Source of the DNA: Limnochorda sp. L945t
GTDB lineage: Bacteria; Bacillota; Limnochordia; Limnochordales; Geochordaceae
Direction: 5' to 3'
DNA: 64,000 nt
Assembly (NCBI RefSeq): GCF_035593305.1
Contig: NZ_CP141615.1
Coordinates: 2,945,722-3,009,721 of the forward strand
The first letter of the stretch is position 1. Every line of letters starts with the position of its first letter. The notes below the pieces were generated by a model, which searched no databases, had not been told where the DNA came from, and saw nothing but the letters and a program-made list of their open reading frames with translations. Below, piece by piece: positions 1 to 64,000 of this stretch. A program made the position numbers and the translations under genes.

Positions 1-301
1 GGTAGGCGGTGCCCAGGATGGCCAGGTTATTGGCCTCGGTGGCGCTCCCCGTGAAGTAAATGCAGGAGGGCGGCGCCCCTACCAGGGCGGCCACTCGACC
101 TCTTGCCTCTTCGACGGCCTCCCTGGCCTGCGCGCCGAGGTGGTGCCGGGACGAGGGGTTGCCGTAGTCCTCCCGCAGCATCCGCGCCATCGTCTCCAGC
201 ACCTGCGGCCAGACCCGGGTCGTGGAGGCGTTGTCCAGGTAGATGCACCGCGACTCCGTAGCGTCGGTTGCCCGTGATACTGCCAACGGTGTGCTTTTCA
301 C
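1..301 (-). CDS. cysteine desulfurase (NifS/IscS family), N-terminal part, cut by window edge
   Basis: The reading frame begins with the hallmark aminotransferase class V start YLDNASTT, followed by NPSSRHHLGAQA and FTGSATEANNLAI, which form the N-terminal PLP/substrate region of NifS/IscS cysteine desulfurases. These enzymes take sulfur from cysteine for Fe-S cluster or thio-cofactor synthesis. The active-site lysine and cysteine lie beyond the window. The start is uncertain: GTG at 301 sits directly after AAGGAC, while TTG at 286 is in frame but 16 bases from it. Only about 100 residues are visible, so the subtype cannot be decided. Confidence 0.85.
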   Translation of the reverse strand, partial: MKSTPLAVSRATDATESRCIYLDNASTTRVWPQVLETMARMLREDYGNPSSRHHLGAQAREAVEEARGRVAALVGAPPSCIYFTGSATEANNLAILGTAY

Positions 302-334
302 GTCCTTCGAAGAGCGGCGAGGGCCGATGTACCT

Positions 335-1402
335 CTAGTATAGGCGGCGGCGTAGCCAGCTTGCAAAGCCGGCCCTCAGCGCCAGCACGGTCAGGGCCAT
401 CCACCCGGCGGCAGGATAGAGGTGGGCTACGGTCTCGGCAAACCCCGCCAGCGCGACCGGCACGGCCGAAAGGATCCACCATCCGGCCTGCCTGGTGACC
501 GCTCCCATGGGCCCGCTCGCCCGTCCTCTCCCGGAGCTCCCCAGCGAGACGGCCGCGGCCACCCCGGTCGTGTAGATAGCAGCGAAGAGCACCCCGAGGT
601 GAAGGCCCAGGGCGACCGGGTGGAGCGCGGCCGACGCCGAGGCGAGGGGCATCGCCGCCTCGTGGGTGCCGGAGCGCGCAATGATGGCGAGACCCGCGGC
701 GGCTACGGCGCCCACCATCACTCCCCCGAGCACCGAAGCGACGCGCAGGGCGGGGAGGCGAAGCCCGAGTCCCTGTGCCACCGGCAGCACGGCGCCGCGG
801 GCGAACAGGGCGTTGGCCGCGGCGTACGAGAGGACATTCCAGACACAAGCCGGGCCAGGGCGGGCGGCCCCCGGCGGCGGGGTGGCCAGGGACCCCCCCA
901 GCACCCGCCAGGCGAGCGCTTCCAGCGTCATGATGACGACCACGGGCGGGCCCAACCAGGAGGCGATACGGGCCAGGCCTTGCTGCGCGGGTAAGGCCGC
1001 GCCCGCCCAGACCAGCCCTGCTCCTGCCAGCGTAGCCAGCACCCGATGGCGTCCTGCCGGGTCAAAGAGGTGCCCCAGACCGGCCAGCATGGCAGCCAGG
1101 CTGACCCAGGACAGCCAGACGATGGTGACGCGTTCGAGGAGGCGCGGTAGCTCGCCGGCCCCCGAAAAGCCGGGCGGCGCAGGGCGCGCGTCGGGTTCGC
1201 CCCAGCCTGCGACCACGCCGGCCAGCATCCCGGCCACGATCGCCGCGGGAATGGACTGGGGATGGCAGGGATGGAAGAAGACAACGAGTTCCCGGCCGCT
1301 GGCATACCCCGCCCCCACGATGGCGCTGAAGATGGTCCACGCCACGGCGGCGCTACCCGGCGGGAGAAGGGACCCGAGAAGGCGGCCCCTGGCTCTGGGC
1401 AA
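335..1402 (-). CDS. YkvI-type integral membrane protein
   Basis: A 355-residue protein with about ten hydrophobic segments. Near the N-terminus it has the pattern AWTIFSAIVGAGYASGREL followed by VVFF, characteristic of the YkvI family (APC-superfamily-like membrane proteins with an unwound first helix, IGAG-ASG). The family is found in Firmicutes; its substrate is unknown to me. The longest frame starts at a TTG at 1402, and GTG at 1345 is an alternative that would begin at the first membrane segment. It is divergent from yyaC, and the 160 bp between them probably carries both promoters. Confidence 0.7.
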   Translation of the reverse strand: MPRARGRLLGSLLPPGSAAVAWTIFSAIVGAGYASGRELVVFFHPCHPQSIPAAIVAGMLAGVVAGWGEPDARPAPPGFSGAGELPRLLERVTIVWLSWVSLAAMLAGLGHLFDPAGRHRVLATLAGAGLVWAGAALPAQQGLARIASWLGPPVVVIMTLEALAWRVLGGSLATPPPGAARPGPACVWNVLSYAAANALFARGAVLPVAQGLGLRLPALRVASVLGGVMVGAVAAAGLAIIARSGTHEAAMPLASASAALHPVALGLHLGVLFAAIYTTGVAAAVSLGSSGRGRASGPMGAVTRQAGWWILSAVPVALAGFAETVAHLYPAAGWMALTVLALRAGFASWLRRRLY

Positions 1403-1563
1403 GTCGCTTCACCCAGCGGTGTATACGTCCGGGCGCCGCTACATATAACGTCAACGGAGCGCGGGGCCGTCCTACCGTTCCAGTGACTGGGGCCCTTCCC
1501 TTCCTTGCTCGAGGGCTTCCCACGGGCGTGCCCCCGATAGTCCGCCGGGCAAGGGGAGCGACG

Positions 1564-2211
1564 GTGAAACCACGTACCTGGCATCCGAATGGGCCGGTCG
1601 TCCGTGACGACGGGGAGCCCGACGTCGTCCTGAGAGTGCGCTACCAGCAGCCGGAGGCGTGTGGGCTCCTGGCTCGGCTCCTGCTGGAGGTCGTCGGGGC
1701 GTCCCCTGAGGCCTGGGACGACGCCGCGGTGGTATGCATCGGCACCGACCGGTCGACAGGCGACTCCCTGGGCCCGCTCGTAGGCTCGCACCTGGCGCGC
1801 CTGGTCCCGCGGCTGAGGGTGTACGGCACGCTGGAAGAGCCGGTCCACGCCACCAACCTCGGTGATACCCTGGTTCGCCTGGCGGCCCGCCCGCCCTCGT
1901 TCACCCTGGCGGTGGACGCTTGCCTCGGGCGGGCGGAAAACGTCGGCAGCCTCACGCTGCGGATGGGCCCTCTGCGCCCTGGGACCGGAGTGCGCAAGAC
2001 GCTCCCGGAAGTAGGCAACGCGCACATCGTGGGGGTCGTCAACGTGGGCGGCTTCATGGAGTACCTGGTGCTCCAAAATACCCGCCTCGGGGTGGTCTGG
2101 CAGATGGCCCAGGTCATTGCGGGGGGCATCGCACAGGCGGCCGCTACGGCCTGGTCGAGGCAAAGTGCGGCCGCCCCTGAGTTGGGGCCACCGTGCACCC
2201 TGCCCCGGTAA
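1564..2211 (+). CDS. yyaC: spore protease-like protein YyaC
   Basis: 215 residues. The core reads VVCIGTDRSTGDSLGPLVG, then LAVDACLG and a C-terminal NVGGFMEYLVLQNTRL, matching the YyaC family. This family shares the germination-protease/hydrogenase-maturation peptidase fold and is restricted to endospore formers, so it is a good sign that the host sporulates. The GTG start was chosen because AAGGGGAG lies about six bases upstream; an in-frame ATG at 1483 lacks such a site. In Bacillus, yyaC also lies near the parAB (soj-spo0J) locus, so its position beside the par region is conserved. Confidence 0.9.
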   Translation: MKPRTWHPNGPVVRDDGEPDVVLRVRYQQPEACGLLARLLLEVVGASPEAWDDAAVVCIGTDRSTGDSLGPLVGSHLARLVPRLRVYGTLEEPVHATNLGDTLVRLAARPPSFTLAVDACLGRAENVGSLTLRMGPLRPGTGVRKTLPEVGNAHIVGVVNVGGFMEYLVLQNTRLGVVWQMAQVIAGGIAQAAATAWSRQSAAAPELGPPCTLPR

Positions 2212-2252
2212 CCGGCCGGCTCCCGTATGGCCCCGGACGCGCGCCGGCGGGC

Positions 2253-2504
2253 TCAGCCGGCCACCCGGTCTCGCAAAGCCGCCACGATGTCGTCCGCACT
2301 CATCCCGGACGCCTCGATGACCGGCGCGTCCGACAGACGTCGCTCGCTGCCGAGAAGGTTGTCGTCCATGCCGCTCAGTACCACGGCCGCAACCTGCCGG
2401 AGATCGGCCTCGTGGAGCGGCACCACGCGGTAGCCCGCTGCCTCGATCGCCTCGCGCATCCGCATGATGTCGTCGTCGCAGGCAATGACTTTGGGCTCTC
2501 CCAT
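2253..2504 (-). CDS. UPF0180 (YkuS) family small protein
   Basis: An 83-residue soluble protein. The C-terminal half (AAVVLSGMDDNLLGSERR, then APVIEASGMSADDIVAAL) matches the UPF0180/YkuS family of Gram-positive bacteria, whose function is not known. The ATG is preceded by GGAGGG at about ten bases. It lies just downstream of the phosphoribosyltransferase gene on the same strand, with a gap of about 46 bp, so co-transcription is likely. Confidence 0.85.
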   Translation of the reverse strand: MGEPKVIACDDDIMRMREAIEAAGYRVVPLHEADLRQVAAVVLSGMDDNLLGSERRLSDAPVIEASGMSADDIVAALRDRVAG

Positions 2505-2550
2505 GGCCGGCCATCCCTCCGGGCCTTAGGCTGGCCCTGCGCCCGGGGAC

Positions 2551-3198
2551 TCATGCGCCCGGGCCGGCCTGGGGATGCTCCGGCCGCAGCAGTTGCAGCA
2601 CGTGCTGGTCGTCCACCGGGCGGAAGTCGTCGTACCACTGTCCGACCGACTCGAGCTCATCCGTCAGCGTCACGGCGACCACCTTGCGGCACTCTGTGGC
2701 CACCATGCGGGCACTGGATCTGGCGGCTACCGGCACGGCCACGGTGACGCTCTCCGCCCCGTGGCGGGTGGCGTATCGCACGGCGGCGATGGCCGTGTAG
2801 CCCGTCGCCAGGCCGTCGTCGACGATCAACACCCGGCGGCCCGAGACGGCTCCGATTGGACATCCATACGCCGCCTCCCGCCGCCTGGCCTCGTCGAGCG
2901 CTGCTTCCACGGCGAGTCGTAGCTCGTCGGGGCCGATCGATAGCGCTCGGACGGCCTCCTCGTTGAGGAGCTCCGTACCGTCGGCGGCGACGGCCCCCAC
3001 GGCCAGCTCGGGGTTGAAGGGACAAGGGACCTTCTTGACCGACACGGCGCCGAGGGTCAGCCCGAGGCGCGTTGCCACGCGCGACGCCACCACGACGCCC
3101 CCCCGAGGGATTCCGAGGGCGAGCGCGTCCGTACCGCGGAACTCCTCCAGGAGCGCCGCCAGGCGGTCTCCCGCGTTCTCCCGGTCGGCAAAGCGCAC
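2551..3198 (-). CDS. phosphoribosyltransferase-domain protein (COG1926 type)
   Basis: 215 residues with a type I phosphoribosyltransferase fold. LALGIPRGGVVVA is the N-terminal hood and entrance, and RRVLIVDDGLATGYTA is the PRPP-binding loop with its two acidic residues. The pattern is that of stand-alone predicted phosphoribosyltransferases, often annotated without a known base substrate. The GTG start follows GGAGG with good spacing. It probably forms a small operon with the bactofilin gene upstream and the UPF0180 gene downstream. Confidence 0.85.
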   Translation of the reverse strand: MRFADRENAGDRLAALLEEFRGTDALALGIPRGGVVVASRVATRLGLTLGAVSVKKVPCPFNPELAVGAVAADGTELLNEEAVRALSIGPDELRLAVEAALDEARRREAAYGCPIGAVSGRRVLIVDDGLATGYTAIAAVRYATRHGAESVTVAVPVAARSSARMVATECRKVVAVTLTDELESVGQWYDDFRPVDDQHVLQLLRPEHPQAGPGA

Positions 3199-3229
3199 GG
3201 CCGGCCTCCTTCGGGCGGGCCAGGCTCCG

Positions 3230-3676
3230 TCATTCCTTGTGGTCGCTCGAGGCTGCGGCCTCCCACGCCGGTGCGGCGGCTGCCGTGGCTCCGAACGCGA
3301 CGGCCGACCTGTCGCCGGCGGTCATGGTGCACTTGCCGTCGAGGTGACCGCCTTCGTTGACCACCAGGACGGGGGTCTCGACGTCTCCCCGGATCCTCCC
3401 GGAGCTGGTGATTTCGAGGCGCGCGGTTGCCCGTACCTGACCCTGGATTTCGCCGGCAACCAGGATGGAAGCGGCCTGGGCGTTGGCGAGCAAGAGGCCG
3501 CCCTCTCCCACGATGAGGTCGGCGCTGGTCTCCACGGACCCCTCGAGCTTGCCGTCCACCCGGACGGAAGCCGAGCTCTTGAGGTTGCCTTTCACCTCGG
3601 TCCCCTTACCCACGATGGTGGAAACCGCTCCGGGGTCCGGCGGTGCCGCCGCGCCCTCTCGACGAGATCGAATCAC
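3230..3676 (-). CDS. bactofilin (polymer-forming cytoskeletal protein)
   Basis: 148 residues. The middle section from about residue 18 (VSTIVGKGTEVKGNLKSSAS) shows the glycine- and hydrophobic-periodic beta-helix of the bactofilin (DUF583) family, with short charged and low-complexity tails. Bactofilins self-assemble into filaments at the membrane and organise cell-wall enzymes. The next gene upstream on the same strand encodes an M23 peptidase only 24 bp away. Bactofilin plus LytM/M23 peptidase is a recurring pair, which supports a joint role in envelope shaping. The GTG is preceded by AAGGAGG. Confidence 0.9.
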   Translation of the reverse strand: MIRSRREGAAAPPDPGAVSTIVGKGTEVKGNLKSSASVRVDGKLEGSVETSADLIVGEGGLLLANAQAASILVAGEIQGQVRATARLEITSSGRIRGDVETPVLVVNEGGHLDGKCTMTAGDRSAVAFGATAAAAPAWEAAASSDHKE

Positions 3677-3700
3677 GTACCCCAGCCTCCTTCGGGCAGC

Positions 3701-4651
3701 TCACGGAAGGTAGTGAAAGGGATTGACCGGCCGGCCGTTGAGGTGCACCTCGTAGTGGAGATGGGGCCCCGTGCTCAACCCCGTCGAACCCATGGCGCCG
3801 ATCTGTTGCCCCTTCGCTACCCTCTGGCCCACCCTCACCAGGATTCTCGACAGGTGACCGTACAGGGTGCGCAGTCCGTAGCCGTGGTCGACCATGATGG
3901 TCAGCCCGTAGCCGCCCTTGCGGCCTGCCATGACGACGGTGCCATCCGCGGCGGCGAGCACGGGCGTGCCGGTCATGCCCGCCACGTCCACCGCGTAGTG
4001 GTAGTCCGGCTCTCCGGTCACAGGATGGCGCCGTGGTCCGAAAGTGGAGCTGAGGTAGCCGTCGGCTGGCCAGATGGACGGCGTGTGAGCGCGCCGGCGA
4101 ACGTACTCCAGGGTCGTGGAGCGCAGGGAGCGGACGTGGTCGTCGAACGCTGCCAGCTGGTCGTCGGCGTATTTGAGCGTCGCGGTGACGACCTGAATGA
4201 CCTCGCGATGCCCTGCAGGGCCACCTCGGCCGACCTGCGCGTCTTCAGCCGCCACCTGCCGGACGGGCGGAAGAGGCGGTGGAGGCACCGCGTCCGCATT
4301 GAGAAGCATCTGCCGGAGCTCCCGAGTCGAGGTAGCGAGGCTTGCCAGGTCTTTCTGGATGGTGAGCGCCTGGGAGAGCAGTCCCTCGTAGCGCGTCTCG
4401 CTCTCGAGGTACGCCCGCTCGAGCCGCGCGTACTGGCGGAGCTGCAAATCCAGGTGAGCTCGGAGCTTGCCGGCCATATCGCGGGCGTCGAAGAAAGAGG
4501 ATGCAAACAGGAGCGTGGCAACAACGAGAGCGCCGGCGAGACCCTTGAGCGCGTCGTAAACCGGGCGGCTGACTCGGATGGTATGGGTCCGCTGCCCGTC
4601 GTGGGGGACGATCGTGATGGTTATGTGTTCGCGTGGCCGTCGCTGGGCCAT
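3701..4651 (-). CDS. membrane-anchored M23 (LytM-type) metallopeptidase
   Basis: 316 residues. A hydrophobic anchor at about 35-55 is followed by a coiled-coil-like stretch (about 60-120) and a C-terminal M23 domain. The zinc and catalytic motifs are visible as HYAVD and HLHYEV, with the fold-typical GTPVLAAADGTVVMAG and TLYGHLS between them. It probably cuts peptidoglycan cross-bridges or, as in many such proteins, works with a bactofilin scaffold; the bactofilin gene follows immediately. GGAGGTAG lies upstream of the ATG. The parS site lies about 130 bp upstream of its start. Confidence 0.9.
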   Translation of the reverse strand: MAQRRPREHITITIVPHDGQRTHTIRVSRPVYDALKGLAGALVVATLLFASSFFDARDMAGKLRAHLDLQLRQYARLERAYLESETRYEGLLSQALTIQKDLASLATSTRELRQMLLNADAVPPPPLPPVRQVAAEDAQVGRGGPAGHREVIQVVTATLKYADDQLAAFDDHVRSLRSTTLEYVRRRAHTPSIWPADGYLSSTFGPRRHPVTGEPDYHYAVDVAGMTGTPVLAAADGTVVMAGRKGGYGLTIMVDHGYGLRTLYGHLSRILVRVGQRVAKGQQIGAMGSTGLSTGPHLHYEVHLNGRPVNPFHYLP

Positions 4652-4778
4652 TGTACCGGTCTACCTCCGGTTCTCTGGCCCCCACCCCGTACCGGGGAAG
4701 TTCGACGGCTCTACTGTAAACTCCTGCCGACTGCTGCCATGTCCGGGAACAGGCTCCAGGGCGTCGTGCGCCTCGCTA

Positions 4779-4794
4779 CGTTCCACGTGGAACA
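4779..4794. promoter_or_regulatory. parS centromere site
   Basis: The 14-bp perfect palindrome GTTCCACGTGGAAC at 4780-4793, extended to CGTTCCACGTGGAACA, fits the widely conserved ParB-binding parS site. It lies in the gap just after the parB stop codon and before the M23 gene, about 6-9 kb from the DnaA-box clusters, which is where origin-proximal parS sites are expected. Confidence 0.9.
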
Positions 4795-4807
4795 GTGTCG
4801 ACGCTCG

Positions 4808-5731
4808 CTATCCTCCCAATCCCTCGCCCGCCTCCGCACGAGCCTCCACCTGCCCCAGCAACTCCACCAGCCGCACCAGCTCTTCCTCCCCGTAAAACTC
4901 GATCTCGATCCGGCCTTTGCGCCGCCCCTCCCGGATCACCACCCGCGTGCCCAGCGCGCGCTCCAGCGCCGCCGCCACCTCCCCCCACCGGGAACTCCCC
5001 GGGTCCCTCTTGCGAGCCTGCTCCCTCCCGCCTTTCTCCTCCCGCCCTTCCACCATCCGCCGCACCAGCTCCTCCGTTTCGCGCACGGAGAGCTGGCCCT
5101 CCGCAGCCTTCCTTGCGACCTGCACGCGCTCGGGCCCCGCGGGCAACCCGAGCAACGCTTTGCCGTGCCCCGCGCTCAGCCATCCTGCCTCGATCCACCC
5201 CTGGATCTCCGGCTCGAGCTCCAGGAGCCGCAAGGCGTTGGCCACCGTCGGCCGCTTCCGCCCCACCGCCTGGGCGACCGCCTCCTGGCTCATCCCGAAC
5301 TCCTCGACCAGCCGCCGGTACGCCTCGGCCTCCTCGAGAGGGCTCAAGTCCTCACGCTGGAGGTTTTCGACCAACGCCATCTGCAACATCTGGCGGTCGT
5401 CGACCGCCCGCACCACCGCCGGCACCGCCTCCAGGCCCGCCATCCGCGCGGCCCGCCACCGCCGCTCCCCAATCACGATCTGGTAGCGGGCCCCCTGGCC
5501 TTCGCGACCCGCCGGCCGCACCACGATGGGCTCCAGCACTCCGTGGGCGCGGATCGACTCCGCCAGCTCCTGAAGGGATGCCTCGGAAAACTGCCGCCTC
5601 GGCTGGAAGGGGTTGGCTTCGACCTCCGCGACCCGGATCTCCCGCACTCCCTCCTCCGGGCCGCCTCCCACGCCACTCACCACCTCAGGAATCAGCGCCC
5701 GCAGCCCTCTGCCGAGCGCCTGCCGGCTCAT
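4808..5731 (-). CDS. parB: chromosome partitioning protein ParB (Spo0J)
   Basis: 307 residues. The N-terminus MSRQALGRGLRALIPE is the usual ParA-stimulating start of chromosomal ParB. The CTPase/ParB-N domain follows (NPFQPRR, VIGERRWRAARMAGL, ENLQREDLSPLEEA), then the HTH (MSQEAVAQAVGRKRPTVANA) and a C-terminal dimerisation helix. It binds parS, spreads as a clamp and, with ParA, segregates origins. The ATG follows a strong GGAGGTGAT, and the gene overlaps the 3' end of parA by 47 bp, so the two are translationally coupled. Confidence 0.95.
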   Translation of the reverse strand: MSRQALGRGLRALIPEVVSGVGGGPEEGVREIRVAEVEANPFQPRRQFSEASLQELAESIRAHGVLEPIVVRPAGREGQGARYQIVIGERRWRAARMAGLEAVPAVVRAVDDRQMLQMALVENLQREDLSPLEEAEAYRRLVEEFGMSQEAVAQAVGRKRPTVANALRLLELEPEIQGWIEAGWLSAGHGKALLGLPAGPERVQVARKAAEGQLSVRETEELVRRMVEGREEKGGREQARKRDPGSSRWGEVAAALERALGTRVVIREGRRKGRIEIEFYGEEELVRLVELLGQVEARAEAGEGLGG

Positions 5732-6491
5732 AGCGCATCACCTCCTCCGCCAGCTCTCGATACGCCTCCGCCCCTCGGCAGCCCGGGTCATACAGGGCGA
5801 TCGGCTTTCCGTGGCTGGGCGCTTCGGTCAGGCGGACGTTACGGGGGATCACCGTCTCGAAGACCCGTACCTTCCCGGCGAAGAAGGACCGAACGTCATC
5901 CACCACCTGCTGCGACAGATTGGTCCGAGCGTCGTACATGGTGAGCACCACCCCGCCCACCACCAGGTCGGGGTTGAGGTGCTCCCTCACCATCTCGATG
6001 GTTCGCATCAGCTGGCTGAGGCCCTCGAGCGCGTAGAACTCGCACTGGATCGGCACCAGCGCCTCGTCGGCGGCCGCAAGCCCGTTGAGCGTCAACAGCC
6101 CCAGCGACGGGGGCGAGTCGACCAGGATGTAGTCGTACACCGAGCGTACCGGCTCCAGGGCCCGCTTCAACCGGAACTCCCGGGACAGGGCGCTCACCAG
6201 CTCGATCTCGGCTCCGGCCAGGTCTATGGTGGCCGGCGCAAGATCCAGTCCCGCTATCTCCGTTGCGCGGATCACGGCCTCCATCGGGCGCTCGTTCATG
6301 AGCACGTGGTATACGCACCCCTCGAGCTCTCGCTTGTTGACTCCCACGCCCGTGGTCGCGTTGCCCTGAGGATCCCCGTCCACCAGCAGGACCTTCCGCC
6401 CGGCGAGCGCCATGTATGCCGCCAGGTTGACGGCCGTGGTGCTCTTGCCCACCCCGCCCTTTTGATTCACGATGGCTATGACGCGCCCCAC
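5685..6491 (-). CDS. parA: chromosome partitioning ATPase ParA (Soj)
   Basis: 268 residues from a GTG chosen because AAGGGAG lies seven bases upstream; longer ATG versions run into the upstream noc gene. VNQKGGVGKSTTAVNLA is the deviant Walker A, DYILVDSPPSLGLLTLN the Walker B, with VIPRNVRLTEAPSHGKPI near the end, as in Soj-type ParA. It binds nucleoid DNA and is stimulated by ParB. The noc gene upstream overlaps it by 16 bp and parB downstream by 47 bp, so noc-parA-parB is one operon. Confidence 0.95.
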   Translation of the reverse strand: MGRVIAIVNQKGGVGKSTTAVNLAAYMALAGRKVLLVDGDPQGNATTGVGVNKRELEGCVYHVLMNERPMEAVIRATEIAGLDLAPATIDLAGAEIELVSALSREFRLKRALEPVRSVYDYILVDSPPSLGLLTLNGLAAADEALVPIQCEFYALEGLSQLMRTIEMVREHLNPDLVVGGVVLTMYDARTNLSQQVVDDVRSFFAGKVRVFETVIPRNVRLTEAPSHGKPIALYDPGCRGAEAYRELAEEVMRYEPAGARQRAAGADS

Positions 6492-7417
6492 CGCCGGTCT
6501 CCCTTCCCCCTCTCGCCCCGCTCGAGCACCCGCCGCCCCAGCTTCACCACGAACGTCCACCCGTCGCCGTCCTCTTCCTCTGACAGGCTTGCCTCGATCC
6601 CCGCCTGACGAGCCTGTCGAACCACCTGCCGCAGCCCGTTGACGAAGATCCGCGCGTCCCCGTACGCCCCCCGCACCGTCCGGCGTTTCGGCTTACCCTG
6701 TACCGCCTGCTCCACGAGCCGCTCGCTCGCCTCCGCGCCCAGCCCCTCCTCCGCCATCCGTCGGGCCAGCTTCAGCTGCTGCTCCGGGTCCTGCACCCTT
6801 AGCAGGGCCCGGCTCTGCCTCTCCCCGAGCTTCTGCTCCCGGATGAACGCCTGCACCTCAGGCGCCAACTTCAGCAGGCGAATCTTGTTGGCCACGGCGG
6901 CCTGGCTGCACCCTAACACCCTGGCCATCTCTTCCTGCGTGAGCCCGAACCGCTCCATGATCCGCCGGTAGCCGTCGGCCTCCTCCAGGAAGTGCAGCCC
7001 CGAGCGCTGCAAGTTCTCGATGAGGCCCCACTCCGCGGCCGTCCGGTCATCGCTCTCGCGTACGATGGCAGGCACCCGCTCCAGGCCCGCGAGCTGAGCG
7101 GCTCTCCAGCGCCGCTCCCCGGCAATCAGCTCGTACCCTTGCTCCACCGGGCGCACCACGATCGGCTGGATGAGCCCGTGCTCCCGGATCGACTGAGCGA
7201 GACCCTCCAGCTCCTCCTGGGAGATCCCCTGCCGCGCCTGGTACGGGCTCGGGTGGATACGTTGTACCTCGATCCACCGCACGTCTACGGCCGGAGCCTC
7301 ATCGATCCCCGCCTGGCGCGCGACCCGGGGCCCCCCAGCCGTCCTTCCCCGAAGTAATTCGCCAAGCCGCACGGCCAAGCGCCCCTCCTCCCCATCGCCT
7401 ACCCCCGCGCCTAACAC
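6476..7417 (-). CDS. noc: nucleoid occlusion protein Noc (ParB family)
   Basis: 313 residues and a second ParB-like protein: HPSPYQARQG, LIAGERRWRAAQLAGLERVP, ENLQRSGLHFLEEADGY and an HTH (LTQEEMARVLGCSQAAVANK). The position between rsmG and parA is that of noc in Bacillus. Noc binds its own sites and stops division over the nucleoid, using an N-terminal amphipathic helix for membrane contact. The N-terminus here could begin at GTG 7417, or at TTG 7378 or GTG 7372, which follow GGAGGAGGGG. The shorter forms would start close to AVRLGELLRG. Confidence 0.88.
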   Translation of the reverse strand: MLGAGVGDGEEGRLAVRLGELLRGRTAGGPRVARQAGIDEAPAVDVRWIEVQRIHPSPYQARQGISQEELEGLAQSIREHGLIQPIVVRPVEQGYELIAGERRWRAAQLAGLERVPAIVRESDDRTAAEWGLIENLQRSGLHFLEEADGYRRIMERFGLTQEEMARVLGCSQAAVANKIRLLKLAPEVQAFIREQKLGERQSRALLRVQDPEQQLKLARRMAEEGLGAEASERLVEQAVQGKPKRRTVRGAYGDARIFVNGLRQVVRQARQAGIEASLSEEEDGDGWTFVVKLGRRVLERGERGKGDRRWGAS

Positions 7418-7469
7418 GGCTCCCTGGCGGCATTCTTCAAGGCGTTCCTCGTTCCTCTCCCGGCTCCCC

Positions 7470-8201
7470 TCACGCCGGGCGCCCCCACCGCCCGGGACGC
7501 CGCGGGAAGCGGCCGGGAGTCCTTCGAACCTTCTCCGCCATCACCAGGACCCTGCGATCCCCCCCGGGCAGAGTGAGCGCCTCCTGCCTCAGCCGCCCCA
7601 ACCCCACGGCCCCCGCCACCTGCTGCCCGGCTTCCCACTCTTCGGCCACCGCCGGCCCTTTCATGATCAGCACCCGACCGCCTACCCGCACCAGGGGTGC
7701 GCACAGCTCGACGCTCACCGCCAGCGAGCCGAGCGCCCGCGCCAGCGCACCGTCCAGGCTCTCTCTCCAGCTCTCCTCACGGGCCAGCACCTCCGCCCGC
7801 TCCCGGACCACCTGCACATTTCCAAGCCCCAGGGCTCGCACCGCCTGCTCGAGGAACTCCACCTTGCGCAACACCGACTCGATCAGCACGACCTGCAGCC
7901 TCGGGCGCGCGATCGCCAGCGGCAGCCCGGGAAACCCGGCGCCGCTTCCCACGTCTGCCCAGCTCCCTGCCTCCTGGGCTCCAATCCACCGCACCACCGA
8001 GAGCGAGTCGAGATGGTGCTTGACGAGGATCTCCCCCGGGTCGGTGATCGCCGTGAGGCTCGCCCGCCGCGTACCCTCCACGAGCAGCTCCGTCAGCCGC
8101 AAGAGAGCCTCGGCTTGCTCCTCCCCGAGCTCCACCCCCAGATCCCTCGCCCCGCCGATCAGCCACTCCACCTGCCGCTCCCGCCCAGCGCCCCCAGCCA
8201 C
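7470..8201 (-). CDS. rsmG: 16S rRNA (guanine-N7) methyltransferase RsmG
   Basis: About 243 residues from a GTG preceded by GGGGAGGAG. A longer TTG start at 8219 would fall inside the T-tract of the preceding terminator and is less likely. The SAM-binding motif ADVGSGAGFPGLPLAI and preceding KHHLDSLSVV are diagnostic of RsmG, which methylates G527 of 16S rRNA. The gene normally follows mnmG; here jag precedes it directly and neither mnmE nor mnmG is present between them. Confidence 0.93.
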   Translation of the reverse strand: MAGGAGRERQVEWLIGGARDLGVELGEEQAEALLRLTELLVEGTRRASLTAITDPGEILVKHHLDSLSVVRWIGAQEAGSWADVGSGAGFPGLPLAIARPRLQVVLIESVLRKVEFLEQAVRALGLGNVQVVRERAEVLAREESWRESLDGALARALGSLAVSVELCAPLVRVGGRVLIMKGPAVAEEWEAGQQVAGAVGLGRLRQEALTLPGGDRRVLVMAEKVRRTPGRFPRRPGRWGRPA

Positions 8202-8220
8202 CGGCTCCTCCCCAAACAAA

Positions 8221-8245
8221 GGGACGGCCGCGAGGCGGCCGTCCC
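8221..8245 (-). terminator. intrinsic terminator after jag
   Basis: A perfect 10-bp inverted repeat (GGGACGGCCG with its complement, 5-base loop) is followed on the minus strand by TTTGTTTG. It separates the rpmH-to-jag transcription unit from rsmG-noc-parA-parB. Confidence 0.85.
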
Positions 8246-8287
8246 TCCTTCCTTTCGGCTCCGCTTTCTCTCGTCGAGCGTTCCCTC

Positions 8288-9118
8288 TCAGGACTGGCCG
8301 TTTCCTCCTGCCCGCGGCGAGCCGCCCTCGTCAGCCTGACCCGGCGCCTTCAGCGCGCCTTTCGGCCAGATGACCACCCGACGGTTGGGCTCCTCCCCCT
8401 CCGACCGCGTCTCCACGTGCGGATCGTCCTTCAGCGCCATGTGCACGATCCGCCGTTCCAGCGCGTTCATCGGATCGAGCGCCACGCGCCGGCGCTCCAC
8501 CCGCACCTTGCGGGCAGCCCTGAGCGCAAGGCTCCGCAGCGTGCTCTCTCGCCGGCCCCGGTAGTCGCCCGCGTCCACGACGAACCGGATCCACGGTCCC
8601 TCGTGGGCCCGGTTGGCCACCAGGTTGGTCAACAACTGCAAGGCGTTGAGGGTCTCCCCGTGGCGCCCGATGAGCAGTGCGGCCCGCTGTGACACCACGT
8701 TGAGGGTGAAGAGGTCGGGAGCGGTCCGCCGCGTCTCCACCATGGCGTCCGCCCCTATCAGCCGCACCACGTCCCTCAGGAACGTCCGCGCAGCTCCCAG
8801 TGCCCTCTCCACGGCATTCGGGTCTGGCCCGGCAGCCTCGCCCTCTCCCCTCTGCCCCTCCCGCTCCTCCTGCTCCTCCCGGCCGTTGACCGCCGGCCGT
8901 GCACGAGAAGCCCGCGCCGGCGCTCCCCTCTCCGATCCTCGCACGGTGACCCGGATCCGGGCCAGCCGGCCGCCCAGCCATCCCAGCAGGCCGCGGTTGG
9001 ATTCCTCCAGAACCTCGACCTCCACGTCGTCCCGACCCACCCCGAGCTCGTCCAGGGCCGCCTCCAGGGCCTCTTCCACGCTGCGCCCGGACTTGACGAC
9101 CGACCGCGGGCCACTCAT
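8288..9118 (-). CDS. jag: Jag (KhpB) RNA-binding protein
   Basis: 276 residues: an N-terminal Jag-N domain (SVEEALEAALDELGVGRDD through LLGWLGGRLARIRV), a charged low-complexity linker, a KH domain (LIGRHGETLNALQLLTNLV) and a C-terminal R3H-type end. The ATG overlaps the yidC stop (ATGA), so the two are translationally coupled as in most Firmicutes. Jag/KhpB binds small RNAs and influences cell elongation. A longer frame extending upstream only shadows yidC and was not used. Confidence 0.93.
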   Translation of the reverse strand: MSGPRSVVKSGRSVEEALEAALDELGVGRDDVEVEVLEESNRGLLGWLGGRLARIRVTVRGSERGAPARASRARPAVNGREEQEEREGQRGEGEAAGPDPNAVERALGAARTFLRDVVRLIGADAMVETRRTAPDLFTLNVVSQRAALLIGRHGETLNALQLLTNLVANRAHEGPWIRFVVDAGDYRGRRESTLRSLALRAARKVRVERRRVALDPMNALERRIVHMALKDDPHVETRSEGEEPNRRVVIWPKGALKAPGQADEGGSPRAGGNGQS

Positions 9119-9735
9119 GTCGCGCGCACGCCTCCCTCTGCGGTCCCGAGCCGCCGCTGGAAAAACCAGTACTGCCCGAAGGTGAGCACGTTGCTGACCG
9201 TCCAGTACAGCGCCAGCCCCGAGGGGAAAGTCGCGGCGAACAAGCCGGTCATGGCGGACATCATCCAAATCATGCTGCTCTGCTTCGGATCCGTCATGGT
9301 CGGCTTCATCGACAGGTATTGGGTGAGGGCTGCGAGGATCGGCCATACGAACATACGGTCGGGTCTCCCGAGGTCCCACAGCAAGAAAAGGCTGCCCTCG
9401 GGCAGGCGGCGCAACGCGAGCCACAGCGCCCACAGGATGGGAAGCTGCACCAGCGACGGAAGGCACCCGCTGAAGGGGTTGAGCCGTTCTTCCCGGTACA
9501 GCTCCATCATGCGCCGCTGAAGCTCTTGCGGCTTTTCCCGGTACTTTTTCTGCAGCTCTTGCAGCTTCGGCTGCAGCCGCTTCTGGCCTTCCATTGCCCT
9601 CAACTGGGCGAAGCCCAACGGCAGCAGCAGGGCCCGCACGACCAGCGTCAGCCCGATGACGGCCAGCCCGTAGCTACCGGTCAACCCCCGAAACTGCTCC
9701 AGCACCCACCACATGCCGTTGGCGAGCTCTGTCAA
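9115..9735 (-). CDS. yidC: membrane protein insertase YidC (SpoIIIJ type)
   Basis: 206 residues with five hydrophobic segments. It carries the Oxa1/YidC features of Gram-positive insertases: GLAVIGLTLVVRALLLPLG, with the conserved arginine in the hydrophilic groove, the cytoplasmic hairpin LQPKLQELQKKYREKPQEL, and NPFSGCLPSLVQLPILWAL. There is no obvious lipobox, so it is shorter at the N-terminus than SpoIIIJ. It inserts proteins into the membrane alone or with SecYEG. The gene lies between yidD and jag in the rpmH operon. Confidence 0.95.
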   Translation of the reverse strand: MTELANGMWWVLEQFRGLTGSYGLAVIGLTLVVRALLLPLGFAQLRAMEGQKRLQPKLQELQKKYREKPQELQRRMMELYREERLNPFSGCLPSLVQLPILWALWLALRRLPEGSLFLLWDLGRPDRMFVWPILAALTQYLSMKPTMTDPKQSSMIWMMSAMTGLFAATFPSGLALYWTVSNVLTFGQYWFFQRRLGTAEGGVRAT

Positions 9736-9778
9736 GTGTCTGCCTCCGTCTCTGCGCCGGCCCGCGCCCGATGCCCTC

Positions 9779-9994
9779 TCACGGGACGGGATCGTACCCT
9801 CCCGGGTGGAACGGGTGGCAGCGCAAAAGCCGCCTTACCGCCAGCCATCCTCCCTTGACCGCCCCGTGCTTGAGCACCGCCTCCTCGGCGTAGGCCGAGC
9901 ACGAGGGATGGAACCGGCACGTAGGTGGGGTATAGGGCGAAATCCACCGCCGGTACGCGCCAATCGCCCACGCCAGCGCCCGCGCGGGCGTCAC
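9779..9994 (-). CDS. yidD: membrane protein insertion efficiency factor YidD
   Basis: 71 residues from a GTG that overlaps the rnpA stop (GTGA). [26 protein letters not shown] and the end [12 protein letters not shown] are the highly conserved YidD signature, including the three cysteines. YidD is a small amphipathic protein that aids YidC-dependent insertion. The position between rnpA and yidC is canonical. Confidence 0.95.
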
Positions 9995-10365
9995 CGCGCC
10001 CGTCCGGCCTCCTCGGTCGCCGCCTCGTCCAGCCATGCCCCTGCTCTCTTCAACGCCGACCGGAGCGCCTCCCGAAGGCGCTCGAACGGCACCTCGACGC
10101 ACGCAGCCGAAGGCGTAATCACCAGGTCGACCCCGCCCGGCAGACGCGCCCCCCAACCCCGCAAGGCCTCCCGCACGCGCCGCCGGATCCGGTTCCTCGC
10201 CACGGCGCCCCCTACCTTGTGCCCGATCACGAACCCGACCCGCACCTCTTCACGCCCTGTGCGAACGGCGCGCACCAGCAAGAGATCGCTTCGCCCGCGC
10301 CGCCCCTCCCGGAACACCCGATCGAAGTCGGAGTGCCGTGTCAGCCGGCCCAGCCGCGCGGCCAC
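9991..10365 (-). CDS. rnpA: ribonuclease P protein component
   Basis: About 124 residues. [16 protein letters not shown] and the RNR motif region [15 protein letters not shown] identify RnpA, the protein subunit of RNase P that matures the 5' ends of tRNAs. The GTG at 10365 was chosen because it gives the normal length and follows the rpmH stop by 17 bp. The reading frame is open far upstream through rpmH, but that extension is a shadow. The ribosome-binding site is weak, suggesting coupling to rpmH translation. Confidence 0.9.
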
Positions 10366-10382
10366 CTCGCCACCCAGCCGCC

Positions 10383-10520
10383 TCAGTCGACGGTAAGGCG
10401 ATACCGCCCCTTGGCACGCCGCCGCTTCAGCACGCGGCGCCCACCGGGCGACGACATGCGCCGCAGGAAGCCGTGTACTCGATACCGCCGGCGACGCTTC
10501 GGTTGCAGCGTCCTCTTCAT
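10383..10520 (-). CDS. rpmH: 50S ribosomal protein L34
   Basis: 45 residues: [19 protein letters not shown], then [20 protein letters not shown], the nearly invariant L34 sequence. It is first in the rpmH-rnpA-yidD-yidC-jag unit and lies behind a strong promoter. It overlaps longer frames on both strands that are not real. Confidence 0.97.
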
Positions 10521-10639
10521 CGCGTCGATCTACACGCTCTCTTTCCTTGTGGCCCCAACCTTTCCTCCACGGGCGCGACCCCGTAGTGACGCGCACCGGG
10601 AATGGAAAGGGTCTTCTTGCCCAGAAAGCGGCAGGTTCG

Positions 10640-10669
10640 ATTATAGCCTCGCCGCAATTTTGGCGTCAA
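10640..10669 (-). promoter_or_regulatory. sigma-A promoter of rpmH operon
   Basis: On the minus strand TTGACG (10669-10664) and a perfect TATAAT (10645-10640) are separated by 18 bases, in a locally AT-richer stretch. The box lies 120 bp upstream of rpmH and points toward it. Confidence 0.85.
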
Positions 10670-10766
10670 CGGCCGCCCCTGCGTGCCGGCCCCACTCCGG
10701 CACCTTGCCCTCCGGCCGGCAGTCCCCTTAGACTTCCCTTTGCGCGGCCACCGCGCACCGGGGGAG

Positions 10767-11004
10767 TTCTCCACAGGCTGTGGACAACCTGTGGAACGCG
10801 TGCGCGAAAACGGGGCCCGCCACCTGGAGGACGGGAGGGTGCCGCTCGATGGCTCGCCTGCTTTCACGCTTTCCCCACCTTTTCGCCGGTCTTCCCGAGA
10901 AGCGGCTACCGCTCCCGGCTGCCTTCCGGCTGCACGCTCGCCTCTCCGGTTTCCCTCCCACGTGCCAAAAGGGCCTGTGGATAACCTGGGGATACTGTGG
11001 ATAT
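10767..11004. other. oriC, left DnaA-box cluster
   Basis: Within the gene-free stretch 10521-11090 there are DnaA boxes at 10767-10775 (TTCTCCACA), 10779-10787 (TGTGGACAA), 10976-10984 (TGTGGATAA, perfect consensus) and 10996-11004 (TGTGGATAT). This corresponds to the upstream sub-region of a bipartite Bacillus-type origin, here separated from dnaA by one gene. Confidence 0.8.
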
Positions 11005-11090
11005 GACCGGTTCTGCCTCCATGCTCCGACGGCTTTTCACGCACTTTTCGTCACCCCGGAAACCCTTCCGGCTGCTTGAAGAGGACGCCT

Positions 11091-11975
11091 ATGGCCGTAG
11101 AGTCGACGCCTTCGCGTGGCGCTGCGATCTTTCGTCTTCGCCCGGACGCACAGCGGGCGACCGGCCGGGTCCGCCTGACGCCCTTCGGACCTGCAGCCCG
11201 GGAGCCGTCGGAGCCCGAAGCGGCGCCTCAGCTCCAGGTCCGCCTCGCCGTCTACTCCGCCTCCCACCTCCCCGCGGTGTATGACCTCTTCGCGGAGGAT
11301 CCCGGGGATCTCCTGGCCGAGGCGTGCGACCGGGCGCTCACCCTGGCTCGCCAGCAGCACAGCCCTGTCCCGTCCGCCGCGGTGGTGGCGGTCATAGAAA
11401 ACCTCATCCACGCTCGCTTCCACATGGCGACCGTCTCCCTGGGAGCAGACGGCTCCGTCACCGTCTCCGACCAGGGCCCGGGCATCGAGGACAAGGCACG
11501 GGCGCTACTGCCCGGCTTCACCACGGCCACTCCGGACCTACGCCGCTACATCCGCGGCGTCGGCTCCGGGCTGCCCGTGGCACAGCAACTGATGCAGGAG
11601 ATTCGCGGCGAGTTGCGTATCGAGGACAACCTTGCCGGGGGCACCGTCGTGACGCTGGCACCTCCTTCCGGGGCGCTCAGCGCTCCGGGCGGATCGCCCG
11701 TCTTGCGGCCTGCCCCGACGGCACAGACGCGCCCTCTCACTCCTCGCCAGCAGCGCCTCGTCTTGCTCCTCGCAGAAGCCGGCGAGATGGGGCCGAGCGC
11801 CGTCTCCCAGCACCTCGGCGTGAGCCTGACCACGGCGTTTCGGGAGCTGGTGGCCCTCGAGGGGTACGGACTCGTGGCCGCTCGCGCCTCGGGTAAGCGC
11901 GCGCTCACGGCCCGCGGGATCGAGATGGCCGAGTGCATCGCCGGAGAGGAGATGGGGGGCTCTCCGCGACCGTGA
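11091..11975 (+). CDS. GHKL ATPase fused to winged-helix domain, function unknown
   Basis: 294 residues from an ATG preceded by AGAGGA. Residues about 90-195 form a histidine-kinase-like ATPase: N box VAVIENLIHARF, G1 box SDQGPGIED, G2 box GVGSGLPVAQQ and GGTVVTL. No phospho-accepting dimerisation domain precedes it. After a linker, about 215-290 (LTPRQQRLVLLLAEAGEMGP through LTARGIEM) reads as a MarR/winged-helix DNA-binding domain. It lies between two DnaA-box clusters and directly upstream of dnaA. It could be an origin-linked regulator, a kinase of the SpoIIAB/RsbW kind, or an orphan sensor; nothing visible decides this. Confidence 0.7.
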   Translation: MAVESTPSRGAAIFRLRPDAQRATGRVRLTPFGPAAREPSEPEAAPQLQVRLAVYSASHLPAVYDLFAEDPGDLLAEACDRALTLARQQHSPVPSAAVVAVIENLIHARFHMATVSLGADGSVTVSDQGPGIEDKARALLPGFTTATPDLRRYIRGVGSGLPVAQQLMQEIRGELRIEDNLAGGTVVTLAPPSGALSAPGGSPVLRPAPTAQTRPLTPRQQRLVLLLAEAGEMGPSAVSQHLGVSLTTAFRELVALEGYGLVAARASGKRALTARGIEMAECIAGEEMGGSPRP

Positions 11976-12125
11976 CGATCGGCGCCGGGATGCGCCGCAG
12001 CCGCCGCATATGGGACCAGCGGGGCCCGGCTTGGTCTTGGGGCTGGCCGCGCTGCTCGCAGGGAGCGCTCTTGCGCGGCGCTATCCTCCCGTCGAGCAAG
12101 CGCCCGAGGACCGGGAGGTCTTGTC

Positions 12126-13508
12126 ATGCAATCATGGTCTGAACTATGGAACGCCACGGTGTCGATGCTCCGGGAGCGGGAGGGCATGAGCCCGGGCTTC
12201 GACACCTGGTTACGCGCTTCGCGCCCTGTCGGGCTCGACGGGGAGACGCTCGTGGTCGAGGTACCCGACCCTTTCACCAGGGATTGGGTGCGGGCGCGCT
12301 ACGGGCCCGCCATGGAAGCCCTTCTTACCGGGCTCGCCGGGCACCCGTGCTCGGTGGTCCTCGTCGCGCCGGGCGAGCCCACCCCTTCGCGCGCCCGCCC
12401 TTTTCCGTCGTCGGATCAGCCCCAGCGGGGCGCGCCGCCTGCGCCGGACGTCGCCGCAGACGAGGACCCCTCTCATCCCACCGGTCCAGGGGGCCTCAAT
12501 CCCCGCTACACCTTCGACACGTTCGTCGTCGGCGCGAGCAACCGCTTCGCCTACTCGGCGTGCCAGGGAGTCCTCAGCAACCCGGGCGGCCCGTACAACC
12601 CCCTTTTCCTGTACGGGGGCGTCGGCCTGGGAAAGACCCATCTGATGCAGGCGGTCGCCCACGAGTTCTTACGGCAGCGCTCGCACTTGCGCGTCCTTTA
12701 CATCACCACGGAGACGTTCACCAACGACCTGGTCGACTCTCTCCAGAGGCGGAGCATGCCCGAGTTTCGCAGCCGTTACCGTTCCCTGGACGTGCTGTTG
12801 CTGGACGACGTCCATTTCGCGGCGGGCAAGGAAAGCACGCAGGAGGAGTTTTTCCATACTTTCAACGCGCTGTATGAGGCCGGCCGCCAGATCATCTTGT
12901 CGAGCGATCGGCCCCCGGTCGAGATCCCCAAACTCGAGGAGCGCCTCCGTTCCCGCTTCGCCTGGGGGCTCTTGGCGGACATCCAACCCCCCGACTTCGA
13001 GACGCGCCTTGCCATCCTGCGCAAGCGGTGCGAGACCTCGGGTACCCCCGTTCCCGACGAGGTGTTGCACTACATTGCCGAATCCATCCAGTCCAACATC
13101 CGAGTTCTCGAGGGGGCCTTGCGCAAGGTCGTCACCGCGGCGCGGCTATCCGGCGCTCCTGCCACCCTCGACCTCGCGGCCGAGGTGCTCCGGGACCTCA
13201 CCGAGTCGCAGCGCCGCCCCCTCACCATCGATCGCATCCAGGCCGTCGTCGCCCAGCACTTCGGCATCGAACCCGAGGAACTCAGGGGCAAGAGCCGGAC
13301 CCGAGACGTGGCCTTCGCCCGCCAGATAGCCATGTTCCTCGCACGGGAGCTGACCCAGGCTTCGTTGCCCCACATCGGCGATCAGTTCGGAGGGCGAGAC
13401 CACTCCACGGTCCTCCACGCCATCGAAAGGGTCCAAGCTGCCATGCGAGCCGATGGGGCCGTCAACGACCTGATCCGGCACCTCCGCCAGCGACTCAGCC
13501 GGACGTGA
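12126..13508 (+). CDS. dnaA: chromosomal replication initiator DnaA
   Basis: 460 residues. Domain I starts at the ATG (SELWNATVSMLREREGMSPG) and a proline-rich domain II follows. The AAA+ domain has Walker A GGVGLGKTHLMQ, Walker B LLLDDVHF and sensor motifs. Domain IV carries the signature GGRDHSTVLHAIERV. GGGAGGTC precedes the ATG. It binds the 9-bp boxes seen on both sides of this locus and opens the origin. Confidence 0.98.
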   Translation: MQSWSELWNATVSMLREREGMSPGFDTWLRASRPVGLDGETLVVEVPDPFTRDWVRARYGPAMEALLTGLAGHPCSVVLVAPGEPTPSRARPFPSSDQPQRGAPPAPDVAADEDPSHPTGPGGLNPRYTFDTFVVGASNRFAYSACQGVLSNPGGPYNPLFLYGGVGLGKTHLMQAVAHEFLRQRSHLRVLYITTETFTNDLVDSLQRRSMPEFRSRYRSLDVLLLDDVHFAAGKESTQEEFFHTFNALYEAGRQIILSSDRPPVEIPKLEERLRSRFAWGLLADIQPPDFETRLAILRKRCETSGTPVPDEVLHYIAESIQSNIRVLEGALRKVVTAARLSGAPATLDLAAEVLRDLTESQRRPLTIDRIQAVVAQHFGIEPEELRGKSRTRDVAFARQIAMFLARELTQASLPHIGDQFGGRDHSTVLHAIERVQAAMRADGAVNDLIRHLRQRLSRT

Positions 13509-13555
13509 ACCCTGTCGAAAAGGCCCTGAAAACCTGTGAAAACCGGTGGAAAGAC

Positions 13556-13717
13556 CGTGGACAAGTCAGGCGCTTCTCCACAGACCGCTGTTCGGGGACA
13601 GGAGGTCAGACTGTTCGGTTAGCGGTTATCCCGATTGTGTCTCCCGTTCGTCCACAGCTTCGAACGGAGGCGGATTTTGACGCCCATGCGTCTGGCAGCC
13701 TTGTCCACATATCCACG
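13556..13717. other. oriC, right DnaA-box cluster (dnaA-dnaN gap)
   Basis: The 308-bp dnaA-dnaN gap holds DnaA-box-like 9-mers at 13556-13564 (CGTGGACAA), 13574-13582 (TTCTCCACA), 13648-13656 (TCGTCCACA), 13701-13709 (TTGTCCACA) and 13709-13717 (ATATCCACG). This matches the incC/DUE side of bipartite Firmicute origins. I saw no long AT-only run, as expected at this GC content. Confidence 0.8.
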
Positions 13718-13816
13718 GCTCCTACTGCCTCGACTGCATATCCTTAGTTCCTCCCCGGAGTAGGAGGAGGAGATGGCCTCGATCCAAGTCCAGGCAAAGG
13801 AGGGCGCTACCAGCCC

Positions 13817-14947
13817 ATGGAGATCACTTGCGCTCGCCAGCAACTGGCCGACGCGCTGGCCATCGTGGAGAGAGCTGCGGCCACCCGGGAGAACGTTCCC
13901 GTCCTCAACGGGATCCTCGTAGAGGCCTCTCCTTCCGGAATGAGCCTGCGGGCCACGGACCTCGAGCTCAGCATTGCGGCTTTCGTCGAGGGACAACCGA
14001 CGGAGCAAGGAGCTCGGGTCGTCGACGCGCGGCTTTTCTCCAGCCTCGTGCGGCGTCTTTCGGGAGAAATGGTACGAATCGCCACCGTGAGCGGAGGTAC
14101 TTCGGTCGTGGTGGAGTCGGGCGGGGCCCGGTTCTCCCTCGTCTCCGTCGACTCTCAGGAGTTTCCTGCCTTTCCGGAGCTGGCCGACGGCTGGAGGGTC
14201 GTCATGGGGGCCCAAGCACTGTATCGGGCCATTGCTCAGAGCCGCTTCGCGGCCGCCAGCTCGGACCAGCGGCCCGTCCTGAGCGGGGTCCTGGTGGAGG
14301 TCGAGGGGGAGAGCCTCCGGTTGGTGGCGACCGATAGTTCCCGGTTGGCCTACCGGGAGGTGAGCGTCGACCGCACGGAGAGTTTTGGCAACGTGGGGCT
14401 GTTCGCTCCCAGGGTGATCCTGCCCGTCCGGGCGCTCGAGGAGATGCAGCGCGTCTGCTCGGCGTTGGACGGAGGCGAGAGCGTGGCCCTCGAGCTGGGG
14501 GAGAGACTCGCGGTGTTGCGCTCAGGGGCAGTGGTACTGGTGAGCCGGCTCATCGAGGGCACTTTCCCTCCCTACCGGCAGGTGTTCGTCGAAAACCTGC
14601 CCAATAGGGTACGATTCCGCAGGCTCGAGCTGCTCGAGGCCGTGCAAAGGGCAGCCCTCCTCAGCCGGCGGGGACCGGCTGTGGTACAGTTATCCGCGGG
14701 CGACGGGCGCCTGGTGGTCAAGAGCAAGGAGCAGGACGTGGCCCAGGGGGAAGAGGTGCTCGAGGCGTCGACCGAGGGAGAGGCGTTCGAGGCGGCCTAT
14801 CAGGTGCGGTTCCTGGAGGACGTGCTGAAGGCCTTCGACACCGAGGAGATGGCCATCGAGGTGGGCGATCCGAGCCGCCAGGCGACCGTTCGCGTGCCCG
14901 GCGACGGGGGCTACCGGTACGTCCTGATGCCGGTGCGGCTGGGATGA
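13817..14947 (+). CDS. dnaN: DNA polymerase III beta subunit (sliding clamp)
   Basis: 376 residues with three clamp-fold repeats. Typical family stretches are MEITCARQQLADALAIVERA at the start, ATDSSRLAYREV, and the C-terminal YRYVLMPVRLG. It forms the ring that tethers polymerases and repair factors. AAGGAGGG lies about twelve bases before the ATG. First gene of the rightward dnaN-yaaA-recF-remB-gyrBA run. Confidence 0.97.
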   Translation: MEITCARQQLADALAIVERAAATRENVPVLNGILVEASPSGMSLRATDLELSIAAFVEGQPTEQGARVVDARLFSSLVRRLSGEMVRIATVSGGTSVVVESGGARFSLVSVDSQEFPAFPELADGWRVVMGAQALYRAIAQSRFAAASSDQRPVLSGVLVEVEGESLRLVATDSSRLAYREVSVDRTESFGNVGLFAPRVILPVRALEEMQRVCSALDGGESVALELGERLAVLRSGAVVLVSRLIEGTFPPYRQVFVENLPNRVRFRRLELLEAVQRAALLSRRGPAVVQLSAGDGRLVVKSKEQDVAQGEEVLEASTEGEAFEAAYQVRFLEDVLKAFDTEEMAIEVGDPSRQATVRVPGDGGYRYVLMPVRLG

Positions 14948-15013
14948 GCAGGAGCGAGGCTACCCTGTCCACGTGGGAGCCAGGGCGTACAGGCTGAGAC
15001 GAAAGGACGAGGG

Positions 15014-15250
15014 ATGCCTGTAGTGGCGGCTGTGCCTGTGGGAATCCGGGAGGAGCCCATCGAGCTCCAGCAGTTCCTCAAGCTGAGCGGGGCAGCGCGT
15101 ACCGGGGGAGAGGCGAAGGTGCTGATCGGGGCCGGGCGAGTGAGGGTCAACGGCCGGCCCGAGCTGCGCCGCAGCCGCAAGCTTCGACCCGGAGACGAGG
15201 TAGAGGTCGCCGGACGCGGGCTCTTCGTCGTCATCACCAGGCTGGGCTGA
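15014..15250 (+). CDS. yaaA: S4-domain protein YaaA (RlbA)
   Basis: 78 residues. ELQQFLKLSGAARTGGEAK and VRVNGRPELRRSRKLRPGD make an S4 RNA-binding domain. Small S4 proteins between dnaN and recF are the YaaA/RlbA family of Gram-positive bacteria. AAAGGACGAGGG precedes the ATG, and recF follows 10 bp later. Confidence 0.92.
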   Translation: MPVVAAVPVGIREEPIELQQFLKLSGAARTGGEAKVLIGAGRVRVNGRPELRRSRKLRPGDEVEVAGRGLFVVITRLG

Positions 15251-15260
15251 GCCGTCGCCC

Positions 15261-16412
15261 GTGCGGGTCGATTGCCTTCGCCTCACCCATTACCGCAACT
15301 TCCGGGATGTGCTGGTCGAGGCCAGCCCGGGCCTCAATTTCCTGGTGGGCCTCAATGGGCAAGGCAAGACCAACCTGCTCGAAGCCCTATGGGTACTGGC
15401 CGGCGCACGCTCGCCAAGGGCACGGGAGCCCGGAGACCTCGTCACGTACGGCGTCGACCAAGGGCACGTGCATGCTCGGGTAAGCCAGGACGCGACCGGC
15501 GTGACCCGAGACGTCGAGGTCACCCTTGCAAGAGGAAAGGCCCGCTCGTACCGCCTCAACGGCAAGCCGCTCCCCAGGGCGGCGGACGTGCTGGGAACGC
15601 TGGCGGTGCTGTGGTTCTCGCCCGACGAGGTCGATTTGATTCGAGGAGGCCCGGCGGACCGGCGGCGGTTCCTGGACGCGGTGCTGGCCCAAACGGACGG
15701 CACGTACCGGCGGCTCGCGCTACAGTACGGGCGGATCCTGCTGCAGCGCAACCGGACCCTGCAGCAGATCCGCGAGGGGCAGGCCGCGCTGTCGCTGCTC
15801 GAAGCCTGGGACGAGCAGCTGGTCGCCGCCGGTTCCTATCTGACCGTCGCCCGCCACGCGCTGGTCGACGCGATCGCCGGGACGGCGGCGCAGGCCTATC
15901 AGGCCATAGCCGGGAGCGCCTCGACCCTGGAAATGACGTACAAGGCCTCCGGGCCCGGGGCGGTCGATCGGGGAGCTGCGGACCTCCGCTCGCTCCAGCG
16001 GGCGTTCGCTGCCCATCTGGAGCGCCTGCGCGCGGCCGAGCTGGCACGGGGGGTGACGCTGGCAGGCCCGCACCGGGACGATCTGGAGATCGGCCTGGAC
16101 GGCGTGGAAGCGCGCCGCTTTGGGTCCAGGGGCCAGCAACGCACCGCCGCCGTCGCTCTCCACCTGGCCGCCTGGGAGTGGATGAGGGAACGTAGCGGCG
16201 AAGGCCCCGTGCTGCTCCTCGATGACGTGGCGTCGGAGCTCGACGCCGGCCGCCGGGCACGGCTGATCCGGGCGCTGCCCGAAACGGCGCAAGTGTGGCT
16301 CAGCGCGACGGCGCTCGATCCGGAGTGGCTTTCTCCCCAACGACAGGCCGTGCGTCCCGGGAGGGCATGGAGGGTTTCGGGCGGCACCCTGGAAATCCTC
16401 GCAGGTGCGTGA
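15261..16412 (+). CDS. recF: DNA replication and repair protein RecF
   Basis: 383 residues from a GTG. CLRLTHYRNFRD and the Walker A LVGLNGQGKTNLLEAL open the ABC-type ATPase head. AGPHRDDLEI and the signature/Walker B GQQRTAAVALHLA and VLLLDDVASELD close it. RecF loads RecA at gaps with RecO/RecR. Gene position between yaaA and remB is canonical. Confidence 0.96.
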   Translation: MRVDCLRLTHYRNFRDVLVEASPGLNFLVGLNGQGKTNLLEALWVLAGARSPRAREPGDLVTYGVDQGHVHARVSQDATGVTRDVEVTLARGKARSYRLNGKPLPRAADVLGTLAVLWFSPDEVDLIRGGPADRRRFLDAVLAQTDGTYRRLALQYGRILLQRNRTLQQIREGQAALSLLEAWDEQLVAAGSYLTVARHALVDAIAGTAAQAYQAIAGSASTLEMTYKASGPGAVDRGAADLRSLQRAFAAHLERLRAAELARGVTLAGPHRDDLEIGLDGVEARRFGSRGQQRTAAVALHLAAWEWMRERSGEGPVLLLDDVASELDAGRRARLIRALPETAQVWLSATALDPEWLSPQRQAVRPGRAWRVSGGTLEILAGA

Positions 16413-16473
16413 CGGCGCCGCGTTGTGTGGGCGGTCATGGGCAGCGCTTGCGTTTCGAGAGGAGAGTGGCGGC

Positions 16474-16803
16474 GTGTACGTGCACCTCGGCGGGGACGTG
16501 GTCGTACGGGTCAGGGACGTCATCGCCATCGTGGACCTGGCGGCGACCCAGCGGCGGGGTCTCTCCGTCGCCGACATCATCGGGGGTAGGGGTTCGCCCC
16601 AGGGAGTGACGCGGGTGGGGGACGGGGCCGGCACCTCCCTGGTGGTCACCTCCGATCACCTCTACATCTCCCCCATCTCCCCCCTCACTCTGCGCCGCAG
16701 GGCCCAGGCACCGTGGGCGGCCGAACGGGAGGATGAGGGGACTCCTTTGCTCTCGCCGAGGAGGCGGCGCAAAGGACCAAAGCGGGCACGCCGTCGCCTT
16801 TGA
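16474..16803 (+). CDS. remB: RemB-like extracellular matrix regulator (YaaB)
   Basis: 109 residues from a GTG with GAGAGGAGAG upstream. VYVHLGGDVVVRVRDVIAIV is the DUF370 (RemA/RemB) motif, and the C-terminus is longer and more arginine-rich than in Bacillus (81 residues). RemB contributes to biofilm-matrix gene activation. It sits between recF and gyrB as in Bacillus. Confidence 0.85.
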   Translation: MYVHLGGDVVVRVRDVIAIVDLAATQRRGLSVADIIGGRGSPQGVTRVGDGAGTSLVVTSDHLYISPISPLTLRRRAQAPWAAEREDEGTPLLSPRRRRKGPKRARRRL

Positions 16804-16817
16804 CAGAGCGCAAGGGT

Positions 16818-16823
16818 TATAAT
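16818..16823 (+). promoter_or_regulatory. possible -10 box upstream of gyrB
   Basis: A perfect TATAAT lies 46 bp before the gyrB start in an otherwise GC-rich stretch. The nearest TTGACA (16800-16805) is only 12 bases upstream, too short for a normal spacer, so the -35 is unclear. Confidence 0.45.
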
Positions 16824-16826
16824 TAA

Positions 16827-18800
<1,974 letters not shown>

Positions 18801-18837
18801 CGACATCCTCCTCGCGGAGAGCTGGGAGCGCTGAGGC

Positions 18838-21300
18838 ATGGCCGTAGGCGGGCTGGGCAAGATCATCCCCATCGAACTCGAGCAGGAGATGCGCCGGTCG
18901 TACATCGACTACGCCATGAGCGTGATCGTGGACCGGGCGCTGCCCGACGTGCGCGACGGGCTCAAACCCGTTCAGCGCCGCATCCTGCACGCGATGAGCG
19001 AGATGGGGCTCCGGCCCGACCGGCCGTTCCGCAAGTCGGCGGCGGTCGTCGGGGAAGTGGTCGGGAAGTACCATCCCCACGGCGATGCGCCGGTTTACGA
19101 AGCCATGGTGCGCATGGCCCAGGACTTCAACTACCGTTATCCTCTCGTGCAGGGTCATGGCAACTATGGTTCCATTGATGGAGATCCCCCGGCCGCGATG
19201 CGTTACACCGAGGCGCGGCTCTCCCGGATCGCCATGGAGATGCTGCGGGACATCGAGAAAGAGACCGTCGACTTCGTCCCCAACTACGACGGTACCCAGC
19301 AGCAGCCGGCGGTGCTGCCTGCCCGCATCCCCAACCTGCTCATCAATGGGGCCTCGGGGATCGCGGTGGGCATGGCCACCAACATCCCGCCCCACAACCT
19401 GGGAGAGATCATCGACGCGCTGGTGCTGCTCATCGACCATCCCGACGCCTCCGACGAGCAACTGCTCCGGATCGTCAAGGGGCCGGACTTTCCCGGCGGC
19501 GCCATCATCATGGGCACCGAGGGCATCAAAGAGGCCTACCTGACCGGCCGCGGGCATATCCGGGTGCGGGCGCGCCTGTCGGCGGAGCCCATGGGCGGGG
19601 GCCGCACGCGCATCGTCGTGACCGAGCTGCCTTACATGGTCAACAAGGCGGCGCTCATCGCCAAGATTGCCGACCTGGTGCGGGAGCACCGGATCGAGGG
19701 CATCAGCGAAGTGCGGGACGAGTCAGACCGGGAGGGGCTTCGGATCGCCATCGAGCTGCGCCGCGACGCCCAGCCGCAAGTCGTGATCAACCGGCTGTTC
19801 AAGCACACACAGCTGGAGGACACCTTCGGGGTCATCCTCCTGGCCCTGGTCAACGGCAAGCCCGAGGTGCTTACGCTGCGCCAGGCGCTCCGCCACTACC
19901 TCGACTTCCAGCTCGAGGTGGTCACCCGGCGCACCCGTTTCGATCTCGACAAGGCGCGGGATCGCTTGCACATCGTGGAGGGCCTCCTCATCGCCCTCGA
20001 CCACATCGACGAGATCATCGCCCTCATCCGCTCCTCCGAGGACGAAGGGGCGGCCCGCCAGGCCCTGATGGAGCGCTTCAGCCTCAGCGAGCGGCAGGCC
20101 AACGCGATCCTGGAGATGCAACTCCGCCGGCTGACGGGCCTCGAGCGGGGGAAGCTGGAGCAGGAGCGTGCGGAGCTGGTGAAGACGGTGGAGCGGCTCA
20201 GCGCCATCCTCGGCGACGTCGACGAGCTCTACCGGCTCATCAAGACGGAACTCCTGGAGATCCGCCAGCGCTTCGCCGACCCGCGGCGCACCGAGATCAC
20301 CGAGGAGCAGCCCGAGGTGAGCGAGGACGATCTGGTGGCGCTGGAGGACATCGTCATCACCCTCACCCACAACGGGTACATCAAGCGCCAGCCCACCTCG
20401 ACCTACCGCAACCAGCGCAGGGGCGGCCGGGGCGTCACGGCCATGGCGACCCGCGACGAGGACTTCGCCGAGCACCTGTTCGTCGCGACCACGCACACCC
20501 AGGTGCTCCTCTTCACCGACAGGGGCAAGATGTACCATCTCAAGGGACGGGAGATCCCGGAGGCGTCCCGAGGGGCACGGGGCACGTCCATCTACAATCT
20601 CCTGCCCATGCCGTCCGACGAGTCCGTGGCCGCCGCGATTGCCGTGACCGACTTCGACCAGGGGCGGTATCTGTTCATGGCGACTCGCAACGGCATTGTG
20701 AAGAAGACGCCGCTGTCGGAGTTCGCGACCAACCGGCAGGGGATCATCGCCTGCAACCTCGACGATGACGACCGGCTGGTGGGAGTCATGCTGACCGAGG
20801 GCAGCCATGAGATCTTGCTGGTGACGCGCCGCGGGCAGGCCGCGCGCTTCAACGAGGCCGACGTGCGCCCGATGGGGCGGGCGGCCCGAGGCGTCATCGG
20901 CGTGCGCCTCGACGAGGGCGATTACGTGGTGGCGATGGATGCCGCCCGGCGCGGGGCCGACGTGCTCATCGTCACGGAGCGAGGGTACGGCAAGCGCACC
21001 CCGGTCGAGGAGTATCGCCTGACCCGGCGCGGCGGGAAAGGGGTCCGGGCCATCGGCCAGAGCCCGCGTAACGGGCCCGTGGCCGGGATGAAGGTCGTCG
21101 AGGACGACGACGAACTCATGGTAATCTCGGCCCGGGGGATCATGATCCGGCTGCGCGTCTCGGACGTCTCCCGCCAGGGACGCGGTGCCCGGGGCGTCGT
21201 CGTCATGCGTCTCGACGAGGGGGACCTCGTGGCGGCCCTGGCCCAGGTCGCGGCTTCCCGGGACGAGAACGGCGACGAGCCGGCCCAAGAGCCCGGCTGA
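18838..21300 (+). CDS. gyrA: DNA gyrase subunit A
   Basis: 820 residues. The catalytic tyrosine lies at about 123 in [16 protein letters not shown]. The C-terminal beta-pinwheel includes the gyrase-specific GyrA box (QRRGGRG at about 530), so this is gyrase and not topoisomerase IV. gyrB is immediately upstream and RNA-ligase gene rtcB follows 42 bp later on the same strand. Confidence 0.98.
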
Positions 21301-21342
21301 CGGCCGCAGCGCAGCGCCTGCGAGCAGCGTGAGGCCCCAGAG

Positions 21343-22779
21343 GTGAGCGACATGCCGCTGGACCTGGAGCCCCTCGGCCCCAACCGGTACGTGCTCAGGC
21401 GCCAGGGCCCCATGCGGGTCGACGCCGTCGTTTATCTCAACGCCGCGTTACGCCAGTCCTTCCGTGAAGAGACGGCGCTCCAACAGCTGGCCGACGCGGC
21501 CTCTCTCCCGGGGGTCGTCAGCCGGGTGGTCGGGATGCCCGACATCCACCAGGGATTCGGTCTCCCCATCGGCGGGGTGGTGGCGACCGACGCTGACACG
21601 GGCGTGGTCTCTGCCGGAGCCGTCGGCTACGACATCAACTGCGGCGTCCGGCTGATCCGCACGAACCTGGCGCGCCTCGAGATGAACAGGGAGAGGCTCC
21701 AGAGGATCATGCGGGCGGTCGAGGATCGGATCCCCGCCGGGGTGGGCAAGCAGTCCCGGCACAAGGAGCTGCTCCCCCGGCTGTCCGAGGTGCTCACCGG
21801 GGGTGCGGCCTACCTCGTCGAGGAGGGCTACGGCGTCCCGGAAGACGTGGAGGCGACCGAAGAGTACGGGCGCGTCGAGGGAGCGGACCTTGCCGCGGTG
21901 AGCCAGGAAGCTGTGGAGCGGGCCGGGCAGCTGGCCACCATCGGTGGGGGCAACCATTTCGTGGAGATCGGCTACGTGGAGGAAGTCTTCGACCGGTCCC
22001 TGGCCGGCGCGTTCGGGCTCGAGGAAGGCCAGGTCACGGTGCTCGTGCACTCGGGGAGCCGAGGGTTCGGACACCAGGTCTGCTCCGACTACGCCGCCTC
22101 CATGGCCGGCGCCGCTGCCCGCTACGGCATCGACCTTCCCTCGAAGGGCCTCGCCGCAGCTCCCATCGATTCCCCCATCGGGCAGCGCTACCTGGGAGCC
22201 ATGCACTGCGCCATCAACTTTGCCTTCGCCAACCGCCAGCTGATGACCCACGACATCCGCCGGGCGTTCGAGGAAGCGATGGGGAGCTCGTGGGAAGCCT
22301 TGGGGATGGCGGTGGTCTACGATGTGGCCCACAACATCGCGAAGTTCGAACGCCACTTCGGCCGCCGGGTGCTGGTGCACCGCAAGGGAGCGACCCGGGC
22401 GCTTCCGCCGGGCCATCCCGTCAACCCGCGCCGGTACCTCCATACCGGGCACCCCGTCCTGATCCCCGGCAGCATGGGGACGGCCTCCTACGTCGCGGTC
22501 GGGCAACCCGGGATCGAGGAGACGTTCACGTCGGCCAATCACGGGGCCGGGCGAGTCCTTTCCCGGGCGGCGGCCCGGCGGCAGGTGAGCCGGGAGGCCT
22601 TCCACGAAAGCCTTGGGGACGTGCTGACCAACGTGGCCAACTACCGGGCGATCGTCGACGAGGCGCCCCAGGCGTACAAGGACATCGACGCTGTCGTCGA
22701 GACGCTGGCCGAGATCGGGCTGACCCGCAAGGTCGCCCGCCTGCGGCCACTGGCGGTCATCAAGGGGGAGGGAGATTGA
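21343..22779 (+). CDS. rtcB: RNA-splicing ligase RtcB
   Basis: 478 residues. Family motifs in order: GMPDIHQGFGLPIGGV, SAGAVGYDINCGVRL (Mn-binding Cys), GGGNHFVEI, HSGSRGFGHQ and SMGTASYV, with NHGAGR near the guanylylated-histidine region. RtcB joins 2',3'-cyclic phosphate ends to 5'-OH ends using GTP. In many genomes archease is adjacent; none is seen here, and the next gene is a YlbF-like one two bases downstream. Confidence 0.96.
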   Translation: MSDMPLDLEPLGPNRYVLRRQGPMRVDAVVYLNAALRQSFREETALQQLADAASLPGVVSRVVGMPDIHQGFGLPIGGVVATDADTGVVSAGAVGYDINCGVRLIRTNLARLEMNRERLQRIMRAVEDRIPAGVGKQSRHKELLPRLSEVLTGGAAYLVEEGYGVPEDVEATEEYGRVEGADLAAVSQEAVERAGQLATIGGGNHFVEIGYVEEVFDRSLAGAFGLEEGQVTVLVHSGSRGFGHQVCSDYAASMAGAAARYGIDLPSKGLAAAPIDSPIGQRYLGAMHCAINFAFANRQLMTHDIRRAFEEAMGSSWEALGMAVVYDVAHNIAKFERHFGRRVLVHRKGATRALPPGHPVNPRRYLHTGHPVLIPGSMGTASYVAVGQPGIEETFTSANHGAGRVLSRAAARRQVSREAFHESLGDVLTNVANYRAIVDEAPQAYKDIDAVVETLAEIGLTRKVARLRPLAVIKGEGD

Positions 22780-22780
22780 G

Positions 22781-23245
22781 ATGGCCGAGGGGAACGGGTG
22801 GGACCTTTCCCCGGACATACAGGCGGCGATCCGGAAACTGGCCGAAAGCCTGGCGGCCAGGGACGAGGTCAAGGAGCTCAAGGCCGCGAGGGCCGAGCTG
22901 GACCGCCACGAGGCGGCCCGCATCATGTTGCGGGATCTCCGCCAGCGGGAGCGCAGGCTCGCCGAGCGGCAGATGGCCGGCGAGAAGATCTCCGACCAGG
23001 AGCTCGAAGAGCTGCGGCAGGTGGCCGGCGTGGTCGGGTTCAACCCGTACGTCCGGGCCCTGTTGGAGGCCGAGTTACGCTACGCGACCCTGATGGCGGG
23101 GATCCAGCGGGCGCTCGAAGAGGCTCTCGGCTTTGCCCCGGAGCCGCCGGACGGCGAAGGGGATGCCTCGGGGGAGCAGGGGGCGGCGGGTCGGGGCAAG
23201 GTGGAGCCCGCGCGCTCCCGCCTTTGGGTGCCCGGTCAACCGTGA
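22781..23245 (+). CDS. YlbF/YmcA family regulator-like protein
   Basis: 154 residues, highly charged and almost all helical: IQAAIRKLAESLAARDEVKE, YVRALLEAELRYATLMAGIQ. This resembles the YlbF/YmcA (Com_YlbF) family, whose Bacillus members act with YaaT in RNase Y-dependent RNA decay and in sporulation and competence. A disordered tail of about 30 residues follows. Its position directly behind rtcB suggests an RNA-metabolism pairing, which is inference. Confidence 0.75.
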   Translation: MAEGNGWDLSPDIQAAIRKLAESLAARDEVKELKAARAELDRHEAARIMLRDLRQRERRLAERQMAGEKISDQELEELRQVAGVVGFNPYVRALLEAELRYATLMAGIQRALEEALGFAPEPPDGEGDASGEQGAAGRGKVEPARSRLWVPGQP

Positions 23246-23278
23246 CCACAAGACGCAGAAGGGCAGGCGACCCGGGTC

Positions 23279-24586
23279 GTGGCAGAACAGACGGCACCTC
23301 GGGTGGACGTAGACGATCTGGGGCAGTACGTGGGCAAGCCGGTGCAGGTGTGGGGGTGGCTCTTCAACTCGCGATCGAGCGGCCGCATCGTCTTCCTGCT
23401 GGTGAGAGACGGGACGGGGCTCGTCCAGGCGGTCGTGTCCCAGCGTGACGTGGAAGGGCGAGTCTGGGATCAGGCCCGGCGCCTGACCCAGGAGTCGTCC
23501 CTCAAGGTGACGGGCACGGTGCGCGCCGACGAGCGGGCTCCCGGAGGCTTCGAGCTCCTGGTGCAGGACCTGGAGCTCGTGCACCTCGCCGTGGACTACC
23601 CCATCACCCCCAAAGAGCACGGCGTCGACTTCCTGCTCGACCACCGCCACCTGTGGCTGCGGTCGCGGCGGCAACACGCGATCTTGCGCATCCGGAGCAC
23701 CCTCGTCGGGGCGGTGCGGGAGTTTTTCGACCGGGAGGGATTCGTCCTGGTCGACGCCCCGATCCTCACCCCGGCCGCGGTCGAAGGGACCACCACCCTC
23801 TTCCGTACCGACTACTTCGGCACGCCTGCCTACCTGAGCCAGAGCGGGCAGCTCTACATGGAGGCCGCGGCGATGGCGTTCGGCCGGGCGTACTGCTTCG
23901 GGCCCACGTTCAGGGCCGAGCACTCGAAGACGCGCCGGCACCTGATGGAGTTCTGGATGGTCGAGCCGGAAATGGCGTGGGCCGGGCTCGACGACATCTG
24001 CCGCCTGGCCGAGGGCCTGGTGTCTCACGTGGTGGGGCGGGTCCTGGAGCGGCACCGCCCGGAGCTTGCCCTGCTCGAGCGCGACACGGCGCCCCTGGAG
24101 CGGGTCCGGCCGCCGTTCCCGCGCGTCACTTACGACGAGGCCATCGAGATCCTGCGGAAAAACGGAGCCGCCGTGGAGTGGGGAGCCGACTTCGGGGGTG
24201 ACGAAGAGACGATCCTCTCCAACGCCTTCGACCGGCCCGTCTTCGTCACTCACTACCCGGCTCACATCAAGGCGTTTTACATGAAGCCGGCTCCCGACCG
24301 GCCGGAAGTGGTGCTGGGGGCCGACCTGCTGGCGCCCGAGGGCTACGGGGAGATCATCGGCGGAGGACAGCGCATCGACGACCTGGAGCTCTTGATGCGG
24401 CGTATTGAGGAGCACCACCTCCCCAAAGAGGCCTACGAGTGGTACCTCGACCTGCGACGCTACGGTTCCGTGCCCCACGGCGGCTTCGGCATGGGCATCG
24501 AGCGGGTACTGGCCTGGATCTGCGGCCTTCCCCACGTACGGGAAACCATTCCCTTTCCCAGGACCCTGTACCGGCTCTACCCCTGA
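23279..24586 (+). CDS. asnS: asparaginyl-tRNA synthetase
   Basis: 435 residues from a GTG. An N-terminal OB-fold anticodon domain ([18 protein letters not shown]) is followed by a class II catalytic core: motif 2 [20 protein letters not shown] and motif 3 [17 protein letters not shown]. The end [11 protein letters not shown] is typical of AsnRS rather than AspRS. The product charges tRNA-Asn with asparagine. No T-box leader is visible in the 33-bp gap upstream. Confidence 0.94.
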
Positions 24587-24636
24587 CCGGCGCGCGGGCG
24601 CGGCCGGTGCACCTCGGCGCGCCGGGTCGCGGGCTC

Positions 24637-24906
24637 TCATCGTTGCCACAGCGTCGCCAGGATGAGGGCGACCGCCACGGCCAGGGTACCCATGCGCAGC
24701 GGCGACAGCTTGCCTGCCAGCCCGGCGAGGCCGATGGCGGTCACGGAGGCGAGCACCAGCGGCCCGACGACCCCGAGCAGGCCGTTGATGCGCATGGCGT
24801 CGGCGACCCGCCCGGAGCGCACCATGAGCACGGCGGCCATGATCTCGATGGTCGCCGATAACAGTCGCAGCAGCGCCATGCCGGAGACGATTCGCTCCTC
24901 AGGCAC
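24637..24906 (-). CDS. yqhV: YqhV (DUF2619) family small membrane protein
   Basis: 89 residues with three hydrophobic segments. GMALLRLLSATIEIMAAVLM and INGLLGVVGPLVLASVTAIG correspond closely to the Bacillus YqhV/DUF2619 family, which in Bacillus lies by the spoIIIA operon. Function unknown. It is divergent from the PDZ-like gene. Confidence 0.82.
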   Translation of the reverse strand: MPEERIVSGMALLRLLSATIEIMAAVLMVRSGRVADAMRINGLLGVVGPLVLASVTAIGLAGLAGKLSPLRMGTLAVAVALILATLWQR

Positions 24907-25043
24907 CCGATCCGGAGCCGCCCCTCCGCCGGCGAGTTCCAGCCCTCTACCGTATGCCCGGTGCCTGACCGGGAATGCCTGGCGGCCCCCATGATGGCCT
25001 CCCTCCGAGCGAACCCATGCTAACAGGAGGGCGACAGGATGCC

Positions 25044-25604
25044 GTGATGCCGAAACACGACCAACACCGCCCAGCCGCCGACCTCTTGGCGGGCATACCG
25101 GCTCGGTGGGCGAGGGGGCCCGTCGTGCTGTATGACGCCGGGCTCGCGGTGCTCGCCATGGTGGCCGTATTCGTGGGGCTGGCGGCGGTGATCCTGGACG
25201 GAGGGTCTCAGGGCGGGACGGCGAGCCCGGTGGCCCGGGAGCCGGGGAGCGCGGCCGAGTCCCGAAGCGCCCCGCCGGCGGCTACCCCTCCGGCGCCCGC
25301 AGCGCACGGGCGGGGGTACGTGAAAGTCACGACGATGACGCCGGCCACGGCGACCCGGTACGGTGTCCGTTACCGCGAAGGCGTGCTGGTGATCGACGTC
25401 TCCGCCGCCCATGCGCCGCGAGGGACCACGCTCCTGTTGCGCCGGCTGGACCTCATCCTCACGGTCAACGGCCACCCGGTCACGAACGAATTGCAGCTGC
25501 GCCAGCGCCTCGCGGCCTACCGGGGCAGCGACTGGGTCGAACTCATCGTGCTGCGCTCGGGGCGGCTCATTCCGGTGCCAGTGCCGGTCGATGCCTTCGA
25601 TTAG
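25044..25604 (+). CDS. single-pass membrane protein with PDZ-like domain
   Basis: About 186 residues. One membrane helix (residues about 32-52, VVLYDAGLAVLAMVAVFVGL) is followed by an Ala/Pro linker and a C-terminal domain (about 95-186) with PDZ order: YREGVLVIDVSAAHAPRGTT, LDLILTVNGHPVTNELQLRQ, then WVELIVLRSGR. It resembles the PDZ part of HtrA or SpoIVB-type proteins without a protease. The start is uncertain between GTG 25044, ATG 25047 and ATG 25017; AGGAGG lies at 25025-25030. Confidence 0.7.
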   Translation: MMPKHDQHRPAADLLAGIPARWARGPVVLYDAGLAVLAMVAVFVGLAAVILDGGSQGGTASPVAREPGSAAESRSAPPAATPPAPAAHGRGYVKVTTMTPATATRYGVRYREGVLVIDVSAAHAPRGTTLLLRRLDLILTVNGHPVTNELQLRQRLAAYRGSDWVELIVLRSGRLIPVPVPVDAFD

Positions 25605-25607
25605 CCG

Positions 25608-26855
25608 CTAGCCGCGCGCCACGACCTGGTGATAGCTCTTCTTGCCTTTTCGCAGGAGCAGGCGGCCCTGGCGGAGCTGGTCGGCGGTGACCAGGAAGTC
25701 CGCGTCCGCGACCCGCACCTCGTTGAGGTAGATGCCGCCTTGCGCGATGAGGCGACGTGCCTCGCTGCGGGACGGCACGAGCCCGCACTGCACGAGGAGC
25801 TCCACGATCCCGATGCCGCCGCTGAGCTCTTCGAGCGCCACCTCCGTGCTGGGGGCGCCGTCGAGAGCCTCTTCCATCCCGCCCTGCGACTCGAACAGCG
25901 CCTCTGCAGCCTGGCGGGCCTCTTCCGCCGCCTGCTGCCCGTGGACGAGCCGGGTCACCTCGAAGGCGAGCACCTTCTTGGCCCGGTTGATCGCCTTCCC
26001 CTCGAGCTCTGACAGGGCGCGTACCTCGTCCATCGGAAGCAGGGTGTAAATGGCGAGAAACGAAGCGACATCCTTGTCGTCGACGCTCCGCCAGTATTGG
26101 AAGAAGTCGTACGGGCTCGTCTTCGACGCGTCGAGCCAGACCGCGCCGGCTGCGGTCTTCCCCATCTTCTGGCCCGACGCGGTGACCGCCAGCGGGCACG
26201 TGAGCCCATAGGCAGCGTCGTGCTCGAGGCGCCGGATCAGGTCGATCCCGGCGAGGATGTTGGACCACTGATCGTCGCCGCCCGCCTGGAGCCGGCAGCC
26301 GTACCGCCGGTAGAGGGTCAGGAAGTCGTACGCCTGCAGCACCATGTAGTTGAACTCGATGAACGACAGCCCGCGCTCCATCCGCGTCCGGAAGGCGTCG
26401 GCCGTCAGCATCTGGTTGACGGAGAACTGCGACCCGATCTCCCGCAAGAAGTCGATATAGCGTAGCTCGAGCAGCCACTCGGAGTTGTCGAGCAACAGCG
26501 CCCGCCCGTTGCCGAAGTCGAGGAAGCGGCCGAGCTGCTCCTTGAAGCGCTGCGCGTTGTAGGCGATGGTCTCCCGGGTGAGGATGGGGCGAGCCTCTGT
26601 CCTGCCGCTGGGATCCCCGATCATGGCCGTGCCGCCGCCCACCAGTGCGATGGGCCGGTGGCCGGCGCGTTGCAGGTGCACCAGCATCATGATGGACCGC
26701 AGGTGACCGACGTGCAGGCTGTCGGCCGTCGGGTCGAACCCCACGTACACCGTGACGGGTTGGGTGTCGAGCAACCGCGCCAGCTCGTCTTCGTGGGTCA
26801 CCTGAGCGACCAGGCCTCGCTCCCGCAGGAACGAGAGGACCCCTTTTGTGACCAC
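25608..26855 (-). CDS. tyrS: tyrosyl-tRNA synthetase
   Basis: 415 residues. GFDPTADSLHVGHLRSIMM holds the HIGH-type motif (HVGH) and KMGKTAAGAVWLD the KMSKS equivalent. An S4 domain ends the protein (SRSEARRLIAQGGIYLNEVR). It charges tRNA-Tyr. The 190 bp upstream of the gene show no T-box leader that I can recognise. Its stop lies 3 bp from the convergent PDZ-like gene. Confidence 0.96.
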   Translation of the reverse strand: MVTKGVLSFLRERGLVAQVTHEDELARLLDTQPVTVYVGFDPTADSLHVGHLRSIMMLVHLQRAGHRPIALVGGGTAMIGDPSGRTEARPILTRETIAYNAQRFKEQLGRFLDFGNGRALLLDNSEWLLELRYIDFLREIGSQFSVNQMLTADAFRTRMERGLSFIEFNYMVLQAYDFLTLYRRYGCRLQAGGDDQWSNILAGIDLIRRLEHDAAYGLTCPLAVTASGQKMGKTAAGAVWLDASKTSPYDFFQYWRSVDDKDVASFLAIYTLLPMDEVRALSELEGKAINRAKKVLAFEVTRLVHGQQAAEEARQAAEALFESQGGMEEALDGAPSTEVALEELSGGIGIVELLVQCGLVPSRSEARRLIAQGGIYLNEVRVADADFLVTADQLRQGRLLLRKGKKSYHQVVARG

Positions 26856-27047
26856 CGTCGTCCCTCCCGGCTGTCAGCCGTCACGTATCACGTGCGCCGG
26901 GCGCTGTCAAGCCGGGCTGCCGCGGCCGGGCACGCTCGGGGAAGGGGCTGGGCCCGTCGCGGCGTAACCTGAGCGGAGATTATGACGTCAGCGCGCTCTT
27001 CGCGTACCTCAACGGGGACATGCCACCCGGGTGACCGGGCAGGCCCC

Positions 27048-28040
27048 TCACCACTGGGACCGGATGGCCTGCCGCCCGGTCAGGTAACGCTCCGCCGCCA
27101 TGGCAGCGAGCGCCCCGTCGGCGGCGGCGATGACCGCCTGCCGGACGCGGCGGCACAACACGTCTCCGGCCGCGAAGACACCCGGCACGGAGGTCTGCAT
27201 CTCGGCATCCACGACGACGCCCCCTTCCGGAGTCGTGCGGACGGCTCCGTGCAGGAAGTCGACGGCGGGGCGGTTTCCCTGCAGGTAGACGAAGACCCCC
27301 CGCACGGGGAGCACCGCTTCCCCGCCGGTGCGCCGGGCGAGGCGAATCCCCTCGACCCGTCCGTTTCCAAAGATCTCCACTACCCTGTACGAGCTCAACA
27401 CCCGGACGTTGGGCGTGCGGATCAGATGCTCCACCAGCGCCGGCTCGGCCTTGAACTTGGCGGAGGGCGTCACCACGTGCACCGTGGAGGCGAAGCGGGT
27501 GAGGTGCAGCGCCTCCTCGACCGCCTCGTCGTTTTCACCGACCACGGCCACTTCCTGCCCCTTGAAGAAAGCGGCGTCACAGGTGGCGCAGTAGCTGACC
27601 CCGCGCCCCACGTACGCCTCTTCGCCCGGCACGGGCCGGCTCTTGGCCATGGCCCCGGTGGCCACGACCACCGTCCGGGCCCGGTAGGTGCCGGTGGAGG
27701 CGATGACCTCCTTGGGATCGAGCCTCACGTCGGCGGAAAGCACCTGGGCGGTCACCACCTCGGCTCCGAAGCCCTCCGCCTGCCGGCGGAAGTGCTCCAG
27801 CAATTCGAGCCCGGTGGTGACGCCGGGCACTCCGGGATAGTTTTCGATGTGGCCGGTCATCCCCAAGGCGCTGGCCCGCGGGCTCTTATCCAGGACAACG
27901 GTCTTGAGGCCGGCCCGGGCCGCGTACAGCGCGGCGGTGAGCCCGGCAGGCCCGCCCCCGACGACCACCACGTCGTAGGTGGCCTCCGAAGGAGAGGCCC
28001 CGTCGGTTGCCATACCGTTCAAGCCGAGGTGCAGCTCCAT
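27048..28040 (-). CDS. thioredoxin reductase-like flavoprotein lacking NADPH motifs
   Basis: 330 residues from ATG 28040; a TTG at 28055 abuts a GGGGAGG and is an alternative. The FAD motif VVVVGGGPAGLTAALYAARAG, redox pair CATC (about residue 150) and final FAAGDVLCRRVRQAVIAAADG define a low-molecular-weight thioredoxin reductase. The second nucleotide fold is unusual: GENDEAVEEAL replaces GxGxxA, and TPSAKFKAE stands where HRRxxxR binds NADPH phosphate. Such losses are known in ferredoxin-dependent (FFTR) and DTR-type enzymes. Function as a thioredoxin reductase is likely, the electron donor uncertain. Confidence 0.85.
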   Translation of the reverse strand: MELHLGLNGMATDGASPSEATYDVVVVGGGPAGLTAALYAARAGLKTVVLDKSPRASALGMTGHIENYPGVPGVTTGLELLEHFRRQAEGFGAEVVTAQVLSADVRLDPKEVIASTGTYRARTVVVATGAMAKSRPVPGEEAYVGRGVSYCATCDAAFFKGQEVAVVGENDEAVEEALHLTRFASTVHVVTPSAKFKAEPALVEHLIRTPNVRVLSSYRVVEIFGNGRVEGIRLARRTGGEAVLPVRGVFVYLQGNRPAVDFLHGAVRTTPEGGVVVDAEMQTSVPGVFAAGDVLCRRVRQAVIAAADGALAAMAAERYLTGRQAIRSQW

Positions 28041-28108
28041 GGGTACCGTGACCAACCTCCCCGAACATGTGGACGCGGTAGCGGGTGAGCCAGGGCCCCG
28101 CGCCGCGG

Positions 28109-28138
28109 TTGATGATACCCTTGGGGGTAGGGTATGTC
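28109..28138 (+). promoter_or_regulatory. CsoR-like palindrome in putative cytochrome c promoter
   Basis: TACCCTTGGGGGTA (28116-28129) has TACCC and GGGTA arms with a 4-base spacer, and outer ATACCC/GGGTAT arms lie at 28115-28135. It sits between TTGATG (28109) and TATGTC (28133-28138), the position of an operator inside a promoter. The arm sequence resembles copper-sensing CsoR operators. No csoR gene is in the window. Confidence 0.45.
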
Positions 28139-28173
28139 AACCGAAGGGGCTCGCAGCGATAGGGGGCTGGGCC

Positions 28174-28728
28174 ATGCACTCGAGGCGATGGAGGCTGTGG
28201 ATCTTCGCTGGGGTAACGGCGGTGGTGGCGGCTGCAGCCTACGCAGGCGTCGCCGGGAGGCGGCCGCCACCCTCGATTCCGGAGACCGCCTCGCCCCGGG
28301 CTACGGCGGCCCAGGTGGCGCGGCTGCTGGAGAAGGTGCCGGAGTCGTACCTGCAGATGCAGGTGCCCCCGGCCGTGGCCAGCGATCGGACGGCGGAGAG
28401 GCGGGCGCCGGCGCAGTACCGTCTTTACTGCGCCTCCTGTCATGGCGAGCGCGGCGATGGCACGGGGGCAGGCGGCGTGGCGCTCAACCCGCGGCCGGTG
28501 GACTTCACCGATCCCGCCTTCCGGGACAGCCCGCCCGGTGCCGCCTACTACATCATCGCTCATGGGAGCCAGGGGACGGGCATGGCTCCCTGGCGGGGTG
28601 CGCTGTCCGATACCGACATCTGGGCGCTCGTGCGCTACATCTACCGCGAGTTCGCGGGCCGGGACGTGGCCGCGGCGGCCGCGGGGCCCGACCCGGCGCC
28701 GGATCCGGAAGGCGTCACCGCCAGGTAG
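28174..28728 (+). CDS. membrane-anchored c-type cytochrome
   Basis: 184 residues from an ATG with AGGGGG upstream. An N-terminal signal-anchor (about residues 8-28) is followed by one haem-binding CASCH at 86-90, then GERGDGTGAGG and a late methionine in GTGMAPWRG, the usual mono-haem cytochrome c (CccA-like) layout. It faces outside the membrane and would carry electrons to an oxidase. Its 3' end overlaps the convergent CtaG-CoxB gene by 88 bp, so both coding sequences share DNA. Confidence 0.88.
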   Translation: MHSRRWRLWIFAGVTAVVAAAAYAGVAGRRPPPSIPETASPRATAAQVARLLEKVPESYLQMQVPPAVASDRTAERRAPAQYRLYCASCHGERGDGTGAGGVALNPRPVDFTDPAFRDSPPGAAYYIIAHGSQGTGMAPWRGALSDTDIWALVRYIYREFAGRDVAAAAAGPDPAPDPEGVTAR

Positions 28729-30161
28729 CTTGCCATCGGCTCTCGGTCCATCCCGCACAGCTGGGTGCAGACGATGGGCAACCGGCCGCGCCCGGGCGCT
28801 TGGAAGACCACGCTCTCCCATCGGTCCGGCATCAGCAGCCGGTCGAGCCCCAGCTCCGGTATCGCGAAGCTATGCACGGTATCCAGCGACGTGGCCCGTA
28901 CCTCGACCCGGGCTTTCGGCGGCACGACCAGGTGCCCCAGGACGAGGTCGTCCCGGCCCGCCGGGTCCGAGGGGTCCAGCCCGGCCGGGTTGCCGGGCCC
29001 TCCTGCGGCCGCGTCGATCCGCCCGAACCGGCCGTCGGAGCCCGGGTACACGAAGTACCAGGTAAGGCCCGCCGCTACGGCCTCGACCCTCACCGAAGGC
29101 ACTGCACGGCCGGGCAGACTCCCCGTCACCACTCCGTGTGCGAAAGCTACCGCCAGCGCGCCCGCCGCCGCCAGGGTGAGCGCCGGCCCCCACGGTCTTC
29201 CCCGGCCCCTCTGCAGCGCCTCCAGGGTTGCCGGCCGCCGCGTGCGAACGGAGGAGGGGGCCTCAGCTGCACCGTCGGGCACCCGGGCCCGCGCCGCCTC
29301 CCGGCGCAGGTAGCGGGAGAGCAGGGAGCCGATGGCCACGGCGTAGACTGTGTTGTCCGCGACCCACATGAGGCCTCCGCCCAGCGCGAGGTCGGCCTCC
29401 GGGCTCAAGCCCCACAGCCGTGGCGCGGCGGCGTACGTGGGATAGAGCGGCCGCCCGGCCAGGGCGATGGCGAAACTCACCAGCCAGTCGACGATGCTCG
29501 AGGCCACCAGGCCTGCGAGGCGAGCAGGGGGCGTCGCCCTGACGGCGTGGGCGGGGGCCATCACCACGCTCCACATCCCCAAGGCCGTGACGAGGAACAG
29601 CAGGTGCTGCGCGGCATGGACGGCGTCACTTCGCAGCCCCGCCTCGTACAGGGCCGGAAGGTGCCATGCGACCAGGTTGAGGTTGTAGGCCACGAAGGCA
29701 GGGGCACCCGTTCCGATCCACCGCAAGACGGAGCCCACGACCGGCAAGCCGCGGGCTCTTCCCCACGCCCGTTCGGGGATCGCGGAGGCGAGCAGCGGCG
29801 CGGCGACCATGATGAGCAAGAAATGCTGGGCCATGTGCAAAGTGAACAGGAAATGGTCGGCGCCGCGGTCCAGCGGCGACTCCAGCGCCACGTAGACGAC
29901 GGCGACGCCGAGAGCCCACCTCCCCGCCTGGCGGCGCGTCCCGCCGAAGAGCCGGTGGATACGGGCGTACGCGACGCAGGCGAGGACGGACACGACGAGG
30001 ACCCCGGGCTCCACGTGCCAGTCCGTCCAGCGCAGCACGGCTTCCGGATGGGGGTCTCCGCCATGGGCCCTGGCCACGGCGGCCCACGCGAGCACGGCCA
30101 GGGCTCCGGCCGCCCCCCGAGCTGCGCCCCGCGCCATGCCTTGCCCGTGTACGCGACACAT
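28641..30161 (-). CDS. CtaG-type membrane protein fused to CoxB-like cupredoxin domain
   Basis: 506 residues. The N-terminal ~300 residues hold about eight membrane helices with histidine-rich motifs of the caa3-type CtaG family (HFLFTLHMAQHFLLIMVAAP, NLNLVAWHLPALYE, AAQHLLFLVTALGMWSVVMA). After a linker and another helix (about 325-345), residues about 360-480 read as the cupredoxin end of cytochrome oxidase subunit II (TVHSFAIPELGLD, CTQLCGMDREPM). The CuA ligand set is incomplete: His430, Cys465, Cys469 and Met476 are present, but the second His is Arg473. It may help deliver copper, or be a stripped electron-entry domain. No catalytic oxidase subunit is in the window. Confidence 0.8.
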   Translation of the reverse strand: MCRVHGQGMARGAARGAAGALAVLAWAAVARAHGGDPHPEAVLRWTDWHVEPGVLVVSVLACVAYARIHRLFGGTRRQAGRWALGVAVVYVALESPLDRGADHFLFTLHMAQHFLLIMVAAPLLASAIPERAWGRARGLPVVGSVLRWIGTGAPAFVAYNLNLVAWHLPALYEAGLRSDAVHAAQHLLFLVTALGMWSVVMAPAHAVRATPPARLAGLVASSIVDWLVSFAIALAGRPLYPTYAAAPRLWGLSPEADLALGGGLMWVADNTVYAVAIGSLLSRYLRREAARARVPDGAAEAPSSVRTRRPATLEALQRGRGRPWGPALTLAAAGALAVAFAHGVVTGSLPGRAVPSVRVEAVAAGLTWYFVYPGSDGRFGRIDAAAGGPGNPAGLDPSDPAGRDDLVLGHLVVPPKARVEVRATSLDTVHSFAIPELGLDRLLMPDRWESVVFQAPGRGRLPIVCTQLCGMDREPMASYLAVTPSGSGAGSGPAAAAATSRPANSR

Positions 30162-30167
30162 CGTACT

Positions 30168-30183
30168 GATACCTTACCGTATC
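30168..30183. promoter_or_regulatory. palindrome in CtaG-CoxB leader
   Basis: GATACCTTACCGTATC is an inverted repeat (GATAC arms, 6-base spacer) ending 7 bp before the CtaG-CoxB ATG. Its TGATACC half also occurs in the cytochrome c promoter palindrome (28114-28119), hinting at a shared regulator. Confidence 0.3.
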
Positions 30184-30244
30184 GCGCACCAGGATGCAGC
30201 CGCGCCCCGCCGGGCAGCGCATCCGTCCCGGGCGGCTGCGGCGC

Positions 30245-31135
30245 TCACTCTACCCAGTACCCCACTCCCACGATCCCGGGCCCGGCGTGAGCTCCCATGG
30301 CGGGCGTGAACGGGGCCACGTGCCATTCGGCCACGTCGACTTCGGCCCGTACGGCATCGAGCAGCCACCGGGCGTCTTCGGGCGCGTCCGACTCCAGGAC
30401 TGCCAGGTGTAGCCGCCCCTGCCGCCCGTCCCGGCGCACCTCTTCGATGATCCGCTGCAGGGCGGCCGCTTTGCTGCGGGTGATGGCCAGGGGCTCCACT
30501 CTCCCGTCGCCCTCGATCGCCAGGATAGGGATGACTCCCAGCGCCGCACCCAGGCGGGCCAGGGCCTGCACGACCCGCCCCCCGCGCCGCAGGTAGCGGA
30601 GTTCGGGTACGAGGGCGTATACCTTGGCCCGAGGCCGGACCTCCTCGATCCGGCGAGCGATCGCCTCCACGCCCGCCCCCCTCGAGGCCGCTCGTGCCGC
30701 CTCGATGGCGATCCACCCCTGCGCGCTCGCTGCCGTACGAGAATCGATGACCGTGACCGGCACGGGGCTCTCCTCGGCCGCGAGCCGGGCGTTGTTGAAC
30801 ACCCCGCTGAACTCGCGGGCCAGGGTCACCGCCACGATCTGGCGAGCCCCCTCGCGGGCGAGGCGCTCGAAGGCTTGCAGGAAGTCGCCCACGGAGGGGG
30901 CCGACGTGGTGATCGCGTTGCCCTCCCGCAGCTTGCGGTAGACCGCGCGCGGCTCGATGTCGAGGCCGTCCCGGTACTGCTCTCCCCCGACCTGGATCCA
31001 GAGGGGGACGATCTCCAGCCTGACGGCGCGGGCGATGGCCAGAGGCACGCACGCCACGGAGTCCGTCACGACCCGTACCGCGCCCGGCCGGGCCGGGCGC
31101 GCACGCCCGGAAGCCACCCCAGCTGTCGTGCTCAC
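30245..31135 (-). CDS. DegV family fatty-acid-binding protein
   Basis: 296 residues from a GTG overlapping the plsY stop (GTGA). RVVTDSVACVPLAIARA, TTSAPSVGDFLQAFERLA, FSGVFNNARLAAEE and the end MGAHAGPGIVGVGYWVE are DegV hallmarks. DegV/FakB proteins bind fatty acids and present them to a kinase. Coupling to a PlsY-like acyltransferase supports a membrane-lipid role. A longer reading frame runs upstream through plsY but has no supporting start. Confidence 0.92.
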   Translation of the reverse strand: MSTTAGVASGRARPARPGAVRVVTDSVACVPLAIARAVRLEIVPLWIQVGGEQYRDGLDIEPRAVYRKLREGNAITTSAPSVGDFLQAFERLAREGARQIVAVTLAREFSGVFNNARLAAEESPVPVTVIDSRTAASAQGWIAIEAARAASRGAGVEAIARRIEEVRPRAKVYALVPELRYLRRGGRVVQALARLGAALGVIPILAIEGDGRVEPLAITRSKAAALQRIIEEVRRDGRQGRLHLAVLESDAPEDARWLLDAVRAEVDVAEWHVAPFTPAMGAHAGPGIVGVGYWVE

Positions 31136-31716
31136 GGGCGGGAGAGCAAGATGGGTTGCCCGGCTCGAATCCGGGCCTTCACCCACGACGCTTGCCGAAG
31201 GGCGACGAGCAGCATGACGGCCAGGGCTGCCTGGATCTTGAGCGCCGGAGCGCCGCCTGCCCACATGGTGAGCAGGCCGACGGGGAAGGCCACCACTCCC
31301 ACCATCGGCACCCAGCCCCGCCTCCACGCGGCGATGGCCCCCAGCACGTAGCCGGGAAGCACGTGGGCCAGATCGAGGCAGAAGAGCGCCCCCGTGGCGG
31401 CGGCCAGGCCCCTTCCCCCCCGCCACCGCCGGTACCAGGGCCAGTTGTGGCCAGCCACCGGAGCGGCGGCGGCCGCTATCATCCAGGCCCCGGTCATGCC
31501 CACCTTTTGCGCCAGGGCGACGGGAATGGCCCCTTTGACGAGGTCGAAGGCCGTGACCAGGACACCGGCGGCCGGCCCGGCGAGCCGCCAGGTGCCCGCG
31601 CCTCCCGGGTTGTCGCCCTGCTCGTCGGCGCTCAGACCGGTGCGGCGGCGCACGATCCAGTCGCCGGGCAAGAGCGAGCCCAACAGATACCCCCCGATGA
31701 CGACGAGCCAGTGCAT
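31132..31716 (-). CDS. PlsY-like glycerol-3-phosphate acyltransferase, divergent
   Basis: 194 residues with five to six hydrophobic segments. GGYLLGSLLPGDWIVRR, DLVKGAIPV and PVAGHNWPWYRRWRGGRGLA follow the three PlsY motifs. The second conserved loop reads GDNPGGAGTWR instead of the common GSGNIGATN, so this is a divergent member that might use another acceptor. PlsY moves acyl from acyl-phosphate to glycerol-3-phosphate. It is translationally coupled to degV downstream. Confidence 0.75.
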   Translation of the reverse strand: MHWLVVIGGYLLGSLLPGDWIVRRRTGLSADEQGDNPGGAGTWRLAGPAAGVLVTAFDLVKGAIPVALAQKVGMTGAWMIAAAAAPVAGHNWPWYRRWRGGRGLAAATGALFCLDLAHVLPGYVLGAIAAWRRGWVPMVGVVAFPVGLLTMWAGGAPALKIQAALAVMLLVALRQASWVKARIRAGQPILLSRP

Positions 31717-31795
31717 GGCACCGCCCCGCTTTCGTCGCTCCCAGGGTATTAGTTATAGCAGGCACCCTACCCAAAACCCTCTGGGGGTGAGGCGT

Positions 31796-32173
31796 GTGGC
31801 GCTCCGCCTCAAGCGGGTCTACGACGCCATCGAGCCGGACGACGGGATACGCGTGCTCGTCACCTATTACTGGCCCCGGGGCATCCCCAAGACGAGCGTG
31901 GACCGGTGGTACCGGGCCCTCGGCACGCCTCCCGCCCTGCTCAAGCCCTGGCAGCAAGGGAAGGTCCCCCGAGACCGGTTCGTCTCCCTCTACCGGACGG
32001 CCGTGGAGACGGAAGAGGCCCGGGGTCTCATCCGGGAACTCGCCGCTCTGGCCCGGGAGCAGACCGTGACGCTCCTGACCAGCTTTCGCGACCTGCAACA
32101 CTCCCACCTGCCGATCCTCCGCCAGCTGATCGAAGAGGAGGCTTCCCGCCTGGCGCCGAAGCCGCCCTCTTGA
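31796..32173 (+). CDS. DUF488 family protein
   Basis: About 125 residues. LKRVYDAIEPDDGIRVLVTYYWPRGI, WYRALGTPPALLKPW and VTLLTSFRDLQHSHLPIL match the short YeaO-like DUF488 family, a small basic protein of unknown role. The start may be GTG 31796, directly after GGTGAGG, or GTG 31787. It is followed 3 bp later by an MFS gene, so they are probably co-transcribed. Confidence 0.8.
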   Translation: MALRLKRVYDAIEPDDGIRVLVTYYWPRGIPKTSVDRWYRALGTPPALLKPWQQGKVPRDRFVSLYRTAVETEEARGLIRELAALAREQTVTLLTSFRDLQHSHLPILRQLIEEEASRLAPKPPS

Positions 32174-32176
32174 GGC

Positions 32177-33895
32177 ATGAGCCAGATCCTGCTGCCATCG
32201 GCGCCAGAGTTTCGGCAGCTACCACCGCCGGCCATCCGAAGCCTGCGAGCCTCGGTCCTCGATGGAGCGTTCGCCCAGCTGATGGCCAGCCTGACCAGCG
32301 GCTTCCTGCTGACGGGCTTCGCCGTCGAGCTCGGGATGCGAGAGGCGCAGATCGGGCTTCTGGCGGCGCTTCCCGCATTCGGTAACCTTTCCCAGCTCCT
32401 GGGCCCCGCACTGGTGGCCCGCTGGGGCTCGCGCAAGGCGATGGCCGTGCGGCTGGCAGCTGCCGCGCGTCTTCTGTGGCTCGTCATGCTCTTTCTCCCG
32501 TTCGTCTCCCTGCCGGCTGCCGTCCTGTTCTTGGGGGCCATCGCCCTCAACAGCCTGCTGGGCGCGCTCTCCGGGGTGGCCTGGATGGCCTGGATGGCGG
32601 AGGTGGTGCCGGAGCAGGTACGGGGCAGGTTCTTCGGCCATCGCAACATGGTCGCCGGCCTCGTGGGCATGGTAGGAGCCTGGAGCGGCGGCCAGTTCAT
32701 CGACTACTGGCGCGCCCGTCTTGTGCCCGCGGCCGCCGGCTGGCCCACTGCCGTCGCGACCCTGGTGACCCGGCCGGGGGCGGAGTTCTCGGTCGTCTAC
32801 GCCGTGGCCCTGGGCGCGGGGCTCGCCTCCCTTGCGTTCCTCAGCCGGGTGGCGGAGCCCTCGGCGGCCGCCGGGGCGGCAGCGATGCCCGAGGGCCCGG
32901 ACGGCGTGGCGCGCGCCGAAGTCTCCGCCATGGCCGAGCCGGCCGTGGGGAGCCCGGGAGCCGCCCTGGCTACCGTCCTTTCGGACCCCCCTTTTCGCAA
33001 GCTTCTCACCTTCGGTGTGGTGTGGGCCTTTGCCGTCGGCATCGGCGGGCCGTTCATCGACCTCTACCAGGTGCGCAACCTGGGGCTACCCTTCGGCGTG
33101 CTGGCGCTGCTGGGCGCGGTCAACGGCCTTTTCAACATCCTCGGGATGCGAATCTGGGGGGAGTTCAGCGACCGGTGGGGCACGCTGCCCGCGCTGGCCA
33201 TCTCCTCGGCCGGCGCAGCCGTGTTGCCGCTGCTCTGGGTCTTCGCTACGCCCGGTGGCTGGGGGATCCTGTGGCCGGCCAACGCCCTGTCGGGGCTGTC
33301 GTGGGCCGGAGTCGGCCTGGTTTCCTCCACCCTGCTGATGAAGATGGCCCCACGTGAGCAGAGCGCGGCGTACTTTGGCACGTACGCCGCCCTCACGGGC
33401 CTTGCAGGGGCCGTGGCTCCGGCAGTCGGAGGCTACCTGGGGTCCCTCTTGTCTGCTGCACGGCTCACGTTCGGGGGGCGGGCGCTCGAAGGGCTGCAGA
33501 TCCTGTTCCTGATCACCGCCATGGCCCGCATCCTGTCCCTTGCGTTGCTGCGAGGCGTGCGGCCGCCCAGGGAGCCGTCGCCGGAGCAGCTGCTCGCGGC
33601 GCTCCAGAGCGCACGCATCCGCGTCGTGCAGCCTGCCGTGCTGGCCGCGGGGCAGTGGGCCCAGTACGGTATGGCGACCGCCGAGAACCTGAGCGGGGCC
33701 GTCTCCCGCGGCAGCCTCGCCATGGAGGCGCAAGTCGAGAGCCTGGTGCAACTGGGCGAACGGATGGTGGCCCGCGCCGATAGCGCGTGGAGCCGCTGGG
33801 TCGAACGCAGCGAACGTCTCTGCGCGAGGTGGATCAACTGGGTGTTCGATCGCATGGAGCAAGCGCTGGCACGCTTGCGGAGGTGGTGGGAATGA
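32177..33895 (+). CDS. MFS transporter with long helical C-terminal tail
   Basis: 572 residues. Roughly twelve membrane segments up to about residue 460, with a major-facilitator pattern (ALVARWGSRKAMAVRLAAAA between helices 2 and 3). The last ~110 residues form a hydrophilic, alanine-rich amphipathic helical tail ending in tryptophan-rich segments (SWSRWVERSERLCARWINW-like). Such a tail is not part of the MFS fold. The substrate is unknown. Its stop overlaps the start of the MscS-like gene (ATGA). Confidence 0.75.
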   Translation: MSQILLPSAPEFRQLPPPAIRSLRASVLDGAFAQLMASLTSGFLLTGFAVELGMREAQIGLLAALPAFGNLSQLLGPALVARWGSRKAMAVRLAAAARLLWLVMLFLPFVSLPAAVLFLGAIALNSLLGALSGVAWMAWMAEVVPEQVRGRFFGHRNMVAGLVGMVGAWSGGQFIDYWRARLVPAAAGWPTAVATLVTRPGAEFSVVYAVALGAGLASLAFLSRVAEPSAAAGAAAMPEGPDGVARAEVSAMAEPAVGSPGAALATVLSDPPFRKLLTFGVVWAFAVGIGGPFIDLYQVRNLGLPFGVLALLGAVNGLFNILGMRIWGEFSDRWGTLPALAISSAGAAVLPLLWVFATPGGWGILWPANALSGLSWAGVGLVSSTLLMKMAPREQSAAYFGTYAALTGLAGAVAPAVGGYLGSLLSAARLTFGGRALEGLQILFLITAMARILSLALLRGVRPPREPSPEQLLAALQSARIRVVQPAVLAAGQWAQYGMATAENLSGAVSRGSLAMEAQVESLVQLGERMVARADSAWSRWVERSERLCARWINWVFDRMEQALARLRRWWE

Positions 33896-34788
33896 TGGGA
33901 GCACCGGGCCCGGCGTCGGCGCAAAGCCTGTGGCAGGCGCTCGTCGTGCAGCCGGTGGAGGCCCTGGGCGCGGCCTTGTATGCCTACCTGCCCCGGGTCG
34001 GCGGCGCCATCCTGGTCCTGGCCGCCGGCCGCATCGCGGCGGGCGTGCTCCGGCGGCTGGCACGGGACGTCCTGCGAGCGACGGGCTTCGACGTGGTGAT
34101 GCAGCGGCTGGGCCTGAGCGCCCTCTTGCAGCGCGGGAGCATCGCCAAGCGCCCCTCGGAGCTGGCGGCGCAAGGGATTTTCTGGCTCGTCATCGTCTCG
34201 GCGGTCATGCTGGCCTTCGACGTGGTCGGGCTGGATAACGCCGCCGTGCTCGTACGGCAGCTCGTCGACTTCCTGCCGCGGCTGTTGGCGGCGCTGGCGC
34301 TGGTCGCATTGGGCTTGTGGGCGGCCGACGCCTCGGGGCGGTTCATGGAACAGGCGGCCGGCGCGGCGGGGTTGCCGGGACCCGGCATGTGGGGCCAGCT
34401 GGTACGCTGGGGGGTGCTGGGCTTTGCGATCGTGGCGGTGCTCGAACAGCTCCAGATCGCCTCGGCTACGTTGCGGGCCGGGCTGCTGGCACTGCTCGCC
34501 GCAGGCCCCGTCGGGGTTGCGATTGCGATGGGACTGGGCGGGCAGGGCGTCGCCCGGGAACTCATCGCAGGCCAGGCCGTCCGCAGCATGCTGCGCCCCG
34601 GAGAGCGGGTGGAGCTAAAGCTCGACGGCCGGCGCCTGAGAGGCCGGGTCGAACGCTTCGACCTCACGGCGACCTGGATCCGGCCAGACACGGAAGGGGA
34701 AGGGGCCGGCGAGGAAAGCCACCTGGTGGGCGTGCCCCACTCCTACCTCACGTCACAGGCCGTGAGCATCGTCAGACCGGCCCCCTGA
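33892..34788 (+). CDS. MscS-like / TM-helix-repeat membrane protein
   Basis: 298 residues with about five hydrophobic segments. Repeats of the conserved TM-helix type are visible (VGGAILVLAAGRIAAGVLRR and LPRLLAALALVALGLWAADA), then a pore-like glycine/alanine helix (AGPVGVAIAMGLGGQGVARE) and a short beta-rich end (LKLDGRRLRGRVERFDLTAT). This is close to small mechanosensitive-channel relatives, but the C-terminal cage is short. GGAGG lies upstream and the start overlaps the MFS stop. Confidence 0.72.
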   Translation: MMGAPGPASAQSLWQALVVQPVEALGAALYAYLPRVGGAILVLAAGRIAAGVLRRLARDVLRATGFDVVMQRLGLSALLQRGSIAKRPSELAAQGIFWLVIVSAVMLAFDVVGLDNAAVLVRQLVDFLPRLLAALALVALGLWAADASGRFMEQAAGAAGLPGPGMWGQLVRWGVLGFAIVAVLEQLQIASATLRAGLLALLAAGPVGVAIAMGLGGQGVARELIAGQAVRSMLRPGERVELKLDGRRLRGRVERFDLTATWIRPDTEGEGAGEESHLVGVPHSYLTSQAVSIVRPAP

Positions 34789-35484
34789 ACAAGCCACGGC
34801 CGGCTCGCTCCGCAGCAAGAACGGGTTGGTGGTGCGCTCCCGGCCGATGGTCGTCGAAGGGCCGTGCCCGGGGTAGACGGGGGTCGCGTCGTCGAGGGAG
34901 AGCAGTTGCTCGCGGATGGAGCGGTGCAGCGCCTCGGGATCGCCGCCGGGCATGTCCGTACGCCCTACGCTGCCGGCGAACAGGGTGTCGCCGGAGAAGA
35001 CGGCCGGGGTGGGGCGGGTCATCACGAAGACCACGCTGCCGGGGCTGTGGCCCGGGGTGTGCCGGACCTGCAGCTCCACGCTGGCGACGGCGATCCGTTG
35101 CCCGTGCTCGAGGGCCGCGTCGGGAGCGGGCGGCTGCGGCACCGGCTCGCCCGTGAAGAGCGCCGCCGCGTCGGGTGCCATGTGCAGCATGTCCCGGTCG
35201 GCCGGGTGAGCCAGGATCGGGGCACGGGTCGCCTCCTTCAGCGGCGCGAGCGCGCCCACGTGGTCGAAATGCCCGTGCGTCAGCAGGAGATGGGTTACGT
35301 GACGGGAGCCGATGGCCTCGAGGATGCGGGAGGCGTCGGCTCCCGGGTCGATCACCACGACCGTGCCGGATGCCTCGTCGATCAGCAGGTAGCAGTTGGC
35401 CTCGAGCATCCCGACGGGGAGGGTGACCACCCGGAGCCCGTGGGCGGGCGGGCCGGACGTGACGCCGTGCGTGGGATCCGTCAT
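34753..35484 (-). CDS. MBL-fold metallohydrolase (glyoxalase II-like)
   Basis: 243 residues. LLTHGHFDHVGAL is the dinuclear-zinc motif; HTPGHSPGSVVFV, FSGDTLFAGSVGRTDM and PVYPGHGPSTTIG complete the glyoxalase II-like set. Substrate could be a thioester or another hydroxyacyl compound. Its 3' end overlaps the convergent MscS-like gene by 36 bp. Confidence 0.9.
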   Translation of the reverse strand: MTDPTHGVTSGPPAHGLRVVTLPVGMLEANCYLLIDEASGTVVVIDPGADASRILEAIGSRHVTHLLLTHGHFDHVGALAPLKEATRAPILAHPADRDMLHMAPDAAALFTGEPVPQPPAPDAALEHGQRIAVASVELQVRHTPGHSPGSVVFVMTRPTPAVFSGDTLFAGSVGRTDMPGGDPEALHRSIREQLLSLDDATPVYPGHGPSTTIGRERTTNPFLLRSEPAVACSGGRSDDAHGL

Positions 35485-35649
35485 GTTGCTCGCTCCTCAG
35501 GTCGAGCCGTGGCCGGGCCCGGAAGGACCGGCAGGAAGGTGGCTTCCCTGGTCGAAAGGCTACCGTCAAGCCGTCCGGCACGCAAGGGGTCCCCCGGCGC
35601 CCGGGGCGCAGACGAGCCCAGGTGAGACGAGAGAGAGGAGAGACGAGCG

Positions 35650-37050
35650 ATGCTTTCTCATGGAGTGCGCCCTTCTCCCACTGGTTCCGTGGCCAGGCGA
35701 GTCGACCTCCCGGAGGACGCGATCCCCACCCGCTGGTACAACATCATGGCCGACATGGAGCACCTGCCTGCTCCCCCGCTCCATCCCGCAACGGGGCGGC
35801 CGGTTGCCCCGGAGGACCTCGCCCCCATCTTCCCCAGGGCCCTCATTGAGCAGGAGATGTGCGCCGAGCGATGGGTGGACATACCCGCTCCGGTACGCGA
35901 GGTGTACCGGACGTGGCGGCCTACTCCTCTGTACCGGGCCTTGGGACTCGAACGAGCGCTCGGGACACCCGCCCGCATCTACTACAAATACGAGGGGGCC
36001 AGCCCTGCTGGCAGCCACAAGCCCAACACAGCCGTGGCCCAGGCGTACTACAACGTGCAGGCCGGGGTTCGGCGGCTCGCCACCGAGACGGGAGCCGGCC
36101 AATGGGGTTCGGCCCTGGCCTTTGCGTGCAGCCAGTTCGGCTTGGCCTGTACGGTGTACATGGTGCGGGTGAGCTACGAGCAAAAGCCGTACCGGCGTTC
36201 GCTGATGCAGGTGTGGGGAGCGGAGGTCTACGCGAGCCCCAGCCGCCGCACGGCGGCCGGGCGAGAGGTGCTGGAGACGTCGCCCGACTCGCCCGGAAGC
36301 CTCGGCATCGCCATCAGCGAAGCGGTGGAGGACGCCGCCACCCACGCGGATACCAACTACTCTCTCGGCAGTGTCCTCAACCACGTGCTGTTGCACCAGA
36401 CGGTCATCGGGCTCGAAGCCAAGCAGCAAATGGCGCTGGTGGGCGAGTACCCCGACGTGGTGATCGGCTGCATCGGCGGGGGCAGCAATTTCGGCGGGAT
36501 CAGTTTCCCGTTCTTGATGGACAGGCTGCAGGGGCGCCGGATGGTGCGTGCCCTGGCGGTGGAGCCCACGGCGTGCCCGACGCTCACCAAGGGGGCCCTG
36601 CGGTACGACTTCGGAGACGTCGCCGGGCTCACGCCTCTGCTTCAGATGTACACCCTGGGGCATGACTTCGTGCCGCCGGGCATCCACGCCGGCGGGCTGC
36701 GCTACCACGGGGACTCGCCGCTGGTCTCCCGGCTTTACGAGGACGGCCTGGTCGAGGCAAAGGCCTACGGGCAGGTCGGGGTTTTCGAGGCCGCCGTGCA
36801 GTTCGCACGGGCCGAGGGGTTCCTGCCCGCCCCCGAGTCGGCCCATGCGGTGAAGGCCGCTATCGACGAGGCGCTGGCAGCGAAGGAGCAGGGCAAAGAG
36901 CGGGTCATCCTGTTCAACTTGAGCGGGCACGGCAGCTTCGACCTGGCGGCGTACGACGCATACCTGGCGGGCAAGCTGGAGGATTACGAGTATCCGGAGC
37001 AGCTCGTGGCGGCCGCACTGGAGCGGCTGCCGAAGGTGCCCGGACGATAA
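35650..37050 (+). CDS. tryptophan synthase beta chain-like protein TrpB2
   Basis: 466 residues. [14 protein letters not shown] has the PLP lysine, [14 protein letters not shown] and IGGGSNFGG the phosphate and ring contacts. The long N-terminal extension and length are those of TrpB2, the stand-alone beta chain of archaea and deep bacteria, which makes tryptophan from indole and serine. No trpA or other trp genes are nearby; glyA, the serine/glycine interconverting enzyme, follows. GGAGAG precedes the ATG. Confidence 0.93.
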
Positions 37051-37119
37051 GAGCAGCGCGGCGCTCCGTCCGGGGAGCGACGGCGGGGCGCCGCTTTGCA
37101 CCGTCGTTAGCTTCGAAAA

Positions 37120-37144
37120 GGGCGGGCGTCGGGGACGCCCGCCC
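37120..37144. terminator. strong hairpin between trpB2 and glyA
   Basis: An 11-bp perfect stem (GGGCGGGCGTC and its complement) with a 3-base GGG loop. It is flanked by AAAA on the left and CTTCT on the right, so it is weak as a T-tract terminator on the plus strand but is the only candidate after trpB2. Confidence 0.6.
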
Positions 37145-37145
37145 C

Positions 37146-37174
37146 TTCTGCCGCTCCACGTCCTGTGCTATAGT
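37146..37174 (+). promoter_or_regulatory. putative glyA promoter
   Basis: An extended -10 (TGC followed by TATAGT, 37166-37174) lies 17 bases after TTCTGC and 61 bp upstream of the glyA ATG, right behind the hairpin. Confidence 0.5.
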
Positions 37175-37235
37175 GGGGAACGGTAACGGACGGTAGGGGG
37201 CGAGTTGGGCCTTGGAACGCGAGGGCCGGCTGGCG

Positions 37236-38504
37236 ATGACCACGACGGAGGACCTCGACCCGGTGATCGGCGAGGTGGACCCCGAGATCGCGCAGGCCCT
37301 TCGCGACGAGTTGCGACGGCAAGAGGATGGCCTGGAGCTCATCGCCTCCGAAAACTACGCGAGCCCCGCCGTCATGCGGGCCCAGGGTAGCGTGCTCACC
37401 AACAAGTACGCGGAGGGGCTGCCGGGGCGGCGCTATTACGGCGGGTGCGAGTTCGTCGACGTGGCCGAGCGGCTGGCCATCGAGCGGGCGAAGGCTCTCT
37501 TCGGAGCCGATCACGTCAACGTCCAGCCCCACTCCGGGGCACAGGCCAACGCGGCGGTCTACTTCGCGGCGCTCAAGCCCGGGGACACGGTGCTCGGGAT
37601 GAGCCTGGCCCACGGCGGGCACCTCACCCACGGGAGCCCCATCAACCTGTCGGGGGCCTGGTTCCGGTTCGTGCATTACGGCGTTTCTCCGCAAACGGAG
37701 CGCCTCGACTACGACGAGATCGGCACCCTGGCCCGCCAGCACCGGCCCAAGATGATCGTGGCCGGCGCGAGCGCCTACCCGAGGGTCATCGACTTCGCGG
37801 CGCTGAGAGCCATCGCCGACGAGGTCGGGGCCGTGTTGATGGTCGACATGGCCCACATCGCCGGGCTGGTGGCGGCGGGGCTGCACCCGAGCCCCATCCC
37901 GGTCTCCCAGTACGTCACCACCACCACCCACAAGACCTTGCGGGGGCCGCGAGGTGGGCTCATCTTCTGCCAGGCGGAGTACGCCAAGGCCGTCGACCGG
38001 GCGGTCTTCCCCGGCATGCAGGGCGGGCCTCTGATGCACGTCATCGCGGCCAAGGCGGTGGCGCTCAAGGAGGCGCTGGCGCCGGAGTTCAAGGCATACC
38101 AGCGTCAGGTCGTGGCCAACGCGGCGGCGCTGGCGGACGCGTTGATGGAGCGGGGGTACAGGTTGGTCTCGGGCGGGACGGACAACCACCTGATGCTGGT
38201 CGACGTGCAGCGCTCTCGAGGCCTCACGGGCAAGGATGCCGAGCGGCTGCTGGAGGAGGCCGGCCTTACCGTCAACAAGAACGCCATACCGTTCGATCCG
38301 CAGCCGCCGGCGGTAGCGAGCGGGATCCGCATCGGCACGCCGGCGATCACGACGAGAGGCCTCAGGCAAGCCGAGATGGCGCAGATCGCGGTCTGGATCG
38401 ACGAGGTCTTGAGCCATCCCGGCGACGAGGCGGTGCGCAGGCGGGTTCGCGGCGAGGTGCGCGAGCTTTGCCGGGCGTTTCCGGTGTACCGCAGCGGGTT
38501 GTAG
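37236..38504 (+). CDS. glyA: serine hydroxymethyltransferase
   Basis: 422 residues. [40 protein letters not shown], the PLP lysine in [14 protein letters not shown], and a normal C-terminus. It interconverts serine and glycine, feeding one-carbon folate metabolism. ATG 37236 was preferred; a TTG at 37212 would add eight residues. Confidence 0.96.
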
Positions 38505-38557
38505 CGGGAGAAGCGGTGGTGGGGTCAGGAGCACGCGGGGTAAGGCCAACGACGGGA

Positions 38558-38581
38558 GGGCGCAGGAGGGCGCCCCTTTTT
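38558..38581 (+). terminator. intrinsic terminator after glyA
   Basis: GGGCGC and GCGCCC arms (6-base loop) are followed by CTTTTT, 54 bp after the glyA stop. It separates glyA from the por operon. Confidence 0.75.
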
Positions 38582-38591
38582 ATGGGAAGAT

Positions 38592-38609
38592 TTGTGAACG
38601 GTTTCACAA
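38592..38609. promoter_or_regulatory. Rex operator of the por operon
   Basis: TTGTGAACGGTTTCACAA is an exact match to the Rex consensus TTGTGAA-N4-TTCACAA. A -10-like TATAAA lies 12 bp downstream at 38621-38626, so Rex bound here would cover the -35 region. Rex releases DNA at high NADH/NAD+, which would induce pyruvate:ferredoxin oxidoreductase under reducing conditions. Confidence 0.8.
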
Positions 38610-38728
38610 TGTAGCAACAGTATAAACCCGAGCCCGATGGCGGCATGGGGAGCCGGCACCCGCGAGGAGCGGAGCCCGGCAGGGCTGCTACCGTCCGGGA
38701 TCGGTATGGGGGAGGAGTTGGCTGGTAG

Positions 38729-39304
38729 ATGCTCGAGATCCGTTGGCACGGCCGGGGCGGGCAGGGTGCCAAGACGGCCGCCTTCCTGCTGGGGGAGGCG
38801 CTGGCCACCACCGGCAAGTACGTGCAGGCCTTTCCGGAGTACGGGCCGGAGCGGACCGGTGCGCCGGTGGTCGCTTACGACCGGGTGTCGGACGAGCCCA
38901 TCCGGGTTCACTCACCGGTTACCACCCCGCGCTACGTCGTGGTGCTGGACCTGACGCTGGCCGCAGCGGTCGACCTGGCGGCGGGGGTGCCGGACGACGG
39001 GATGATCCTGGTCAACACGGGCAAGGCTCCGGACGAGGTGCGCCGCACGCTCAAGCTGGACGGGCGCCCCATCCGGGTGCTGACCGTGGATGCCCACCGC
39101 ATCTCGCTCCAGACCCTCAAACGCTCCATTCCCAACACGCCCATGCTGGGCGCGCTGGTGAAGGCGGCCGAGTTGCTTCCCAGGGAGCAGTTCATGCAGG
39201 CGATGCGGGACAACCTCAGCCACAAATTCCACGGGCGGCCGCACCTGGTGGAGGCCAACATGGCCGCCATCGAGCAGGCCTACGAGGAGGTTGCAGCACG
39301 ATGA
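38729..39304 (+). CDS. porC: pyruvate:ferredoxin oxidoreductase gamma subunit
   Basis: 191 residues. IRWHGRGGQGAKTAAFLLGE and FPEYGPERTGAPV are the gamma-domain (POR) motifs. It is part of the four-subunit enzyme that oxidises pyruvate to acetyl-CoA and CO2 with ferredoxin. First gene of porC-porD-porA-porB, overlapping porD by ATGA. GGAGGAG lies about a dozen bases before the ATG. The substrate could be another 2-oxoacid; the family does not decide it from this subunit. Confidence 0.92.
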   Translation: MLEIRWHGRGGQGAKTAAFLLGEALATTGKYVQAFPEYGPERTGAPVVAYDRVSDEPIRVHSPVTTPRYVVVLDLTLAAAVDLAAGVPDDGMILVNTGKAPDEVRRTLKLDGRPIRVLTVDAHRISLQTLKRSIPNTPMLGALVKAAELLPREQFMQAMRDNLSHKFHGRPHLVEANMAAIEQAYEEVAAR

Positions 39305-39639
39305 GCGTCGTGAAAAAGACGATGCCTGCCGAGAAGGAGGCGAGTGTCACCCTGCCCTGGACCCGGATGGCGGAGGGAGGATTGGTGCCGCGCGGCGGCA
39401 CGGCCGCCTCCGTACGTACCGGCGCGTGGCGGACCGGCCAGATGCCCGTCCTCGACCTCGAGGCCTGCATCCACTGCCTGCGCTGCTGGATCTGGTGCCC
39501 GGACAGCGCCGTCCTGCTCGATGGCGAGAAGGTTTCCGGGATCGACTACGACCACTGCAAAGGCTGCGGCATCTGTGCCCAGGTCTGCCCGCCCAAGGTG
39601 CACGCCATCCAGATGGTTGCCGAGGAGGTCGAGGGCTGA
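39301..39639 (+). CDS. porD: pyruvate:ferredoxin oxidoreductase delta (ferredoxin) subunit
   Basis: 112 residues. Two [4Fe-4S] motifs are complete: CIHCLRCWIWCPD and CKGCGICAQVCPP. They form the electron exit of the complex. The N-terminal 50 residues precede the ferredoxin fold, as in PorD. Starts inside the porC stop and is followed one base later by porA. Confidence 0.93.
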   Translation: MSVVKKTMPAEKEASVTLPWTRMAEGGLVPRGGTAASVRTGAWRTGQMPVLDLEACIHCLRCWIWCPDSAVLLDGEKVSGIDYDHCKGCGICAQVCPPKVHAIQMVAEEVEG

Positions 39640-39640
39640 C

Positions 39641-40930
39641 ATGGGCGATTCCACTCACATGCCGGCCGGGAGGCGCCGTACGACGATGACGGGCGCCGAG
39701 GCGACGGCCGAGGCGATGCGGCAGATCCACCCCGACGTGGTGGCGGCCTATCCCATCACTCCCCAGACCGACATCGTGATGCGCTTCGCGCGCTTCGTCT
39801 CCGACGGGGTCGTGCAGACCGAGTTCGTGCCGGTCGAGAGCGAGCATTCGGCCATCAGTGCCGTGCTGGGCGCGTCGGCGGCAGGCGCCCGGGCGATGAC
39901 CGCGACGTCCGGCCCGGGGTTTGCCCTCATGCACGAGATCCTGTACGTGGTGGCGGGGTACCGGCTGCCCGTGGTGATGCCCGTGGCCAACCGGGCGCTC
40001 TCGGGCCCCATCAACATCCACGGCGACCACAGCGACACCATGGGGTCGCGGGATGCGGGCTGGATCCAGATCTTTTCCGAAAACGCCCAGGAGGCGTATG
40101 ACAACCTCATCCAGGCCGTCCGGATCGCCGAGCACCCGTCGGTCCGGCTTCCCGTGATGGTCACGCAGGACGGCTTCATCATCACGCACGGGATGGAGAT
40201 CGTCGAGACGCTCGCGGACGAGGAGGTCCGGCAGTTCGTCGGCACCTACGAGCCGGAGCGCTCCCTGCTCGACGTCGACCACCCGATGACCGTGGGCGCC
40301 CTGGCCCTGCAAAACAGCTACTTCGAGCTCAAGCGGCAGCTGGCAGAGGCGATGGCCGCCTCCCGGCGGATCATCGCGGACGTGGGAGAGGCCTTCGGGC
40401 GGTTGAGCGGGCGTTACTACGGCCTGACCGAGAGCTACCGGATGGAGGATGCCGAGCTCGCGATCCTGGCCCTGGGCTCGACGGCCGGCACGGCCAAGGT
40501 CGTCGTCGACGAGCTGCGCGCCAGGGGCCAGAAGGTGGGGCTCGTGAAGGTACGGGTCTTCCGGCCGTTCCCTGCGGCACACCTGCGGGATCTGCTTCGC
40601 CACGTGCGGGCGCTCGCGGTCCTGGATCGTTCCGACGGGTACGCCGGCATGGGCGGGCCGGTGTTCGCCGAGGTCAAGGCGGCGTTGTACGGGTTACCCC
40701 AGGGGCCGGTGATCACCAACTACGTCTACGGGTTGGGCGGCCGCGACATCACCCCGGAAATGATCGAGTCGGTTTACGCCGACCTGGGCGAACTGGCGCG
40801 CCGGGCGTCGAAGGAGCCCGAGCGGGTCGTCGCCGAAGCGGCTCTGACGCCGCACTACCTGGGAGTGCGCGAGCCGGACGGCGCCCTCATCAGCGCGCTG
40901 GGCGCCCTGCAGCTAAACGGTGAGAGGTGA
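39641..40930 (+). CDS. porA: pyruvate:ferredoxin oxidoreductase alpha subunit
   Basis: 429 residues. GAEATAEAMRQIHPDVVAAY and PITPQTDIVMRFA begin the pyrimidine-binding TPP domain; MTATSGPGFALMHEI and VMPVANRALSGPINIHGDHS are substrate-side motifs of pyruvate-type enzymes. GAGGAGG lies before the ATG. Together with porB it forms the TPP active site. Confidence 0.94.
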   Translation: MGDSTHMPAGRRRTTMTGAEATAEAMRQIHPDVVAAYPITPQTDIVMRFARFVSDGVVQTEFVPVESEHSAISAVLGASAAGARAMTATSGPGFALMHEILYVVAGYRLPVVMPVANRALSGPINIHGDHSDTMGSRDAGWIQIFSENAQEAYDNLIQAVRIAEHPSVRLPVMVTQDGFIITHGMEIVETLADEEVRQFVGTYEPERSLLDVDHPMTVGALALQNSYFELKRQLAEAMAASRRIIADVGEAFGRLSGRYYGLTESYRMEDAELAILALGSTAGTAKVVVDELRARGQKVGLVKVRVFRPFPAAHLRDLLRHVRALAVLDRSDGYAGMGGPVFAEVKAALYGLPQGPVITNYVYGLGGRDITPEMIESVYADLGELARRASKEPERVVAEAALTPHYLGVREPDGALISALGALQLNGER

Positions 40931-40939
40931 GATCGAAAG

Positions 40940-41863
40940 ATGCCCACGCTCAAGCAACTGGCGCGCCGGCCCAACCCGCTCACGGGGGGTCATAGCGCGT
41001 GCGCGGGCTGTGGCTTCCCACAGGCAATCCGGCTGGTGCTGATGTCCATCGAGGAACCGGTGGTGGTCGCAGGCGCCACGGGATGCATGGAAGTCACCAC
41101 GACCACGTATCCCAACACCGCGTGGAACGTCCCGTTCATCCACAACGCGTTCGAGAACGCCGCGGCGACCATCTCCGGCGTGGAGGCGGCTTACAAGGCT
41201 TTGGTGCGCCGGGGCAAGATCAACAAGCCGATCCGCTTTGTCGCCTTCGGCGGGGACGGCGGGACCTACGACATCGGGCTGCAGGCGCTCTCGGGAGCGG
41301 CCGAGCGCGGCCACCGCTTCTTGTACGTGTGCTACGACAACCAGGCGTACATGAACACCGGGATCCAGCGCTCGGGCGCCACGCCCTTCGGTGCCTCCAC
41401 CACGACCACCCCGGCCGGCGAGGTGGTCCCCGGCAAGCAGCAGCGGCGCAAGGACATGGCGGCCATCATGGCGGCGCACAACATTCCCTATGTCGCCCAG
41501 ACCACCATCGCTCACTGGCAGGACCTCACCCGCAAGGTGCAGCGGGCGATGCAGGTGGACGGCCCCGCTTACCTCAACGTGCTGGCACCTTGCCGCTTGG
41601 GGTGGGGCACCGATCCGGCGATGACCATCCATCTGTGCGAGCTGGCAGCCGATACATGTGCCTGGCCGCTCTTCGAGGTGGACCACGGCAAGTGGAAGGT
41701 CACGTACACGCCGAAAACCAAGCTGCCCATCGAGGAGTACCTGAAGCCGCAAGAGCGGTTCCGCCACGTCTTCCAGGATTCTACGGGAGGGCTGTTGGCG
41801 GCGATCCAAAAAGACGTCGACGAGCAGTGGCAAGCCCTGCTGGCCAGGGCCGGCCAGACTTGA
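40940..41863 (+). CDS. porB: pyruvate:ferredoxin oxidoreductase beta subunit
   Basis: 307 residues. Cysteines CAGCG, GCMEV and CRLGWG bind the proximal [4Fe-4S] cluster; GGDGGTYDIGLQALSGAAER with the later DNQAYMNTG is the TPP-pyrophosphate motif. Last gene of the operon. Confidence 0.95.
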   Translation: MPTLKQLARRPNPLTGGHSACAGCGFPQAIRLVLMSIEEPVVVAGATGCMEVTTTTYPNTAWNVPFIHNAFENAAATISGVEAAYKALVRRGKINKPIRFVAFGGDGGTYDIGLQALSGAAERGHRFLYVCYDNQAYMNTGIQRSGATPFGASTTTTPAGEVVPGKQQRRKDMAAIMAAHNIPYVAQTTIAHWQDLTRKVQRAMQVDGPAYLNVLAPCRLGWGTDPAMTIHLCELAADTCAWPLFEVDHGKWKVTYTPKTKLPIEEYLKPQERFRHVFQDSTGGLLAAIQKDVDEQWQALLARAGQT

Positions 41864-41920
41864 GGTAGCCGGGCATGGCCGGAGGTGCGCCGGCCACGCC
41901 CGGGGCGCAACTCGCGAGGA

Positions 41921-41954
41921 CAACCGGGCCGGGCGCGATCGTCCGGCCCGGTTG
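41921..41954 (+). terminator. hairpin after the por operon
   Basis: A perfect 12-bp inverted repeat (CAACCGGGCCGG and its complement, 10-base loop) lies 58 bp after porB. No T-run follows, so it may terminate poorly or only protect the 3' end. The remainder of 41864-42062 shows no gene. Confidence 0.55.
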
Positions 41955-42062
41955 CTGCCGGGAAGCCGGCTGGTCTCCTTGAAGCGGTGCCGGCGAAGCG
42001 GTAAGATCGGCGCCGCCATCCGGCACGGGTGGCCCGGAGGGTGCAGGGAGGGTGGGCGGGTC

Positions 42063-43499
42063 GTGAAGCTGCCTCGGCCTCGGTGGCCGACCTACGGCGG
42101 GGGCCACCGGCTGAGACGCTCCCTTTTGTTTGCCAGCTACGAGGGGACGCTGGCGGCTGCCAGCGACAACTTCGGGCTTCCGTTCCTTCCTCTGTTCGCG
42201 GTGGCCATGGGCGCGTCGCCCCTACAGGTGAGCCTGGTCACGGCGATCCCCAACTTCGTGGCCAACGCCCTGCAGCTGCCGTTCGGGCGCCTGGCGGAGC
42301 GCACCGGGCAACGTAAGCGGTTGTGGCTGTTGGGAAACGGCGTGGTGCGCTTCGTGTGGGTGCCCATGGCGGCGTTGCCGTGGCTGGTGCGGGATCGCCG
42401 GCTGCTGATCATGGCCCTGCTTGCGCTGACCGCCGTGCGCGGGCTGGCCGCTGCCGCGGCGTTGCCCGCCTGGACCGCGTTGATGGCGGATCTGACGCGA
42501 CGCCAGTGGCGGGGGCACTACTTCGCCATCCGCAACATCCTGGCCAACCTGGTGGCACTGGCGGCCACGGTGACGGGAGGCTGGCTCATCGGCCGCCTGG
42601 GGTATCCCGCCGGGTACGCGGCGGTGTTCGGGGCGGCGTGGCTGGTCGGCGTCTTCTCGCTGCTCGTCATGCTGCCCGTGCACGACCCCTCGAGGGCGGG
42701 GCGCGCGGCCGCCCGGCAGCCGGGAGCGGAGGGGGCCGGGGCCTTGCCCCCGGCAGTGCCTTCCATGCCCCTGGAAACCGGCGGCGTTCGCCGGCCTCTG
42801 TTTCCCTCGGACCTGCTGGCCGGCGGGCCGCGGCGCTGGCGGTCGGAGGCCCCCGGGTTCTTCGAGTGGGCCGTGACGGCGTTCATCTGGAACGCGGCCG
42901 TCAACCTTCCCATGGCGCTGTTCCCCATCTACTTCACCAACGACCTTCACGGCAGCGCCAGCTTGTGGGGGATTTCCAACGGGGTCACCTTCCTCATGAC
43001 GGTGCTGGGCCAGCGGTACTGGGGGCGGCTGTGCGACACGACCGGGCAGCGGCCCGTCATGGTCTGGTCCGGGCTCTGGGCCGCGTTGTTGCCGCTGTGG
43101 TGGGCGATCATCCCGTCTCCCGAGTGGGTCGTCGCCATCAACGTGGTGGGCGGGTTTGGGTGGGCAGGCTTTAACCTGGCCGCCTTCAACCTCCTGCTCG
43201 AGGTGACGCCGGACAACCGCCGGCCTTCCTACGTGGCCGTCTTCAATCTCGGGGTGGGCATCGCCTCGTCGGTGGCCCCCATCCTGGGCGCCTGGGTGGC
43301 GGAGGCTATCGGCATTCCGGCGGTCATGGTCGCCTCGGGGGTGCTGCGGCTCGCCTCGCTGCTGCTGTTCTCCCGGTGGGGCGGGGTGCCGGTGCGATGG
43401 ATTCCGCTGCCCAAGAGCTCTTCGACGGTTGCCCGGTGGACGCAGCGGCCGGCCGGCTGGCGGCCGTCGCCCAGGGCCCGCCGCTCGCAGGCTCCGTGA
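42063..43499 (+). CDS. MFS transporter
   Basis: 478 residues from a GTG with GGGAGGG upstream. About twelve membrane segments; the loop between helices 2 and 3 reads GRLAERTGQRKRLWLLGNGV, and the central loop is long and hydrophilic (about 225-275). It resembles the other MFS gene at 32177 in its first half (paralogous start LLFASYEGTLAA versus SVLDGAFAQLMA). Substrate unknown. Confidence 0.8.
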   Translation: MKLPRPRWPTYGGGHRLRRSLLFASYEGTLAAASDNFGLPFLPLFAVAMGASPLQVSLVTAIPNFVANALQLPFGRLAERTGQRKRLWLLGNGVVRFVWVPMAALPWLVRDRRLLIMALLALTAVRGLAAAAALPAWTALMADLTRRQWRGHYFAIRNILANLVALAATVTGGWLIGRLGYPAGYAAVFGAAWLVGVFSLLVMLPVHDPSRAGRAAARQPGAEGAGALPPAVPSMPLETGGVRRPLFPSDLLAGGPRRWRSEAPGFFEWAVTAFIWNAAVNLPMALFPIYFTNDLHGSASLWGISNGVTFLMTVLGQRYWGRLCDTTGQRPVMVWSGLWAALLPLWWAIIPSPEWVVAINVVGGFGWAGFNLAAFNLLLEVTPDNRRPSYVAVFNLGVGIASSVAPILGAWVAEAIGIPAVMVASGVLRLASLLLFSRWGGVPVRWIPLPKSSSTVARWTQRPAGWRPSPRARRSQAP

Positions 43500-43509
43500 G
43501 CGGCCGCCG

Positions 43510-43540
43510 TGGACAGGCCCCCGGATCTCGGTGGTAGACT
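43510..43540 (+). promoter_or_regulatory. putative serS promoter
   Basis: TGGACA (43510) and an extended -10, TGG then TAGACT (43532-43540), 19-base spacer. The same extended -10 TAGACT is used before tRNA-Ser(GCU). Confidence 0.4.
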
Positions 43541-43624
43541 GGGAAACGAAGCACGGACGGCCCCGCCGGCGGGTGCAGGCGGTACGGCCGGCGAGGGTAG
43601 CCCGAGGTGCGAGGTGCAGCTTTC

Positions 43625-44911
43625 GTGCTGGATCTGAAATGGGTACGGGCCAACCCGGACCGGGTGCGGGAGTCGCTGCAAAGGCGTGGGGCGGACGAGG
43701 GGCTGCTCGATCAGCTGCTGGCCCTCGACGAGCAGTGGCGTTCGTCGCTGGTGGAGCTCGAGGCGCTGCGAGCGAGACGGCGCCAGGAGTCCGAGGAGGT
43801 CGGGCGGCTCAAGCGCGAAGGACGCAACGCCGAGGCCGACGAGAAAGCGGCCGGCGTGCGCCAGCTGGGAGAGCGGCTGGATGCGCTCGAGGAGCAGACC
43901 CGCCGCCTGGACGAGCAGGTCCAGCAGCTCCTGCTGACGATACCCAACGTCCCCCACGAGTCGGTGCCGATTGGCCGCAGCGAGGACGACAACGTGGAGG
44001 TACGGCGGTGGGGCGAGGTCCGGGAGTTTGGCTTCGAGCCGAGGCCGCACTGGGAGCTCGGCGCGCAGCTCGACATCCTGGACGGCCAGCGGGCAGCCAA
44101 AGTGACCGGGGCCCGCTTCTGGTTTCTCAAGGGGTTGGGAGCCAGGCTCAACCGGGCGCTCGTCGACTTCATGATCGACGTCCATACGCGAGAGCATGGC
44201 TACGTCGAGCTCTACCCGCCCTACCTGGTCAACCGCGACAGCGCCGTGGGCACCGGACAGCTGCCGAAGTTCGCGGAGGACATGTTCAAGGTGGAGGGGC
44301 TCGACTATTTCCTGATTCCGACGGCCGAGGTGCCCGTGACCAACTACCATCGGGACGAGGTGCTGGACGCGCGGCAACTGCCCATCAAGTACGTGGCGTA
44401 CTCGGCGTGCTTTCGTAGCGAGGCCGGTGCGGCGGGGCGGGACACGCGGGGGCTCATCCGGGTCCACCAGTTCGACAAGGTCGAGCTCGTGAAATTCGTG
44501 CTGCCCGAGACCTCCTACGACGAACTGGAGTCGCTGGTCGAGGACGCCACCGACATCCTGCGGCGCCTCGAGCTTCCGTACCGGGTCGTGCAAATGTGCA
44601 CGGCCGACGTGGGCTTCGCGGCCGCGAAGAAGTACGACCCGGAGGTCTGGATGCCGAGCTACGGCCGTTACGTCGAGATCTCGTCGTGCAGCAACTTCGA
44701 GGCGTTCCAGGCGAGGCGGGCCAACATCCGTTTCCGGCGGGAGCCGGGGGCGCGGCCCGAGTTCGTGCACACGCTCAACGGGTCGGGCCTCGCGGTGGGG
44801 CGGACGGTGGCGGCCATCCTGGAGAACTACCAGAACGAGGACGGCACCGTCACCGTGCCCGACGCGCTGCGGCCGTACATGGGCGGCATCCGGAGGATTC
44901 CGCCGGAGTGA
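43625..44911 (+). CDS. serS: seryl-tRNA synthetase
   Basis: 428 residues from a GTG with GAGGTG eight bases upstream. An N-terminal coiled-coil arm (about residues 30-100) is followed by the class II core: motif 2 [20 protein letters not shown] and motif 3 [19 protein letters not shown]. It charges tRNA-Ser, and a tRNA-Ser gene lies 1.4 kb downstream. Confidence 0.97.
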
Positions 44912-44985
44912 GTCGTAGCGGCCGTTCTGCTCGCTCTCTCTCGACTTCGCAGGCCTGACCTCCCGTCGAGGCGGTGCGTCGCCGC

Positions 44986-45014
44986 TTGCTGCCCAAATGC
45001 CAGTTCGCTATGCT
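44986..45014 (+). promoter_or_regulatory. promoter of the endonuclease-like gene
   Basis: TTGCTG (44986) and TATGCT (45009-45014) with a 17-base spacer, 35 bp upstream of the start codon at 45049. Confidence 0.6.
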
Positions 45015-45048
45015 GTAGGCGAACGGGTGTTTGGATGGGGGTGTCGCG

Positions 45049-46035
45049 ATGCGGGCTGTCATGCCGCCTGGAGAACAGCGGCGCTTTCTTCGCCTGGTGA
45101 TGCAGCGCATTGGTGCACCGACGCTGCGCGTCGCAGCGGAACGGCTAAGTGTTTCGTTGCCCCGACTGCGGGGCTGGCACAAGGAGCACCGGGCGCTACC
45201 TGCCGAGTTCGTCGCCATGTGGTCGCGCACGTATGACGTTCCGGTGCCGCCGGGGGTCCGCTTCCGCCCGGAGAACGGCTTCCGTGACCCATGCCGAGGG
45301 GTTTCTCCGGCCGTAAAGGCACGAATCGAGGAGAAGGTCGAGAAGGTTCGCACAGCGATCGAGCGCTACCACTGGGGCGAAGGGATGTCGTTGGAAAAAC
45401 TCGGGCCCAAACTGGGATACAGCTCCGGTCGTTCGCTGCGGAACTTCTGCAAACAACACGGCATCCCCACCCGCAGCTTCCGCGAAGCGATGGAGCTTGC
45501 CAAGCGTCAGAAGACGTTCGGCCGTCCCCACACACCCGAAGTCCGCCAGCGCTTGAGCCAGTTGATGCACCAGCGCTACGCCAGTGGATGGGTTGCCACG
45601 GGGGGCCGGTGCAAGAAGCTTCGTTGCGAGTCGCCATATGCCGGCTCCGTCACCCTGGACGGAAACTGGGAGCTGTTGGTGGCGAGGTCCCTCGACAGGG
45701 CAGGAATCCCCTGGGTGCGCAACCGCAAGGGTTACCCGTACACCGGGAGGGATGGGAAACTTCATCGCTATTTCCCCGACTTCTACCTGCCTGAGCTGGA
45801 CCTGTTCTTGGAGGTCAAAGGCTACGTCGATCCAGCCTCGGCGCATAAGCTACGGTGTTTCCATGAGAGATATCCGGGGCGACTCGTGCTCCTGACGGGC
45901 AAACGGCTATTCAATGCCTTGGCGAAGGGTCAGGTGGACATCGTGGAAATACTGGAGGATGCGGTCGATGGCGTCCGGCAACGAAGCAGCCCACGGATGG
46001 CCGTCTCATCAGGTCAGCTGCAGGCTACCCGTTAG
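45049..46035 (+). CDS. putative PD-(D/E)XK / homing-endonuclease-like protein
   Basis: 328 residues from ATG 45049 (GGGGGTG upstream). The C-terminal part (about 205-300) has a nuclease-like core: GNWELLVARSLDRAGIPWVR, PDFYLPELDLFLEVKGY and LVLLTGKRLFNAL, the E...PD...ExK order of PD-(D/E)XK nucleases. The middle (HTPEVRQRLSQLMHQRYASG) resembles a NUMOD3-type DNA-binding helix, and the N-terminal half has HTH-like segments (LRVAAERLSVSLPRLRGWHK, MSLEKLGPKLGYSSGRSLRN). Such architecture fits freestanding homing endonucleases. It lies directly upstream of a tRNA-Ser gene. No intron is seen in that tRNA. Confidence 0.6.
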   Translation: MRAVMPPGEQRRFLRLVMQRIGAPTLRVAAERLSVSLPRLRGWHKEHRALPAEFVAMWSRTYDVPVPPGVRFRPENGFRDPCRGVSPAVKARIEEKVEKVRTAIERYHWGEGMSLEKLGPKLGYSSGRSLRNFCKQHGIPTRSFREAMELAKRQKTFGRPHTPEVRQRLSQLMHQRYASGWVATGGRCKKLRCESPYAGSVTLDGNWELLVARSLDRAGIPWVRNRKGYPYTGRDGKLHRYFPDFYLPELDLFLEVKGYVDPASAHKLRCFHERYPGRLVLLTGKRLFNALAKGQVDIVEILEDAVDGVRQRSSPRMAVSSGQLQATR

Positions 46036-46057
46036 GGAAGCCAGCATGCTCGCGACG

Positions 46058-46130
46058 AGAGGCCGCGCGGCTGGGCTTAACACCCACCCGGACGTCAGAA
46101 CCTGCGCCGGTAACTCTCGGCGCGGCCTCT
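46058..46130 (+). ncRNA. candidate structured RNA or terminator region
   Basis: An 11-bp closing stem (AGAGGCCGCGC, 46058-46068, with its complement at 46120-46130) encloses 51 bases that hold two smaller inverted repeats (GGG/CCC at 46073-46085; CCGG/CCGG at 46088-46110). A multibranched fold is thus possible. It follows the endonuclease-like gene. It could be a large terminator, an intron remnant or an RNA; there is no T-run. Confidence 0.3.
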
Positions 46131-46149
46131 GACCAGGACGTATGTTTGG

Positions 46150-46179
46150 TTGACATGCCGAAAACCCCAGTGCTAGACT
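46150..46179 (+). promoter_or_regulatory. promoter of tRNA-Ser(GCU)
   Basis: A perfect TTGACA (46150-46155), 18-base spacer, and an extended -10 (TGC then TAGACT, 46174-46179), about 95 bp upstream of the tRNA. The leader contains a small CCCCA/TGGGG hairpin. Confidence 0.75.
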
Positions 46180-46273
46180 AACGCCGTCCGCGCAAGCCCC
46201 GCACCATGCAAGCCTGAAAGCCCCACCAAGCTGGGGCCGGCCACGTACAGGAAATCGGGGCTGGCAAAATGTG

Positions 46274-46366
46274 GGAGCGGTCGCCTAGGGGTCTAGGGCG
46301 GCGGTTTGCTAAACCGCTGGGCGCCCAAAAGGCGCCTCGAGGGTTCAAATCCCTCCCGCTCCGCCA
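46274..46366 (+). tRNA. tRNA-Ser(GCU)
   Basis: Acceptor arms GGAGCGG and CCGCTCC pair over 7 bp. Anticodon GCT lies at 46308-46310 in the loop TTTGCTAAA. A long variable arm and the T-loop GGTTCAAATCC follow, and CCA is encoded (46364-46366). All features of a class II serine tRNA are present. It decodes AGC/AGU. Confidence 0.95.
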
Positions 46367-46443
46367 TTCTTTTTATTGCTCCTGTTTTCGCGGTGGTGTG
46401 TTTCCCGCAGCGCCGACGGCCAGACGGATTGGCCTGGCCTCTG

Positions 46444-46940
46444 TCACCGTCCCACCGCCAGCCGCTCCGCCAGGATGGGCGGGAGCCCCGCCGCCAGGAT
46501 GGCCTGCTGGGTAACCTGCACCGGGTAGCCGATCCGCCTCACGATGAGCCTCCTGGCGTCTCCATCCAGCAGCACGTATCCCGCCTGGGGGTACCCGTCT
46601 CTCGGCTGCCCGACGCTGCCGGGGTTTGCAGCGGGACCTCGGCGCTCTCGAAGAAGGGCCGATACCCGGCCCGCGTGTAGATCCCCATCAGGTGCGTATG
46701 CCCCACCAGGCAGACGTCCCACCCGGGGTCCTGCTCCCGCAGGATTTGCGCCGCCACATCCCCGCTGATGTACTCCGTCACGGGGTGCCTGGGCGTCCCG
46801 TGCACCAGCAAGACCCGCAGGCTACCGACCTGCATCAGGTGCGTGTGCCGCCGTGCCCCCAGCCGCAGCCGCATGTCCGTGCTCAACCGCCCCAGCGTCC
46901 ACTCCACGGCTTCCCGAGCCCACGGGTTGAACCACTCGAG
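46444..46940 (-). pseudogene. metallophosphoesterase pseudogene (truncated, frameshifted)
   Basis: Homology to the intact gene at 49906-50643 starts at LEWFNPWAREAVEWTLGRLS and runs through [15 protein letters not shown] and [15 protein letters not shown] in one frame. It then continues in another frame from about 46630 ([18 protein letters not shown] to the end [10 protein letters not shown]). About 70 N-terminal residues with the DxH and GNHD metal ligands are missing. So the copy has lost its 5' end and carries a frameshift or small deletion near 46620-46640. Confidence 0.85.
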
Positions 46941-47104
46941 CGCGATCGCCCAAATGTGGGGCACTCGCGTTCTGGGCCAATAGGCCGATTGACGAAGGCG
47001 AAGCCGCGAAGTCAACGAGAGGTGAAGCAGGAGAGTGCCGGGGAGCAGAGCAGACGCTTCCCGGCACCTGCGTCACCTGACTGCGACCGAAGGGGCGCGA
47101 TGAA

Positions 47105-47311
47105 GTGCGAAACCGGGCTTTCGGCACCGCCTTCGCACTCAGCGGGACAGGCGTCAACATCTTGCCCCTGCTCATTGACACCCAGATTGCGGAAGTCAGT
47201 GCGAACATAGCACAGGCCGACGCCCTCGCCGTGATCCTGACGCTCACCACAAGTCTTGTCGTGTTGGTGTACCAGCGTGCTTTTCTGGGCCGCACAATCA
47301 CTTCGATCTAG
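47105..47311 (+). CDS. small hypothetical membrane protein
   Basis: 68 residues from GTG 47105 with one or two hydrophobic stretches (TAFALSGTGVNILPLLIDT, ADALAVILTLTTSLVVLVYQ). No family recognised, and the weak start context leaves open that it is part of the decayed region. Confidence 0.3.
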   Translation: MRNRAFGTAFALSGTGVNILPLLIDTQIAEVSANIAQADALAVILTLTTSLVVLVYQRAFLGRTITSI

Positions 47312-47416
47312 GTTCTACCAGGTAGCGCGGTCTTGTCGTGCTGTGGGTCGTGTGGGCGGGGCAGCGCTGACCGCTCGATGGGCGGATCCGGCGGTGTCGG
47401 GGGTGCAAGGTCGGCG

Positions 47417-48238
47417 CTACCAGTCTTGGCCTGCCGGCCAAAGCTGTCCCCAGACGATGGCGCGTCCTGAGCCGGGGCTGGCTGCCTGGTCACTCTGGAG
47501 AACGACCTGAAGGGTGCCGAGCTGAGCCGGCGGGGTGTCGATCCGCACCGACAGCTCCCACCGGGCCGAACCGGCCTTGCTGAGCTCTCCCGCCAACCGG
47601 CACTCTCCCCCGCGGGTGCTCACCCAGGCCGCGTAGCGCATTCCCGACGGCGGATCGGGGAGCCCCTCGGCCACCAGACGCACCCAGCAGCCTCGCTCGT
47701 CGCCTTGCACGAAAGCGTACGCGACGGCCCCTGCAACGCCCTCATCGGTCGCCAGCGGCATGACGGCCGCCCCGGGAGCGGGCACCGAGCGCCACAGGTC
47801 ACGCTCGAGGCGCACCCGCGTCAGTTCGTCGACGGCACCCGGTGTGGGTTCGGCAGGTCGACCCGGCACGAGGCGGCCGGCGGCCCATCCGACTGCGACG
47901 AGGGCCACCGCGGCTGCCACCCGCACCGAGGCTCCCCAAACCGGACGCCTGCGATGGCCGCTCGACGCAGCGTGGCGCGCTGCTGGCCTCGCAGGCTGCG
48001 GCCGTTCGGCACGCGCCATCTGCAGCGCAGCGGACAAGATACGCTGCTTCAGCTCCGCCGGCGGCGCCTGCGGCGGAACCACCGCGGCCAGGGACGCGGC
48101 CGCTTCGGAGAGTTCTGCCACATATGCCCTGCATGCGGCGCACCGGTCGAGGTGACGTTCCACACGCTGGCGTTCGCCATCGGCCAGGGCGCCGAGGGCG
48201 TAGGCGCCGGCGAGGGTCCGAACGGCGTCGCAGTTCAT
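47417..48238 (-). CDS. anti-sigma factor (RskA-like, zinc-binding)
   Basis: 273 residues. The N-terminal anti-sigma domain has ERHLDRCAACRAYVAEL (HxxxCxxC zinc motif) and one membrane helix at about 104-124. The outside part (about 140-273) is an RskA-type domain (RYAAWVSTRGGECRLAGEL). It would hold the adjacent sigma factor inactive until an envelope signal. Its ATG overlaps the sigma-factor stop (ATGA). Confidence 0.9.
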   Translation of the reverse strand: MNCDAVRTLAGAYALGALADGERQRVERHLDRCAACRAYVAELSEAAASLAAVVPPQAPPAELKQRILSAALQMARAERPQPARPAARHAASSGHRRRPVWGASVRVAAAVALVAVGWAAGRLVPGRPAEPTPGAVDELTRVRLERDLWRSVPAPGAAVMPLATDEGVAGAVAYAFVQGDERGCWVRLVAEGLPDPPSGMRYAAWVSTRGGECRLAGELSKAGSARWELSVRIDTPPAQLGTLQVVLQSDQAASPGSGRAIVWGQLWPAGQDW

Positions 48239-48873
48239 CGGCCAGGCGCCCCCTCCCGCCCGAGCAGCCGCCGCAGACGGTCGAGGGCCCGCTGCATGCG
48301 GCTCTTCACGGTGCCCACGGGAATCTGCCGGAGCGCGGCGATCTCGCTCGACGAGTAGCCGTAGAAGTAGGCCAGCACGACCACGTCCCGTTGCTCAGGT
48401 TGCAGCGTTCCCAGGGCCTGCACGACGGCGTCGCGCTGCTCTGACGCCTGGATGGCGTCCAGCACAGGCTCGGCCCCACCGGGGCCGTCGGGGCCGCTCC
48501 GTGAGGCCAGCAGGCCGTCAGAGGGCAGCTCCGGCCGTCTCATACGCCTCGAACGCAACAGGTCGATGGCCTTGCGGTGGGCGATGGCGTACAACCAACT
48601 GCTGACCGAACCCCGCCGGCCGTCGTAGGTGCGGGCATGGCGCCACACGGCCAGGAACGTCTCCTGCAGGATCTCCTCCCGGTCGAGCCGGTTGGGGACG
48701 AGCCGCGCGAGCACCCCGTAGAGGGTGGCGGCGTGCCGGTCGTACAGTTCCTCCAGCGCGCCCACGTCCCCGGCTGCCAGACGGGCCATGAGCCCCTCCT
48801 CCGAGCCGGACGGCGCAGCACGGCCCGGTGCCGTCAGGGGAAGCCTCACGCGGCTCTCGTCACCGGCACCCAT
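48235..48873 (-). CDS. ECF sigma-70 family factor (SigK-like)
   Basis: 212 residues. Region 2 (ALEELYDRHAATLYGVLARL, EEILQETFLAVWRHARTYDG, SSWLYAIAHRKAIDLLR) and region 4 (LAYFYGYSSSEIAALRQIPV, GTVKSRMQRALDRLR) are complete. The 25 N-terminal residues before region 2 are low-complexity; a start at the inner ATG (residue 29) is possible. It pairs with the downstream anti-sigma gene and probably autoregulates. Confidence 0.92.
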   Translation of the reverse strand: MGAGDESRVRLPLTAPGRAAPSGSEEGLMARLAAGDVGALEELYDRHAATLYGVLARLVPNRLDREEILQETFLAVWRHARTYDGRRGSVSSWLYAIAHRKAIDLLRSRRMRRPELPSDGLLASRSGPDGPGGAEPVLDAIQASEQRDAVVQALGTLQPEQRDVVVLAYFYGYSSSEIAALRQIPVGTVKSRMQRALDRLRRLLGREGAPGR

Positions 48874-48925
48874 ACACCACGACTATACGCCGCCTGTACG
48901 TCTGGGCGCCACCGGCACTGCGACC

Positions 48926-49180
48926 TCACAGCATCTCCAGAACCAGGTTCAGCAACGCGCCGACGCCCCTGGCCGCGTTGCGGGTCGCCGTGAGGTCGCC
49001 AGACTTAACCCCGGCTACGACCAGCGAATCGGCTGCGTCGAGCAGCAGCCGCACTTGCGCGGCCTGCGGCAGGGCCTGGAGGTCGACGAAGACTCCCTGC
49101 CCCTGCCCCTGGCAGACGTTGCCCCAGGAACCATTGAAGTTGGTGCCGTTGGGGCAGGCCCTGCGGATTCTCCAGCCTAA
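48926..49180 (-). pseudogene. gene remnant, no start codon
   Basis: An open frame without a usable start translates to a sensible sequence (VFVDLQALPQAAQVRLLLDA, then GDLTATRNAARGVGALLNLV, ending at a stop at 48928-48926). Its 5' end is lost at about 49180, next to a second remnant on the other strand. I cannot assign a family. Confidence 0.4.
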
Positions 49181-49183
49181 TCT

Positions 49184-49447
49184 GCGGCCTGACCTCCGAG
49201 AGGCAGCCGTGCGGTCGCCAGGGGCGAACCCTTTCGCGCACGCGTCGATTCCGGTTCGGATCCGGAGCTCTTGGCGAAGTGCCGGCAGGCGATCGAGCTC
49301 AGCCGCGCCGGCAAGTCGCAGGAAGCCAAGAAGCTCCTGGAGAGCATGCTATTCGAGGACGACCGCATCCTGGCGCCGGCTGTCGTCATGTACGCCGAAC
49401 TGCTGCGCGAGGAGGGCAAGCTGAAGCTTCAATCTCATGAGGCGTGA
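49184..49447 (+). pseudogene. gene remnant, helical repeat-like, 5' end missing
   Basis: The frame reads DPELLAKCRQAIELSRAGKS, EAKKLLESMLFEDDRILAPA and VVMYAELLREEGKLKLQ before a TGA at 49445-49447. It looks like the end of a helical (TPR-like) protein. No convincing start or ribosome-binding site exists; a TTG at 49271 is the only option. Confidence 0.4.
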
Positions 49448-49580
49448 CGGGCTCCTGGACAAGGCGCAGCGTGACGTCGATGTCTTCCAGATCGCTGAAG
49501 TAAACGAGTTGTTCGAGAAAGAGCCGGGCGTTGAAGAGCCGCCTGTCGTGCACGACAAACTTTCGGGATGCCCCGTCTCC

Positions 49581-49636
49581 AAACCGCTAGGCGCCCAAAA
49601 GGTGCCTCGAGGGTTCAAATCCCTCTCCCTCCGCCA
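49581..49636 (+). repeat. displaced 3' half of tRNA-Ser(GCU)
   Basis: 56 bases match 46311-46366 at 52 positions without gaps, starting exactly after the anticodon and ending in the encoded CCA. The 5' half of a tRNA is absent, so it is not a functional tRNA. This is what an integration in the anticodon loop, or a segmental duplication, would leave. The surrounding 49448-49905 contains no recognisable gene. Confidence 0.85.
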
Positions 49637-49905
49637 CGCCTCTCCTCGCGTCTTGCCTGGCGGCGGGCGGCCTACCCTACCTGGGCTGCGGATTGTTCAA
49701 ATGAGAGGCCCCGTCCCTTCCGACGGCGCGGCACCCTCGCCGGTTCGCGAATCCGACGGATAGTGGCCCAGTCGAGAACGGTGGCGACGAGGAGCTCCCA
49801 GGTGCTGCCCGGCGTCACGGTGCCCTTTGCGACGAAGCATCGCTGATCGCCAGGTCTGAAGGCTGCCATCACCGGTGTGCTGCCCACGCGCCGCCCGAGG
49901 GAGGG

Positions 49906-50643
49906 TCACCTCCCCGTTGCCAGCCGCTCGGCCAGCACGGGGGGCAGCCCTGCGTCCAGGATGGCCCGCTGAGCGGCCGCGACGTCGTAAGGGACCCGCC
50001 GCAGGATGACCTTCCAGGCATCGAGATCCACCAGCACATACCCGGCCAGGGGCGATCCGTCCCTCGGCTGGCCAACGCTGCCGATGTTGACGAGGCACGG
50101 CTCGCCGCGTACCAGCGCGTACTCCCCGTTCGCCCGGAAAGGGGTGTAGCCGCGCCGCGTGTAGACGCCCATGAGGTGGGTGTGGCCGACCAGGGCGAGA
50201 TCGAAGTCGGCGTGCGCGAGGATGTCGGCAGCCGCCTGGTCGTCCACGTACTCGGTCACGGGCTCACGGGGAGTGCCGTGGGCCAGCAGGATACGGGGTT
50301 GTCCCGGGCCCTCCAGGCGGTGAAGGTGCGGGCGGCTCTTCAGCCACAGCCGCTGGTCGGTGGAGAGCCGGGCGATCGTCCACTCGACCGATTCCCGGGC
50401 CCATGGGTTGAACCACTCGAGATCGAGGAGCCCCGCGCACGCGGCGTCGTGGTTGCCCAAAAGGCTGACCACGGCGTGCCCGCGGGCCCACTCCACGCAC
50501 GCGCCCGGCTCCGGTCCATACCCTACGGTATCGCCGAGGTTGTAGACGGATTCTGGGGCGAAGGGCACGGCGTCTTCCAGGACGGCGCGAAGGGCCGCGA
50601 AATTGGCATGGACGTCGGACAGAAAGGCGAGCAGTTTCCCCAA
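49906..50643 (-). CDS. metallophosphoesterase (YfcE-like)
   Basis: 245 residues with all calcineurin-like motifs: LSDVHANFAALRAVL (DxH), NLGDTVGYGPEPG, LLGNHDAACAG, LAHGTPREPVTEY and [15 protein letters not shown]. Substrate is probably a phosphomonoester or diester. A broken paralogue lies at 46444-46940. The gene sits between two displaced tRNA-Ser 3' halves. Confidence 0.9.
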   Translation of the reverse strand: MGKLLAFLSDVHANFAALRAVLEDAVPFAPESVYNLGDTVGYGPEPGACVEWARGHAVVSLLGNHDAACAGLLDLEWFNPWARESVEWTIARLSTDQRLWLKSRPHLHRLEGPGQPRILLAHGTPREPVTEYVDDQAAADILAHADFDLALVGHTHLMGVYTRRGYTPFRANGEYALVRGEPCLVNIGSVGQPRDGSPLAGYVLVDLDAWKVILRRVPYDVAAAQRAILDAGLPPVLAERLATGR

Positions 50644-50724
50644 CCCCGTCCACCATCCCCGCGACGCCGGGTCGAGGACCCAGGCGGCTTGCTGCAGCCG
50701 GCAGCAGCGCTCCCGAAGCGAACA

Positions 50725-50784
50725 TGGCGGAGGGGGAGGGATTCGAACCCCCGGAGAGGCGTCAGCCCCTCAACGGTTTTCAAG
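50725..50784 (-). repeat. att site: displaced 3' half of tRNA-Ser(UGA)
   Basis: On the minus strand this segment begins at the anticodon loop (CTTGAAAACCG), continues through a variable arm and T-arm (GGGGGTTCGAATCCC) and ends in GCCA. No tRNA 5' half is next to it. Its first 20 bases (plus strand 50765-50784) are identical to 58422-58441 in the intact tRNA-Ser(UGA). It is thus the host's original 3' half, pushed away by the integrated element. Confidence 0.9.
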
Positions 50785-50974
50785 TTCTAGCTCCCCACCA
50801 AACCGCCGTCCGCTGCCGTCACCTGCCGTTCCGACCGGCCCCACCGAGAGGGCGTCTTTTTCGCACCACCAAGGCTCTTGAGACCATTCCAGTGTACGAA
50901 GATCAACGGTTTCCCGTCAAGGGACGTGCCGGGGGACTGGTGGGGGCGACTGGTGGGGAGTGGCGAGCGGCCCT

Positions 50975-51718
50975 TCACTTCGCCTTGCGACGGGGGGAGC
51001 GGCGCCGGTCACGGGCCTGTTCTCGGCACCGATCGGAGCAGTATTTTCCCCACTGGCGGCCCTGCACGAACCATCTCCCACAGTGGGCGCAGCGGACGTA
51101 AGGCCGTCCGTCCGTGATCTGATCGTAGGCGATTCGCAACAGCATCCCGTCGAGCAGGCTTCGGTAGCGCACTTCCATACAAGGCGTCGGGCCAGCCATT
51201 ACCACAAGCTCTCCGTACCCTTCGAGGGGCCTTTTCTGAGCCTCTAGGGACTCCGGCGATCGCCGATCGAGGGGCCTTTCCTGAGCCTCTAGGGACTCCG
51301 GCGATCGCCGATCGAGGGCGTCCAGGATCAGCATCGCGGCGAACAAGTAGTCGTCTACTTTCTCCACCTGGCGGGGCGAAACGTAGTGCCCCAAACGGTC
51401 ACGGGCATACCGGGCCACCTTGCCGTACTCCGTTTCTTCGACTCGCTCAGGGTGCTCCCGGCCCAGCATCCCGAGGAGCCCATACCGGAGGGCGAAGTCC
51501 CGGATATCTTCCAGAGAGCCCGAGGAGGAGAGGATGGTATTCAGAAATGTCAGATAAATAGGCTCGGCACGGTTCTGCTCCCGGTCACGCTCCGGCGTCA
51601 GCACGTCGATGTCTTCTCCATCACCATCTGCCACCAGCCACCGGCCCATGCCCGGCACGTCCAGGATCTTGACCTCCTTCGGCCTTCGCCACTTCTGCCA
51701 ATGTAGGGCGAGTTCCAT
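50975..51718 (-). CDS. unknown protein with C-terminal zinc finger and internal repeat
   Basis: 247 residues from ATG 51718; TTG 51802 would give 275 and overlap the xis ribosome-binding site. The C-terminus YVRCAHCGRWFVQGRQWGKY, then CSDRC, resembles the CGNR-type or YgiT-like Cx2C...Cx3C zinc ribbon seen in stress/abortive-infection-type proteins. A 15-residue unit (LDRRSPESLEAQERP) occurs twice in tandem at about 150-180. First leftward gene of the element, divergent from xis; possibly a regulator or accessory cargo. No function assigned. Confidence 0.65.
   Translation of the reverse strand: MELALHWQKWRRPKEVKILDVPGMGRWLVADGDGEDIDVLTPERDREQNRAEPIYLTFLNTILSSSGSLEDIRDFALRYGLLGMLGREHPERVEETEYGKVARYARDRLGHYVSPRQVEKVDDYLFAAMLILDALDRRSPESLEAQERPLDRRSPESLEAQKRPLEGYGELVVMAGPTPCMEVRYRSLLDGMLLRIAYDQITDGRPYVRCAHCGRWFVQGRQWGKYCSDRCREQARDRRRSPRRKAK
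51223..51312. repeat. 45-bp tandem duplication, two copies
   Basis: Units 51223-51267 and 51268-51312 differ at one base, and a third unit begins (CGAGGGCG at 51313) before diverging. The repeat lies in frame (15 codons) in the zinc-finger protein gene, so copy number can vary without breaking the protein. Confidence 0.95.
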
Positions 51719-51804
51719 CGGCTGCACCGCCCTCTCCCCCGCGCATATCCCCTCTGATACTGGGGCCAACTGCAATCTAGCATAGAACGCGGAGGTGGTC
51801 AAAA

Positions 51805-51990
51805 GTGAACACGCTGACGGTGCAGGAGGCTGCTAGACTTCTTCGGACTCATCCCCACTTTCTATATCGCCTCATCCGGCAGGGGCGGCTGCCGGCCCTG
51901 AGGCTTGGGAGGGCGATACGGCTGAGTGAGGACGTGCTGCGGCGCATGCTGGAAAGCAGAGAGCAAGAGGGAGTGAGCAGGAATGGGTGA
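51805..51990 (+). CDS. excisionase-like HTH protein (MerR/HTH_17 type)
   Basis: 61 residues from a GTG with GGAGGTGG upstream. LTVQEAARLLRTHPHFLYRL, then IRQGRLPALRLGRAIRLSED is the classic HTH_17 'excisionase family' winged helix. Such proteins assist integrase in excision or act as regulators. First rightward gene of the element. Confidence 0.85.
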   Translation: MNTLTVQEAARLLRTHPHFLYRLIRQGRLPALRLGRAIRLSEDVLRRMLESREQEGVSRNG

Positions 51991-52297
51991 TAGCTATCCG
52001 GCCTTTAAAATTGTGAGCCTCGCGCCCGCCACGGGGTGGGTGGCGGTTCACGCGTTGAACAAGCCTGTGGAGGGCCGCACGTTTACGACGCGGCCCGTGG
52101 CAGTCTGGGCGGCAGTTGCATGGGGCGAGTCGTCACACGCTCGTAGCATCATCGGACTCGGCGCCGTCGATGGTGTTGTCGAATTATGGCCGTGCAACGC
52201 CGAACCCAATTTTCTGGGCTTTTCGCTAGCGGATGACCTCGACATCGAAAAATGGAAGTCCCAGGCCCTTGACAGCATGGAGAAGCGCCGCCGATAA
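51983..52297 (+). CDS. hypothetical protein of the element
   Basis: 104 residues. The start overlaps the xis-like gene by 8 bp, so co-translation is likely. The sequence is mixed alpha/beta with a tryptophan-rich middle (TTRPVAVWAAVAWGESSHAR) and no motif I recognise. A role linked to control of replication or excision would fit its place, but is not shown. Confidence 0.6.
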   Translation: MGDSYPAFKIVSLAPATGWVAVHALNKPVEGRTFTTRPVAVWAAVAWGESSHARSIIGLGAVDGVVELWPCNAEPNFLGFSLADDLDIEKWKSQALDSMEKRRR

Positions 52298-52417
52298 CGT
52301 CCGGCGGCGCAAAAGGGGGTGGCGCCCTGTGCTTTGCACTCCCCCTTTTTCACTTTACATACCCCGGCGGAAAAAAGCAAGCCGTTCTCGTATCTCGACG
52401 AAGCGGAGTGAAGAAGG

Positions 52418-55009
52418 ATGACCGCAGCATCAAACGGAGCCGCTATCCAGAAAGCCGCTAAAGCCTACATTCGACTGGGCTGGCGGCCTATCCCCTATGA
52501 GGCCGGCACCAAAGGCCCCAAGACCAAAGGCTGGGCAAAGTGGAAGATCACCGAAAACGAGATAGCGGAGCGGTTCCATGAGGGCACGAACATCGGCATC
52601 GTGCTCGGCGCCGCCAGCAGAGGACTCGTGGACATTGACCTCGATTGCCCCGAAGCCGTCCAGGCCGCTCCACTCTTGTTACCGCCGACCGGTGCAAAGT
52701 TCGGGCAGGAGGGGAAGGAGCCCGGTCACTGGCTCTACCAGTGCCGTCCGGCGCCCAAAAACCAGCGGTTTCAAGACCCACGGGCCGAGAGTGAGAGCAC
52801 GATCCTCGAAGTCCGGGCCGAGGGACTACAGACGATGTTTCCGCCCTCCCTGCATCCGAACGGGCGCCGGATTGTGTGGGCCGAGCGAACGTCCGTCCCC
52901 GCCGTGGACAAGAGCGCCCTGGTGACCGCTGCATCCCGGCTGGCTGCGGCGGTGCTCCTGGGGCGCCATTGGGCGGCCCCCGGCGGTCGGCACCAGGCGA
53001 GTTTAGCCCTCGCCGGCGGGCTTTCGAGGCTGGGATGGGACCGCGATGCCATTATGGACTTTATGCGGGCCGTGTGCCTCATCGCCGGGGATGGCGAAGC
53101 CGACGACCGTCTTCGAGCCGTTACCAGCACGCTCGAACGGGATGATGGTGAGCCCACGATTGGATTTAAAACCCTGGCGGAGATCATCGATCCCGCTATC
53201 GTGTTCACGGCTGCCAAGTGGCTCGGATACCGGCAAACCGATGGGGGAAAAGGCAGGCCCGGCGGTTACGCTGTTTCCGACGGGTGCATTGTGAGAATAC
53301 GTCTTACCAAAGACGGGCCGGTTAACGATACGCTCGCCTTCTTCGAGGCTCGGATCGCTGAGGAGATCATCGAAGACGACGGCGCCGAGCGGGTGCGCCG
53401 ATGGGTGATGGAAGGCTCGACGCCCGATGGGCGGGCCTTGCCGCGGGCCGTCATCACGGCTGCGGAATACCCTTCCATGTCCTGGGTCTCAAGGGAATGG
53501 GGCACCCGAGCCGTCGTGGCGGCGGGCCAGGCCGCCAAAGATTCCCTGCGCGAGGCGATTCAACGGCTCTCCGGAGACGTGCCGGAGCGATATATTTACG
53601 CTCACACAGGCTGGCGGCAGATCGGCGGCCGGTGGGCCTTCCTGCACGCAGGCGGAGCCCTGGGAGCAGAAGGCGTGGAAGTGCGGCTCCCCGACCGCCT
53701 GGCCCGTTACGTACTGCCGACGCCGCCCGGCGATCTCGGCGAGACGCGTGAAGCGGTGCGAACGGCCCTTGACTTGACAAAGCTCTTCGACGATCGCCGG
53801 GTGGGTTTTGCGCTCCTGTCCGCCCTGGCCCGTGCGCCCTTGGCGGGGATGGTGCCCGCCACGGTCACGCTCTGGGTTTATGGCCCATCGGGGGCGTTTA
53901 AAACGACGACGACCACGCTGGGGCTGTCCCTCTACGGGCTCTTCACCGAGCACACGCCGCCGGAGTCGTGGCTTTCGACTGAAAATGCACTGGAACGCTC
54001 GCTCTGGACACTTGCCGACTTGCCTCTCGTGATTGACGACTTTGCGCCCGCGAATACTCGGGACGCCGAGCGAGTCCGCCAGACGGCCCAGGGGCTCTTG
54101 CGGCGCCTGGGCAACCACGTGGGGCGGAATCGACTGCGTTCCGACCTGTCGGCGGCCCCTTCCCGTCCCCCACGGGCGCTTGCGATCGTGACCGCCGAGG
54201 AATTGCCGAGTGGACGGCTCTCGGGCCTGGCTCGCCTGTTCCCGGTGCCGGTGGAGCGCGGGCAAGTCCATTTCGAGGTGCTGGGCCGCCTGCAAGGGCA
54301 ACGGCACGCCCTGAACCTTGCCGGCGCCGCCTACGTCGAGTGGCTTCGGCGGCTGCGGGATCACGACGACGCCCTCCCCCGGAAGCTTCTCGAACGGCAG
54401 GAGACGATCCGGAGCCAGGCCGCGGGGGGCGGACATCCCCGAGTGGCGGACAACGTGGCCGTGCTGGCCCTGGGCCTGGAGACGTGGGCCGACGTGGCGG
54501 TGGGCATAGGGGCCATACCCGAGGCCGAGGGGCGCAAGCTGGCCGAGGAGGGGTTGGCCGCCCTACTCGACCTGGCGGAGGAGCACCATCGGCTGCTCGA
54601 TTCCGAGGCACCCGAGCGACTACTGCTGGACGCCATCGGGGAGCTTGTGGCAAGCAATCGCGTGGCGATCGTCCGCCTGGGGCAGGGTGACGCCGGCGGG
54701 GTGCCCATCGTCGGGTGGTACGACACCACGCACCTTTACCTGCTCCCAGAGGTGGCGTACAAGGAGGCGGAGGCCCTGCTAGCACGAGGAAGAGGGCTCG
54801 CCGCCTCGCCGCAATCGATCTGGCGGGCGCTCGAAAAGCAGGGGGCGATTGTCCGGCAAAGCGAAGACCGGCTCACGTCAAAGCTCCCTGTGGCCCTGAT
54901 CGGCGGGGGCCGTCCGAGGGTGGTTCGGCTCTCCCGTGAGCGCCTGCGACATTTAGGCTTCACCCTGGGAGGCTTCGCCGGAACGGGCTCTCAGGGGGCG
55001 GGGTCGTGA
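52418..55009 (+). CDS. PrimPol-helicase replication protein
   Basis: 863 residues. Residues about 10-200 form a bifunctional primase/polymerase (PrimPol) domain: GWRPIPYEAGTKGPKTKGWA, the metal-binding DIDLD (Asp72/74/76) and later WLYQCRPAP. The middle and C-terminal part have a DUF927-type/helicase ATPase with Walker A GPSGAFKTTTTT (489-500) and an acidic Walker B-like LPLVIDDFAP. This architecture is the replication protein of many plasmids, phages and satellites. It would prime and unwind at the iteron region that begins about 110 bp downstream. Confidence 0.85.
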   Translation: MTAASNGAAIQKAAKAYIRLGWRPIPYEAGTKGPKTKGWAKWKITENEIAERFHEGTNIGIVLGAASRGLVDIDLDCPEAVQAAPLLLPPTGAKFGQEGKEPGHWLYQCRPAPKNQRFQDPRAESESTILEVRAEGLQTMFPPSLHPNGRRIVWAERTSVPAVDKSALVTAASRLAAAVLLGRHWAAPGGRHQASLALAGGLSRLGWDRDAIMDFMRAVCLIAGDGEADDRLRAVTSTLERDDGEPTIGFKTLAEIIDPAIVFTAAKWLGYRQTDGGKGRPGGYAVSDGCIVRIRLTKDGPVNDTLAFFEARIAEEIIEDDGAERVRRWVMEGSTPDGRALPRAVITAAEYPSMSWVSREWGTRAVVAAGQAAKDSLREAIQRLSGDVPERYIYAHTGWRQIGGRWAFLHAGGALGAEGVEVRLPDRLARYVLPTPPGDLGETREAVRTALDLTKLFDDRRVGFALLSALARAPLAGMVPATVTLWVYGPSGAFKTTTTTLGLSLYGLFTEHTPPESWLSTENALERSLWTLADLPLVIDDFAPANTRDAERVRQTAQGLLRRLGNHVGRNRLRSDLSAAPSRPPRALAIVTAEELPSGRLSGLARLFPVPVERGQVHFEVLGRLQGQRHALNLAGAAYVEWLRRLRDHDDALPRKLLERQETIRSQAAGGGHPRVADNVAVLALGLETWADVAVGIGAIPEAEGRKLAEEGLAALLDLAEEHHRLLDSEAPERLLLDAIGELVASNRVAIVRLGQGDAGGVPIVGWYDTTHLYLLPEVAYKEAEALLARGRGLAASPQSIWRALEKQGAIVRQSEDRLTSKLPVALIGGGRPRVVRLSRERLRHLGFTLGGFAGTGSQGAGS

Positions 55010-55072
55010 CGGGGTTTTCCGATGGTGCGTAGGGGCGGGGGATGCATCACGGGGTGCGATCTGCTAGCAAAT

Positions 55073-55548
55073 CGAGGAAAACCGCATCACGACGGGGTTT
55101 TCTGGCACACCCCCACAAACCCTAGGGGTCTCCTTCTTGCTACTTTCCGGGACAACCGGGACATACCCCTTGCAAACGGCGTCACGGCGGGGTTTGTTCA
55201 TGTCCCGGTTTGCCCAAAACACCGGGACATCACCGGGACATAACCGGGACATGGGAAGGAGATGGAAGGAACTGGGAGCCCCCCTTATGTCCCGGTTCTG
55301 TCCCGGTTATGTCCCGGTTTTTTGACCCAACCGGGACATCGATAAACGGCGTCACGACGGGGGTTTGAGGCACCATGTCCCGAATGTCCCGGAAAGTAGC
55401 AAGGGGGAGAGCCCTAGGGTTTTGCAGGGGGGTGGGGTGGTGATGCAAAAACGGGAGGGGGAGATCGCATATATACGCACTCGCCCGTATCGTTATGCAC
55501 CTCCTGCCGTGCATGGCGAAGGGGATCTCGATGCGAGGAAAACCGCAT
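55073..55548. repeat. direct repeats around the iteron region
   Basis: CGAGGAAAACCGCAT occurs perfectly at 55073-55087 and 55534-55548. The 19-mer AAAC(G/C)GC(G/A)TCACG(G/A)CGGGG occurs at 55079-55097, 55174-55192 and 55344-55362, all in the same direction. CTGCTAGCACGAG occurs at 54776-54788 and 55598-55610. Confidence 0.85.
55121..55418. other. symmetric iteron array, candidate replication origin of the element
   Basis: Twelve 9-mers of CCGGGACAT (or one-base variants) occur: six forward at 55147, 55156, 55222, 55233, 55244 and 55331, and six reversed at 55200, 55287, 55298, 55309, 55375 and 55384. Every forward copy has a mirror partner, start plus partner end always summing to 110539 (centre 55269/55270). 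The two inner triplets have an 11-bp period. The arms extend outward without gaps to 55121 and 55418 (23 of 26 outermost bases paired). No gene fits in 55010-55610, so this is the best origin candidate. Confidence 0.8.
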
Positions 55549-55610
55549 GATGACTGGCTTCTATACCCCTAGTGGGGTTCCAGTAACGGAGAGGTGGCTG
55601 CTAGCACGAG

Positions 55611-56126
55611 ATGAATAGTTTATACAATGCTCGACATAAACGCTTTACCCTGTGGCGGGAATTGCAGGAGCAGATCCAGGAAATCGACCCTAAAAAGCGA
55701 GGGGCGCTCATTCCTCTGTTCCAGGCACTCGGCGATCTGATGGTGACCCATCCCGACTTGCCCATTTCCGAGAAGGCAATCCGTGCCGCACTCCGCGATT
55801 ATCCGAAGGCCCAGTACGCCTTTTCGGAGCTTTTCGGCCTGCAAAAAGAACCGAGGACGCTCACTCCCGAGGTAGCCCTGACGGAGTTCTTGAAGCAGCA
55901 CACGGATCGGGGTGGGGTTAACTTCCAAGTAGACGCCAAAGAGCTTTACGGGCTATATTTACGCTGGTGCCAGAAACACCAGGCCCCCAGTTTCGCTTAC
56001 GCCCAATGGGCACGTACACTGCACCAGCTTATCCCGACCCTCCAACATAAGCGCCCGTGGGCACGGGGCACCCGACCCCTCGTGTACGTCGGCCTGCGGA
56101 TTCGACCGCTCCGGCGCAAGCTCTAG
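55611..56126 (+). CDS. protein with primase C-terminal-like (D5/P4) winged helix
   Basis: 171 residues. The C-terminal half, VALTEFLKQHTDRGGVNFQV followed by DAKELYGLYLRWCQKHQAP and then GLRIRPLRR, resembles the small winged-helix domain found at the end of P4/D5-type primases (ExLYxxYxxWCxxxG...GLR). Here it stands alone, right after the iteron array and behind the PrimPol gene. It could bind the iterons as an initiator. Similarity is by eye only. Confidence 0.5.
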   Translation: MNSLYNARHKRFTLWRELQEQIQEIDPKKRGALIPLFQALGDLMVTHPDLPISEKAIRAALRDYPKAQYAFSELFGLQKEPRTLTPEVALTEFLKQHTDRGGVNFQVDAKELYGLYLRWCQKHQAPSFAYAQWARTLHQLIPTLQHKRPWARGTRPLVYVGLRIRPLRRKL

Positions 56127-56388
56127 GTTGGCCGTGGGGGAAAGAAGGCTCCGAGGGGAGGGAGCATGGGAAAAGGGGCCATATTTGCGGGCGTGCGATA
56201 TACTCATTCTCATCACCACGCGGCAAGCGGTGGAGTCTCGGGCGGGGTCGGGGGGGTCCCCTAACCCCCGTGGGGGGAGCGCCCGGTTCTCACGAGGGGA
56301 AGGGCGCACCGGGCGGTTCAGCCACCTTTCCGCCGGGCGAGCCCCCCGCCGTACCTTGGAAGCCAATCAGGAGAAGGGACGGTGCATC

Positions 56389-56574
56389 ATGGAGAAGCTC
56401 CATCGGGACGATCTGCGAGTGGTGCTGGAAGCGGCCCTCCAGCATATCCAGAGCCTTCGGGAAGACGACCAGCGGGGCATCGTGCTGGAAGCCGTGCTGC
56501 GAGTCGCCCAGGCCGCCGGTGAAGACGTGTATGGCGCTTTCGTCGAGGAGCAGCTAGCCCCCCTGCTCGGATAA
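56389..56574 (+). CDS. small hypothetical protein of the element
   Basis: 61 residues, all helical and acidic (RDDLRVVLEAALQHIQSLRE, DDQRGIVLEAVLRVAQAAGE). It has internal similarity between its two halves (VVLEAALxxIQ / IVLEAVLxxAQ). AGAAGGGA precedes the ATG. No family recognised. The 56127-56388 gap shows GC-rich inverted repeats but no gene. Confidence 0.6.
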   Translation: MEKLHRDDLRVVLEAALQHIQSLREDDQRGIVLEAVLRVAQAAGEDVYGAFVEEQLAPLLG

Positions 56575-56591
56575 CCGCCCCCATCGGGCGG
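56575..56591 (+). terminator. weak hairpin after the small protein gene
   Basis: CCGCCC and GGGCGG with a 5-base loop begin right at the stop codon of the small gene; no T-run follows. The rest of 56592-56870 shows nothing I recognise. Confidence 0.35.
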
Positions 56592-56873
56592 GGGTCGGCG
56601 CCTGGCGGCCCTCGCCCCTCTCGAATCCCCCTTCGTTCCAAACAGGCGTTCGTGACCTTCTCTTCTCGGCTGGCCCCCGGACTTCCCGCCGACGACGGGA
56701 GGAGTCCGTGAGGGGTTCGTGACCCGTGAGGAGCCGAAGCCTGGCCCGCCGTCCCTGACCCTGGTGGTGGCTCCGGGGCCAGGGAAGGCGATTGCCGAAA
56801 CCGTTGAGCCTCCCAAAAGCCCGTCGCTACGTGCTCCTGTGAGCCGTCCCCACCAATGCCCCCACCAATCCGG

Positions 56874-56908
56874 TAGACAGTACCGAGGTGCTATGGTACA
56901 ATAGCACC
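56874..56908 (+). promoter_or_regulatory. RHH-int promoter with overlapping palindromic operator
   Basis: TAGACA (56874) and TGG-TACAAT (56894-56902) with a 17-base spacer make a strong extended -10 promoter. Overlapping the -10 is an 8-bp perfect inverted repeat, GGTGCTAT (56887-56894) and ATAGCACC (56901-56908), 6-base spacer. The RHH gene starts 14 bp later, which suggests autorepression. Confidence 0.75.
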
Positions 56909-56921
56909 GGAGGTGAGCCCC

Positions 56922-57080
56922 ATGAATGAGCACGTGGCGATGAACATCCGTCTCCCGAAAGACCTGTGGGAACGCCTGCGCCGCTACGCCTTCGAGCACC
57001 ACCGCCGGCAGGCGGACGTGATCCGGGACGCACTGGCCCGGTTCTTGGACGCCGAGGAGAGAAAGGAGCGCAAACCGTGA
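56922..57080 (+). CDS. ribbon-helix-helix DNA-binding protein
   Basis: 52 residues from an ATG with GGAGGTGA upstream. MNIRLPKDLWERLRRYAFEH, then HRRQADVIRDALARFLD has the beta-strand and two helices of the RHH/CopG fold. Its stop overlaps the integrase start (GTGA), so both are made from one message. It likely represses its own promoter through the palindrome at 56887-56908 and thus controls integrase. Confidence 0.82.
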   Translation: MNEHVAMNIRLPKDLWERLRRYAFEHHRRQADVIRDALARFLDAEERKERKP

Positions 57081-58249
57081 GCATCACTCGACTTTCCGAT
57101 GGGCGATTCCGGGTACGGGTTTACCTCGGATATGAAAAGGACGCCAAGGGGCGGGAGCGGCGCAAGCTCATCGACCGGATCTGCGCCAATGAGAAGGAAG
57201 CAAAGCGTCTAGAGGCCCAGCTTCGAGAGGAGCTTCGCCGCCAGGAGTACGTGCCGCCCACTCGCCTGACCGTCGCAGGCTTTCTCGACGAATGGCTGGA
57301 GAAGTCCGCCAAACCCTCTGTCAAGCGGCGCACCTATGAGCGGTACAAGCAATTGGTCGAAAAGCATCTGAAGCCCCACCTCGGAGCCCTGCGCCTCGAA
57401 AAGCTGGAGCCCCGTCACGTAGACGGAATGTTGGCCGATCTCTCCGGCAAGATCGCCGACCGCACCAGGCTTCACGTCTACCGGTGCCTGCACCGGGCCA
57501 TGGAGGTGGCGGTGCGCTGGAGACTCGTCGGGCGCAACGTCTGCGACGCGGTAGAGCCCCCGAAGGCGGACGACCCGGAGATGGTCGTGCTCTCTGCCGA
57601 GGAGATCGATCGGCTGTTGCAGGCCGCCAAGGAGCACCACTACCACGGGACGGCAGACTCCCGGTTTTATTGCCTCTACTTGGCCGCCGTCTTCACCGGA
57701 ATGCGAGAGGGAGAGCTATTCGGCCTGCGGTGGGAAGACCTCGACCTGGAAGAGGGCATCGCCCACGTTCGCCAGACGGTGGAACAGGGCGGGAAGCATC
57801 CGGTCTTCGGCACGCCCAAGAACCGCAAGCCTCGTGCCGTGCCCCTGCCCCCGGAAGTGACCGACGCCCTGAAAGCCTGGAAGGTGGAGCAGGAGATCGA
57901 GCGGGCCTTCTACGCCCAGGGCTACAGGGATTTCGGATTGGTCTTCACCCGGCCCAACGGTGAGCCACTTTCTCCGAGTGCGTTCGCCCACGGCCCCCAC
58001 CAGGCCATCGTCGAAAAGGCGAAGCTGCCGAAGAGGCTTCGCTTCCATGACCTGCGCCATACCTTCGCAAGCCGGGCGCTGGCGGCGGGCGCCAACGTGC
58101 GGGCCATCTCCGAAATCCTGGGGCACCATGACCCCGGCTTCACACTGAGGGTTTACAGCCACGTGCTGGCAACGGACAAGGCCGAAGCATCCGAGAAGCT
58201 GGCGAATTACCTTCGCTCCTCGCCCAAAAAGCAGGAGCCGGGCCGCTAG
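57077..58249 (+). CDS. tyrosine recombinase (phage-type integrase)
   Basis: 390 residues from a GTG overlapping the RHH stop. An N-terminal AP2-like arm domain (SDGRFRVRVYLGYEKDAKGR), SAM-like core-binding domain (TVAGFLDEWLEKSAKPSVKR) and catalytic domain with Arg210 (TGMREGELFGLRW), His324 and Arg327 (HDLRHTFASRAL), GHHD and Tyr360 (YSHV). All catalytic residues are present. It lies next to the intact tRNA-Ser(UGA), its presumed target. Longer upstream ATG starts would overlap the RHH gene and are rejected. Confidence 0.93.
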   Translation: MSITRLSDGRFRVRVYLGYEKDAKGRERRKLIDRICANEKEAKRLEAQLREELRRQEYVPPTRLTVAGFLDEWLEKSAKPSVKRRTYERYKQLVEKHLKPHLGALRLEKLEPRHVDGMLADLSGKIADRTRLHVYRCLHRAMEVAVRWRLVGRNVCDAVEPPKADDPEMVVLSAEEIDRLLQAAKEHHYHGTADSRFYCLYLAAVFTGMREGELFGLRWEDLDLEEGIAHVRQTVEQGGKHPVFGTPKNRKPRAVPLPPEVTDALKAWKVEQEIERAFYAQGYRDFGLVFTRPNGEPLSPSAFAHGPHQAIVEKAKLPKRLRFHDLRHTFASRALAAGANVRAISEILGHHDPGFTLRVYSHVLATDKAEASEKLANYLRSSPKKQEPGR

Positions 58250-58280
58250 TGTCTGCTCCCGGCTCCGCCCATGACCCTCG

Positions 58281-58315
58281 GGAGCCCCGCCCTGTCCCCT
58301 TGTAGGCGGGGCTCC
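58281..58315 (+). terminator. terminator after the integrase gene
   Basis: An 11-bp perfect stem (GGAGCCCCGCC with its complement, 13-base loop) lies 32 bp after the integrase stop, followed by TGGCTCATT. Confidence 0.65.
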
Positions 58316-58382
58316 TGGCTCATTGGTGGGGAGATTGGTGGGGTCAGATCGCTCTGGTGTCCCCACCAGTAACCTCGCAAAG

Positions 58383-58473
58383 TGGCGGAGGGGGTGGGGT
58401 TTGAACCCACGGAGGGGCTAGGCCCCTCAACGGTTTTCAAGACCGCCTCTTTCGCCCGCTCAGACACCCCTCC
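58383..58473 (-). tRNA. tRNA-Ser(UGA)
   Basis: GGAGGGG pairs with CCCCTCC. Anticodon TGA lies at 58439-58437 in the loop CTTGAAA; there is a long variable arm, and the T-loop GGGTTCAAACCC and an encoded CCA (58385-58383). The 3' half differs from the displaced copy at 50725-50784, showing that the element supplied a replacement 3' half that keeps the tRNA functional. Confidence 0.95.
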
Positions 58474-58521
58474 GCGCCGGCGCTGCCGCGGCCCGGGGCA
58501 GGTCCAACGGCAGTGCCCCCA

Positions 58522-59034
58522 TTATAGCACACGGGGGGAGACCGCCTTCTCTGCTGCCAGAGAGGCGAGGAGCTGGCGTACGTCCCGCTCGATCTCGTCA
58601 CGCACGGCGCGGAAGACGGCCAGCACGTCCGCTTCGCTGCCCCGCGCCGCTGCGGGATCCGGCAGGGGCCAGTGGTACGAGCGCGTCCCCGGGGGGAGCA
58701 CCGGGCAGCGATCCCTGGCATCGCCGCACAGGGTGACCACGACGTCGGCCCACCGGATGTCCTCCATCGACAACAGCTTGGAGCGCTGCTGGGAGATGTC
58801 GATCCCCACCTCGGCCATCGCCCTGACCGCGTACGGGTGGAGGCCCTTCGGCTCGAGGCCGGCGGAGCGGGCCTCGGCGATGCCCTCCCCGAGCGCCCGC
58901 CCGAAACCTTCGGCCATCTGGCTCCGGGCGGAGTTGCCCGTGCACACGAAAAGGATCCGCACCCTGGGCTCCTCGGGAACGGGACTCGCGAAAGGGGACG
59001 GAGCCGGGCCAGACTGCAGCCTATCCGCCGACAC
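58522..59034 (-). CDS. arsC: arsenate reductase (thioredoxin-coupled ArsC family)
   Basis: 170 residues from GTG 59034 (AAGGGGG seven bases upstream). ILFVCTGNSARSQMAEGFGR is the low-molecular-weight phosphatase P-loop with the catalytic cysteine and ADVVVTLCGDARDRCP carries the second and third redox cysteines. It reduces arsenate with thioredoxin. No arsR or ars pump gene is adjacent. A longer frame starting at 59178 has no supporting site. Confidence 0.9.
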   Translation of the reverse strand: MSADRLQSGPAPSPFASPVPEEPRVRILFVCTGNSARSQMAEGFGRALGEGIAEARSAGLEPKGLHPYAVRAMAEVGIDISQQRSKLLSMEDIRWADVVVTLCGDARDRCPVLPPGTRSYHWPLPDPAAARGSEADVLAVFRAVRDEIERDVRQLLASLAAEKAVSPRVL

Positions 59035-59227
59035 GCCCATTCCCCCTTCTCGCGTTACGAGTAGCGCTCCCGTATTACGGCATCGTTGCCGTGACGTAAC
59101 GAAGGGATGGACGACGCGCCGGCCGGCAGGCACGCCGACGGCCGCACTCGACTCATGTCGACACGTCCCCGTTGACACCGTGGCGGGCGTTGGCTACCCT
59201 GCGAGGGAGGCTGGAGGGCATGGGTCC

Positions 59228-59833
59228 ATGAACGAGGCGGCGCTGGCAGCCATCGACGACGCGTGGAGCCGGACTGGCAGGCGGGTGCGGCTGCGCCTGC
59301 TGCGCGAGTCGGACCTGCCCAAGCGGCTCGAGATGACCAACGATCCGCAGGTGCAGATCGAAACGCTCGGCATGACCGTCGGAGAGCGGACGCCTTACGA
59401 TATCCGCAGCTGGTTCAAGACCCTCTCCCACGACCCTTCCAGCCGGCAGATCGCGGTCGAGGACGCGCAGGGCCGTTACGTGGGCGACTTCGACCTCCAC
59501 AGCCTCGACGCGCGCCAGGACGAGGGCTGGGTGGAGCCGTTCTTCGGGGACAAAGAGGTGAGGGACCAGGGCCAGCAGGCCGTGGCCCACCTCCTGACCG
59601 ACGCGTTCGAGACGCTGCTTGCCTATCTCTTCGACGAGATGCGGCTTTCCCGAGTCATGGTGGAGTGCCTGAGCACCCACCCGGTCCTGCTCCAGGTGCT
59701 GCACGATCTGGGCTTTTCGGATGTCGGCCGCATCGACCACATGAACGGCGTCATCTCCCACGTCATGGAGCTGCGACGCGACGCCCGCCGCGTTCCGCCT
59801 ACGACCTTACCTGGAGGATCCAGAAGATGGTAG
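59228..59833 (+). CDS. GNAT family N-acetyltransferase
   Basis: 201 residues. RRVRLRLLRESDLPKRLEMT, then QIAVEDAQGRYVGDFDL and VEPFFGDKEVRDQGQQAVAH follow the RimJ/RimL-type GNAT layout, with acetyl-CoA loop residues in the Q/G-rich segment. Acceptor unknown. GGAGGG precedes the ATG by about ten bases. Its last 35 bp overlap the convergent Amidase_6 gene. Confidence 0.8.
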   Translation: MNEAALAAIDDAWSRTGRRVRLRLLRESDLPKRLEMTNDPQVQIETLGMTVGERTPYDIRSWFKTLSHDPSSRQIAVEDAQGRYVGDFDLHSLDARQDEGWVEPFFGDKEVRDQGQQAVAHLLTDAFETLLAYLFDEMRLSRVMVECLSTHPVLLQVLHDLGFSDVGRIDHMNGVISHVMELRRDARRVPPTTLPGGSRRW

Positions 59834-61133
59834 CCTGGTCCCACCCCACGTCCCAGGGAACCGCGTTGCGGTCGGCGGTGTGAGAGTTGACCACGATATA
59901 ACCCCGGAAATCCCGGCCGACCACCGGCGCGAAGTGGACGAGCCGCCCCTTCTCCTGATACCCGATCAGGTCTCCCGGCTCGAGCTCGTTGACGGCGCCC
60001 TTCGGGTGGCGGTCGGTGGCCTTGACCACGTCGGCGAATCGCCCCCTGGCGATGAGCTTGGCCCTCCCGGTGGCGAGCAGGTGATCCAGCAGGCTCAAGG
60101 TCTGGACCCACGCCCGGCTACCGCCCGAACCCTTGCGGTAGTACCAGGAGTGGTCCATCGGCAGGCCTCCCGCATGGAGCACCTGGGAGGCGAAGTTGGT
60201 GCAGTCGCCGCCGATGTCCGTGTAGTCGATGTACTCGGCGTTGTACCGCCCTCCGTTGCCGCAGCCCCACGCAGCGCCGCAGTACGTGCGAGCGTAGCGG
60301 GCCGCCGCCTCCCGGTCGTAACCCTGCCGCGGCCGGCCCGACCCGGCCGCCAGGCTGACGAACCGGCCCACCTCCCCGGGGATCCCGCTCACCAGCTGCC
60401 ACGCCCGGGCCAGGAGGGTGGGAGCCGGTTCGCCCAGGGAACGCACCTGCTCCAGCAAGCCGAACGCCGCGAGCTGGTCGTCTCCGGGCGGCGAACAGGT
60501 GGCACCCCCCAGGGCTTGCGCTCTCGCCAGCGGCTCGAGGAACCCACCCGAGGCGGCCACGTCGGCCGGCGTCACCTCTGGGACGAGGCTGTCCTCGTCC
60601 AGGGGGTCGGTGTACCAGTCGCGGCGGATCACCCACCGACCGCCCTGCTCTACCAGCTGCATCGCGTGCCGGGTGCCGATGCCAAACAGGTGCTTCTCGA
60701 GGGTAGGGTCCCCCCGGTAGACGTATCCCAAGCGGGTCGACTGGAGCAGGCTCACCCACGCTTCGTCCTTGCCCAACCGTACGTTCGTGACCCGTACGCC
60801 CGAGCTGGCGCTCACCAGGTCGATCTGGCGCTTCTCCGCCCACGCCCGCAGGTAGCGCAGCCTGCGCTGCTCGTGCTCCAGCGCCCATCGCCCGTAGACC
60901 GACGACCGGTCGTAATGGGGGGCCAGGGCCCCGTCGTCGAAGCGGATCAGAGCCTGAGCCCGTTCGTCAAGCAACCGGTTGACGAGCGCAACGATCTCCC
61001 CCTTGGGATCCGGGGTCGCCCGTGCAGGGGGATGCCGGCGAAAGACGTAGCGCCCTACCGCGGCAACGCCCAGCACGACCAGCAGCCCCACCACGAGACG
61101 GCGCGCGCGTACGGTAGCGACCCACATGCGCAT
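59799..61133 (-). CDS. membrane-anchored Amidase_6 domain protein
   Basis: 444 residues from an ATG with GGAGGG five bases upstream. One N-terminal membrane helix (residues about 10-30), a helical and beta middle (about 60-250), and a C-terminal amidase domain: YDREAAARYARTYC, YIDYTDIGGDCTNFASQVLH with the likely catalytic Cys, and HFAPVVGRDF with the His. Similar proteins are common in spore formers and may act on peptidoglycan. Confidence 0.88.
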   Translation of the reverse strand: MRMWVATVRARRLVVGLLVVLGVAAVGRYVFRRHPPARATPDPKGEIVALVNRLLDERAQALIRFDDGALAPHYDRSSVYGRWALEHEQRRLRYLRAWAEKRQIDLVSASSGVRVTNVRLGKDEAWVSLLQSTRLGYVYRGDPTLEKHLFGIGTRHAMQLVEQGGRWVIRRDWYTDPLDEDSLVPEVTPADVAASGGFLEPLARAQALGGATCSPPGDDQLAAFGLLEQVRSLGEPAPTLLARAWQLVSGIPGEVGRFVSLAAGSGRPRQGYDREAAARYARTYCGAAWGCGNGGRYNAEYIDYTDIGGDCTNFASQVLHAGGLPMDHSWYYRKGSGGSRAWVQTLSLLDHLLATGRAKLIARGRFADVVKATDRHPKGAVNELEPGDLIGYQEKGRLVHFAPVVGRDFRGYIVVNSHTADRNAVPWDVGWDQATIFWILQVRS

Positions 61134-61342
61134 GGAACCCTCCCGCACCGTAGCCTCCACGTGACTCAAGGGACGGTATGCACGGGAGTCCCGTCCCCAT
61201 TCGACCGGGGCCGGGGCGAGGGAGCGCGGCCGGAGGCCTTTCTCCTGCGCTTGGTCATGGCCGTCGAGGCCCGGCACATAGCCTGCCGGGGAGAGGGCGG
61301 CGCCGGGCCTCGCCTCCCAGGCTACGGGCCGCCAGGCAGAGG

Positions 61343-61783
61343 ATGGGGAAGTCGTTGGTTTCGGTGCTGCTGGCGCTCCTGGGTGCGGTCTTGTGGGGGC
61401 TGGCCCCCATCGCCGGCAAGGTCGGGCTGGCGAGCGTGGACGCGCTGGCGGCCCTTGCCCTTCGAACCCTCATGGCGTCGGCCCTGATCTTGGGGTTCGT
61501 CCTGGGAGCGGGCGGGTGGCACTACCTGGAACGGGTCCCGGCGCGGGCGTGGTTGCCCATCGGGGTCGAGGCGGTGCTGGCCGCTCTCGTGGGCGATCTG
61601 GCCTACTACCTGGCCCTCAAGTACGGCCAGGCCTCCACTGTCGCACTGGTCATGGCAATTTCTCCCCTCGTCACGCTCGTGAGCGCGCACCTCCTCCTGG
61701 AAGAGCCGATCACGCGCCTCCAGCTGGCCGGTGCGATCTTGATCGTGGTGGGTGTCTTCCTGGTGGGCGCTCAGGCTCGCTGA
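61343..61783 (+). CDS. EamA-domain membrane protein (half-size)
   Basis: 146 residues with five hydrophobic segments. It ends as a single EamA repeat: VALVMAISPLVTLVSAHLLL followed by EEPITRLQLAGAILIVVGVF. Full-length DMT transporters have two repeats, so this one must dimerise. AGAGG directly precedes the ATG. Confidence 0.85.
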   Translation: MGKSLVSVLLALLGAVLWGLAPIAGKVGLASVDALAALALRTLMASALILGFVLGAGGWHYLERVPARAWLPIGVEAVLAALVGDLAYYLALKYGQASTVALVMAISPLVTLVSAHLLLEEPITRLQLAGAILIVVGVFLVGAQAR

Positions 61784-61883
61784 GGCGCGGGAGCAGGATG
61801 GCGTGGCAGCGGACGGAAGGGCCACGCCTCGTCCCATCGAAACCCGTCACGAGGCGGCTCGCTTCACAGGGGAGGGACCCGGG

Positions 61884-62882
61884 GTGCCGGACGTTGTCGT
61901 CGTCGGAGAAGCCCTCATCGACATGGTGTCGGATCGGCCCGGGGTCTCGATCGGCGAGGCTCCGGGGTTTCGGAAGTGCCCGGGCGGCGCGCCTGCCAAC
62001 GTGGCCGTAGGGCTGGCCCGCCTGGGGGCATCGGTGGGGTTCGTCGGCGTGGTGGGAGACGACCCCTTCGGGCGGTATCTCAAGGCCTTCCTCCGGCAAA
62101 ACGGCGTGGACGTGACGTACATGCGTGTCACCAAGGAGGCGCTCACCACCCTGGCCTTCGTCGCGCTGGGGCCGCGGGGTGAGACCGAGTTTTCTTTCTA
62201 CCGCAGGCCCGGCGCGGACACTCTGGTGAGCCCGGAGGACCTCTCTCCCGCCTACCTGGCATCGGCACGGCTGTTCCATTTCGGCACCGTCAGCATGGCA
62301 GAGCAGCCGTCGCAGTCGGCGGTGTGGGCAGGCATCGAGAGGGCCGCCGCTGCGGGCCTCTCGATCTCCCTGGACGTCAATTACCGCCCCGCGCTCTGGG
62401 CCGATCCGGCGCAAGCGCTGGTACTGACGCGCCGTGCCCTCGAGGCAGTTCATCTGCTCAAGACCAGCGGCGACGAGTTGGAGATGTTGAGCGGCTCCCG
62501 GGACGAGGCAGGCGCTCGCAGGCTGCTCGACGACTACTCCCGGCTTTCGCTCGTCGTCGTCACCGAAGGGCCGCAGGGCAGCTGGGCGGTGACCCGCGGC
62601 GGAGCGGTGGCCCGAGCGGCTGCCTTCGAGGTCGAGGCGGTGGACACGACCGGCGCAGGAGATGCGTTTTGGGCGGCGGCGCTATGGCAGTTGCTCGGCC
62701 TGGCCCGCCGCGCCGGCCGTTCTCCGAAAGAGGTGGCCGCGGCGCTGGATGCCCCCGCGCTCCGGCGCCTGCTCGCCACCGCCAACGCGGCCGGCGCCCT
62801 GACGGTACAGGTCCAGGGCGCGATGACGGCCCTGCCGACCCGGGAGGAGTTGGATCGGTTCACGGCTCGTATAGCATCTTGA
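61884..62882 (+). CDS. PfkB family carbohydrate kinase (fructokinase-like)
   Basis: 332 residues from a GTG with GGGGAGGG seven bases upstream. PDVVVVGEALIDMVSDRPG, CPGGAPANVAVGLARLGASV, and DTTGAGDAFWAAALWQLLG with the catalytic Asp are the PfkB signatures. The start resembles fructokinase or 2-keto-3-deoxygluconate kinase. Its 3' end overlaps the convergent SDR gene by 23 bp. Confidence 0.92.
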   Translation: MPDVVVVGEALIDMVSDRPGVSIGEAPGFRKCPGGAPANVAVGLARLGASVGFVGVVGDDPFGRYLKAFLRQNGVDVTYMRVTKEALTTLAFVALGPRGETEFSFYRRPGADTLVSPEDLSPAYLASARLFHFGTVSMAEQPSQSAVWAGIERAAAAGLSISLDVNYRPALWADPAQALVLTRRALEAVHLLKTSGDELEMLSGSRDEAGARRLLDDYSRLSLVVVTEGPQGSWAVTRGGAVARAAAFEVEAVDTTGAGDAFWAAALWQLLGLARRAGRSPKEVAAALDAPALRRLLATANAAGALTVQVQGAMTALPTREELDRFTARIAS

Positions 62883-63630
62883 CGGTCATGCCGCCGTCGA
62901 GCACGACGTTGGCTCCCGTCATGAAGCCGGCGTCGTCGGAGACCAGGAAGAGGCATGCTGCCGCTACGTCCTCGGGCCTGCCCACCCTGCCTACGGGGTG
63001 CTGGGCGTGGTCGACGTGGCGCAGTTCGGGCGAGCGGCGACGGTCTCGCCGGCGCCACAACGAGGTCTCGATCCATCCCGGGCTGATGCAGTTGACGCGC
63101 ACGTGCGGCCCCAGGGTGATGGCCAGCGCGTGGGTAAGCGCCACGAGGCCGCCTTTGGAGGCCGAGTAAGGCTCGGTATTGGGCTCCGACATGAAGGCCC
63201 GGGTCGACGCGATGTTGACGATGGAGCCTCGTGCCCGCCGCAGATGGGGCGCCGAGGCCTGAGCGAGGATGAACGGCGCCCGGAGGTTGACGGCCAGCAC
63301 CCGGTCCCACTGCTCGACCGTGATCTCCTCGAACGGCGCGTGGATGCCGATGCCCGCGTTGTTGACCAGGATGTCCAGGCGGTGCCACCGCGCCAGTGCC
63401 TGATCGACGGCCCGGCGGGCCTGCGCCGGATCCCCGACGTCGGCCACCACGGCCATGGCGTCCACGCCGTGCTCCCGCAACTCCGCCTCGGCGTCTTTGG
63501 CTGAATCGGCGTCGATCTCGACGACGGCCACCGCCGCGCCGGCCTCCCCGAGCCTCATTGCGATCGCCCGCCCGATGCCTTCTCCGGCCCCCGTGACGAG
63601 GGCCAGTTTGCCTCGCAACGACGTGCTCAC
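62860..63630 (-). CDS. short-chain dehydrogenase/reductase
   Basis: 256 residues. LVTGAGEGIGRAIAMRLGEA is the nucleotide motif, NNAGIGIHAPF the NNAG motif, and the catalytic YSASKGG with upstream Ser; the acidic VVEIDADS suggests NAD preference. A conserved end GANVVLDGGMTVK marks a classical SDR such as glucose or sugar-alcohol dehydrogenases. A sugar kinase is convergent with it. Confidence 0.93.
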   Translation of the reverse strand: MSTSLRGKLALVTGAGEGIGRAIAMRLGEAGAAVAVVEIDADSAKDAEAELREHGVDAMAVVADVGDPAQARRAVDQALARWHRLDILVNNAGIGIHAPFEEITVEQWDRVLAVNLRAPFILAQASAPHLRRARGSIVNIASTRAFMSEPNTEPYSASKGGLVALTHALAITLGPHVRVNCISPGWIETSLWRRRDRRRSPELRHVDHAQHPVGRVGRPEDVAAACLFLVSDDAGFMTGANVVLDGGMTVKMLYEP

Positions 63631-63744
63631 GCCTCACCTCCCGCAGCTGCACCCCGACCGGTGGCGCGCGCTATCTGCCCGGTACCGACAGGGGATCAAA
63701 CGGCGCGCCGGACACGCTGCGCGCGGCTGCGGCCCTCGCCGCAC

Positions 63745-63993
63745 TCAGGTGGCCGCCTTGTAGCAAGGCTGACAGAGGATCTCGCAGTTGCTGGCCGTGG
63801 CCGGTCTGGCGGGGTCATAGGGGCGGGCCTCCCAGCCCCCGGGCCCGTCGTGGCCCCGTAACTCCCACTGCAGGCGCTTGGGGCACCGGACCGGATGGCC
63901 GTGCCCGCTGCGGGTGCACTCGCACCGGGCCCCCGCCCGGCGAAACGCCTGCTCCACGACAGCCTCGGGAAACGCCTCGACCATGGGAGGCAC
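63745..63993 (-). CDS. small HNH-like zinc protein with altered active site
   Basis: 82 residues. The cysteine pattern RCECTRSGHGHPVRC and the end NCEILCQPCYKAAT match small HNH proteins, with the Cx2C zinc ribbon kept. Where HNH nucleases have a WEAHH-type His pair this one reads WEARPYD, and the last HK is YK. It is therefore probably catalytically dead or a binding protein. The start is the first ATG in frame near the window end; GGAGG lies just upstream. Confidence 0.6.
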   Translation of the reverse strand: MPPMVEAFPEAVVEQAFRRAGARCECTRSGHGHPVRCPKRLQWELRGHDGPGGWEARPYDPARPATASNCEILCQPCYKAAT

Positions 63994-64000
63994 CCCCTCC

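Follow-up and report, generated by a model that had tools for sequence, protein, structure and literature searches.

A 306-bp imperfect palindrome in Limnochorda sp. L945t is, on strong evidence, the origin at which a small, integrated mobile element initiates its replication. Its function is ordinary and its geometry striking, and it follows the plan that is already known from the PICIs. The joint explanation that best accounts for the observations, and which is very probably correct, is that of a PICI/SaPI-type origin, in which the C-terminal winged helix of the helicase reads the iteron CCGGGACAT, two hexamers assemble, and replication starts bidirectionally. The window referred to here is the whole stretch of 64,000 nucleotides that was analysed, and coordinates are window positions unless stated otherwise.

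Geometry of the palindrome

Twelve 9-mers of the CCGGGACAT type, or its complement, are found within positions 55147–55392, of which nine are exact and three have a single mismatch, and their order is ++ - +++ / --- + --. The components of the region are as follows:

55117–55422, no strand: candidate replication origin, 306-bp imperfect palindrome (from the sequence, inverted-repeat and iteron analysis)
55147–55164, +: left outer iteron pair (55147, CCGGGACAA; 55156, CCGGGACAT), 9-bp spacing
55200–55208, -: single inverted iteron of the left arm
55222–55252, +: left inner iteron triplet (55222, 55233, 55244), 11-bp spacing
55253–55286, no strand: central 34-bp spacer, purine-rich in its left part
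55287–55317, -: right inner iteron triplet (55287, 55298, 55309)
55331–55339, +: single inverted iteron of the right arm
55375–55392, -: right outer iteron pair (55375, 55384)

Each of the twelve iterons pairs with a reversed partner, with no deviation from the mirror by even one base: all of the pairs give one coordinate sum, 110539, with the axis at 55269.5. The iterons are embedded in an inverted repeat (55117–55252 and 55287–55422), with arms of 136 nt each that are 79% complementary and are separated by 34 nt. Outside the iterons, 56 of the 82 arm columns match, with 27/30 in the outer 30 bp and 17/35 in the zone from the outer iteron pair to the single iteron. The central spacer is not mirror-symmetric (4/17).

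The best inverted-repeat score is 63.5, compared with at most 13.0 among 60 dinucleotide shuffles, and the mirroring of all twelve iterons has a probability of approximately 0.001 when the observed gaps are permuted. This permutation was the null adopted for the mirroring, an orientation-only shuffle being a weak one, and the weight of the argument lies in the exact layout, rather than in the p-value. The palindrome also folds with a z-score of -14.6, a single strand being 64 kcal/mol more stable than the shuffle mean. The first-pass annotation had described twelve iterons in exact mirror symmetry, an 11-bp period in the inner triplets, and arms that reach past the iterons, all beyond chance, and each of these claims holds, with the inverted repeat being slightly wider than first stated. 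No Rfam family was found in a scan of the origin region, and the origin is present as a single copy in the host genome.

The integrated element and its probable initiator

The origin sits in an element of approximately 7.7 kb, integrated at a tRNA-Ser gene, with the following features:

50765–50784, +: 20-bp copy of the tRNA-Ser segment 58422–58441, the other attachment-site copy and other element end
52418–55009, +: PrimPol (AEP) fused to a DUF927/Cch/SaPIbov1-Rep-like, MCM-type helicase, 863 aa
about 54704–54952, +: C-terminal winged helix of the PrimPol-helicase
55611–56126, +: 171-aa protein with an RFX/Pox_D5-type winged helix
56966–58249, +: tyrosine integrase, 46% identical to the integrase of the G001 element
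58383–58473, -: tRNA-Ser(tga), the integration site and one element end

The palindrome begins 108 bp 3' of the PrimPol-helicase stop codon which, together with the attachment-site copies, confirms the location originally assigned to it, downstream of this gene in a mobile element. The gene of a 148-aa protein also lies downstream of the palindrome, before the integrase, and the host genome contains a single DUF927 gene. The element has the integrase, specific attachment site, and pri-rep-ori module of a PICI. Pfam and PHROGs scans of six element proteins recognised no phage packaging or interference genes and no divergent repressor, the small ORFs being without assignment.

An alignment of the helicase half with 50 relatives was used to obtain a structure model (pLDDT 93.6), for which the best PDB matches are SaPIbov1 Rep (8tch, Z 24.4) and SCCmec Cch (5dgk, Z 22.7), with the MCMs at approximately 15. 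In this predicted model, the helicase half has the MCM-like fold of the SaPIbov1 Rep/SCCmec Cch type, and it contains DUF927. Rep proteins of SaPIs are described as initiator helicases that load themselves, and Cch, a relative of SaPIbov1 Rep, likewise contains DUF927 (PMC7581432). The window protein shares the fold and DUF927 with both proteins, but is only 13–14% identical to them and is fused to a PrimPol, in a comparison that covered the helicases. The order of PrimPol and DUF927 helicase is also that of the PrimQH/All3500 fusions of mobile elements, in the description of which no iterons are mentioned (PMC5862659), whereas the origin is described in the present analysis. In Rhodococcus linear plasmids (e.g., NC_008270.1, 8817–9926), proteins annotated as telomere-binding match the DUF927-type helicase with 25–27% identity.

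Comparison with known origins

The origin of the Escherichia coli island EcCICFT073 has been tested functionally (PMC6092414). Read from NC_004431.1, with positions counted after the primase stop, its TRTCTACC repeats lie at 15+, 24+, 72-, 92+, 103+, 112+, 145-, 156-, (176+, degenerate), 224-, and 233-, that is, in the order ++ - +++ / -- (+) --, in which four pairs mirror exactly and a fifth has a degenerate partner. Given this shared order, the window origin conforms to the plan of the PICIs. The EcCICFT073 and SaPI origins likewise lie 3' of the initiator gene and have about 12 short iterons, the mirrored order having been read directly for EcCICFT073, and the window shares with the PICI/SaPI type both the position of the iterons directly 3' of an initiator helicase gene and their arrangement in two opposed mirror sets. 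In SaPIs, the C-terminal domain of Rep binds the iterons that lie downstream of the Rep gene, and two hexamers appear to be involved (PMC7581432).

There are also differences. In the window, all twelve positions are exact, the initiator belongs to the DUF927 family rather than to D5_N/DUF5906/Pox_D5, as in EcCICFT073, and no packaging or regulatory genes were recognised in the element. An AT-rich melting region was not found between the iteron sets, the central spacer being 42% AT and the best 40-bp stretch 55% AT, and the window origin is thus PICI-like in organisation, rather than identical. A 2012 paper on SaPIbov1 reportedly also calls the iteron sets symmetric. The alpha protein of phage P4, which acts at ori-crr, is a primase-helicase with a C-terminal winged helix that binds iterons; its helicase family differs from that of the window.

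Iterons often serve additionally as control sites, and one copy of a further repeat, D, lies outside the palindrome, which would be compatible with an operator, partition, or incompatibility site in place of an origin. This alternative is very unlikely, given that the site follows the initiator gene on its 3' side and that its layout matches that of a tested PICI origin (PMC6092414).

Recurrence of the layout beside related helicases

Relatives were recovered through the alignment of the helicase half (74 genomic loci, plus 18 in viral contigs), and queries of the genome and viral contigs with the PrimPol alone returned no matches. About 83 loci, including the window, G001, and some near-duplicates, were scanned around the helicase stop codon. 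At least ten iterons were found beside the helicase gene in some 29 of these loci (10–14 each, with 12 the commonest count), compared with at most seven in coding-region controls. In about half of the DUF927-helicase loci surveyed, no clear array adjoins the gene, so that the mirror layout is common, rather than universal, in this family.

The iteron sequences vary widely between loci, and the layout ++ - +++ / --- + -- recurs with unrelated iterons. L081/L082 and L129 have, like the window, the full order or its complement, and L119, L083, L133, and L145 have it almost in full. In L129 (TGGGACACT, --+---+++-++), all 12 iterons are mirrored within 1 bp, as are 10/12 in L119 (TGGCCGCAA), 14/15 in L084, 12/13 in L140, 10/13 in L088, and 10/11 in L145, whereas L081 (ACCGGTACA, ++-+++---+--) has kept the order, but not the exact spacing. 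Judging from these sequences, the plan recurs with differing repeats in similar elements of several bacterial phyla. The origins are either compact, with a centre of roughly 15–37 bp, or wide, with a centre of 79–112 bp that is mostly AT-richer than its surroundings, and neither type forms a single clade in the tree. In a hold-out of ten further loci, one has a clear mirrored array (L194) and two have weak or partial arrays (L184 and L193), the others having none or a weak one. Three archaeal contigs of Methanosaeta/Methanothrix (L117, L134, and L149) also encode a helicase of this type, next to which lie oriented iterons in arrays of the wide form.

These relatives bear on two further explanations. 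The stability of the folded strand would be expected of a cruciform or hairpin site, recognised by its extruded structure rather than by its sequence. However, in L140 and L145 the iterons are mirrored even though most of the spacer positions between them mismatch, and the spacing differs in L081, so that a long duplex stem is not the conserved feature and a cruciform, which is highly improbable, is not needed. Of the two roles first put forward, the origin stands, supported by its place 3' of the helicase, the SaPI-Rep-like fold, and the tested PICI layout, whereas the cruciform is not required; the symmetric spacing is kept in several relatives while the spacer sequence varies. It is extremely improbable that the region is a relic of an inverted duplication or a decayed transposon end, given that the same order of oriented iterons is found in distant elements with unrelated sequences, and that the main genes of the element are open. 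The match of 27/30 in the outer flanks is the point in favour of a relic, and an inverted duplication may have contributed to the arms.

Recognition of the iterons

The best evidence on the reader of the iterons comes from a natural exchange. The helicase of L119 (Desulfofundulus; L036 is the same locus) and that of L088 (Desulfovirgula) hardly differ up to the wing of the C-terminal winged helix, after which the last ~38 residues are identical at 13/39 positions. The DNA is 89% identical until the last ~38 helicase codons, and 83% identical again right after the origin. Between these homologous flanks, the C-terminus and the origin are unrelated, with iterons TGCGGCCA and CGGGTACC, respectively, both in mirror layouts. 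The swapped cassette is approximately 410 bp in length (L119, 4862–5284; L088, 4100–4506). As the C-terminus and the origin were exchanged together, the C-terminal winged helix of the helicase is the probable reader of the iterons, at a distance from the window, whose helicase is only ~33% identical to those of the swap pair. In the case of Cch2, the isolated C-terminal domain has been shown biochemically to bind its origin repeats (PMC7581432).

The iterons might alternatively be read by the stand-alone 171-aa RFX/Pox_D5-like protein, which would recruit the PrimPol-helicase to the origin. RFX and Pox_D5 winged helices bind DNA, the EcCICFT073 Rep has a C-terminal Pox_D5 domain, and the RFX-like gene comes next after the origin in the window element, as it does in that of G001. 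However, none of the fetched DUF927-helicase loci yielded the RFX-like protein in a profile search, and the relatives keep the same iteron layout in its absence which, together with the L119/L088 swap, makes the 171-aa protein an unlikely reader, contrary to its initial nomination as an iteron binder. No RHH protein is implicated in the origin. A two-sequence model of the 171-aa protein (pLDDT 56.7) was excluded from the analysis. Stand-alone bacterial proteins with this winged helix are found in the window (55611–56126) and L034 (4088–4675), and elsewhere the domain is mostly found inside long primase-like ORFs.

The G001 element shares its integrase (46%) and RFX-like protein with the window element, but has a helicase of another type (PrimPol plus RecA-like AAA_25) and different iterons (TGTAACC), while a D-like palindrome is kept. 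The D palindrome would thus appear to go with the RFX-like protein, and the iterons with the helicase.

The D and E elements

Two further kinds of element accompany the iterons:

55079–55100, +: third D element, outside the palindrome
55174–55195, +: D element of the left arm
55344–55365, +: D element of the right arm, oriented as the left copy
55127–55140, +: left edge element E, a GAGGCTCTTATATC-like motif inside the outer flank that matches at 27/30
55399–55412, -: right edge element E, inverted

The D repeats (AAACSGCRTCAYGRCGGGGTTT; 55079, 55174, and 55344; expected number 0.00) are imperfect palindromes with the core CGTC-AC-GRCG (full sequence CGTCACGACG). The direct repeats reported in the arms are thus present, in three copies, but are not part of the mirror, because the two arm copies, at about mirror positions, both face the same way.

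The E element was found de novo, with tight spacing and a log-likelihood of 70.6, compared with 39–43 in shuffles. In loci outside the training set, E pairs were found in 2/67 cases, compared with 2/149 controls, and E was not found at the EcCICFT073 origin, so that it is claimed only for the compact origins of the DUF927-helicase family, where the edge elements are candidates for the site of melting. Three copies of a palindromic octamer, TGCTAGCA, are present in the window element (54777, 55062, and 55599) and another three in the G001 element (L034; 4049, 4522, and 7005), where ~0.2 would be expected, and in both elements it is found immediately upstream of the RFX-like gene.

A model of initiation

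In the preferred reading, the fused PrimPol-helicase would act as an MCM-like initiator that loads itself, in the manner of SaPIbov1 Rep and Cch, and would read CCGGGACAT through its C-terminal winged helix. Each six-iteron set would nucleate one hexamer, with the inner repeats, one helical turn apart, placing the binding domains on one face of the DNA. As the two sets are mirror images, the hexamers would face opposite ways, and may then melt the DNA between or beside them. With opposite polarities, they would send two forks away from each other, with priming by the fused PrimPol domain, and the layout fits such a bidirectional start. The 42% AT of the central spacer, the loci with no clear array (about half), and the iteron counts other than 12 all count against this reading.

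Significance

What is new here is the exact mirror geometry outside the PICIs, together with the unit of exchange formed by the iterons and the helicase C-terminus. The layout is found in a PrimPol element in which no PICI genes were recognised apart from the modules for replication and integration, and layouts akin to it adjoin homologous helicases of several phyla and of archaeal contigs that are Methanothrix-like. It is possible, albeit doubtful as a joint claim, that a mirror code with six of its twelve iterons in each half serves generally as a platform on which a pair of opposed hexameric initiators is loaded. Helicase families with no relation to each other (MCM-like DUF927 and D5-type) would share this platform in mobile elements of bacteria, and perhaps of archaea, and an iteron sequence would be swapped as a cassette along with the final ~40 helicase residues. 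The 6+6 geometry and the exchange of C-terminus and origin offer a simple system for understanding how self-loading hexameric helicases acquire opposite orientations without a loader.
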